From Caldimicrobium sp. (GTDB lineage: Bacteria; Desulfobacterota; Thermodesulfobacteria; Thermodesulfobacteriales; Thermodesulfobacteriaceae): DNA of 36,459 bases. The position numbers were made by a program, and so were the translations under genes. Where the stretch lies: positions 1 to 36,459 of the forward strand of contig JANXDB010000032.1 of the NCBI GenBank assembly GCA_025060015.1. The letters are read 5' to 3'. Positions 1 to 36,459 of this stretch are shown here, one piece after another. The notes beneath the pieces are model-generated. The model worked only from the letters and a program-made list of their open reading frames with translations, did no database searches and was not told the DNA's origin. The stretch's first letter is position 1; each line of letters starts with the position of its first letter.

Positions 1-7
1 CAAGGTA

Positions 8-277
8 TTTTATGTTTTGCTTCTCATTGCTTCTCACTAACCCCATCTCCCCTCAAAGATTTAAAAATGCTGCAAAGACTTGAAGTAATCAAAGATGCAT
101 GCCAAAGAAAAGAAGTCGCCTTTAGACTAAAGGTCATCGAATTTCACAACTTCTTTGGCAGAGAAGCCCCACTCGAAGCTTCTCTGGTATCTGTAAAGCT
201 ACTATCGAGCAGGAGTGGGAGGGACTTTTGGAGTAAGTTTAAGGCTTGGGAATGTATCTCCTTTGGAGTGGATTTTA
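8..277 (+). pseudogene. Dispersed repeat copy A: decayed transposase N-terminus
   Basis: This stretch is nearly the same as 21889-22158 and 36214-36459. An ATG at 67 opens a frame encoding MLQRLEVIKDACQRKEVAFR, then RLKVIEFHNFFG; after that a 2-nt insertion near 180, relative to copy B, breaks the frame. Merging the three copies gives a segment like RLKVIEFHNFFGSEATVEAF followed by GICRATIE, which resembles the helix-turn-helix start of IS481/IS3-type transposases. Each copy carries different indels, so none is functional. The open frame continuing to 354 overlaps the rhodanese start and is an accident. The 5' limit cannot be fixed because the window begins here. Confidence 0.6.
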
Positions 278-329
278 AAGTTTTTGATGATATAATCTTA
301 AAATTAAAACAAAGCAAGGAGGTGCAGCC

Positions 330-806
330 ATGGTTAAGAAGATTTTGGTTCTGATTTTCTTTGGCATTTTAATACCCTTTGATTTTCTATGGTCATATGA
401 TAAGGATTTGGCAAAGAGATTCGATGCCATGTTTTCCATGATGACCCCCGAGATGATAGCTAAAAGGCCTTGTCAGGTAACTACTAATCAACTCATCGAA
501 ATGATTAAGAAAAAGGAACCCTTTGTGATTCTTGATGTAAGAACTCCTCAGGAGATGGCAATAGTTGGTATCACTTGGAAAGATAAACTTGAAATTCCCA
601 TGGATAAAGTATTTCGAGCAGAAAATTTAGCTAAACTGCCTAAAGATAAAAAGATTGTAGTTGTCTGTCACACAGGAGATAGAGCGGCTGCGGTTACAGT
701 AGCTTTGAGAGCCATAGGGTTTGAGCAGGCCTTTCAGTTTAGAGGTGGAATTGCAGAAATGGCTAAAGAGGTCGGTAGAAGTTTAGGATTAACTGTTTTC
801 GAATAA
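330..806 (+). CDS. Exported single-domain rhodanese
   Basis: A 158-residue protein with a Lys-rich start and a hydrophobic stretch (residues about 5-22), so probably exported to or anchored at the periplasmic side. The rhodanese domain (about 48-150) has the LDVRTPQE motif and the active-site loop CHTGDR with catalytic Cys113, followed by the FRGGI motif typical of the family. Such proteins carry persulfide sulfur to thiol or cyanide acceptors; the real partner is unknown. The start is well set by AAGGAGG just upstream of the ATG. A TATAAT at 291-296 is a possible -10 but lacks a convincing -35. It lies just after the repeat remnant, so the repeat edge may supply part of the promoter region. 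Confidence 0.9.
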   Translation: MVKKILVLIFFGILIPFDFLWSYDKDLAKRFDAMFSMMTPEMIAKRPCQVTTNQLIEMIKKKEPFVILDVRTPQEMAIVGITWKDKLEIPMDKVFRAENLAKLPKDKKIVVVCHTGDRAAAVTVALRAIGFEQAFQFRGGIAEMAKEVGRSLGLTVFE

Positions 807-822
807 TACTCTAGACTTAGAA

Positions 823-841
823 CCCCGGTAATATCCCGGGG
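823..841 (+). terminator. Possible weak terminator after the rhodanese gene
   Basis: CCCCGG and CCGGGG form a 6-bp GC stem around a 7-nt loop, 17 nt after the rhodanese stop. No T-run follows directly (the next bases are CTATCATTTCTTTA), so intrinsic termination would be weak. Confidence 0.4.
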
Positions 842-908
842 CTATCATTTCTTTATAGTCATTGTTGATCACTATTTTCAAAGTTATTTGTTGCTTGTCT
901 AGCCATTT

Positions 909-936
909 TTGACTTTTGTCGTAATGGTTTTAAAAT
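909..936 (+). promoter_or_regulatory. Sigma-70-like promoter for the seleno-peroxiredoxin
   Basis: TTGACT (909-914) is followed after 16 nt by TAAAAT (931-936). Both boxes match the sigma-70 consensus at five of six bases, and the expected start site near 943 leaves a leader of about 23 nt. Confidence 0.5.
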
Positions 937-965
937 TAAGATAATTCCCAGAAAACCAGAGGATA

Positions 966-1433
966 ATGGCTATGGAGTATCTTAAAACAGAGGTTTTAGA
1001 TGAAACGGGTAAAAAGGTAACTCTAAGGGACATATTGAGCGGGCTTGTCGTGATTTATTTTTATCCAAAGAATAACACCCCAGGTTGAACCACAGAGGCC
1101 CTTGAGTTTAATGAAAGGCTGGAAGCCTTTGACAGCCTGGGAGTTAAGATAATAGGCGTAAGCAAGGATTCTCCAGAGAGTCACAAAAAGTTTAAGACAA
1201 AATATGGCTTGAAATTTCATCTTTTAAGTGACCCGGAGCTAAAGCTTCACAGAGCCTTTGATGTGCTTACTACAAAGAGGGCCTATGGAAGGGAGACAGA
1301 AGGTGTGTTGAGAAGCACCTTTATTCTCAATGAAAAGGGAGAAATCCTCTGGAGCAAAAGAAAGGTCCAGCCAAAGGGGCATGCAGAAGAGGTATTAAAA
1401 GCGTTGAAGGATATCACTGGAAAGGTGGCTTAG
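966..1433 (+). CDS. Selenocysteine-containing peroxiredoxin (Bcp/PrxQ family)
   Basis: One frame runs from ATG 966 to TAG 1431-1433 (155 residues), interrupted only by TGA at 1086-1088. Read as Sec, the TGA (residue 41) falls exactly at the peroxidatic position: YFYPKNNTPG-U-TTEALEF, where Bcp/PrxQ proteins have TPGC-T-EA. The conserved Arg region follows downstream (GVLRSTFILNEKG). The protein has no cysteine at all, so the usual resolving Cys five residues after the peroxidatic residue is absent (Leu46) and an outside thiol would have to reduce the selenenic acid. A hairpin after the TGA fits a bacterial SECIS, and tRNA-Sec is at 6192-6285. The start is uncertain: AGAGG at 958-962 is 3 nt from ATG 966 but 9 nt from ATG 972. 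Ordinary gene callers would report only the C-terminal piece from 1209. Role: reduction of H2O2 or organic peroxides. Confidence 0.88.
1086..1130 (+). promoter_or_regulatory. Candidate bacterial SECIS element
   Basis: Downstream of the UGA, AAAGGCT (1114-1120), GGA loop (1121-1123) and AGCCTTT (1124-1130) form a perfect 7-bp hairpin inside the coding frame. Bacterial SECIS elements sit directly 3' of the UGA, with an apical loop holding a conserved G about 16-37 nt away; here the loop begins 35 nt from the U of UGA and has GG. Fit to SelB binding is inferred. Confidence 0.55.
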
Positions 1434-1438
1434 ACACC

Positions 1439-3178
1439 ATGAGGGTTGCTGTACACATAACCCATGAAGCCCTTTACAAAATCGGAGGAATCGGTGAAGT
1501 TTTAAACGGACTTTGCACCTCCTCTAACTATTTTAGTTTTTTTGATCGAACTCTCCTTTACGGACCACTCTTTGAGTACATAGGATCAGCTTCCACCAGA
1601 CTCGGTAAAGATGGCGTAGTTTACTATTCAAGCAGGGATAACTATGATGTGGGACACTTTGGCGATCTCTTTAAGACCATTCTTGAGAAGTATCAGATTG
1701 AAATAGTATACGGGAAAAGACGCCTTTTCAGTGATTTAAATCCGTCAAAGAAAGCCACTGTCGATGTGTTATTAGTTGATGTAACAAAGATGAAAAGAGA
1801 CTTGGTGGATTATCAAAAGTATCGCTTTTGGGAACTCTTTGGCATCACCTCTGATAGATACGAACGTGAGTGGGACTATGAGCAGTATTTTCGTTTAAGT
1901 TTGCCATATTTTGAACTGTTAAAAGCACTTTTTTCCAAACCTCAGAGGTTTTATCACTTTAGCCACGAATACATGGGCGTTCCCTGTTTGCTTGCTTTAG
2001 AGTTATCTCCTGAGTTTTCACCAGAAACACATCAAAGGATATTTTACGCCCATGAGATTGCACCGGTGCGAAGGTTGATTGAAAATCATCCTGGACACGA
2101 TGTAACTTTTTATAATATACTTCAAAACGCGAAGTACACAGGCAAGCTCTTGGAGGACGTATTTGGCTCTCAGATGGACTGGTACAGAACTGCCCTTGTT
2201 AAAGCATCTCAGCGCTTTGAGAGAATATTTGCTGTAAGTGACTGGGTGGCAGAGGAGTATGTTTTTTTAGTTGGTGGGGCTGATAATCGAAAAGTGAGAG
2301 TGGTATACAATGGACTCCCTCTTGACCATGCGACCTTTGAGGAAAAACTTCACAGCCGAAGAAAGTTTGAACAGTGCTTAGATAGCAAGGGCTGCGGTCA
2401 AGTTGATCTGATCTTTTCCCATACCTGTAGATTAGTTAAAAGCAAGGGGATCTGGCGAGATCTGATCTTTCTCTCTTTGTTGGATCCTCTATTAAAGAAG
2501 GAGAACCTCACAGGTATCTACATACTTTTAGCTTCGCAAATTCCTCAGGGAAGACCTCAAGAGCTTGTGGATATTATGGTAAAAGAGTATGGTTGGCCCT
2601 TTAATCATCGCATAGGTTGGCCAGATTTAGTTGGCTATGAGGTTGATATTTATAACATTATTGAGAGCTTTAATCAGAGGGCTAAAGCCATACGAGCTAT
2701 ATTCATAAATCAATATGGTTTATCTAAAAGAAAGTGTGGTATTGACTTTCCTGAGGACATCACTACAAAGGATCTCAAATTAGCTACCGATGTGGAATTG
2801 GGTATGTCCATATACGAACCCTTTGGAATCTCTCACATTGAAGTTTTGCCCTCAGGCGGTGTTCCCCTTATCTCCTCCTCCTGTGGTGTCCATTTTCTCC
2901 TTGAGAAGACCTTTCCTGATGACTTCAAGCCCTACATTTCTGTGGACTTTCTTAATCAGGCTAAAGTCCTGCCAGAGAACTTACTCTTGAGTTTGACCTC
3001 TGAAAAAAGAGAGATGTTAGAAGAGCTAACTCTTGCAAGTGAGTTATATCAGATATTCCGCGCTATTCCCAAAAATAATGATGAAAGAGAGAGATTATTT
3101 GATCAAGTCCAAAACTATCTGGCAAGACTTGATTGGGAATATATAGTTAAGCATTTCTTTCTGCCCTCATTGGAGTGA
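1439..3178 (+). CDS. Glycogen/starch-synthase-like glycosyltransferase (GT-B fold)
   Basis: A 579-residue cytoplasmic protein with no signal peptide. The N-terminal KIGGIGEV loop (residues 14-21) is the K-x-G-G motif that binds ADP/UDP-glucose in glycogen and starch synthases (GT5). The C-terminal YEPFGISHIE segment (about residue 460) matches the E-x7-E region of GT-B enzymes. The middle is divergent and longer than in E. coli GlgA (about 477 residues), so it may be a GT5-related family of unknown exact acceptor. It starts 5 nt after the peroxiredoxin stop and is probably cotranscribed with it; the two share no obvious function. It ends convergent to the ATP-grasp gene with only 21 bp between. 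Confidence 0.75.
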   Translation: MRVAVHITHEALYKIGGIGEVLNGLCTSSNYFSFFDRTLLYGPLFEYIGSASTRLGKDGVVYYSSRDNYDVGHFGDLFKTILEKYQIEIVYGKRRLFSDLNPSKKATVDVLLVDVTKMKRDLVDYQKYRFWELFGITSDRYEREWDYEQYFRLSLPYFELLKALFSKPQRFYHFSHEYMGVPCLLALELSPEFSPETHQRIFYAHEIAPVRRLIENHPGHDVTFYNILQNAKYTGKLLEDVFGSQMDWYRTALVKASQRFERIFAVSDWVAEEYVFLVGGADNRKVRVVYNGLPLDHATFEEKLHSRRKFEQCLDSKGCGQVDLIFSHTCRLVKSKGIWRDLIFLSLLDPLLKKENLTGIYILLASQIPQGRPQELVDIMVKEYGWPFNHRIGWPDLVGYEVDIYNIIESFNQRAKAIRAIFINQYGLSKRKCGIDFPEDITTKDLKLATDVELGMSIYEPFGISHIEVLPSGGVPLISSSCGVHFLLEKTFPDDFKPYISVDFLNQAKVLPENLLLSLTSEKREMLEELTLASELYQIFRAIPKNNDERERLFDQVQNYLARLDWEYIVKHFFLPSLE

Positions 3179-3199
3179 ACTTGGGGCCTTTATACGGCT

Positions 3200-3988
3200 T
3201 TACACAACATCAAAGGGCTGATGATCTTTTTTCCAGGCATCTAAGTAAAGTTCTTCTAGTCTCTTAAGAATTTGATCATATTCAGTAGTCTTTATTTTAG
3301 CCCCTTTTATACCGCCTCTAAGGTTTATCTCCACCAAATAGGGCCCTTGATCATCTATGTAGGTAATATCAATGTGAGCATATGGGAAGCACCCTCTCGC
3401 CATGACTCTTTTGCAAAAGGCAACCTCCTCCGGCGAGAGTTCATATGGCTCAGCCTTACCACCAAAGAAGAGATTTTGTCGAAAGTTCAAACTGTTTTCT
3501 CTTCTGTAGGCCTCTTGATATAGGTCTCCCAACATAATCACTCTTATATCCTTCCAGTATTTGTAGAATGGCTGTAGGACAAAGGGGAATTCAAGCACTG
3601 GTGTTCCTGCATGGTTGTAAACCTCCTCAAGATCCCTCCAGAAATTCACCCCCAAACCGCAATTTGCTTGGTCCTTTTTGGTTATAAATCCATCTACGTA
3701 TGATAGCTTAGGCATTACCTCCAAAAGTCCTAATTTGTTTCTAATGACATAGGTATTAGGTGGCATAAATTCCTGCAAAATCTCTGTCTGGGCACATTTA
3801 GACTTGCTCAGGATCTGAGAAAGAAAGGATGGATAGCTTAGAACTCCTCTTTGGACCAAATCCAAAACAAGCGCAAAATCTTCTTTTCTCAGTGGCAGTC
3901 TGGTGAGAATTAGGTCTCCAGCCTTTAGAATTGAAAAATAAGTCCTAAGAGAGTTAGGGCTTTTTACTACATAGTAAGAATTCATCAA
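3200..3988 (-). CDS. ATP-grasp domain protein (RimK-like)
   Basis: A 262-residue protein. The C-terminal half contains an ATP-grasp pattern: PFVLQPFYKYWKDIRVIMLG (acidic/basic lobe strand), then YAHIDITYID and the metal/ATP-binding VEINLRGG (about 217-224). ATP-grasp enzymes join a carboxylate to an amine or thiol through an acyl phosphate; RimK and glutathione-synthase-like members have this length. The N-terminal domain is short and not recognised. It is the last gene of a minus-strand run, 5 nt after the zinc-ribbon gene. The substrate cannot be told from sequence. Confidence 0.75.
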   Translation of the reverse strand: MMNSYYVVKSPNSLRTYFSILKAGDLILTRLPLRKEDFALVLDLVQRGVLSYPSFLSQILSKSKCAQTEILQEFMPPNTYVIRNKLGLLEVMPKLSYVDGFITKKDQANCGLGVNFWRDLEEVYNHAGTPVLEFPFVLQPFYKYWKDIRVIMLGDLYQEAYRRENSLNFRQNLFFGGKAEPYELSPEEVAFCKRVMARGCFPYAHIDITYIDDQGPYLVEINLRGGIKGAKIKTTEYDQILKRLEELYLDAWKKDHQPFDVV

Positions 3989-3993
3989 GGGTG

Positions 3994-4260
3994 CTACTTT
4001 TTGAGGAAGGATAGGTCAGAATTACAAGATCCACAGTAAAATCTGATTGGCCCCATGAGCTCTGCTTCCTCTTCCACTGGCTCTAAAGTTCCCTCATCTG
4101 TCTGAAGGTAGTGTATTAAAAAGGTGGCATTTTCTATTATTTCGTAGAATTCATCTCTATTACCACAATAGGGACATATAAGTTTTTCTTTAATAGAAAA
4201 ATAGAGAGGTTTTTTCACCTTGACTTTATGGGTTCTACCTGTAGGTAAAGCTTTTTTCAT
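3994..4260 (-). CDS. Small zinc-ribbon protein
   Basis: An 88-residue protein with two CxxC knuckles, CPYCGN (about 34-39) and CGSC (about 76-79), separated by an acidic stretch (EPVEEEAELMG). This fits a single zinc-ribbon fold. The N-terminus is strongly basic. It lies between the PEBP gene and the ATP-grasp gene and is likely cotranscribed. It lacks the C-terminal Glu tail of LysW-type amino-group carriers, so a carrier role next to the ATP-grasp enzyme is not supported. Function unknown. Confidence 0.75.
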   Translation of the reverse strand: MKKALPTGRTHKVKVKKPLYFSIKEKLICPYCGNRDEFYEIIENATFLIHYLQTDEGTLEPVEEEAELMGPIRFYCGSCNSDLSFLKK

Positions 4261-4272
4261 CTCTTAACTCCT

Positions 4273-4740
4273 TTATCTTCCGAAATATCCAACAAACTCA
4301 CTTTCTGCAAGACGATACGGTTTAATAGTTTTAAGTATTTGATCATAGGTAGGTTTGGAGGGTAAGGCTATCTCAGGGACATTCAAGGCAAAAAGTTTAA
4401 ACACATAGCTATGATCACCTGTGCCAGGGGGTGGTTGTGGGCCACCGTAACCTTTGAAGCCATAGGAGTTTATAAGTTCCATTGCTGGAGGTTTGATACC
4501 ATTTGGAGAAGCTCCTTCAGCTAATTCCAGAGTCTCTGGAGGAATGTTTATTATAATCCAGTGAATCCAATTCTTAGCCACAGGATGAGTATCAACACAC
4601 ACCAAGACAAGAGATTTTGTCCCCTCAGGGATTTCAGACCATTTCAAAGGAGGAGATATATTTTCCCCTGAGGCCCCTTTCATTACATATTTTAAGGGAA
4701 TCCTGCCACCGTGAGGTATGGCTGGTGAATGGAGTTTCAT
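4273..4740 (-). CDS. YbhB/YbcL family PEBP-like protein
   Basis: A 155-residue protein with the phosphatidylethanolamine-binding (Raf kinase inhibitor-like) fold. Recognisable signatures are SPPLKWSEIPEGTKSLVLVC, NWIHWIIINIP and GYGGPQPPPGTGDHSYVFKL. Bacterial members are small single-domain proteins, usually cytoplasmic, with no firmly known role. No signal peptide is seen. It starts 4 nt after the M48 protease stop, suggesting one transcript. Confidence 0.92.
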   Translation of the reverse strand: MKLHSPAIPHGGRIPLKYVMKGASGENISPPLKWSEIPEGTKSLVLVCVDTHPVAKNWIHWIIINIPPETLELAEGASPNGIKPPAMELINSYGFKGYGGPQPPPGTGDHSYVFKLFALNVPEIALPSKPTYDQILKTIKPYRLAESEFVGYFGR

Positions 4741-4744
4741 GTTG

Positions 4745-6178
4745 TCACTTAACTCCCTGATGTTTTTTCTTTTCCTCTCTTCTTTCGAAGAGTTTAACTT
4801 TGTTTTCAGCTTCTACGTAAATTTTAGAGTTTTTTTCTAAAAAGGAAAGGGCTTTTTTATAGTGAAAAAGTGCAGTCTTAAAGTCTCCCCTGTTTTCATA
4901 ATGCTTGCCAAAGTAAAAATGTGATTCTCCAAGGAGGTCTATTTTGGCGCAAAGTAGAGCATAAAAATAGAAAAAGGTTGGGTCATGAGCTATTATGCTC
5001 TCTGCTTCTAATGCTTTGAAAAGGGCGTAACTTTCCTTGAGTGCTCCCATTTCTAAAAGTGTTCGTGCTAAAAGACTTTTACGCTTAACTTCCAAGAGGT
5101 CTTTAAGAGCAGTATTTTCAAAGGTAATCTCAGTCAGAAGCCTTTGGGCTCCTAAATAATTACCCTTTGAAAAGTAAAGCTCCGCCAAGTCTAGTTTGAA
5201 GTAGTCCCGTGCAGGAAGATTGTCTAAAGCTTTTTTAAGCTCCCTTTCGGCATCGACGAAAAAGCGAGCTTGCATGAGGCTCATAGCCAAGGTGTATCTC
5301 AGCCAGGGATCCTCTCGATCTCTAAGCTGTGTTTTTAAGGTCAAGATCAAGTCAGAACTATCCTCGGAGTGTGCCCTAACCTTTGCCCTCAATCTCTTAA
5401 AATAAACAGGATCCTTGGAAAGGATATATTGATCTTGGTAGGGAATTTTGAATTTTTCGACGAGATTTTGTAAATAGGTAAGCCTTTCTTGAGGTAGGGG
5501 GTGAGTGAGGAGGTAGCGGTAGTTTAGTTCTACAGCAAAGGAGCTTTCACGGGAGAGTTTTTCAAAGATTTTGCTCATGGCTTTGGGATTAAACCCCACT
5601 TTAGTAAAGATCTCAAACCCAAGTCTGTCTGCCTCTTCTTCATCTTCTCTACTGTAGGAGAGGAGTTTGGTATGGGCCAAAGCCGATCCGGTTATGCCGA
5701 CGATCTGCCCTGCTTGACCTCCACCAAGGAGGATAGCAGCAAGGGTTGCACCGGTCAGAGCAATCTGCATCCTCTTTGCAGTTTCTATTCGTTTGGCCAC
5801 GTGTCTTGCCAAGTTATGGGAGACTTCATGGGCCATGATTGCTGCCAATTCATCCTCGCTCTCCAGATAGTCGAAAAGTCCCGTATTGAGAAAGATGTAG
5901 CCTCCAGGAACAGAAAAGGCATTGAAGGTTTTGTCCTTAATTAGATAGAATCTGAATTGAAAAGGAGAAAAGGATACGCCTTTTTTTATCAACAGATCGC
6001 CAAGTTGATTTATATAGGCATTGGCTTCTATGTCGCGAAGCATCTCTAAGCTTCTTGAGACCTCCTGAAGGACCTCTCTACCGATTTTTTCCTCCTCCTG
6101 AAGAGTGATAAGGGCAAAGAGGGACTGGCTATGAAAGATTAGGGATAAGATTAGTGAGAGCGTGAGGATTTTTTTCAT
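4745..6178 (-). CDS. Exported M48 metalloprotease with TPR-like C-terminal half (BepA-like)
   Basis: A 477-residue protein starting at MKKILTLSLILSL, a clear signal peptide ending near FA. The peptidase M48 domain (about 35-260) has the zinc motif HEVSH (from MAHEVSHNLARHV) and the third ligand in EEEADRLG. The C-terminal half (about 270-470) is helical and TPR-like, as in BepA/YfgC, which guards outer-membrane protein assembly in the periplasm. The frame stays open upstream to 6220, but that start lies inside the tRNA-Sec gene; the ATG at 6178 directly precedes the signal peptide and is preferred. Only 13 nt separate it from the tRNA 3' end, so it may share the ffs-selC transcript. Confidence 0.93.
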   Translation of the reverse strand: MKKILTLSLILSLIFHSQSLFALITLQEEEKIGREVLQEVSRSLEMLRDIEANAYINQLGDLLIKKGVSFSPFQFRFYLIKDKTFNAFSVPGGYIFLNTGLFDYLESEDELAAIMAHEVSHNLARHVAKRIETAKRMQIALTGATLAAILLGGGQAGQIVGITGSALAHTKLLSYSREDEEEADRLGFEIFTKVGFNPKAMSKIFEKLSRESSFAVELNYRYLLTHPLPQERLTYLQNLVEKFKIPYQDQYILSKDPVYFKRLRAKVRAHSEDSSDLILTLKTQLRDREDPWLRYTLAMSLMQARFFVDAERELKKALDNLPARDYFKLDLAELYFSKGNYLGAQRLLTEITFENTALKDLLEVKRKSLLARTLLEMGALKESYALFKALEAESIIAHDPTFFYFYALLCAKIDLLGESHFYFGKHYENRGDFKTALFHYKKALSFLEKNSKIYVEAENKVKLFERREEKKKHQGVK

Positions 6179-6191
6179 ATATCTTATAGGT

Positions 6192-6285
6192 TGGCGGAGG
6201 CGTATGGGAATTGAACCCACCCACTCCTTTTAGAGAGTGCACCGGGTTTGAAGCCCGGGAGAGGCACCAGCCCCCTCACGCCTCC
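6192..6285 (-). tRNA. selC: tRNA-Sec, anticodon UCA
   Basis: The minus strand folds as a selenocysteine tRNA of 94 nt. It has an 8-bp acceptor stem GGAGGCGT/ACGCCTCC, a 6-bp D stem (GAGGGG/CCTCTC), an anticodon loop with TCA at 6249-6251, a long variable arm (CACTC/GAGTG), a T loop TTCAATT, discriminator G and an encoded CCA. The long acceptor stem, long D stem, G73 and UCA anticodon are diagnostic of Sec tRNA rather than a Ser or Leu tRNA. It inserts Sec at UGA with SelA, SelB and SelD, none of which is in the window. It sits just 3' of the SRP RNA on the same strand. Confidence 0.97.
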
Positions 6286-6292
6286 ACCTTTA

Positions 6293-6395
6293 GGGGCTAT
6301 TGGGAGACTTACGGCACCCGGAGAGCCTGGCTACCGTTGCTCCCTTTCGGGCCTGGCGGGGTTCACCAGGATCCGTCGCATAAGCCCCAATAGCC
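6293..6395 (-). ncRNA. ffs: Signal recognition particle 4.5S RNA (small bacterial type)
   Basis: On the minus strand the ends pair as GGCTATTGGG/CCCAATAGCC (10 bp), enclosing the conserved domain IV: GGTGAACCCCGCCAGGCCC, a GAAA tetraloop, then GGGAGCAACGGTAGCC. The asymmetric loop AGCAACGGTAGCC is the Ffh-binding site. No Alu domain is present, so it is the short (about 100 nt) form. The RNA works with Ffh in membrane targeting of nascent proteins. The mature ends are estimated from the pairing. tRNA-Sec starts about 7 nt downstream, so the two are probably processed from one transcript. Confidence 0.96.
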
Positions 6396-6404
6396 TTAAT
6401 TCTT

Positions 6405-6410
6405 ATTATA
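6405..6410 (-). promoter_or_regulatory. -10 box for ffs-selC
   Basis: A perfect TATAAT on the minus strand ends about 7-9 nt before the expected 5' end of the SRP RNA near 6395-6398. No good -35 was found at the right distance. The rest of 6411-6654 has no gene I can support, only a short hairpin TTTCAC-CAA-GTGAAA. Confidence 0.55.
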
Positions 6411-6654
6411 ATACCTTAAAAAATTTTTTCATCACTATGTCATGGTCTAATCCACCTTAGATGAGATCACCTTATCTTTGTGCATAACCTACTATCTACC
6501 ATCCTTTCACCAAGTGAAAATCATATTGACATTTAGTTTTGAAGGATTTTTCTAACCCTTATCAGAGTCTCCCATTATCTCCAAATCTTGATGTCAAGGT
6601 ATATTGGGGACTATATAATTACTAAATGGCTGGTCAAACACTTTAACTTTTGCC

Positions 6655-6990
6655 CTATAGACTAATTGATGATTTGAAAAGATCTCTGACATTCCCCTTG
6701 ATTTTGATCTTACCTTGGAAGTAAAATCTTATGGCTCTTGAGGGCTTTTCCAAGACTTTTTTTAAAGTTTCAAAGTCAAGGCTGATTAGCGGCAGCTCTT
6801 CCACTGGTTGAGGAACTTCGATTATTTCCTCAGGACTAACCATGAATCTGAAACAGTGAGGGTAGTCACCATTGATCTCAAGATAAAAAGCCTGAGCCAC
6901 CTCCTTTAATTTTTCTCTATGAGAGAGGAGAAATTCTACCACTTCTTCTCTGGAGGGACTAGGCGTGGCGTTAAAATTCAGTAGGAACAT
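6655..6990 (-). CDS. Small protein with SCP2-like C-terminus
   Basis: A 111-residue soluble protein if started at the ATG at 6990 (MFLLNFNATPSPSREEV); a TTG 24 nt upstream would also be open, but AGGGG lies 13 nt before the ATG. The C-terminal part, LKKVLEKPSRAIRFYFQGKI followed by KIKGN, resembles the end of SCP2 sterol/lipid-carrier domains, where a hydrophobic pocket binds acyl chains. Similarity is weak and was judged by eye. It overlaps the 3' end of the gene before it by 20 nt and closes the P-type ATPase operon. Confidence 0.65.
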   Translation of the reverse strand: MFLLNFNATPSPSREEVVEFLLSHREKLKEVAQAFYLEINGDYPHCFRFMVSPEEIIEVPQPVEELPLISLDFETLKKVLEKPSRAIRFYFQGKIKIKGNVRDLFKSSISL

Positions 6991-7225
6991 AGACGATCTG
7001 TTCCCCTGAGGCAATCTTTTCTATTATTTGATCTAAGGTTTTAAAGGCATCTCTTTCTTGCCTGAAAATACCAAGAACCGCTGGGTTCATGGGCGCAGGA
7101 AGATGAGCAACTACCTTATAAACCTCAAGTTTTCTTCCTTGGTCGGTGATGCGTGTTTCCTCCACAGAAATATATACGATATAGTCTCTGTTGATGTATC
7201 TACCGCTTCTTGTTCTGATAAACAT
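6971..7225 (-). CDS. Hypothetical 84-residue protein in ATPase operon
   Basis: An 84-residue soluble protein starting MFIRTRSGRYINRDYIVYIS. The first half looks like a beta-rich module (alternating IVYISVEET and LEVYKVVAHL), followed by a helix (RDAFKTLDQIIEKIASG). No signal peptide, membrane segment or cysteine. It starts 6 nt after the coiled-coil gene stop. Family not recognised; the link to the ATPase is positional. Confidence 0.7.
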   Translation of the reverse strand: MFIRTRSGRYINRDYIVYISVEETRITDQGRKLEVYKVVAHLPAPMNPAVLGIFRQERDAFKTLDQIIEKIASGEQIVYVPTEF

Positions 7226-7231
7226 GGGTCA

Positions 7232-7510
7232 TTACTTTTCCTTTCCTTCTTTACTTTTCATTGCCTCTTTAGCACCCTCCAGAGCACCCTGAGCTGCGCC
7301 CTTTAAGACCTGAAAGGCAAGTTCTGCTACTTCCATGGCTGATTTGCCTATTTCCGAGGCTAAAGAGGTTACTTTGTAGAGTAATTCTTGAGAGGTTTCT
7401 TTAAGCTGTTTTGCTGCGCTTTCCCCCTCAGTAGCCTTGAGTTTCTTCTTAAGCTCCTCCAATTCAGCTTTAATTTGTTCTAACTCTCTTTCAATCTCTT
7501 TTTCACTCAT
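7232..7510 (-). CDS. Small coiled-coil, phasin-like protein
   Basis: A 92-residue protein. Residues 1-25 are a charged coiled coil (KEIERELEQIKAELEELKKK). The rest is an amphipathic, alanine-rich helix (VAELAFQVLKGAAQGALEGA) ending in a Lys/Glu-rich tail, as in phasin-like or membrane-surface proteins. Its start overlaps the ATPase stop by ATGA, which implies translational coupling and near-equal dosage with the ATPase. No enzyme motif. It may scaffold or tether the pump; this is inference. Confidence 0.72.
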   Translation of the reverse strand: MSEKEIERELEQIKAELEELKKKLKATEGESAAKQLKETSQELLYKVTSLASEIGKSAMEVAELAFQVLKGAAQGALEGAKEAMKSKEGKEK

Positions 7511-9621
7511 GATGTAAACCTCCTTTTAGAGTTTGCTTTGAGGTTATCAAAGTCTTTTAAGGCCATAAGGCCTAAACCTATGGTTCCACCGTTATTTAAG
7601 AGGGTGCTTAATACCGGGTTGATCATCCCAAAGAACGAAAGAATAAGTCCAAGGCCATTAATGAGATTGTTGTAAAAATAAAGCTTTTTTAAACGATTAC
7701 CCAGGGCAATTGATAGGTCATAGGCATAGACCAGGTCCCATAGATTTGAACCTAAGATAATGTCTGCAACCTCCAAGGCAACCTCTGCACCCTGAGTAAA
7801 GGTTATGCCAACATCTGAAAGGGTAAGAGCTGGTGAATCATTTAGACCATCTCCCACGAAGGCTATTTGCCTGCCCTGAGCTTTAAGTCTTTTAACAAGA
7901 TCAGCCTTTTCCTGGGGTAGCATTCTGGCATAGTATGTTGGTATTCCTAACACCTGAGAAAGATATTGAGCTACTTGTTCGTTATCCCCGGTGCAAAGTA
8001 TAAGATCCAGGTTACGTTTCTTTAGATGTTCAATCACTTCCTTCGACTCTGGTTTAGGTGGATCAATAAAGGTGAGTAAACCCTTTATTCTTCTTGTCTT
8101 TTCCTCTTCAATCAGATAAAGTACTGATTTGCCTTGAGAGTGAAAGCTCTCCACTAGATCTCTTACTTCCTGCGGAACTTTGATTCTCTTTTTCATTACA
8201 AACTTAGTGCTTCCTAGGGCGTATTTTCGTTCCTCAAGAATCCCCTCGATACCCAAGCCTAGAAAGTAGTTGGAAGAAAGTCTTGGTAAGAGAGGGATAT
8301 TTCTCTCCTCCGCAAGAGTGGTTATGGCTTCAGCCACAGGATGTTGGATTCTCTGCTCCAAGCTTGCAGCAAGCTGTAGGAGTCTCTCTTCAGTGCAGTC
8401 AAAGCAGATAAGATCGGCGATCCTAGGTGAGCCAAGGGTAAGAGTTCCTGTCTTGTCAAAAATGATGGTATCAATACCTGCTAATTTTTCGAATTTTGCT
8501 CCACTCTTCATAAGGATTTTTCTCTTTGCCAAAAGAGTGGCAGAGGTCATTACCGTGAGAGGTGTAACAAAATGTACTCCCGTGTAAAAGTCAAAGGTCA
8601 GAACAGAGGAAGCCTTTCGAAAACCCCCGCTTAGTGAAAAACCGCCAAGAAGCAAGGTTGGTAGAACAAAGCGATTGGCCTCGCTTTCTGCTTTTTTCTG
8701 GAGACTCAGAGGCTCCTTGATACCCTCTTCAATAAGGCGGACAATACCAGCAAAGACCGTTTCATCCCCAGTTTTCTCTACCTCCGCTACAATCTTACCC
8801 TCCACCACAACAGTTCCTGCGTAGATCTTATCTCCTGGTTTCTTGTGAACTGGTTTAGACTCGCCAGTGAGGGAACTCTGATTGACCAAAGCCTCTCCCT
8901 CAACCACAATTCCATCTATTAAGATCTTTCTTCCTGGGTAAATAACGACTCTGTCTCCCTCTTTGAGACTCTCGGGGGCAACTTCAATCACCTTCCCCTC
9001 TTCTACCATCAAGAAGGCTTTGTTCTCCCTGTGATTGAATAATTCCTTTAGACGTTCCTCTGCCTTTTTCTCAACCTTATCTTCGAGATAATCCCCTAAG
9101 GCAAGAAGCCAGACCATAAAGTGGGCAGATAGGGGCTGTCTTGCTAAAACGGCAAGGACTAGGGCTATGGAGTCAAGTAGATGCACATCAAGCCTTTTTT
9201 CACTGAAAGAGTTATAGCCTTTTCTTAAAACAGGTATGGCAAGGGCAACGGTTAGCGCAGGCAAAAACCAGCTTGAAGATCCTTTGAAAAAAAGGTAAGG
9301 AATAAAACCAAGAGAGACATTCCTCAGCCAGATAGATTTATCCTCTTCCTTTTTAGAAAATGGAAGTTTTTTTACCTTCTCAAGGATTGTCTCCTCGGTT
9401 TCGTGTTCAAAGAAATTCAAGAAATCAATGAGATCAAAGTGATCTTCATGGTAGTAAACTATGATCTTTCCTTTGTTTGGATAGTAGTTAATCTTGTGGA
9501 TACCAGGAAAACCTTTTAAAAGCGAGATCCATTCTCCGTTTAGTTTCCACTTTGTAAAGACCGGGGAAGATATCTCCAGTTTACCTCTGCTAAGGCGATT
9601 TAGATTATAGGGAAGAGCCAT
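7507..9621 (-). CDS. P1B-like P-type ATPase lacking the CPC metal site
   Basis: A 704-residue membrane protein. The N-terminal 85 residues look like an HMA-type ferredoxin fold but have no CxxC. Core motifs are intact: TGES (252-255), phosphorylation site DKTGTLT (Asp389), the P1B-type HP (His427-Pro428) and GDGLNDSPAL (590-599). In the transmembrane helix before the P domain, where P1B pumps have CPC-ALGLATP, the sequence is FYT-GVHFVTP (345-354), so all metal-binding thiols are lost. The last helices (YFYNNLINGLG..., LNNGGTIGLG) also lack the usual YN-x4-P and MxxSS ligand patterns. Catalysis looks preserved while the cargo is unknown. It sits among small membrane proteins in one operon. 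Overlaps the next gene by 4 nt. Confidence 0.9.
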   Translation of the reverse strand: MALPYNLNRLSRGKLEISSPVFTKWKLNGEWISLLKGFPGIHKINYYPNKGKIIVYYHEDHFDLIDFLNFFEHETEETILEKVKKLPFSKKEEDKSIWLRNVSLGFIPYLFFKGSSSWFLPALTVALAIPVLRKGYNSFSEKRLDVHLLDSIALVLAVLARQPLSAHFMVWLLALGDYLEDKVEKKAEERLKELFNHRENKAFLMVEEGKVIEVAPESLKEGDRVVIYPGRKILIDGIVVEGEALVNQSSLTGESKPVHKKPGDKIYAGTVVVEGKIVAEVEKTGDETVFAGIVRLIEEGIKEPLSLQKKAESEANRFVLPTLLLGGFSLSGGFRKASSVLTFDFYTGVHFVTPLTVMTSATLLAKRKILMKSGAKFEKLAGIDTIIFDKTGTLTLGSPRIADLICFDCTEERLLQLAASLEQRIQHPVAEAITTLAEERNIPLLPRLSSNYFLGLGIEGILEERKYALGSTKFVMKKRIKVPQEVRDLVESFHSQGKSVLYLIEEEKTRRIKGLLTFIDPPKPESKEVIEHLKKRNLDLILCTGDNEQVAQYLSQVLGIPTYYARMLPQEKADLVKRLKAQGRQIAFVGDGLNDSPALTLSDVGITFTQGAEVALEVADIILGSNLWDLVYAYDLSIALGNRLKKLYFYNNLINGLGLILSFFGMINPVLSTLLNNGGTIGLGLMALKDFDNLKANSKRRFTS

Positions 9622-9631
9622 GGATTAAACC

Positions 9632-9835
9632 CTACTGAGTTGTGGCAGCACCCTTTGCGGATTTTACCTCTAAAGCCTTTACCATGGCTTCAATCTCCTG
9701 AAGGGTTTGGTGCATTTTTTGCTCCTCTTTATTTTTTTGAATAACATAGAGAATAACGAGCCCAGAGAGAGCTCCTAAAGAGAAACTTACTGGCCCGCTA
9801 CAAACTGCTTTAGCTATGACTGCGGCGATATTCAT
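9632..9835 (-). CDS. Single-pass small membrane protein, ATPase partner candidate
   Basis: A 67-residue protein: a hydrophobic helix (about 14-33, FSLGALSGLVILYVIQ) then a cytoplasmic amphipathic helix (EEQKMHQTLQEIEAMVKALE) and a small polar tail. The layout recalls PacL/DUF1490-type one-pass proteins that partner P1B ATPases in mycobacteria, but I see no metal-binding His/Cys tail. Good Shine-Dalgarno (GGGAGG). It lies 10 nt upstream of the ATPase gene. Confidence 0.7.
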   Translation of the reverse strand: MNIAAVIAKAVCSGPVSFSLGALSGLVILYVIQKNKEEQKMHQTLQEIEAMVKALEVKSAKGAATTQ

Positions 9836-9849
9836 GTTAACCCTCCCTT

Positions 9850-10173
9850 TTATCCAAGTTGTTCCTTAATTTTTTGCAATAGTTCTTGCTGTTTTTGAAG
9901 TATGGATATCTTTTTTTCAACCTCCTGTCTGTAGAGATGTTTTGCTTCCTCCCAAAGATCCTCCCAGAATTCCTTAGCTTCGTCAACAGATCCACTCAGC
10001 CAATGGCTGAAGCTAACAACCTCTTTTGCACCTACTAAAAGAATGGGGCGTGCTTCTTTACTGAGTCGATTAAGAACTACCAGAGCACCAATGGCACCAA
10101 GCCCGTAGAGAAAATAGGTCCCAGAAATACAACTTCCAATGGCTTTACAGATTTTAAGCTCGCAGATACTCAT
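9850..10173 (-). CDS. Small membrane protein with coiled-coil tail (DUF5132-like)
   Basis: A 107-residue protein: membrane helix around 18-34 (GTYFLYGLGAIGALVVL), then a second weakly hydrophobic stretch and a long charged coiled coil (EAKEFWEDLWEEAKHLYRQE and onward to the C-terminus). Three cysteines lie before the membrane helix (CELKIC, SC). Arrangement and context resemble DUF5132-type proteins found beside HMA-like P-type ATPases; that family name is from memory and unchecked. A strong GGAGGAGG precedes the ATG. Confidence 0.7.
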   Translation of the reverse strand: MSICELKICKAIGSCISGTYFLYGLGAIGALVVLNRLSKEARPILLVGAKEVVSFSHWLSGSVDEAKEFWEDLWEEAKHLYRQEVEKKISILQKQQELLQKIKEQLG

Positions 10174-10189
10174 TTCCTATACCTCCTCC

Positions 10190-10558
10190 TTAAAGAGTTT
10201 TTTTAATGAAAGGCATCATTATCTGAGAGCAAATAAGGAAACTCAAAATACCAACCTTTGCCCCAAGTAGCCCCACAGAAATTCCCAATTTCAGGAGAGG
10301 ATGCTTTAAGATAAGGTGAAGATAGTAATTTAGATCCTCTTTATCAAATTTGATACTCCTTCTACACTGAAAATCTCTGAGAAAGTTATCTGCAAGGCTG
10401 TCTTGGATAACTTTTATCCTTAGGGTTCTTCCTGTGTCTCTGTCTGATAAGTCAACTACACCTGGAAAGGCCTTTATAGCCTTTTTAAAGTTTTCCTTCT
10501 CGACGAGGGTTTCAAAGTGAAACAAATAGAAACCATTGTATTGACTTATTTTTTGCAT
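10190..10558 (-). CDS. HMA-like domain protein without CxxC, one or two membrane helices
   Basis: A 122-residue protein. Residues 1-70 alternate strands and helices like a ferredoxin-fold HMA domain (FYLFHFETLVEKENFKKAIK, FPGVVDLS, RTLRIKV) but with no CxxC. A C-terminal hydrophobic region (about 88-118, LGISVGLLGAKVGILSFLIC) is membrane embedded. The same degenerate HMA layout occurs at the N-terminus of the ATPase, so the two may dimerise or replace each other. There is no clear Shine-Dalgarno, and TTAACA-like repeats lie 23-50 nt upstream. Confidence 0.72.
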   Translation of the reverse strand: MQKISQYNGFYLFHFETLVEKENFKKAIKAFPGVVDLSDRDTGRTLRIKVIQDSLADNFLRDFQCRRSIKFDKEDLNYYLHLILKHPLLKLGISVGLLGAKVGILSFLICSQIMMPFIKKTL

Positions 10559-10580
10559 AACAATAATCTTAAATTAAGAT

Positions 10581-10608
10581 TGTTAAAAAGAAGTTAAACG
10601 AATGTTAA
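10581..10608 (-). promoter_or_regulatory. Triple TTAACA-N5 direct repeat (PhoB/OmpR-type box)
   Basis: On the minus strand TTAACA (10608-10603), TTAACT (10597-10592) and TTAACA (10586-10581) follow each other at exact 11-bp steps with 5-bp spacers. This is the geometry of PhoB/PhoP-type response-regulator boxes. A separate 8-1-8 palindrome AATCTTAA-A-TTAAGATT (10565-10581) lies between the boxes and the start codon. Confidence 0.5.
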
Positions 10609-10611
10609 AAC

Positions 10612-10821
10612 TCAGAAGATCCTGGATATTATTTTTTCAGCGGCCTTTTCCAGTAGGCCTCCTATGACAAAGGACTCTATGAGGATATTTCTGTCTTTAG
10701 AGCTAAAAAAGGTATCCCTCTCAACTCGCCTTGCTCTGTAGTGTTTTTTAAGAATCTTTACATATCTGTCTTCCTCTCTGTTTAGATAAGTCATTATGGC
10801 ATCAAGATCGTAATTCTTCAT
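10612..10821 (-). CDS. Hypothetical 69-residue basic protein, first gene of ATPase operon
   Basis: A 69-residue helical, charged protein (YDLDAIMTYLNREEDRYVKI, then KHYRARRVERDTFF) with a hydrophobic C-terminal third (ILIESFVIGGLLEKAAEKII). No cysteine, no clear membrane segment. Preceded by a strong GAGGAGGG and by an array of TTAA boxes. Family not recognised. As leader gene of the ATPase operon it could be a regulator or a partner; nothing in the sequence decides. Confidence 0.68.
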   Translation of the reverse strand: MKNYDLDAIMTYLNREEDRYVKILKKHYRARRVERDTFFSSKDRNILIESFVIGGLLEKAAEKIISRIF

Positions 10822-10850
10822 GGCCCTCCTCCTCTTTTTTTAATAATAAA

Positions 10851-10901
10851 ATATTATGAGATTTTTAAAGTGAGATTTAAGAATTTTTAAAGGATTGTTA
10901 A
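10851..10901 (-). promoter_or_regulatory. Candidate promoter and TTAA-box array of ATPase operon
   Basis: On the minus strand, TTAACA (10901-10896), TTAAAA (10890-10885), TTAAAT (10880-10875) and TTAAAA (10868-10863) recur at 11, 10 and 12 bp. A TAATAT (10856-10851) follows as -10. Boxes in place of a -35 are typical of activator-dependent PhoB-class promoters. The region is AT-rich, so part of the match could be chance. Confidence 0.42.
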
Positions 10902-10910
10902 AATTTATGA

Positions 10911-10939
10911 GGGGAGGAGCAAGGGGCTTCCTCCTCCCC
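10911..10939 (-). terminator. katG terminator
   Basis: GGGGAGGAG (10911-10919) and CTCCTCCCC (10931-10939) form a perfect 9-bp GC-rich stem with an 11-nt loop, 10 nt after the katG stop. The minus strand then reads TCATAAATTTT, a modest U-rich tail. Confidence 0.72.
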
Positions 10940-10949
10940 TTAATGAAAT

Positions 10950-13157
10950 CTAGATGCCTTTGACAAGAGATTTGTAAAGGGATCTATCCTCTCTCCATAG
11001 ATCAAAGCGGTCTATGTGTATAAGTTTGGTCCAAACCTTTACAAAATTATGAACGAAAAGTTCTTCTCCATCATCAGCAGCATAGACCTCACAGAGGCTT
11101 CTTAATTCCTCGTGGTGACTGAAGATCAGATCCACTCTAGTTGCAAGCCACTTTCTTGAACTACTTTTTCTGTCAAGGCCCTCGTAGTAATATTTATTTT
11201 CATCAAGGGGCCTCCATTCTATTGACATATCCAAGAGGTTTTTGAAGAACTCGTTATTGAGTGTGCCAGCTTTGGAGCTCAGGATGCCAAAGGGTTCCTT
11301 TTCGTAGGTCACTCCAAGTGATCTCAAGCCCCCGTACAAGGTTACTAACTCGGGAACACTAAGAGTTAGAAGTTGGGCCTTGTCAACTAGTAACTCTTCA
11401 GCCTTTACTTTTTTGTTAATAGTAGGATTTTTGATGTAATTTCTAAAGCCACAGGCGATTGGTTCTAACTGTTCCCAGAAGAGAACATCGATTTGATTTT
11501 CCTCTGCATCCACTCTTCCTGATACAAAGGGGATTTTCACCTGGTAGCCAGCCTTTTGGGCAGCGTTCTCTATAACTGCACAGCTTCCTATGGCCAATAA
11601 GTCAGAAATCGAGACGCCCTTCCCATCAGCCCCCTTTTCTCTATTATAGTTATCTTTGATTTTTGCCATGGCCTCTATCACCCATCTTAGTTCGTCAGGT
11701 TTATTCACCTCCCAGGTATTGAGGGGATATAGCCGCACTCTTGCTCCATTTAATCCGCCCTTTCTGTCTGAGTCACGATATGTAACAATGCAAGAGAAGG
11801 TGGCGTAAAGTATTTGAGAGGGGGTTAAGCCGGAGTTTAATATGCTTTCTTTGAGGATCTGAAGATCCTTCTCCTCGAGAGGCCTAAAGGGTGATTTTGG
11901 CAACGATTCTTGCCATATGAAGGTGTCCTTCGGGACTTCAGGTCCTAGATAGCAATCCTTGGGCCCCATATCACGATGAATCAATTTAAACCAGGCTTTA
12001 GCAAAGGCTTCTTCGAATGCCTTAGGATCCTCCAGAAACCTCTTTGCTATTTCAGAGTAAATGGGATCAAATCGTAAAGCTAAATCCGCTGTGAGCATCA
12101 TAGGAGGATGTTTTTTATTTGGATCATGGGCATCGGGAATTATGGCTGGAGCTCCCTTGGCTACCCACTGATGTTTTCCTGCTGGACTTTTAGTTAATTC
12201 CCATTCATAGCCAAAGAGAAATTTGAGATAGCTTATGCCAAATTTGGTGGGAGTCGAAGACCAGGCAAGTTCAAAACCGCTGGTGAAGGTGTGCGGCCCC
12301 TTACCGGTTCCAAGGGAGTATTTCCAGCCTAAGCCCTGATTTTCCACATCTGAAGAACTGGGATCAGGTCCAAGCAAGGAATCTGGGCCTGCTCCGTGAC
12401 ATTTGCCAAAGGCATGTCCGCCAGCAATGAGCGCTACTGTCTCTTCATCATTCATTCCCATACGGAAAAAGGCAGTCCTAATCTGTTTTGCCGAGGCTAC
12501 AGGGTCTGGGTTTCCCTCTGGTCCCTCAGGATTAACATAAATTAGACCCATTTCCGTTGCGGCAAAGGGTTTTTCCAAAACTCCTTCTTCAAACCTCTCT
12601 TTGCCAGTTAGCATTTCTACCTCGGGACCCCAGTCAGGACTCTCATCAGGTTCCCAAAGATCCTCTCTTCCACCACCAAAACCAATGGTTTTGACCCCCA
12701 TGCTCTCCAAGGCTACATTACCAGCAAGGATAATAAGATCAGCCCAGGAGAGTTTTCTTCCATACTTTTGTTTGATAGGCCAGAGAAGTCTAATGGCTTT
12801 ATCCAAGTTTATGTTATCTGGCCAATTAATTCTCGGAGGAAATCTCATCTCTCCACGCCTTGCTCCCCCTCTTCCGTCATATATACGATAACTTCCTGCA
12901 CTATGCCAAGCCATCCTAATGAAAAGGGGACCATAGTGGCCAAAATCTGCAGGCCACCAATCCTGCGAACTCTTCATAAGAGATTCTAAATCCCTCTTTA
13001 CCTCTGCTAAGTCTAATTTTTCAAATTCCATGGCATAATCAAAGTCTGCCCCATAGGGGTTTCCCTTTGGGCACTCTTGACGTAAGATCTTAAGATTTAA
13101 TCTCTCAGGCCACCAATCTGTAAGCCATCTTTTTTTTCTTTTAAATTGCCCTTCCAT
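10950..13157 (-). CDS. katG: Catalase-peroxidase
   Basis: A 735-residue haem enzyme that splits H2O2 and oxidises donors. The distal haem site is RMAWHSAGSY (Arg81, Trp84, His85). The Tyr of the Met-Tyr-Trp crosslink lies in MGLIYVNPEGPEGNPDP. The proximal His is in GGHAFGKCHG (usually GGHTFGKTHG). Both tandem peroxidase-like halves are present and the length is normal. The frame is open to 13187, but AAAGGAGG sits directly before the ATG at 13157 (MEGQF), which is preferred. No export signal, so cytoplasmic. It is monocistronic, bounded by a hairpin downstream and a long intergenic region upstream. Confidence 0.97.
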   Translation of the reverse strand: MEGQFKRKKRWLTDWWPERLNLKILRQECPKGNPYGADFDYAMEFEKLDLAEVKRDLESLMKSSQDWWPADFGHYGPLFIRMAWHSAGSYRIYDGRGGARRGEMRFPPRINWPDNINLDKAIRLLWPIKQKYGRKLSWADLIILAGNVALESMGVKTIGFGGGREDLWEPDESPDWGPEVEMLTGKERFEEGVLEKPFAATEMGLIYVNPEGPEGNPDPVASAKQIRTAFFRMGMNDEETVALIAGGHAFGKCHGAGPDSLLGPDPSSSDVENQGLGWKYSLGTGKGPHTFTSGFELAWSSTPTKFGISYLKFLFGYEWELTKSPAGKHQWVAKGAPAIIPDAHDPNKKHPPMMLTADLALRFDPIYSEIAKRFLEDPKAFEEAFAKAWFKLIHRDMGPKDCYLGPEVPKDTFIWQESLPKSPFRPLEEKDLQILKESILNSGLTPSQILYATFSCIVTYRDSDRKGGLNGARVRLYPLNTWEVNKPDELRWVIEAMAKIKDNYNREKGADGKGVSISDLLAIGSCAVIENAAQKAGYQVKIPFVSGRVDAEENQIDVLFWEQLEPIACGFRNYIKNPTINKKVKAEELLVDKAQLLTLSVPELVTLYGGLRSLGVTYEKEPFGILSSKAGTLNNEFFKNLLDMSIEWRPLDENKYYYEGLDRKSSSRKWLATRVDLIFSHHEELRSLCEVYAADDGEELFVHNFVKVWTKLIHIDRFDLWREDRSLYKSLVKGI

Positions 13158-13209
13158 AACAACCTCCTTTAATTTAGATTTTATCAAAACTTATCATGAT
13201 TTTTATTTT

Positions 13210-13278
13210 TGTCAATATTTAAAATTGGATTGATTTGAAAATAAATTAAATTTAAGTTAAGTATCGTTACTAATGATA
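13210..13278 (-). promoter_or_regulatory. katG upstream region: TTGACA box and palindrome
   Basis: A perfect minus-strand TTGACA (13215-13210) lies about 55 nt before katG; the -10 is poor (TAAGTT after 16 nt). About 45 bp further upstream is a near-perfect palindrome TATCGTTA-C-TAATGATA (13262-13278, one mismatch). Its 8-1-8 form recalls Fur/PerR-family operators, which control katG in several bacteria, but it is not a clean match to the PerR box. Confidence 0.4.
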
Positions 13279-13344
13279 GTAAATTCATTTGTCGCCCACT
13301 CGTTAAGATAGTAAAGGTATTTTAGAGAGTTTTTAAAAAGCTAT

Positions 13345-13470
13345 AACAGTTCCCAAGGGAAGGGCAAAGCTACGACACGTTGTGGTATTAGAGTGTCAAA
13401 GGCAAGTGCCAGCGGCTAAGAGACAATTACAATCGTTACTTTCGCACCTGTCAGGTGCGAAAGTATAGCC
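13345..13470 (+). ncRNA. Structured intergenic RNA candidate
   Basis: In the 377-bp gap between katG and the hydrogenase protease, the plus strand has nested pairings: GACAC (13374-13378) with GTGTC (13393-13397); GGCA-AG-TGCC (13401-13410); GGCTA (13414-13418) with TAGCC (13466-13470); and inside the last a 14-bp perfect hairpin TACTTTCGCACCTG/CAGGTGCGAAAGTA (13437-13465, 1-nt loop). It lies 65 nt upstream of the protease start, as a leader or riboswitch might. Short pieces (GGGCAAA, CTAAGAG) recall c-di-GMP-I riboswitches but the core GCAAAGCC is absent. Class unknown; strand inferred from the downstream gene. Confidence 0.4.
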
Positions 13471-13534
13471 AACGGGTATTTAGTCCTGGGGCTATGGTAG
13501 ATTTATGTTAAAATTATTTAGAGGCTCTTTTGTT

Positions 13535-14026
13535 ATGGATGTTCTGGTTTTAGGTCTGGGAAATATACTCATGAGGGATGACGGGGTTGGTGTAAGAGTA
13601 GTCCACTACTTAGAGAGCACCTTTCAGTTCTCAGAGAAGGTAAAACTTTTAGATGGAGGAACAGGTGCTTTTTTCCTTCTGCCATTTTTGGAAAAGGCAG
13701 AAAGGGTAATACTCATAGATGCGGTTAAAGCTGGTAAAAATCCAGGAGATATATTTGAGGGATCCCTAAAGGACATCAATACCTACCTAATGGAGAGGTT
13801 ATCTCTTCACGAAATATCTCTTCCTGATCTTTTAGCTCTGCTAAATCTTAGGGGGAAGGTCTTTGATGAATTTCATATCATAGGTATTGAACCAGAGGAA
13901 ATATCCTTTGGTGAGGCACTATCAGATTGTGTCGAAGCAAAGCTTCCCCTTCTTGTCGAAAGAGTACTTCATAAGCTTCAGCAATGGGGAATTTCCTATT
14001 CCCTTAAGGAGAGAACTCCAAAGTAG
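13535..14026 (+). CDS. Hydrogenase maturation protease (HyaD/HupD/HycI family)
   Basis: A 163-residue protein when started at ATG 13535 (MDVLVLGLGN), matching the family N-terminus; an upstream ATG at 13505 would add 10 poorly fitting residues. Motifs: GLGNILMRDDGVG (nickel-binding acidic residue here Asp), LIDAVKAG (Asp ligand) and LHEISLPDLL (His ligand). The enzyme clips the C-terminal peptide from the [NiFe]-hydrogenase large subunit after nickel insertion. The target hydrogenase is not in the window. Its 3' end overlaps the convergent hypF by 31 bp. Confidence 0.93.
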   Translation: MDVLVLGLGNILMRDDGVGVRVVHYLESTFQFSEKVKLLDGGTGAFFLLPFLEKAERVILIDAVKAGKNPGDIFEGSLKDINTYLMERLSLHEISLPDLLALLNLRGKVFDEFHIIGIEPEEISFGEALSDCVEAKLPLLVERVLHKLQQWGISYSLKERTPK

Positions 14027-16254
14027 GCCTGTCCCAGAGAGATCCCGCCATCATTTGGAGGCACTTTTTGATTAAAAATCACTGCAAATCCCTCTTTTTC
14101 AAGCAGTGTTTTCACCCCTATCAAAAGGGGTTCGTTCATGAAAACTCCACCAGAGAGGGCGATCCTTGGGATGGATGCACTGATAGCAACACTTCTTATC
14201 ATTTGGGCCAGAGTGTTAATGAATTTTGAGGCCTTCACTTTTTTATCCTCTTTACTCTCCATGATAGTTCTGATTAGAGGTTCCCAGTCTATGACTGAAT
14301 CTCTGGAGTCAAAGGGATAGGTTGTCTTTATCTCCCAATCATAAAGGCTCTCGAGTCTTGAAGCTCCCTCTCCACTATAGGAGTTATAACAACAGATGCC
14401 AAGGAGAGCTGAAACCCCATCAAATAATCTTCCAACGGAGGTGCATTGGGGACTGTTTAGGCCTTTTTTCCACATCTGATATAGTAAGGAAAGCTCCATC
14501 GAGGAGAATTCTCTTATGAAGGGTAGATCAAAGGTTAGGGTTTCTTCCCCATAGATTTCAAAGAGTAGCGATAGAGCAACCCTTCTTGTATCTTTTACAG
14601 CCCTTTCACCTCCCAGAAGTCTGAATTTTCTGAGGCTTGAAATCCTCCTGAAGGAAAGACCCTGAAGAGAGAGAAATTCTCCTCCCCAGATAGTTCCATC
14701 TGTTCCGTATCCTGTTCCATCCCAGGCAATACCCAAAACCTCCTCTGGTTCAAGTTGTTTTTCAGCTAACACAGAGAGAATATGTGCGTGATGATGTTGA
14801 ACCCCTCGCAGGGGAAGTCCCTCTTTCTCTGCCCATTCCCTTGCTAAACGGGTTGAAAGATATGAGGGATGAAGATCGGCAATTAAGAGCTCTGGGGTTA
14901 CGGAATAAAAACGAAGATGATCTTCTACCAGTTTTTTAAATCTCTCTTCAACAGAGGAATTATCTAAGTCACCTACATGAGGACCAAGGATGATCTTTGA
15001 TCCAGTGGCTATGGCAAAGGTGCTTTTCTCCTGTGCCCCAAAAGCCAGGATGGTTTTGGAGGTCTTTTTTCTTAGGAAAATTGTAAGTGGTGAAAAACCT
15101 CTAGAAATCCTCAAAGGCACGTAGAAGGGGCCCATTTTCTTGAAAACGGAGTCATCAAATGGCCTTTGAATGGGCCTATTGTGTATGAGAAAGAGATCTG
15201 CTACAGATTTGAGTTTTTCCAGGGCTTCTCTCTCATCGTAAACTATGGGCTCTTCGGAGAGATTTCCAGAGGTCGCTATGAGAGGGAAGTCTATAATCGA
15301 GAAGATCAGCCTGTGCAAAGGGGTATATGCTAAAAAGATGCCAATAGAGTTTAGTCCACCTGATAGACTCGAGGGTAAGTTAAAGGTAGCCCGAGTTACA
15401 AGAATGGGTGAAGATTGGCCTGTAAGCAGTGTCAAGGCCTCTTCATCTAAGTCAAAATGGACGTAATTTTTTAAGTGTTCGAGATCTCTGAACATGACCG
15501 CTAAGGGTTTCTGAGGACGTTTTTTTCGTAGTCGTAATTTCTCCACTGCCTCATTGCTATCTGCCCTGGTGAGAAGATGAAAACCTGTAAGACCCTTAAG
15601 GGCAATGATAATTCCTTCTCTTAGATATTGGGCTGCAAGAGAGATTGCCTCATGATGCTCCGCAAGTTTTTTTCCTTGCTTATCAAGAAGGATTGCTCTG
15701 GGACCACAAAGGGCACAGGCTATAGGTTCTGCATGAAAACGTCTGTTTAAAGGATTCTCGTATTCTTCCCTACATTGAGGACACATGTTAAAGATCTTCA
15801 TTGTGGTATTTTGCCTTTCATAGGGTAACTTAGTCATGATACTAAAGCGAGGACCACATTGGGTGCAGTTTATGAAAGGATAGAGATATCTTCTGTCTTG
15901 AGGTTCAAAGAGTTCACCCAAACATTCAGGACATATGGCAAGGTCCGGAGTGGGCTCAACGGTGGGCACCCCCTTGTCTTTTCCTCCCACAATCTGGAGT
16001 GTAGAGAAGTTTTGCGGTGCTACCTCTTCAACCTTAATGGTCTCTATCCTTGATATAGTAGGTTTAATTTCAGGTATAGCCTTTAGAAAGGATTCCAGAT
16101 CTTTCCTATCACCCTCCAAAAACAAAAGAACGCCTTGAGAGGTATTGCAGATAAGACCTGTTAACCCCAAGGCTTTGGCATGGCGATAAAGGGCAGGCCT
16201 GAACCCTACACCTTGAACGAGTCCTTTTATCTCTATTTTAAAGGAGGTTTTCAT
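13996..16254 (-). CDS. hypF: Carbamoyltransferase HypF
   Basis: A 752-residue enzyme that makes the carbamoyl-AMP intermediate and passes it to the HypE C-terminal Cys for the cyanide ligands of [NiFe] hydrogenase. Domains in order: acylphosphatase-like (GLVQGVGFRP, about 10-95), two zinc fingers (CPEC...CTQC and CPQC...CALC, about 105-190), YrdC-like (about 200-385, LKGLTGFHLL, KRPQKPLAVM, ATSGNLSEEP), and a Kae1-like carbamoyl domain with HHHAH. Start chosen at ATG 16254; a TTG 12 nt upstream is possible. It overlaps hypA by 17 nt. Confidence 0.97.
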   Translation of the reverse strand: MKTSFKIEIKGLVQGVGFRPALYRHAKALGLTGLICNTSQGVLLFLEGDRKDLESFLKAIPEIKPTISRIETIKVEEVAPQNFSTLQIVGGKDKGVPTVEPTPDLAICPECLGELFEPQDRRYLYPFINCTQCGPRFSIMTKLPYERQNTTMKIFNMCPQCREEYENPLNRRFHAEPIACALCGPRAILLDKQGKKLAEHHEAISLAAQYLREGIIIALKGLTGFHLLTRADSNEAVEKLRLRKKRPQKPLAVMFRDLEHLKNYVHFDLDEEALTLLTGQSSPILVTRATFNLPSSLSGGLNSIGIFLAYTPLHRLIFSIIDFPLIATSGNLSEEPIVYDEREALEKLKSVADLFLIHNRPIQRPFDDSVFKKMGPFYVPLRISRGFSPLTIFLRKKTSKTILAFGAQEKSTFAIATGSKIILGPHVGDLDNSSVEERFKKLVEDHLRFYSVTPELLIADLHPSYLSTRLAREWAEKEGLPLRGVQHHHAHILSVLAEKQLEPEEVLGIAWDGTGYGTDGTIWGGEFLSLQGLSFRRISSLRKFRLLGGERAVKDTRRVALSLLFEIYGEETLTFDLPFIREFSSMELSLLYQMWKKGLNSPQCTSVGRLFDGVSALLGICCYNSYSGEGASRLESLYDWEIKTTYPFDSRDSVIDWEPLIRTIMESKEDKKVKASKFINTLAQMIRSVAISASIPRIALSGGVFMNEPLLIGVKTLLEKEGFAVIFNQKVPPNDGGISLGQAYFGVLSLRE

Positions 16255-16591
16255 CCTCAATTTCAATACTCTTTAGCACTAAGTCTAATCCACCCACGAT
16301 TTTAACCTCAGTACTACCACAGCATGGACAAAGGGTGCCTCTTTGGACATTTGTCTCTGTTGAGCACTTTTCACACCTAATCCTAAGGGGATCTCTCTCA
16401 AGGAGAATCTCTGCCTCAGCAAGAATTGTATCCTCCTTAAAGGTTTCCATGATGTCCTTCAAGTAATTTTCCTCCACTCCAGAGAATTCACCCACTTTAA
16501 GGATAACCCTCTTTACCTTTGGCTTGGGATATCCGGCCAGAGATTCTTCAATATGATGTAACAGACTTAGGAAAAGATAGTATTCGTGCAT
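16238..16591 (-). CDS. hypA: Hydrogenase nickel metallochaperone HypA
   Basis: A 117-residue protein with the invariant N-terminal MHE (nickel site His2, Glu3), a central GEFSGVEENYL segment, and a C-terminal zinc site CEKC...CPCC. HypA delivers nickel to the large subunit with HypB, which is not in the window. It starts right after the hypE stop and overlaps hypF, so hypE-hypA-hypF are translated as one operon. Confidence 0.95.
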   Translation of the reverse strand: MHEYYLFLSLLHHIEESLAGYPKPKVKRVILKVGEFSGVEENYLKDIMETFKEDTILAEAEILLERDPLRIRCEKCSTETNVQRGTLCPCCGSTEVKIVGGLDLVLKSIEIEDENLL

Positions 16592-17599
16592 TTAACAGAT
16601 CCGTGGCAAAAACTCACCATTACTCAATTCCATAAATCTTCGCGTTCCCAAGGAACTTTGAAGGAAAACGCGAGGCTTTGTGGAGCATGAGAGAACTTCG
16701 CCGATGATTTCAGCCTGCTCTCCTAGTGGATGGGATCTAAGAATCTCCAAAGCTTTTCCACTTTCCTTTTCTGGGAGGGCTATGATAACCCTTCCTTCCG
16801 AGGGAAGGTGATAGGGTTCAAAGCCTAATATTTCGCAAAAGGCTCTCACCTGAGGTCTTACAGGGATTTTCTCTTCATATACCAATATCTCTACCTTAGA
16901 GGCTTTAGCCCACTCGTGAAGAACCCCTGCAAGGCCTCCCCTCGTCGGATCCCTCATAGCATGAATCTCAACTTGTGCTTCAAAGAGTGGTGATAGAAGG
17001 GGGAAAAGACAAGCACAGTCACTCTCCAGTGCGACCTCGAAATTGAATCCTTCCCTTTCAGCTAGGATGCAAACCCCATGGTCTCCAACAGGCCCTGAAA
17101 GAATGAGAACATCGCCTGGTCTTAGATTTTTTGCGGAAAGTCCTTGATAAAGGATCTCTCCAATTCCAGAGGTATTTACGATTAGGCCATCTACTGCACC
17201 CTTTGGAATTACCTTTGTGTCTCCAGTCACTATTAAAACCTTGTTTGCCTCGGAGGTCTCCTTGATGCTCTTTAAAATTCTCTCTAAGTCTTTTCGCAAA
17301 AAACCCTCCTCAATGACCAAACTTAGGGAGAGATAGAGGGGTTTGGCTCCCATCACAGTAAGATCATTAAGAGTCCCAATCACAGAAAGTTTGCCAATGT
17401 CTCCTCCTTTGAAGAATAGGGGTTTTACTGTGAAGCTATCGGAGGTAAAGGCAATTAAGGGAGATGATAGGCTGAGCGGTGAAGCATCCTCCAGAGACTC
17501 TAGTATAGGGTTTCCAAGATACCTAAGAATCAGTCTTTCGAGAAAGTTCTGTGTTTCTTCGCCGCCACCACCTACGCCAATGGTCAGTCTCTCCTCCAT
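16592..17599 (-). CDS. hypE: Hydrogenase expression/formation protein HypE
   Basis: A 335-residue PurM/AIR-synthase-like enzyme. It has a GGGGEETQNFLE start, the GDIGKLSVIGTLNDLTVMGA loop, GDTKVIPKG and RDPTRGGLAGVLHEWA motifs, and ends in PRIC. The terminal Cys is carbamoylated by HypF and dehydrated to the thiocyanate that supplies CN- to iron. The family also includes SelD, but the PRIC end and the hyp neighbours settle the call. First gene of the hypEAF run. Confidence 0.97.
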   Translation of the reverse strand: MEERLTIGVGGGGEETQNFLERLILRYLGNPILESLEDASPLSLSSPLIAFTSDSFTVKPLFFKGGDIGKLSVIGTLNDLTVMGAKPLYLSLSLVIEEGFLRKDLERILKSIKETSEANKVLIVTGDTKVIPKGAVDGLIVNTSGIGEILYQGLSAKNLRPGDVLILSGPVGDHGVCILAEREGFNFEVALESDCACLFPLLSPLFEAQVEIHAMRDPTRGGLAGVLHEWAKASKVEILVYEEKIPVRPQVRAFCEILGFEPYHLPSEGRVIIALPEKESGKALEILRSHPLGEQAEIIGEVLSCSTKPRVFLQSSLGTRRFMELSNGEFLPRIC

Positions 17600-17627
17600 C
17601 TATCCACTCCCATTGTTTTTATATAAT

Positions 17628-17705
17628 TTAAATCATAGGCTCTATCATTACAACAACTGTTTGCTTTAAAACTTCTTTTACCACAAATTCAAGGTCATTT
17701 AACAT
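17628..17705 (-). CDS. Possible 25-residue small protein upstream of hypE
   Basis: A minus-strand frame encodes MLNDLEFVVKEVLKQTVVVM then IEPMI. It is amphipathic and protein-like in codon make-up, between the hypE start and the divergent deacetylase gene. No Shine-Dalgarno is evident and the length allows chance. It is listed because the gap otherwise holds only promoter sequence. Confidence 0.2.
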   Translation of the reverse strand: MLNDLEFVVKEVLKQTVVVMIEPMI

Positions 17706-17728
17706 AGTGCTTTTATGCTTTTCAACAA

Positions 17729-18457
17729 ATGCAACTGGCTATCATTGAACTTCACGATGTAAACCCAATTTTCAGCAATGAAGTTGAAAGGGCACTTGAA
17801 CTTTTTTCGCGACATAAATTAGATACCTTTTCACTATTAGTTGTTCCCAATTACCACGGCAGGTCTTCTCTTTTTGAGAAAAAAGCCTTTGTAAATGGCC
17901 TGAAGAGTTTAGAGAAGGCAGAGCTCATCCTGCATGGTTACTCTCACAGGGGGGTTACCCCTTTGACTCAGCGCATCTGGACTTCTGGTGAAGGTGAATT
18001 TGCTACTTTAACAGCAGAGGAGACTATGCTTCGGCTTTGTAAGGCACAGGCAGAGATCTGCGGTACTGGCTTAAAGTGTGAATTCTTCGTTCCTCCTGCT
18101 TGGATTGGCAATCCATATCTTGAAGAGTTCCTGCAATCCCTGGGTTACAAGGGCATTGCCTATAGATTTTACATCAAACTCTTTAATCCCTGTCAGAGGA
18201 TCTTTTCCCCGGTTATCACCTTTAGTAATAGATGGGGATTATCCTACCTTTCATTGCTTTCAGCTAAGGCCCTTTTAGTGCTTTATAAAAGATTCGCCAT
18301 AATTAGATTGGCATTGCATTGTGCTGATTTTAGTGATGGTCGAAAGATCAGTCTTTGGGAAGCAATACTCAGTGATATAAAAAGAAAAAGGAGGATTATA
18401 CACTATGGGGACCTTCTCAGCCAAAGTGGACTTACACTTGCATTCCAGAGCATCTAG
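17729..18457 (+). CDS. DUF2334-type polysaccharide deacetylase-like protein
   Basis: A 242-residue protein that keeps the deacetylase pattern: an N-terminal strand ending in HDV (AIIELHDVNP), the metal/active-site region LILHGYSHRG, FFVPPAWIGN, and a late LALHCADFSDG. These fit DUF2334, a branch of the NodB-like fold. No signal peptide, so cytoplasmic action on a lipid- or nucleotide-linked sugar is more likely than wall deacetylation. Its last 53 nt overlap the PHP-glycosyltransferase gene, so the two are strongly coupled. It is divergent from hypE. Confidence 0.8.
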   Translation: MQLAIIELHDVNPIFSNEVERALELFSRHKLDTFSLLVVPNYHGRSSLFEKKAFVNGLKSLEKAELILHGYSHRGVTPLTQRIWTSGEGEFATLTAEETMLRLCKAQAEICGTGLKCEFFVPPAWIGNPYLEEFLQSLGYKGIAYRFYIKLFNPCQRIFSPVITFSNRWGLSYLSLLSAKALLVLYKRFAIIRLALHCADFSDGRKISLWEAILSDIKRKRRIIHYGDLLSQSGLTLAFQSI

Positions 18458-20627
18458 CCTACAGACGGCTTGGTACAACAGGCTTTTTAACTGTCCAGAA
18501 AGCTTCACAGATCCCAAGGAGATATACAAAAGACTCAAATCAAGAGGAATGTCCTTCATTACCATAACGGATCACGATACCATCGATGGTGTCCTTGAAA
18601 TAGCAGATCAACCCGAGGTTTTTATAAGTTGCGAATATACTGTCTCAGTTCCAGAGGAGCATGCAAAAATTCATGTGTTGGTCTTCGGTTTAGACGAGGG
18701 ACACCACCAGGATCTTTTGAAAATCAGAGATAACCTTTATGACTTTGTCAGTTACCTACGAGACAGAGATCTTGCCTTCTCTCTTGCCCACCCTCTCTAT
18801 TCCGTTGAGGGAACAAAGATTACTAAGAGCTTGGTTGAGAGGATGGTGCTTCTCTTTGATACCTGGGAAGGCATAAATGGAACTAGAGGTGATGGTGTAA
18901 GATATGTTGAGGAGACCATAGCCAGGCATTATGCTGGTTGGGAGATTATATATGACCTTGCTAATAAGTATAACATAGAACCATTGAGGCAAAGAGATAG
19001 AATATCATTCACTGCCGGGTCTGATGACCACGGAGGTTTGGATGTTGGGAGGACATGGACAGCAGTAGATGATGCCAAAACCATAGAGGATTTTCTACAG
19101 GGAATCAAGGAGGGTAGAACAAAAATAGGAACGGAAAGTTTAGGTGAGGAAAGGATCCTTAGAACCCTTTTGAGAATCGCTTTTGAATATGCAAAAAACA
19201 AGAACTATCTGCCAACAGAAGTGGCAACGGTGTTGGACTTCACCTTCAAGAATCCCGATCATGCCCTTGCCTTAGGATTGGTTGAGAGCATTCTTGGAGA
19301 GGATGTATCGGATAGGAGTTTTCGTGAGATTATCAAAAATCTGCCTCAGCTGACTTTAGCAAAGCTCTGGAGAAATTCTTCTCCAAAGAATTTAGGAGAG
19401 GTCTTCCTAGCTCTCCTTGTCCATGCTATAAGTGCCCTTGTAAAGTATGCCCAGAAGAGGGAAGAGGAAAGAATCAAGAGGTTGGCTCAATCTCTTGGAC
19501 TCATCAACGGTAAACCCCCTAAGGTTGCCTACATAGTTGATACCTATCCCTATGTTAATGGGGTTTCTAGAAGTTCGGAAATCATAAGAGAAATAGCCTT
19601 TAAGTACGATTTGCCAGTGTATCTCCTTATCTGTCACTCTGAGAAGATAGAGGCAGAGAGGCTGTTTAGGCTACAACCTCTTTTCGAGATACCCACGCCT
19701 TTCTATGAAGAGATGAAGTTAGGTATTCCAAATCTTATGGAGATGTTGGAGTTACTTGAAAACAAAGGATTCACCCAAATCCACATCGCTACTCCAGGAC
19801 CTCTGGGAATTTTGGGTTTAGTGGCAGGTAAGATCTTAGGTCTTAAAATAACCTCAACTTACCACACCGATCTGCCAACCTACGCCAGAGTTTACACCTT
19901 AGATGAGGAAGTGGAAAACATGGTGTGGAAAGTTATGAAGATGATAACCAATCTCACCGATCGCTTTTTCGTTCCCTCTGACTACTATAGAAATCTCTTG
20001 ATTTCAAAAGGGATTAATCCAGAAAAGCTCAATGTCTTCCGCAGGGGTGTGGATACATCAACCTTCTCACCAAAGTGGAGAGACAGGACCTACTTGAAAT
20101 GGCACTACGGTATAGGTGAAGACTGTCAGGTAGTGTTGTATGTGGGAAGGGTCTCTGAGGAGAAGAATTTAGACACCTTTCTTTACGTGGCTAACAAACT
20201 ACCTAAGACAGCCTTTGTCATTGTGGGAGATGGCCCTTACAGAAAAAATCTAGAGGATAAGGCTCCGGAAAATGTTTATTTCCTTGGGTATAAGGGAGGA
20301 GAGGATCTCTCTAAGATATACGCAAGTGCCGACATTTTTCTCTTTCCCTCGGAGACCGAGACTTATGGTCTTGCGGTTCTTGAAGCTATGGCAAGTGGGT
20401 TACCTGTAGTTGTAAGCAACAAAGGAGCAACCAAAGAGCATGTCATAGATGAGGTCAACGGCTTTATTGCCGAGGATCCAGAGGACTTTTTGTTAAAGAT
20501 TTCACATCTTCTCCATAACAAGGACATGAGAATCAGGATGGGAGAGAGGGCAAGAGAGAGTATTCAGGGCTTAGATTTGATAGAAAGCTATAAAGCATAT
20601 CTCCATGCTATCATGGCACCTGGATAA
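18405..20627 (+). CDS. PHP phosphoesterase domain fused to GT4 glycosyltransferase
   Basis: A 740-residue two-domain protein. The PHP domain (about 1-240) has VDLHLHSRAS, TDHDTIDGV, SLAHPL and GSDDHGG metal-binding motifs. A helical linker follows (about 240-375). The GT4 half (about 378-735) has the N-terminal VNGVSRSSEI loop, STYHTDLPTYA, VLYVGRVSEEKNLDTF and the E-x7-E motif ETETYGLAVLEAMASGLP. The GT-B half suggests NDP-sugar transfer to a lipid or glycan, and the PHP half hydrolysis of a phosphoester, perhaps on the product. Overlap with the DUF2334 gene and 2-nt spacing to the next GT4 gene imply one pathway. Substrate unknown. Confidence 0.88.
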   Translation: MGTFSAKVDLHLHSRASSLQTAWYNRLFNCPESFTDPKEIYKRLKSRGMSFITITDHDTIDGVLEIADQPEVFISCEYTVSVPEEHAKIHVLVFGLDEGHHQDLLKIRDNLYDFVSYLRDRDLAFSLAHPLYSVEGTKITKSLVERMVLLFDTWEGINGTRGDGVRYVEETIARHYAGWEIIYDLANKYNIEPLRQRDRISFTAGSDDHGGLDVGRTWTAVDDAKTIEDFLQGIKEGRTKIGTESLGEERILRTLLRIAFEYAKNKNYLPTEVATVLDFTFKNPDHALALGLVESILGEDVSDRSFREIIKNLPQLTLAKLWRNSSPKNLGEVFLALLVHAISALVKYAQKREEERIKRLAQSLGLINGKPPKVAYIVDTYPYVNGVSRSSEIIREIAFKYDLPVYLLICHSEKIEAERLFRLQPLFEIPTPFYEEMKLGIPNLMEMLELLENKGFTQIHIATPGPLGILGLVAGKILGLKITSTYHTDLPTYARVYTLDEEVENMVWKVMKMITNLTDRFFVPSDYYRNLLISKGINPEKLNVFRRGVDTSTFSPKWRDRTYLKWHYGIGEDCQVVLYVGRVSEEKNLDTFLYVANKLPKTAFVIVGDGPYRKNLEDKAPENVYFLGYKGGEDLSKIYASADIFLFPSETETYGLAVLEAMASGLPVVVSNKGATKEHVIDEVNGFIAEDPEDFLLKISHLLHNKDMRIRMGERARESIQGLDLIESYKAYLHAIMAPG

Positions 20628-20629
20628 CT

Positions 20630-21733
20630 ATGAAAATCATCGACATAACACCATTTTTTCACAGCAAAAGCGGTGGCATTCGAAGATATCTGCTAGAGAA
20701 AACCAAGTTTCTTGCTGATCTCCCTCACATTAAGCACACCATTATCATCCCAGGTGAAAAAGGAAGGATATATAAAGTTAATCAAAGCGTAGTTTACGAA
20801 GTGAGCTCCTTTCCTGTGCCCTTTTCAGGGGGATACAGATATTTCCGTAACTTTAGGGACATTGAAGAGATCCTGATGGAAGAAAAACCTGACATAGTTG
20901 AGTTCGGTGGAATATATCATCTGCTAGATAGATTTAGGACAAATGGCTATCGTAAAGTAGCCTTTTATCACTCGGATGTCAAACTTTATCTATCTCTTCT
21001 TCCACTGCCATGGTACCTCAGAAACGCCATATTGAGAGAATACTTTATTCCAAGGCTGAACAAAGCTGATCTTATCCTCTCACCCTCTCACTGTCATAGC
21101 GCAATACTCAGGAGCTTTGGCTTGGAGAGAGTTAAAACTCTGAACCTCGGTTTAGACACTGCTCTATTTTCTCCCGAAAAAAGAGATCCATTTTTTTGCG
21201 AAAAATTCGGTCTTAGCAAGGACATAGTTAAGCTTCTTTATGTAGGCAGGCTTTCACCGGAGAAAAACATAGACCTTTTACTAAGGATTATTGAAGCTCT
21301 TGATCCTAAAAGATTTCACCTTTTTATCGCTGGCGAGGGACAAGAGAGATTCAAGGTAGAGAAATGCCAGAATAGACTCCCAAATTTGACTTATCTTGGC
21401 TACATTGACAACCAGGAAGAACTTGCCTCACTCTATGCCAGTTGCGACATATTTCTTAGCATCTCCCGTAAAGAAACCTTTGGTTTGTCCTTTTTAGAGG
21501 CTCAGGCCTCAGGTTGTCTGCTAGTATCTCTCGATATGGGGTTAGAGACTCAACCTTTTAAAGACTTCCTAGTAAAGAGTTATGATCTCAGAGAATTCAA
21601 AAAACTCATTGAAAAGGCAGCTCAATCACTTTCCGAGTCTATACGACATAGTGTGAGCTCCTATATTAGATCCCATTTCTCGTGGGAAATCACCTTTAAA
21701 CGTCTTTTGGACTATTACAGATATATATTGTGA
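20630..21733 (+). CDS. GT4-family glycosyltransferase
   Basis: A 367-residue GT-B enzyme without membrane segments. It starts FHSKSGGIRRYLLEK (donor-loop glycines) and continues with YHSDVKLYLS, LSPSHCHSAIL, LLYVGRLSPEKNIDLLLRII and the E-x7-E motif KETFGLSFLEAQASG. It is distinct from but related to the C-terminal half of the preceding fusion and lies 2 nt after it. Likely adds a sugar in the same glycolipid or envelope polysaccharide pathway. No transcription terminator is evident after it; repeats follow. Confidence 0.88.
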   Translation: MKIIDITPFFHSKSGGIRRYLLEKTKFLADLPHIKHTIIIPGEKGRIYKVNQSVVYEVSSFPVPFSGGYRYFRNFRDIEEILMEEKPDIVEFGGIYHLLDRFRTNGYRKVAFYHSDVKLYLSLLPLPWYLRNAILREYFIPRLNKADLILSPSHCHSAILRSFGLERVKTLNLGLDTALFSPEKRDPFFCEKFGLSKDIVKLLYVGRLSPEKNIDLLLRIIEALDPKRFHLFIAGEGQERFKVEKCQNRLPNLTYLGYIDNQEELASLYASCDIFLSISRKETFGLSFLEAQASGCLLVSLDMGLETQPFKDFLVKSYDLREFKKLIEKAAQSLSESIRHSVSSYIRSHFSWEITFKRLLDYYRYIL

Positions 21734-21888
21734 GCAAGGGCGCGTTTCCTAGTTCTGTCTATCCTGAGTTTGACCCTGTTCTAAAAATTAAGTCGAATTG
21801 ATACCTGCATTTTTCTGATTTTTGGTCCATTCAGATTCAATGAGTGTAGTGAGATAAAGGAAGCAGGGTTGACACAAGGGCTATGTGT

Positions 21889-22158
21889 CTTTTATGTTTT
21901 ACTTTTCTCTAACCCCACCTTCTATCAATGATTTCATCAAAGACTTAAAAATGCTGCAAAGACTTGAAGCAGTCAACGATGCCTCCCGGAAGAAAAGGGG
22001 TCGCCTTTAGACTAAAGGTCATCGAATTTCACAACTTCTTTGGCAGCGAAGGCCCAGTCGAAGCTTTTGGTATCTGTGGAGCTACAATCGAGCAGGAGTG
22101 GGAGGGACTTTTGTAGTAAGTTTAAGGCTTGAGAATGTATCACCTTTGGAGTGGATTT
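21889..22158 (+). pseudogene. Dispersed repeat copy B: decayed transposase N-terminus
   Basis: Same orientation as copy A and about 85-90 percent alike by eye. From ATG 21951 the frame meets a stop at CTTTAG because of a +1 shift; in another frame it reads RLKVIEFHNFFG, then VEAFGICGATIEQEWEGLL and a stop. It belongs to the 702-bp gap 21734-22435, which holds no supportable gene. Confidence 0.6.
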
Positions 22159-22235
22159 GTTACAAATTTAACGAGAATTCCCCTCAGTCTAAAATCATAT
22201 GGACTCATACACCTATTTGATAAATGACTATAACC

Positions 22236-22344
22236 ATAGTAGCCTAAAGGCGACCTCTTTCCCTTTGGGAGGCATCCTTGATGGCTTCAAGTCTTTGCAA
22301 CTTTTTTTAAGTCTTTGATGGGAGATGGGGTTTGTGTGAAGTTA
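22236..22344 (-). repeat. Inverted partial repeat copy (5' part only)
   Basis: The reverse complement matches the 5' part of copies A-C (CCCATCTCCCATCAAAGACTT, then GCAAAGACTTGAAGCCATCA and AGGTCGCCTTTAG). Homology stops within the CCTTTAG-A-CTAAAGG palindrome present in the full copies. It faces copy B about 80 bp away. Its flank shares CTGCATAAGTT with the region before copy C, so homology may extend to about 22400. Confidence 0.65.
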
Positions 22345-22435
22345 AACAATTGATTTTCAATTTTAACACATTTTTTCCTCTAAAAAACCTTTAACTTATG
22401 CAGGGGCGAGGGGGAGGAGGGGTATAATCATTCTA

Positions 22436-23194
22436 CTATTGACATGATTTGCACTGTAGACATAGCAGAAACTCCTTATTGCCCTTTGTGCCGAGGATGG
22501 GGCTTTCAATCACCCCCATAGGGGTTAAATTCAACCTCGAGGCAAAATCCCAGAGTTCCTGAACTACTTTAAAATGAAGACTCTGATCCCTTACCACACC
22601 CTTCTTAACCTCCCTTGGAGTTAACTCAAATTGTGGTTTGATTAGAGCTATGATTAGGCCGTTTTTCTTTAAAAGTGGAGGCAATACTGGTAAAATCTTC
22701 TTTAGAGAAATGAAGGAAACATCTACCGTTATTAGATCAAATTTTTCAGGAAAGAGGTCTGGGGTAAGGTATCTGGCGTTTATTCCTTCATAGAGAACAA
22801 CTCTGTGGTCTTCTCTAAGCCTGTAGTGGAGCTGTCCCTTACCCACATCAACAGCATAGACCTTCTTTGCACCATGCAAAAGCAGGCAGTGGGTAAACCC
22901 ACCGGTTGAAGCTCCTACATCTAAACAGACCCAATCTTGTGGCTTTATATCAAAAAGTTTAAGGGCAGCTTCGAGCTTCAGCCCTCCTCTTGATACATAG
23001 GGCATATCCTCTTCCACTTCGATGAGGACTTCCGCTGCCAAAAGTTCTCCAGGTTTTCTTACGGGCTTGTAGGCTTTGCCATCAAGCGAATACAGAACTT
23101 TTCCAGCAAGGATCAGAGCTTGAGCCTTTTCTCTGCTCTCTGCAAGACCCTTTTCTAATAAAAGCTTATCAGCCCTGATCTTCTTAAACTTCAA
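22436..23194 (-). CDS. tlyA: TlyA-family rRNA 2'-O-methyltransferase
   Basis: A 252-residue protein. Residues 1-65 are an S4 RNA-binding domain (IRADKLLLEKGLAESREKAQ). The rest is a FtsJ-like SAM methyltransferase with CLDVGASTGGFTHCLLLHGA (SAM loop), YAVDVGKGQL, LITVDVSFISL and LIKPQFE. TlyA members methylate the 2'-O of a cytidine in 16S and/or 23S rRNA; the old name hemolysin is historical. The gene start overlaps the HDOD gene by 11 nt. Confidence 0.94.
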   Translation of the reverse strand: MKFKKIRADKLLLEKGLAESREKAQALILAGKVLYSLDGKAYKPVRKPGELLAAEVLIEVEEDMPYVSRGGLKLEAALKLFDIKPQDWVCLDVGASTGGFTHCLLLHGAKKVYAVDVGKGQLHYRLREDHRVVLYEGINARYLTPDLFPEKFDLITVDVSFISLKKILPVLPPLLKKNGLIIALIKPQFELTPREVKKGVVRDQSLHFKVVQELWDFASRLNLTPMGVIESPILGTKGNKEFLLCLQCKSCQ

Positions 23195-24746
23195 TATCCT
23201 GTTCTATTTTGAGCATGAGAATTCTATTTTGAGACTGTCTTCTTAGGACTTCAAGGCCCCTCTCTAACATCTTAATAAGACTTCGTTCATTTGGATCTCT
23301 CTTAACATTCACCTCTTTGGGGTTATAACTAATCACCGAGATTAGCGGTTGTACTTTTTCCTTATACTTCTCATACACTACCTCCTCAATTTTTCTCAAG
23401 ATCTTTCGAGCAACAACCATGGAACCTTGGGACGGTGTCTCGGTGAGTAGCACAAGAAAGTGATTACCATAGGATGATTTGGCAACAATATCTGTCCTTC
23501 GAAGAAGTCTCTGTAATGCTCTGGCGATCTCCTTTAACAGATTATCACCCTCCGAAAGACCAAATTTTTCGATAATCCTCTGAAAACCGCTTATCTCTAC
23601 CCACATCAGACAAAAGGTTCGGTTGTATCTTCTTGCCCGCAAAAGCTCCTCTTTAACCCTTCTCAAAAAGTAACTCTCTCTATAAACCTCTGTTAATTCG
23701 TCAAAGATACTGGCCTCCTGAAGTCTCTGGAATAGACGCTCGTTAATACTTAATAAATCACGCTTCTCGCGTGATATAGCTAAGAGTTTGTTTTCATACT
23801 CCTCTAAAAGTAATCTTAGATTTTTACTCTCTTTTTCTCTGTCTGCTACCAGTCTTTGCAACTCTTCTTCTTTATCTTTTTGCCACTCCCTTATGGTCTT
23901 CAACTTGTACTCATCCAACCCAAAGATCTCCAAGTAGGAGTTGACCATCTTTGGAAAGACCTCGCCAAAAGCCTCTATTTCACTCTCTGAAAGATAATTC
24001 TTGGCTAGTTTCCTAAAATGATCCCATCGAAGCTCTCGAAGGTATCCAAAGAAACTACCACAGGCCTCATCTATCATTCTCAGATATTGAAGATCCTCCT
24101 GTATCTCCTTTGGTATTGAATCCTCTGGATTTTCATGATGATACCTAAGATTGAGAATAAACCTTCTTGATAGGGCATAATTTTCAAAATACTCTGCCAC
24201 AATCTCCTGATGGGTTACACCAAAAAGTTCCCTTTCTGCATTGAGTAAAGACTCTCCCTCGTGTCTTTTCTTTAAAACTTGAAGATACTTTTCTGGCCTG
24301 AGATGGTACATAACAAGTATTCCAAAGTCCATCAAGTAGGCTGCAACTGGAATGTGTTTTGGAAAATTTTCCAAAAGATCAGCTATGAAAAATCCTGCTA
24401 TAAGCTGCGCTAAGGCTCTACTCCAATACTTGGGATAACTGAATTCATTAAAGGTACTTTTCATCAACTTCTTGGCAATAAACCCCAAAACGAGGATCTT
24501 CACCGTGGTATCACCCAAAACCAAAAGAGCCATCCTCAGGTTGGTGACTTGCTCTTCTGCTTTTCTGAAACGAGGAAGGTTGGCGATTTCTATCAAGAAG
24601 TTGTGGATCTCTCTTTCAGTAAATAAGAACTTCTCCCACTCCCTCTCAGACTTATTGAGAAAAGTATGCAATATCCTTAATCCTACTTCGGGAAAGGAGA
24701 GAAGTTCTCCCCCTTCGTTTTTTAACAGTTGATCCAAATACCCCAT
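23184..24746 (-). CDS. HDOD protein with degenerate GGDEF domain
   Basis: A 520-residue cytoplasmic signalling protein. The HDOD domain covers about 10-240 (LLSFPEVGLRIL, AAYLMDFGILVMY, YHHENPEDS). A coiled coil follows (about 285-345). The C-terminal GGDEF-like domain (about 346-510) is eroded: the signature is SYGNHF (425-430) in place of GGDEF, and the metal-binding Asp region reads VEISGF. An RxxD (RRTD, 416-419) remains near the place of the allosteric I-site, so it may bind c-di-GMP without making it. No membrane segment. Divergent from proA. Confidence 0.85.
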   Translation of the reverse strand: MGYLDQLLKNEGGELLSFPEVGLRILHTFLNKSEREWEKFLFTEREIHNFLIEIANLPRFRKAEEQVTNLRMALLVLGDTTVKILVLGFIAKKLMKSTFNEFSYPKYWSRALAQLIAGFFIADLLENFPKHIPVAAYLMDFGILVMYHLRPEKYLQVLKKRHEGESLLNAERELFGVTHQEIVAEYFENYALSRRFILNLRYHHENPEDSIPKEIQEDLQYLRMIDEACGSFFGYLRELRWDHFRKLAKNYLSESEIEAFGEVFPKMVNSYLEIFGLDEYKLKTIREWQKDKEEELQRLVADREKESKNLRLLLEEYENKLLAISREKRDLLSINERLFQRLQEASIFDELTEVYRESYFLRRVKEELLRARRYNRTFCLMWVEISGFQRIIEKFGLSEGDNLLKEIARALQRLLRRTDIVAKSSYGNHFLVLLTETPSQGSMVVARKILRKIEEVVYEKYKEKVQPLISVISYNPKEVNVKRDPNERSLIKMLERGLEVLRRQSQNRILMLKIEQDIEV

Positions 24747-24774
24747 TGGCTAAAGACCTTAGAGGTGCTATAAT
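24746..24774 (+). promoter_or_regulatory. proA operon promoter
   Basis: TTGGCT (24746-24751), a 17-nt spacer and a perfect TATAAT (24769-24774). Predicted start near 24781, leaving a leader of about 50 nt. It begins at the first base of the divergent HDOD gene. Confidence 0.6.
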
Positions 24775-24830
24775 ATTGTAATATTTTAATTTAAATCACC
24801 AACATTTACAACTCTTAGGGGGTGAAAAAA

Positions 24831-26090
24831 ATGGAAGATCTAAAGAGAGTTGTATCAGACATAGCCCAAAGAGCTAAAGTTGCAAGCAATAATCTTTCCA
24901 AAATTGCCACCACTACTAAAAACGAAGCCCTGCTAAGAGTAGCCAAAGAACTTAGAAAAAAAGGCGATTGGATAAAGGAGATCAACTCTAAGGATGTTGA
25001 TAATGCCCTTTTGGCAGGGCACACGAAAGCCTTCATTGATCGTCTAACCATCACAGATAAGGTAATTGAGGCCATGGCAAAGGGGCTTGAGGAGGTAGCA
25101 AACCTCCCCGATCCAGTGGGAGAAATAGTTAAAATGTGGAGGAGGCCAAATGGGCTCCTTGTGGGTAGAATGAGAGTCCCACTGGGAGTCATTGCCATAA
25201 TTTACGAAAGTAGACCTAATGTTACCATAGACTCTGCTGGGCTCTGCTTTAAGAGCGGAAATGCGGTGATCCTCAGAGGAGGAAAAGAGGCCCTGCAATC
25301 TAATTTAGCTCTTGCTGAGATATTCAGAAGTGTTCTTAGGGACATGGATTTGCCTGAAGATGCGGTGCAGATCATACCATCACCGGAGCGTTCTGCCATG
25401 GAGTATATGCTAGAGCTTGAAGAATTTATCGATCTTGTTATTCCTCGCGGGGGAGAGGGACTCATCCGCTTTGTGACAGAAAAGGCAAGAATGCCTGTGA
25501 TCAAACACTACAAGGGGGTATGTCATGTCTACGTGGATGAGGAGGCTCAGCTTGAGAAGGCCTTAACTATCGCCATAAATGCCAAATGCCAGAGACCAGG
25601 AGTTTGCAATGCCATGGAGACCCTTCTCGTCCACAAAAACATTGCAAGTTCTTTTCTTCCACGCTTGGGTGAGGAATTAGAAAAGTACGGTGTGGAAATT
25701 AGAGGCTGTTCCGAGACACTCAAATACATTCCAAAAGCAATTCCTGCTAAACCTGAGGATTACGGATATGAGTTTTTGGATCTGATTCTGGCAATAAAGG
25801 TGGTTAATTCCTTGGAAGAGGCTATGGAGCATATAAGCATTTATGGAAGCAAGCACACTGAAGCTATTGTTACTGAAAACTATACCAAAGCTATGAAGTT
25901 TCTTCAGGAGGTTGATGCAAGCTTAGTTTTGGTTAATGCCTCAACGAGGTTTAACGATGGAGGTGAGCTTGGCCTTGGAGCAGAAATTGGAATTTCAACG
26001 ACCAAAATCCATGCCTACGGACCAATGGGACTAGAAGAACTGACAACCACTAAATTTATAGCCTTTGGAGATGGCCAGATCAGGACCTAA
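24831..26090 (+). CDS. proA: Gamma-glutamyl phosphate reductase
   Basis: A 419-residue NADPH-dependent aldehyde-dehydrogenase-like enzyme, second step of proline synthesis from glutamate. Motifs include PLGVIAIIYESRPNVT, FKSGNAVILRGGKEA and the catalytic Cys in INAKCQRPGVCNA. An AGGGGGTG lies 8 nt before ATG 24831, favoured over the GTG at 24822. It heads the run proA-nadD-mutS-amidase-namZ-DHH. Its partner proB is about 9 kb away behind obgE. Confidence 0.97.
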   Translation: MEDLKRVVSDIAQRAKVASNNLSKIATTTKNEALLRVAKELRKKGDWIKEINSKDVDNALLAGHTKAFIDRLTITDKVIEAMAKGLEEVANLPDPVGEIVKMWRRPNGLLVGRMRVPLGVIAIIYESRPNVTIDSAGLCFKSGNAVILRGGKEALQSNLALAEIFRSVLRDMDLPEDAVQIIPSPERSAMEYMLELEEFIDLVIPRGGEGLIRFVTEKARMPVIKHYKGVCHVYVDEEAQLEKALTIAINAKCQRPGVCNAMETLLVHKNIASSFLPRLGEELEKYGVEIRGCSETLKYIPKAIPAKPEDYGYEFLDLILAIKVVNSLEEAMEHISIYGSKHTEAIVTENYTKAMKFLQEVDASLVLVNASTRFNDGGELGLGAEIGISTTKIHAYGPMGLEELTTTKFIAFGDGQIRT

Positions 26091-26697
26091 AATCGGGATC
26101 TTCGGAGGCACCTTTGATCCTCCACACCTTGGGCATTTAAGAGTAGCAGAGGAGGTTAGAGAATCCTTTCCCTTAGAGGAGATTTGGTTCATCCCTGCTG
26201 GATCTCCTCCCCATAAAGAAAGAGCCTATCTTCCTTTCACAGAGAGACTTCACCTCATTGAGCTTTCCATAAGAGAAAATCCTTACTTTAAAGTCCTTGA
26301 TATTGAAAGGGAAGAAAAACCGTCATACACACTGAAAACCCTAGAGAAACTCTCTAATCTTTATCGTGATAAAGACTTTTATCTTCTTCTTGGATGGGAT
26401 GCCTTTATGGAGATGGAAAGCTGGTGGAATTATCAGGAATTTTTACACTTTGCCAGTCTAATAGTCTTCTCAAGAGGAAAGGGAAACTGGAATGAAGCCT
26501 CTCGTGTGGTGGATGAAAGGGCTAAAAGGATCTGGGGACCTAAAGCCCAGGGGAAGGTGTTCTTTATAGAGGTCTTCCCCATGGAGATATCGAGCACCAC
26601 CATACGAAAACTCCTTCTAGAAGGAAGATCAATAAGGTATCTTGTGCCAGAGGCAGTCTATTTTTATCTAAGGGAAAAAAGGTTGACCTCACCATAG
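26071..26697 (+). CDS. nadD: Nicotinate-nucleotide adenylyltransferase
   Basis: A 208-residue nucleotidyltransferase of NAD synthesis, joining NaMN and ATP. It carries GIFGGTFDPPHLGHL (HxGH motif) and the C-terminal ISSTTIRKLL. ATG 26071 (MARSGPKIG) is preferred over the TTG two codons earlier; it overlaps proA by 20 nt, coupling the two. Normal length. Confidence 0.95.
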   Translation: MARSGPKIGIFGGTFDPPHLGHLRVAEEVRESFPLEEIWFIPAGSPPHKERAYLPFTERLHLIELSIRENPYFKVLDIEREEKPSYTLKTLEKLSNLYRDKDFYLLLGWDAFMEMESWWNYQEFLHFASLIVFSRGKGNWNEASRVVDERAKRIWGPKAQGKVFFIEVFPMEISSTTIRKLLLEGRSIRYLVPEAVYFYLREKRLTSP

Positions 26698-26702
26698 AAC
26701 CA

Positions 26703-29273
26703 ATGATAGCTACACCAAGGAAAGACCTCACTCCTATGTTTCGTCAATATCTTGAAATCAAGAGCAAGTATGCCGATTGTATACTCTTTTTTAGATTGGG
26801 CGATTTCTATGAGATGTTTTTTGAGGATGCTGAGAGAGTTGCTCCTCTTTTAGGTATTGTTCTGACCAAAAGAGAAGCTGGAAAGGACATAACTGCTCCC
26901 ATGTGCGGGGTCCCTGCGGATAAAGGCGACTTTTACGTGCAAAAACTCCTGGAATTAGGATTTAAGGTTGCCATATGTGAACAGGTGGAAGATCCATCCC
27001 TTGCTAAGGGCTTGGTCAAAAGGGAAGTGGTCAAGGTTTACACACCAGGACTTTTTATAGATCCAATATATCTAAATGATAGGGAAAAGAATTACCTAGC
27101 AAGTTTGGTCATAGGCAAAAAAGTAGGGCTTTGCTTTTTAGAACTATCCTGTGAGGAGCTCCTCTTCACTGAAATACCCCTTGAAAAGGCTCTAACAGAG
27201 ATCCTCAAGAGAGAACCAAAAGAGCTTCTTATCGAGAGGGGATCTGAAGAGAGAGAAATAGTGAAGGAGTTAAAACAAAGTCTTCCCAATCTCCATATTA
27301 CACCTTTAGATAGAGAGTTTTTCAGAAGGGCAGTGAAGCACTTTGAGGAGTTGTCTTTTTCAGAAGAGGTGAAAGAAGCCCTTTCCTCAATTATTGAGTA
27401 TCTCAAGATTTACCAACCCCACCTCTCTGAGAAAAATCTTACCCCAAAGTTTTATTATCCCGAAGAGTTCTTATACCTTGATGACAACGCTAAGAGAAAC
27501 TTAGAGCTTATAAAGAATAGTTGGGATGGATCTTCTAAGTACAGCCTTTACTGGGTGCTGGATCAAACTAATACCCCCATGGGCTCAAGGCTTTTGAAAG
27601 AGTGGATACTATACCCTCTAAAGGATGTTCCAGCTATAAGGAAAAGACAAAGGGCTGTGGAGTTCTTCATTGAGAGAAAATCATTAAGAAAGGCCCTACG
27701 ACAGGTTTTATCAAGAATCTCTGATCTGGAACGATTGACAACTCGTGTGAGCTTGGGTCTGATAAACCCCCGTGAACTTGCCATGTTAAGAGTTAATCTC
27801 AAGTTGTTGCCTGAGATTAGAAACCTTCTTTTATCCGAGAGAGATGCCTTAGATTTTCCCTCCCTCCTCGCAGAACTCCTTCAGAGTCTCTCCACCTTTG
27901 AGGAATTGGAAGAGTTACTAAATAGAGGCCTTACTGACAATCCACCTGTGCAGATGAGAGAGGGTGGGATCATAAGAAAAGGCTTCAATGCCATACTTGA
28001 TGATTTGAGAAACCTCAGGGACAATACCATAATCTATTTGGCTAAGCTTGAGCAGGAACTTAAGGATAAGACAGGTATTCCTACCTTAAAGATCGGCTAT
28101 AACCGAGTTTTTGGTTATTATCTTGAGGTGTCAAAGAGTTACTTGAAAATTGTCCCCCCCTATTTTGAGAGAAAACAAACCCTTGCAGGGGGAGAAAGAT
28201 TCACCATCAAAGAACTCAAAGACCTGGAAGACAAGATCCTATCGGCGGAGAGTAAAATTAAGGATATGGAATATCAGCTTTTTTTGGAATTAAGGGAGAG
28301 GGCCTTTGAGGCTGTGCCAAGGCTTAGAGAGACGGCTATGGCTTTAGCCCAGGTGGATGTGTTGTTAGCTTTGGCCGAGGTTGCTGAGGAGAATGCTTAT
28401 GTTAAGCCAGAGATAGTGGAAGATAAAGTCTTGGAAATTGAGGATGGAAGACATCCGGTTTTGGAGAAAATCCAGGGTCGAGAAAATTTTATACCTAATT
28501 CTGTGTTTTTGAGGGAGAAGGAAGTTGAGTTTATTATCCTTACCGGTCCAAACATGGGTGGAAAATCTACCTATCTTAGACAGATTGCCCTGATAGTCCT
28601 CTTAGCTCAGATGGGGAGTTTTGTTCCAGCTAAATCTCTCAGGATGGGCATCTTTGACAGAGTATTCACTCGGATTGGTGCAGGAGATGAGCTGATAAGA
28701 GGAAGAAGCACCTTTATGGTGGAGATGAGTGACTGTGCAAGGATTTTGGAACAGGCAACCCCTAAGTCCCTTGTGCTCCTCGATGAAGTGGGAAGGGGCA
28801 CCAGCACCTTTGATGGTCTCTCTCTTGCCTGGGCTATCGCCGAGTATCTACACAAAAGAGGTGTCTTTACTCTCCTTGCCACCCATTACTTTGAACTTAC
28901 TGATCTGGCTAACCTCTATCCGACTATCAGAAACTTACATGTTGAGGTTCGGGAATGGCAAGATCAGGTTATCTTCCTTTACAGAGTCCTTCCAGGCTTT
29001 GCCAATCAATCCTATGGTATAGAGGTGGCAAAGTTAGCCAAAATCCCTGAAGAGGTGCTAAATCGGGCAAAGGAAATTTTGAGTGACCTAGAGAAGAGAA
29101 GACCAAAGCCTTCTCGAAAACAACTGCCCCTCTTTCAAGGAGATGACAAATCATTTATCCTTGATAGAATTAAGAGGATAAATCCAGATACCTTAACCCC
29201 CATAGAGGCCCTAAAGCTTTTGTACGAGTTAAAGCAAAGCATAGATCGGCAGGACAAAGGATATTCAAAATGA
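26703..29273 (+). CDS. mutS: DNA mismatch repair protein MutS
   Basis: An 856-residue mismatch-recognition ATPase. It has the N-terminal LFFRLGDFYEMFFEDA mismatch-binding segment with Phe-x-Glu, then connector, core and clamp domains. The ATPase has Walker A GPNMGGKST (about residue 615) and Walker B VLLDEVGRGTSTFDG, followed by the signature THYFEL. Usual length for MutS1. mutL is not in the window. It overlaps the amidase gene by ATGA. Confidence 0.98.
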   Translation: MIATPRKDLTPMFRQYLEIKSKYADCILFFRLGDFYEMFFEDAERVAPLLGIVLTKREAGKDITAPMCGVPADKGDFYVQKLLELGFKVAICEQVEDPSLAKGLVKREVVKVYTPGLFIDPIYLNDREKNYLASLVIGKKVGLCFLELSCEELLFTEIPLEKALTEILKREPKELLIERGSEEREIVKELKQSLPNLHITPLDREFFRRAVKHFEELSFSEEVKEALSSIIEYLKIYQPHLSEKNLTPKFYYPEEFLYLDDNAKRNLELIKNSWDGSSKYSLYWVLDQTNTPMGSRLLKEWILYPLKDVPAIRKRQRAVEFFIERKSLRKALRQVLSRISDLERLTTRVSLGLINPRELAMLRVNLKLLPEIRNLLLSERDALDFPSLLAELLQSLSTFEELEELLNRGLTDNPPVQMREGGIIRKGFNAILDDLRNLRDNTIIYLAKLEQELKDKTGIPTLKIGYNRVFGYYLEVSKSYLKIVPPYFERKQTLAGGERFTIKELKDLEDKILSAESKIKDMEYQLFLELRERAFEAVPRLRETAMALAQVDVLLALAEVAEENAYVKPEIVEDKVLEIEDGRHPVLEKIQGRENFIPNSVFLREKEVEFIILTGPNMGGKSTYLRQIALIVLLAQMGSFVPAKSLRMGIFDRVFTRIGAGDELIRGRSTFMVEMSDCARILEQATPKSLVLLDEVGRGTSTFDGLSLAWAIAEYLHKRGVFTLLATHYFELTDLANLYPTIRNLHVEVREWQDQVIFLYRVLPGFANQSYGIEVAKLAKIPEEVLNRAKEILSDLEKRRPKPSRKQLPLFQGDDKSFILDRIKRINPDTLTPIEALKLLYELKQSIDRQDKGYSK

Positions 29274-31516
29274 ATCTTTTAAAAATCATCCTACTAATCA
29301 CCTTTATTCATATTTCTGTAACTTTGCTTCCTGCAGAGGAGATTCAGCACATTGTCAAAAAAGGTGAAACCCTCAAAACCATCGCTGAAAAGTACGGTGT
29401 TACCGAGAGGGACATACAAAGTTGGAATAATTTAAAGAAAACTAAATTAAAGGTAGGGCAAAGGCTGATAATAAAAAAAGCATCTGAGGATAGCCCAAAG
29501 GATAAAGTTCACATTGTAAAGAAGGGTGAAAATCTTAAAGGGATTGCCCAGAGATACGGAGTGACCCCTGAAGAAATCGTATCTTGGAATAATCTAAGAG
29601 GACAAAAGGTTTCTCCTGGACAGAAACTGGTTATAAAGGTTAAAGCAGAAAAGCCTAAAAAAGAGAGGGAACAGAAAAGAGAAAAGGAAATAATCTACAG
29701 GGTAAAGACAGGAGAGACCCTTTCTCAGATTGCCATGCTTTTCAATGTTACCGAAGAGAGTATAATGGAGGCAAACAATCTCAAAGGCAAGGAACTTCGC
29801 TCTGGCCAGAAACTCCTAATAAGAGTATCCTCTAAAGAAGAGAAAAGAGAGCAGGATAAAGCCTCAGAGGCCAAGTCGACAAATGCTAAAGTAGCCGACA
29901 CCGTCTCTGAACTTTATCACCAGATTCAGAAAAAGGAAGAAAAATTAAAGAACCTCAATCCCACAAGGCAGGACTATCTTACTCTCATAGGGGAATACCG
30001 AAGAATCTACCTTATGTATCCAGGATCAGAAGTTGCGCCCCTTGCTCTATTTAAGACAGGTGAGCTCTATCAGGAAATTTACTTTCGCTCTTTAAAAAGA
30101 ACTGATTTACAGGAGGCAGGAAAACGCTTTGAACTCTTCCTTAAGAACTATCCTCAACATCCAAAGGCAGAAAACGCTTATCACCGCTTGCTTAGTATTT
30201 ACACAGAGTTGAAGGATGAGGAGAAATTAAAGGCCATTCAAAAGGAGTGGGGAGAGAAATTCCCCAAACCAAAAAGCGCATCAAAGAGAGAGGCTACACC
30301 AACTGTTAAAGAGAGAGATGATAAGTTTGTTATGGCAGATCTAAAAAGGGTTCTTCGCATAGAACCGGTCACAGGAACGGATTACACCAGAGTAATTGTA
30401 GATGTTTCAGGAAACTTTGAATATCAGGCCAATATTCTTCCTGCAGGAAAAGAAAATCCTGCAAGGCTTTACATTGATATATACCCTGCGGTATTAGACG
30501 ACAAATTACAGAGATCTTTTGATCTACAGGACTTGCATTTAGAGAGAGTTAGGGTTGGGCAGTTTGACAGACAAACAGTAAGGGTGGTTCTTGATTTCAA
30601 GAGTCTTACGGATTACAAAATTTTTAAGATAAAGGAGCCCTATCAGCTTATTGTAGATCTCCTCGGGAAAGAAAAAAAGAAAGAGACTAAGATTGCAAAA
30701 ACCTCACCGTCTAAAAGTGAGAGATTGAGAGGACAAACCGCTACAGCCACGGAGACCAGGGAAACCGCTGGTAAAAAGGAGGAGTACTTAAATCTTGCCC
30801 GGCAGTTTGGCTTAGGGGTTAAGAGAGTGGTTATAGATCCGGGACACGGAGGTGAGGATCCTGGTGCTCTTGGGCCAAACGGTCTTAAGGAAAAGGATGT
30901 GGTCTTAAAGATAGCCAAGAGTTTAGCAAAAAAATTGGAGGATCGTCTGGGTTTGGAGGTAGTTTTAACAAGGTCGACTGATGTCTTTATTCCGCTTGCA
31001 AAGAGGCCAGCTCTTGCTAATTCCAATAAAGCAGATCTCTTTATCTCCCTTCATTTGAATGCTGCACCCGATCCACAGGCCCGTGGGATAGAAACTTATT
31101 ATCTTAACTTTACCACTGATCCTGAGGCCATGAGAGTTGCCGCTCTGGAAAACAGAGTTAATGACAAAGGGCTAGCAGATTTACAAGATCTGGTAAAGGC
31201 CATTCTTGCAAACACCAAGTTAAAGGAATCAAGAGACCTTGCTGAAAAGGTTCAAAGAGAATTGGTGAGAAGCCTTTCACGCCATTATCCTGATATAGAA
31301 GATAGGGGCGTAAAGTATGCCCCTTTTCTAGTTCTGGTTGGAACAAGGATGCCTGCCATTCTAGTTGAGGCAAGTTTTATCTCCAATCCTACCTGTGCAG
31401 AGAGACTCACAAAAGAAGATTATCTTGAAAAGATCTCCGAAGGTCTCTTCAAGGGGGTAGAGTCCTACATTCAAAGTTTAAAGCTAACTGAGGTTCGTCC
31501 TCTTGAAAAACGATAG
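29270..31516 (+). CDS. N-acetylmuramoyl-L-alanine amidase with three LysM and AMIN domains
   Basis: A 748-residue exported wall hydrolase. Signal peptide 1-23 (MNLLKIILLITFIHISVTLL). Three LysM repeats (about 25-70, 78-125, 142-190; each with KKGETL/KTGETL-like starts) bind glycan. A TPR-like helical part follows (about 205-325), then an AMIN targeting domain (about 355-465, RVIVDVSG, LYIDIYP). The Amidase_3 catalytic domain (about 520-740) has VVIDPGHGGEDPGA, FISLHLNA and ILVEASFISNP zinc and catalytic residues. It cleaves the MurNAc-Ala bond, as in daughter-cell separation. Translation is coupled to mutS and namZ. Confidence 0.95.
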   Translation: MNLLKIILLITFIHISVTLLPAEEIQHIVKKGETLKTIAEKYGVTERDIQSWNNLKKTKLKVGQRLIIKKASEDSPKDKVHIVKKGENLKGIAQRYGVTPEEIVSWNNLRGQKVSPGQKLVIKVKAEKPKKEREQKREKEIIYRVKTGETLSQIAMLFNVTEESIMEANNLKGKELRSGQKLLIRVSSKEEKREQDKASEAKSTNAKVADTVSELYHQIQKKEEKLKNLNPTRQDYLTLIGEYRRIYLMYPGSEVAPLALFKTGELYQEIYFRSLKRTDLQEAGKRFELFLKNYPQHPKAENAYHRLLSIYTELKDEEKLKAIQKEWGEKFPKPKSASKREATPTVKERDDKFVMADLKRVLRIEPVTGTDYTRVIVDVSGNFEYQANILPAGKENPARLYIDIYPAVLDDKLQRSFDLQDLHLERVRVGQFDRQTVRVVLDFKSLTDYKIFKIKEPYQLIVDLLGKEKKKETKIAKTSPSKSERLRGQTATATETRETAGKKEEYLNLARQFGLGVKRVVIDPGHGGEDPGALGPNGLKEKDVVLKIAKSLAKKLEDRLGLEVVLTRSTDVFIPLAKRPALANSNKADLFISLHLNAAPDPQARGIETYYLNFTTDPEAMRVAALENRVNDKGLADLQDLVKAILANTKLKESRDLAEKVQRELVRSLSRHYPDIEDRGVKYAPFLVLVGTRMPAILVEASFISNPTCAERLTKEDYLEKISEGLFKGVESYIQSLKLTEVRPLEKR

Positions 31517-32744
31517 ATTTCTCTTGGGTGTAGAGCTTTTTTTTGAAAAGGGCATCTACCAGAGATACAAGAACGCTAAAATTTCACTTCTTACTCACCA
31601 GGCAGCAACAGACCATAGATTGAGACTGACCTACGAGCTTTTTCATCAGTTTTTTGGTGAAAAGATAGTCCTCTTATTCTCTCCCCAACATGGTCTTTTT
31701 TCTGAGAAGCAGGCTAACATGATAGCCTCGCCTGACGAGAAAGAACCTCTCTTCAATTTAACGGTAAAAAGTTTATACGGCCCCAGGCTAAAACCAGATC
31801 CGGAGGATCTTAAAAAATCTGAAGTCCTCTTCGTAGATCTAGTTGATGTCGGTTGCAGGGTTTATACCTATATCTGGACCTTATTTATGACCATGGAAGT
31901 CTGTAATGCCTTAGGTAAGGAAATGGTTATTCTTGACCGGCCCAATCCCTTGGGTAATACCGTTGAAGGACCTGTTCTTGAAAAGGAATATATCAGTTTT
32001 GTGGGATTAGATACCCTTCCCATGAGGCATGGACTAACCATCGGGGAGATGGCAAAGCTATTTCAAAAGAGACACTTTCCAAACCTCGATTTAAAGGTGA
32101 TACCCATGAGTAAATATTCACCATCAAAACTTTTTCCCCATTTGCAAAGACCATGGATACAGCCATCACCGAATTTACCCACCTTTGACAGCGCCTATGC
32201 CTATTCAGGGATGGTTCTTCTTGAAGGAACTAATCTATCCGAAGGGAGAGGGACCACGCAACCATTCCTGACCTTTGGAGCCCCCTTTCTCAAACTGAAG
32301 GATCTCCATAACCAACTTTATGAAATTTTCCCCGAGGAAGAGTGGGGCATTTACTTCAAACCACAGGCCTTCGAGCCTACCTTTGATAAGTGGCAAGGCA
32401 CAAGATGTTTTGGCATACAGATACATATCATGAACTATCACAGGTTTTCCCCGGTAAAATTTACTCTGAAATTGTTAAAATTCATAAAGGAAACCCATGA
32501 GGATTTCCAATTACTGCCTCCCCCCTATGAATTCGAAAGGCTCAGAAAACCCATGGAAATACTGCTGGGAAACAGGGAAATACTAAATTGGCTCAAAGGA
32601 GATAAGACAGACCAACTAGAGTTCTTATTGAAAAAATCTATCAATGAATATCTGGTGGAGACTTCCTCTGTAAGACTATATAATGATGATGAAGCTTATG
32701 AAACCCATAAAAGACTCTGCTCCTCATCCCTTGTCTTGTCCTGA
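31503..32744 (+). CDS. namZ: NamZ/DUF1343 family exo-beta-N-acetylmuramidase
   Basis: A 413-residue protein of the DUF1343 (GH171) family. Motifs are LLTHQAA, VLLFSPQHGLFSEKQA, VLFVDLVDVGCRVYTYIWTL, ILDRPNPLG and LPMRHGLTIGEM. NamZ removes MurNAc from the non-reducing end of peptidoglycan fragments. It follows the amidase, overlapping it by 14 nt, which fits a wall-turnover pair. The start is TTG (TTGAAAAACGAT) with no ATG nearby and no signal peptide, so the enzyme is probably cytoplasmic and acts on recycled fragments. Confidence 0.88.
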   Translation: MKNDRFLLGVELFFEKGIYQRYKNAKISLLTHQAATDHRLRLTYELFHQFFGEKIVLLFSPQHGLFSEKQANMIASPDEKEPLFNLTVKSLYGPRLKPDPEDLKKSEVLFVDLVDVGCRVYTYIWTLFMTMEVCNALGKEMVILDRPNPLGNTVEGPVLEKEYISFVGLDTLPMRHGLTIGEMAKLFQKRHFPNLDLKVIPMSKYSPSKLFPHLQRPWIQPSPNLPTFDSAYAYSGMVLLEGTNLSEGRGTTQPFLTFGAPFLKLKDLHNQLYEIFPEEEWGIYFKPQAFEPTFDKWQGTRCFGIQIHIMNYHRFSPVKFTLKLLKFIKETHEDFQLLPPPYEFERLRKPMEILLGNREILNWLKGDKTDQLEFLLKKSINEYLVETSSVRLYNDDEAYETHKRLCSSSLVLS

Positions 32745-32776
32745 TTTTGGCTTTATACTTCGGAGATAGGCTCTAT

Positions 32777-33820
32777 ATGAATAGAGATCAGCCTTCAGAT
32801 CAAAAGTTCAAATCTAACAAAGCTCGTGTGCAATGTTTTCTTCGCCTTTTTGATAAAAAGGACACAGTGCTCATCCTTTTTTGGGCTGATCCCGATGCTA
32901 TTGCCAGTGCCTTTGCACTGAAAAAGATACTTCAGGGGCGGGTAAGTAAAATAACTCTCTCACCCGTTAATGAAATTCGCAGGCTAAACAATCGAGTTAT
33001 GGTGGAAATTCTAAAAATTCCTCTTGTCTCCTTCTCACCCTCCATATTAAAAGACCATAGTAAATACATCCTGGTGGACTCTCAACCACCACATCGTGAA
33101 GAGTTTAAAGACATACCCTTTACTGCAGTGATAGATCATCATCCCTTGACCTCAGGCTGGAAAACGCCCTACATGGATGTACGTCAGAACTATGGAGCAA
33201 CTTCCACCATTCTCTATGAATACCTAAGAACTCTTAAAATAAAGCCAAATGTTTACCTGGCTACAGCTCTGATTTATGGTCTGAAGACCGACACTGACAA
33301 CTTCAGGAAAAGTGCTCAGCTTCAAGACGTGCTTGCCTTTCAAAATCTATTTAAAAGAATGAATAAACATCTCCTCAACAAAATTGAATCCTCCGATCTC
33401 AGAAGATCGGAGCTTAGATACTTTAAAATAGCATTAGAAAATCTAAAGTATAAAGGTGACAGAGCTTTTACCTATTTGGGTAAAGTTAGTAGTGCTGATG
33501 TCTTGGTGTTAGTTGCCGATTTTCTCAACAAGGTTTTTGACACCTCATGGGTTTTTGTTGGAGGAGAACAAAAGAGAAACCTCATTTTGATCGTAAGATG
33601 TGACGGTTATAGAAAAGATGCTGGTAAGCTGGTAAGTTCTCTTTTTAAAAATTTAGGCAAGGCAGGTGGTCACAAGGAAAAGGCTAGGGCTGAAATCCCC
33701 TTTGAAAAATTGGCAATTGATCCTGAGGATTTTTCCACCAGTAGGTTGATAAACCTTTTCGGAAGACATCTCAAACTTCAGGAAGATAAAAAGTTCTTTT
33801 CTGAAGATAAAACTTCATAA
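32777..33820 (+). CDS. DHH/DHHA1 family phosphoesterase
   Basis: A 347-residue protein if started at ATG 32777 (MNRDQPSDQK); a TTG at 32747, 2 nt after the namZ stop, is also open. The DHH domain has ADPDAIASAFAL (metal Asp residues), LVDSQPP and VIDHHP; the C-terminal DHHA1 domain has GGHKEKARAEIP. It is NrnA-like: members degrade nanoRNAs or cyclic dinucleotide products (pGpG, pApA) or act as phosphatases. The exact substrate is not decided. Last gene in the proA run. Confidence 0.86.
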   Translation: MNRDQPSDQKFKSNKARVQCFLRLFDKKDTVLILFWADPDAIASAFALKKILQGRVSKITLSPVNEIRRLNNRVMVEILKIPLVSFSPSILKDHSKYILVDSQPPHREEFKDIPFTAVIDHHPLTSGWKTPYMDVRQNYGATSTILYEYLRTLKIKPNVYLATALIYGLKTDTDNFRKSAQLQDVLAFQNLFKRMNKHLLNKIESSDLRRSELRYFKIALENLKYKGDRAFTYLGKVSSADVLVLVADFLNKVFDTSWVFVGGEQKRNLILIVRCDGYRKDAGKLVSSLFKNLGKAGGHKEKARAEIPFEKLAIDPEDFSTSRLINLFGRHLKLQEDKKFFSEDKTS

Positions 33821-33989
33821 AACAAACAGCTTGGTCTGTGCTTTGCTATCTAATATCCAAAACCGATTTTATCTGTCCCTTTTCTTGATATTAGTTTGGA
33901 GAGAGCTATAGAGCCCAATTAAAGCCAAAAAAATACATAGATTGAATTTTAAGTAACTAAACTCCTGTGGTTATAGTAACTCAGAAGGC

Positions 33990-34018
33990 TTGTCAAATAA
34001 CCCTTTTGAGTTTATGTT
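33990..34018 (+). promoter_or_regulatory. obgE promoter, possibly leaderless
   Basis: TTGTCA (33990-33995), exact 17-nt spacer, TATGTT (34013-34018). The start codon at 34027 is only 8 nt beyond the -10, and no Shine-Dalgarno precedes it, so the transcript could be leaderless. Confidence 0.42.
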
Positions 34019-34026
34019 ATTTAATC

Positions 34027-35058
34027 ATGGCTCGATTTGTTGATCAGGCTAGAATTTATGTGAAAGCTGGAGATGGTGGGTCAGGATGTGTGAGTTTTAG
34101 AAGGGAAAAGTATGTGCCTAGAGGTGGACCAGATGGAGGGGATGGAGGAGACGGAGGAGATGTGGTTCTTTTAACAGACCCTCAGGTTCATACTCTATAT
34201 GATTTCTATCATCAAGTTCATTTTTATGCCGAAAATGGTAAACATGGTATGGGAAAGAAAATGAAGGGCAAAGATGGAGAGGATCTGATTTTAAGGGTAC
34301 CGGTAGGAACCCTCGTTAGGGATGCAGAGACAGGAGAAATTCTTGGAGATCTTACTAAGCCTGGACAAACCCTTGTTGTAGCCAGAGGCGGTAAGGGTGG
34401 ACGAGGGAATGCTCACTTCGCTACTCCCACAAGACAAGCTCCCAAATTTGCTGAGAAAGGGACTCCGGGAGAAGAGCGTTGGCTTATCTTAGAACTTAAG
34501 CTTATCGCTGATGTGGGACTTGTAGGATTTCCCAATGCGGGGAAATCAACGCTATTATCCAGAATCACCTCTGCTAAACCAAAAATCGCAGACTATCCTT
34601 TTACTACTTTAGAACCCAATCTAGGGGTGGTTTCTTTATCAGAGGGAGAAACCTTCATCGTTGCAGATATTCCGGGTTTAATCGAAGGAGCCCACAAAGG
34701 GCTTGGATTAGGCCATGAATTTCTGAGACACATAGAAAGAACAAGGATCATCCTGTATATCCTTGACATAACAAGAGGAGAGGACATATCAAAGGATATT
34801 GAAAGTCTTCAAAGGGAGCTTTACCTTTACAATCCAAAATTACTTGAGAAGGATTTTTTGATTGCTCTAAATAAAATCGACACCATTAAGACTGAGGAGA
34901 GAAAAGCAAAGTTAGAAAGACTTAAGGCATTATTTAAGGGCGAGCACGCAAATAAGATATTTGCCATTTCAGCGGTTACTGGTGAAGGGATAAAAGATCT
35001 TTTGAATGCTTTGGCTAATCAGGTGAATAAAATAAGACAAAGTGAGGTTTTGACTTGA
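34027..35058 (+). CDS. obgE: GTPase ObgE/CgtA
   Basis: A 343-residue ribosome-associated GTPase for 50S assembly. The glycine-rich Obg fold (1-160: YVKAGDGGSGCVSFRREKYV, GGDGGDGGDV) is followed by the G domain: G1 GFPNAGKSTLL, G3 DIPGLIEGAHKG, G4 NKID, G5 SAVTGEG. No C-terminal OCT domain. The start is ATG 34027 (MARFVDQARI); 20 codons upstream that stay open are not family-like. It is not next to rplU-rpmA as in many genomes. Its stop overlaps the proB start by TTGA. Confidence 0.97.
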   Translation: MARFVDQARIYVKAGDGGSGCVSFRREKYVPRGGPDGGDGGDGGDVVLLTDPQVHTLYDFYHQVHFYAENGKHGMGKKMKGKDGEDLILRVPVGTLVRDAETGEILGDLTKPGQTLVVARGGKGGRGNAHFATPTRQAPKFAEKGTPGEERWLILELKLIADVGLVGFPNAGKSTLLSRITSAKPKIADYPFTTLEPNLGVVSLSEGETFIVADIPGLIEGAHKGLGLGHEFLRHIERTRIILYILDITRGEDISKDIESLQRELYLYNPKLLEKDFLIALNKIDTIKTEERKAKLERLKALFKGEHANKIFAISAVTGEGIKDLLNALANQVNKIRQSEVLT

Positions 35059-36167
35059 AAAGAGACCGTGGCTACTTTTTACAGTTATTACAAAAGGCAA
35101 GGTCTCTGGTAATTAAAATTGGTAGCGCGGTGATAACTAGGGATGATGAGGGATTAAATTATGAAGTTCTCTCCAATCTTGCCTATGAGGTGCAGAGATT
35201 TCTCAGAGAAAATAAAAGGGTTATCATCGTATCCTCCGGAGCTATAGCCTGTGGGAGAGCTAAACTTAATCTCTATAAGAAACCCATTTCTCTTTCAGAG
35301 AAACAGGCCTTAGCTGCCCTTGGACAGGCAGATCTAATTCATGCCTACGAAGAGGTCTTCTCAAAGTACCATCTCAAAGTTGCTCAGGTTCTTCTCACCT
35401 CAGAGGACCTATCTATAAGAAACAGATACACCAATGCTAGAAAAACTCTACAAACCCTCTTGAATTGGGGTGTTGTGCCTGTGATCAATGAAAATGACAC
35501 TGTAGCAACGGATGAGATTAAATTCAGTGACAACGACATTTTATCTGCCTTGGTAGCTATAGCCTTGCCTGCTGAGGCGCTTTTAATACTCTCGGATGTT
35601 GATAGTCTTTATGCAGAAGATCCTCGTCTGAATCCCCAAAGTGAGCGCATAGGGCTGGTTGAAGAGGTAACTGAGGCCATCTTTCATATGGCAGGCAAAA
35701 AACCTGGAAAACTGGGTAGAGGCGGGATGTATTCCAAACTCCTCTCTGCTAAAATGGTGACCACTTCAGGAATTCCCATGGCTATTCTACCTGGACGAAC
35801 TCCCCTTGTCTTTGAGAAATTATTCAGCGGAGAGGAAATCGGTACGGTCTTTTTACCCCAAGAGAGAAGACTACCATTGAGGAAAATCTGGATCAGATAC
35901 TATTTAAAACCAGAAGGGAAACTCATCCTTGATCAAGGTGCGGTAAAAGCCCTTCTCGAAGAGGGAAGAAGCCTTCTGATGGGAGGAGTGAAGGAAATTG
36001 AAGGAAACTTCTCTCGAGAAGCCTGTGTAGAGTGCCACTCTCCTGAAGGAAAACCCCTCGCTAAAGGGTTGGTAAATTACTCATCAGAGGAGTTAAGGAG
36101 ATTTCTCACCGAAGGCTTTCGTCCTGAAAAAGAGATCATTCATAGGGATAACTTAGTTCTACTCTAA
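35055..36167 (+). CDS. proB: Glutamate 5-kinase with PUA domain
   Basis: A 370-residue enzyme, first step of proline synthesis. The amino-acid-kinase domain (about 12-265) has VIKIGSAVIT, VSSGAIACGRAKL, PVINENDTVATDEIKFSDND, LLILSDVDSLY and GRGGMYSKLLSAKM. A C-terminal PUA domain (about 280-365) is present, as in many bacterial ProB. The start is TTG overlapping the obgE stop. It is split from proA although both act in sequence. Confidence 0.96.
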   Translation: MKRDRGYFLQLLQKARSLVIKIGSAVITRDDEGLNYEVLSNLAYEVQRFLRENKRVIIVSSGAIACGRAKLNLYKKPISLSEKQALAALGQADLIHAYEEVFSKYHLKVAQVLLTSEDLSIRNRYTNARKTLQTLLNWGVVPVINENDTVATDEIKFSDNDILSALVAIALPAEALLILSDVDSLYAEDPRLNPQSERIGLVEEVTEAIFHMAGKKPGKLGRGGMYSKLLSAKMVTTSGIPMAILPGRTPLVFEKLFSGEEIGTVFLPQERRLPLRKIWIRYYLKPEGKLILDQGAVKALLEEGRSLLMGGVKEIEGNFSREACVECHSPEGKPLAKGLVNYSSEELRRFLTEGFRPEKEIIHRDNLVLL

Positions 36168-36195
36168 AAGCTTAGACCTTGCAGCTCCACTCTCT

Positions 36196-36459
36196 CCTCC
36201 CTGCATAAGTTCAAGATTTTTTATGTTTTGCTTCTTACTAACCCCCTTCTCCCATCAAAGACTTAAAAATGCTACAAAGACTTGAAGCCATAAAAGATGA
36301 CTCCCCAAAGAAAAAAAGCCGCCTTTAGACTAAAGGTCATCGAATTCAAGAACCCCTCTGGCACAGAAGCCACAGTCGAAGCTTTTGGTATCTGTAGAGC
36401 TACTAACGAACGGGAGTGGGAGGGACTTTTGGAATAAGTTTTTGGCTTGGGAAGGTATC
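36196..36459 (+). pseudogene. Dispersed repeat copy C: decayed transposase N-terminus
   Basis: Third direct copy, 28 bp after proB, cut off by the window end. From CTGCATAAGTTCAAG it matches the flank of the inverted copy, and from TTTTATGTTTTGC it matches copies A and B. ATG 36269 opens MLQRLEAIKDDSPKKKSRL and a stop at TAG; a shifted frame reads RLKVIEFKNPSGTEATVEAF and GICRATNEREWEGLLE before a stop. No intact gene. Confidence 0.6.

Follow-up and report, generated by a model that had tools for sequence, protein, structure and literature searches.

The window, by which we mean the whole 36,459-nucleotide stretch of DNA analysed here, contains a gene that appears well supported as a PrxQ/Bcp peroxiredoxin whose peroxidatic Cys is replaced by selenocysteine (Sec). 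We put the probability at about 0.93 that it encodes a one-Sec enzyme of this class, in which Sec would be inserted at an in-frame UGA via SelB and a hairpin, peroxide would be reduced, and an external thiol would resolve the oxidized residue.

An interrupted PrxQ gene and its surroundings

The frame at 966-1433 on the plus strand has 155 codons and a single internal stop, the TGA at 1086-1088 (codon 41), which the read-through product places in the context PKNNTPG-U-TTEALEF. An earlier note on this DNA had proposed that this TGA replaces the peroxidatic Cys of Bcp/PrxQ proteins and that both flanks stay in frame and family-like. Alignment bears out the PrxQ class and the Sec position: Xanthomonas Bcp/PrxQ matches at 3.2e-38 with its peroxidatic Cys on U41 (numbered from 966), and the Pfam AhpC-TSA (PF00578) match (4.1e-34, 117.6 bits) covers residues 9-128 and runs across the TGA. 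The read-through translation contains no Cys, as had been stated, and the ORF list agrees that a standard caller keeps only the C-terminal piece: under table 11, all that remains of the frame is 1209-1433, 74 residues from a TTG start. The proposed product of 155 residues is correct in frame, but its length is probably 153 residues. We favour ATG 972 as the start (CDS 972-1433, plus strand) over the alternative in-frame ATG 966 because the orthologue in a second genome of the genus, G013, which keeps the TGA, starts at the equivalent codon, and because a Shine-Dalgarno-like AGAGGA, read from the sequence at 958-963 (plus strand), lies 8 nt before ATG 972 and only 2 nt before ATG 966.

In peroxiredoxins, a Thr and an Arg form the active site together with the peroxidatic residue, and PrxQ enzymes usually carry their resolving Cys five residues after the peroxidatic Cys, which is position 46 here. 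The P-x-x-x-T-x-x-C(U) active site, the Gly before the peroxidatic residue and the conserved Arg are all present in the window protein, and P34, T38, G40, position 41 and R116 are invariant in a 17-row alignment. Our survey of 395 genomes of the phylum and two of its classes, plus Cys relatives from other phyla, yielded 79 distinct Sec-PrxQs and 101 Cys-PrxQs; the TGA falls at the same peroxidatic codon in the 79 Sec forms, with Thr38 in 78 of them and Arg116 in every one. A Gly preceding CP is a mark of PrxQ (PMC5302317). The AlphaFold model built on the 17-row alignment has a mean pLDDT of 93.3, and its best Foldseek match in the PDB is Xanthomonas PrxQ (TM 0.90, rmsd 1.2 A), followed by other Bcp/PrxQ-type structures. 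This nearest solved fold, PrxQ/Bcp of Xanthomonas campestris (PDB 5iow, 5iiz, 5iph; 46% identity), works with the catalytic pair Cys48 and Cys84, both of which are mutated in PDB 5io2 and 5iph. The window protein has Sec at the Cys48 site, whereas the Cys84 site (position 77) is Lys or, depending on the alignment, the neighbouring Thr, and never Cys; position 46 is Leu.

The gene upstream encodes a rhodanese-domain protein (330-806, plus strand; Pfam Rhodanese 4.3e-10). Downstream, a glycosyltransferase-like gene (1439-3178, plus strand; a weak Pfam match below cut-off) starts 5 nt past the Sec-PrxQ stop. This order of three genes, with both adjacencies, is common to the window genome and G013. 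In four other genomes of the genus the glycosyltransferase-like gene has different neighbours, this peroxiredoxin not among them; a fifth shows just a fragment of it, at a contig end. The 159 nt between the rhodanese and Sec-PrxQ genes contain a terminator-like hairpin, CCCCGGTAATATCCCGGGG, at 823-841 (plus strand), identified by consensus match only. Elsewhere in the window, a KatG-type catalase-peroxidase is encoded at 10950-13187 (minus strand), in addition to the three selenium-dependent peroxiredoxins of the genome; 7232-10558 (minus strand) appears to hold a gene resembling cation P-type ATPases, surrounded by several small, apparently helical or membrane proteins; and genes at 13505-17599 look by eye like those for hydrogenase maturation (protease-, HypF-, HypA- and HypE-like).

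It could be that Sec is inserted but that the protein acts mainly as a thiol oxidase, a sulfur-species reductase or a peroxide sensor working with the rhodanese. The conservation of the rhodanese neighbour in two species would fit such a role, as would the KatG-type enzyme, with which removal of H2O2 is already covered. However, the peroxiredoxin active-site residues are intact, the rhodanese gene is set apart by the 159-nt gap and its hairpin, and the neighbourhood is seen in two genomes only, and we regard this alternative as unlikely. If the protein is a peroxidase, as we prefer, Sec41, held by Thr38 and Arg116, would reduce a hydroperoxide and become a selenenic acid, which an external thiol would then resolve by way of a mixed selenenylsulfide, the protein having no resolving Cys. 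At a guess, the reductant is probably thioredoxin, of which the genome has one classical form, together with its reductase, or else a small thiol; the gene for this thioredoxin adjoins a thioredoxin reductase gene on contig 11.

The proposed reading of the UGA as selenocysteine

The sequence evidence indicates that this genome (1.60 Mb, 99% complete) uses Sec decoding. The earlier reading depended on selA, selB and selD being present, and profile searches of the genome recovered all three above curated cut-offs: SelA at 591 bits, SelB at 398 bits in a 648-codon frame, and SelD at 333 bits with an in-frame TGA of its own (...ASGU...). The tRNA-Sec gene that had been placed in the window is found there by both ARAGORN and Rfam (RF01852, 84.3 bits), at 6192-6285 on the minus strand with anticodon tca. 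Other genes in the genome carry UGA as well. fdhA has an in-frame TGA in the context VUHAPS, and a tandem pair of Prx1/PrxU-type genes (L072:1456-2097 and L073:1456-2088; G000:C11:100721-101804) each has a TGA at the peroxidatic position (TFVUPTE) and passes the NCBIfam PrxU model (270.5 and 277.4 bits; cut-off 270). The tandem proteins also share a C-terminal Cys, in EACPA.WKPG, that is reminiscent of the Prx1 resolving site. Directly upstream of the tRNA-Sec gene, on the same strand, is a small SRP RNA (RF00169), the two together lying within 6192-6392 (minus strand), and a called ORF at 4745-6220 overlaps the tRNA gene at its GTG start, the true start probably being further in.

At E <= 1e-15, the Sec-PrxQ gene was found in two of the 41 genomes of the class, its own and G013. 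The G013 protein is 65% identical, is interrupted by the same TGA and also has no Cys; between the two genes dN is about 0.27 and dS about 2.5. The pN/pS values are 0.233/0.655 before the TGA and 0.224/0.747 after it, so that pN is far below pS on both flanks, which points to protein-level constraint on either side of the codon. These data bear on whether the gene is instead a Cys-type PrxQ in which a TGC or TGT codon has mutated, or was misread, to TGA. Such a change takes a single base, and Cys-type PrxQs are common in the phylum, but an independent species shares the TGA, both flanks are under purifying selection, the full Sec machinery is present, and 79 related genes have TGA at the same codon. 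Chance or sequencing error is in practice excluded by the shared TGA together with pN of 0.22-0.23 against pS of 0.66-0.75, and we rejected the pseudogene or error reading, on the G013 orthologue and the selection either side of the TGA, as highly improbable. A non-Sec reading of the UGA, by general recoding to Trp or Gly or by low-level near-cognate read-through, is the least probable of all: although any UGA is open to competition between termination and read-through, here it is the catalytic Cys that is recoded, SelA, SelB, SelD and tRNA-Sec make another route unnecessary in this genome, and the table-11 ORF list gives full-length genes across the window.

For Sec insertion, the machinery and a downstream hairpin suggest that a ribosome arriving at the in-frame UGA would be met by SelB and Sec-tRNA-Sec, which the hairpin would recruit. 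The putative bacterial SECIS is AAAGGC-UGGAA-GCCUUU at 1114-1130 (plus strand), with its apical loop 31 nt after the UGA. The published bSECIS model (PMC13188914) allows an apical loop of 3-9 nt on an upper stem of 4-16 bp, places it 16-37 nt past the UGA, and requires a G among the first two loop nucleotides and an MFE <= -7.5 kcal/mol. The candidate fits these limits at borderline energy: drawn with 7 bp and the 3-nt loop GGA, it lies 32 nt from the UGA at -7.5 kcal/mol, and drawn with 6 bp and the loop UGGAA, 31 nt away at -6.6 kcal/mol. The loop U-G-G-A-A matches N1-G-[G/U]-N-N2, its N1 and N2 being capable of pairing. Folding the two orthologues together gives this hairpin as the consensus; taken alone, the 53 nt of the window gene that start at the UGA have a different, longer and more stable hairpin as their MFE fold (-13.7 kcal/mol). 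Against synonymous-codon shuffles the SECIS-like hairpin is only marginal in the window gene (p 0.06) and reaches p 0.025 in G013. The stem is unchanged between these two close sequences, the only ones compared, and shows no compensatory changes. Across the survey the signal is clear, the SECIS-type hairpins after the codon being stronger in the 79 Sec forms (median score 17) than in the 101 Cys forms (median 11), with a p value of 3e-18 that is optimistic given the relatedness of the Sec and Cys sequences; p falls below 0.05 against synonymous shuffles in 57% of Sec forms and 8% of Cys forms.

Resolving Cys in Sec- and Cys-PrxQs

The earlier note had concluded from the absence of other cysteines that the usual resolving thiol is lost, a point that was overstated. 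The thiol is indeed absent here, but its absence is the rule in Sec-PrxQs (79/79) and common in Cys-PrxQs, where 52/101 lack a resolving Cys at the standard positions. Conversely, a Cys at 46 or 77 occurs in 0/79 Sec forms versus 49/101 Cys forms, and 51 of the 79 Sec forms have no other Cys in the domain. In eleven of the 79, position 88 is a Cys that might serve as a resolving thiol of a non-standard kind. Three PrxQ frames (L162, L163 and L169) were scored with two in-frame TGAs, the second being either the true stop or a second Sec.

The raw Fisher test of Sec against resolving Cys gives p 8e-16, for a trait that follows lineages. Only about 2-4 independent pairs are informative, and every one of them goes the expected way (p 0.06 to 1); correcting for shared ancestry leaves the exclusion suggestive, not significant. 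Between Sec and Cys, some 10-15 changes are needed on the tree, of which the starred branches force only 4. We did not retain an immediate genomic origin for the gene: the tree sets the pair close to Sec and Cys forms from the phylum that lack CR, in a part where the forks are open.

Animal Sec-GPx enzymes (GPx1/GPx4) are likewise Sec peroxidases without a resolving Cys, while their Cys relatives often have one, and Sec has been argued to remove the need for it (PMC8614756). They are a different family within the thioredoxin fold, and the likeness is an analogy only. We would give even odds to a rule of mutual exclusion in PrxQ between a peroxidatic Sec and a Cys at 46 or 77, the standard resolving positions, which would be a bacterial and independently evolved parallel to Sec-GPx. 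If this rule is true, selenium would have done away with the need for the second thiol and turned the enzyme towards an external reductant.

A known family that annotation may miss

The selenoprotein reading of the earlier note is supported, but its novelty was overstated, since Sec-PrxQ is a published family (PMC1088965, PMC9312934, PMC13188914). In the Sargasso Sea data of 2005 the COG1225 TXXU Sec-Prx, with 43 genes, was the second largest known selenoprotein family (PMC1088965); the 2006 census includes it as well (PMC1794560), and reviews list it as Peroxiredoxin/COG1225 (Bcp)/TxxU (PMC9312934; PMC13188914). The window gene is a further member of this bacterial "Prx TxxU, COG1225" family. 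Like the others it has Sec at the Bcp/PrxQ peroxidatic Cys (T-P-G-U here), a SECIS-like hairpin after the UGA and widespread Cys homologues; we see no defining difference, and sampling is extended to two species of the class (41 genomes searched). Our search of the literature on Thermodesulfobacterium selenoproteins found nothing useful. PrxU of Eubacterium acidaminophilum (Sohling 2001, cited in PMC13188914; NCBIfam NF040737) also has Sec in place of the peroxiredoxin peroxidatic Cys. However, NF040737 is a 233-position family, and we rejected membership of the Sec-PrxQ, which scores 35.4 bits against the cut-off of 270.

No NCBIfam model scores above its own cut-off on the Sec-PrxQ protein, and this is the sole practical novelty of the gene. 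Automatic annotation therefore plausibly misses it. NCBIfam recognises the PrxU-type enzymes of this genome and misses its PrxQ-type Sec enzyme, so a good many genes of this kind may carry wrong annotations. The case is one of a well-supported selenoprotein that ordinary gene callers reduce to a 74-residue stub, and the 79 Sec-PrxQs make it testable whether selenium spares a peroxiredoxin its resolving thiol, as has been argued for glutathione peroxidases.
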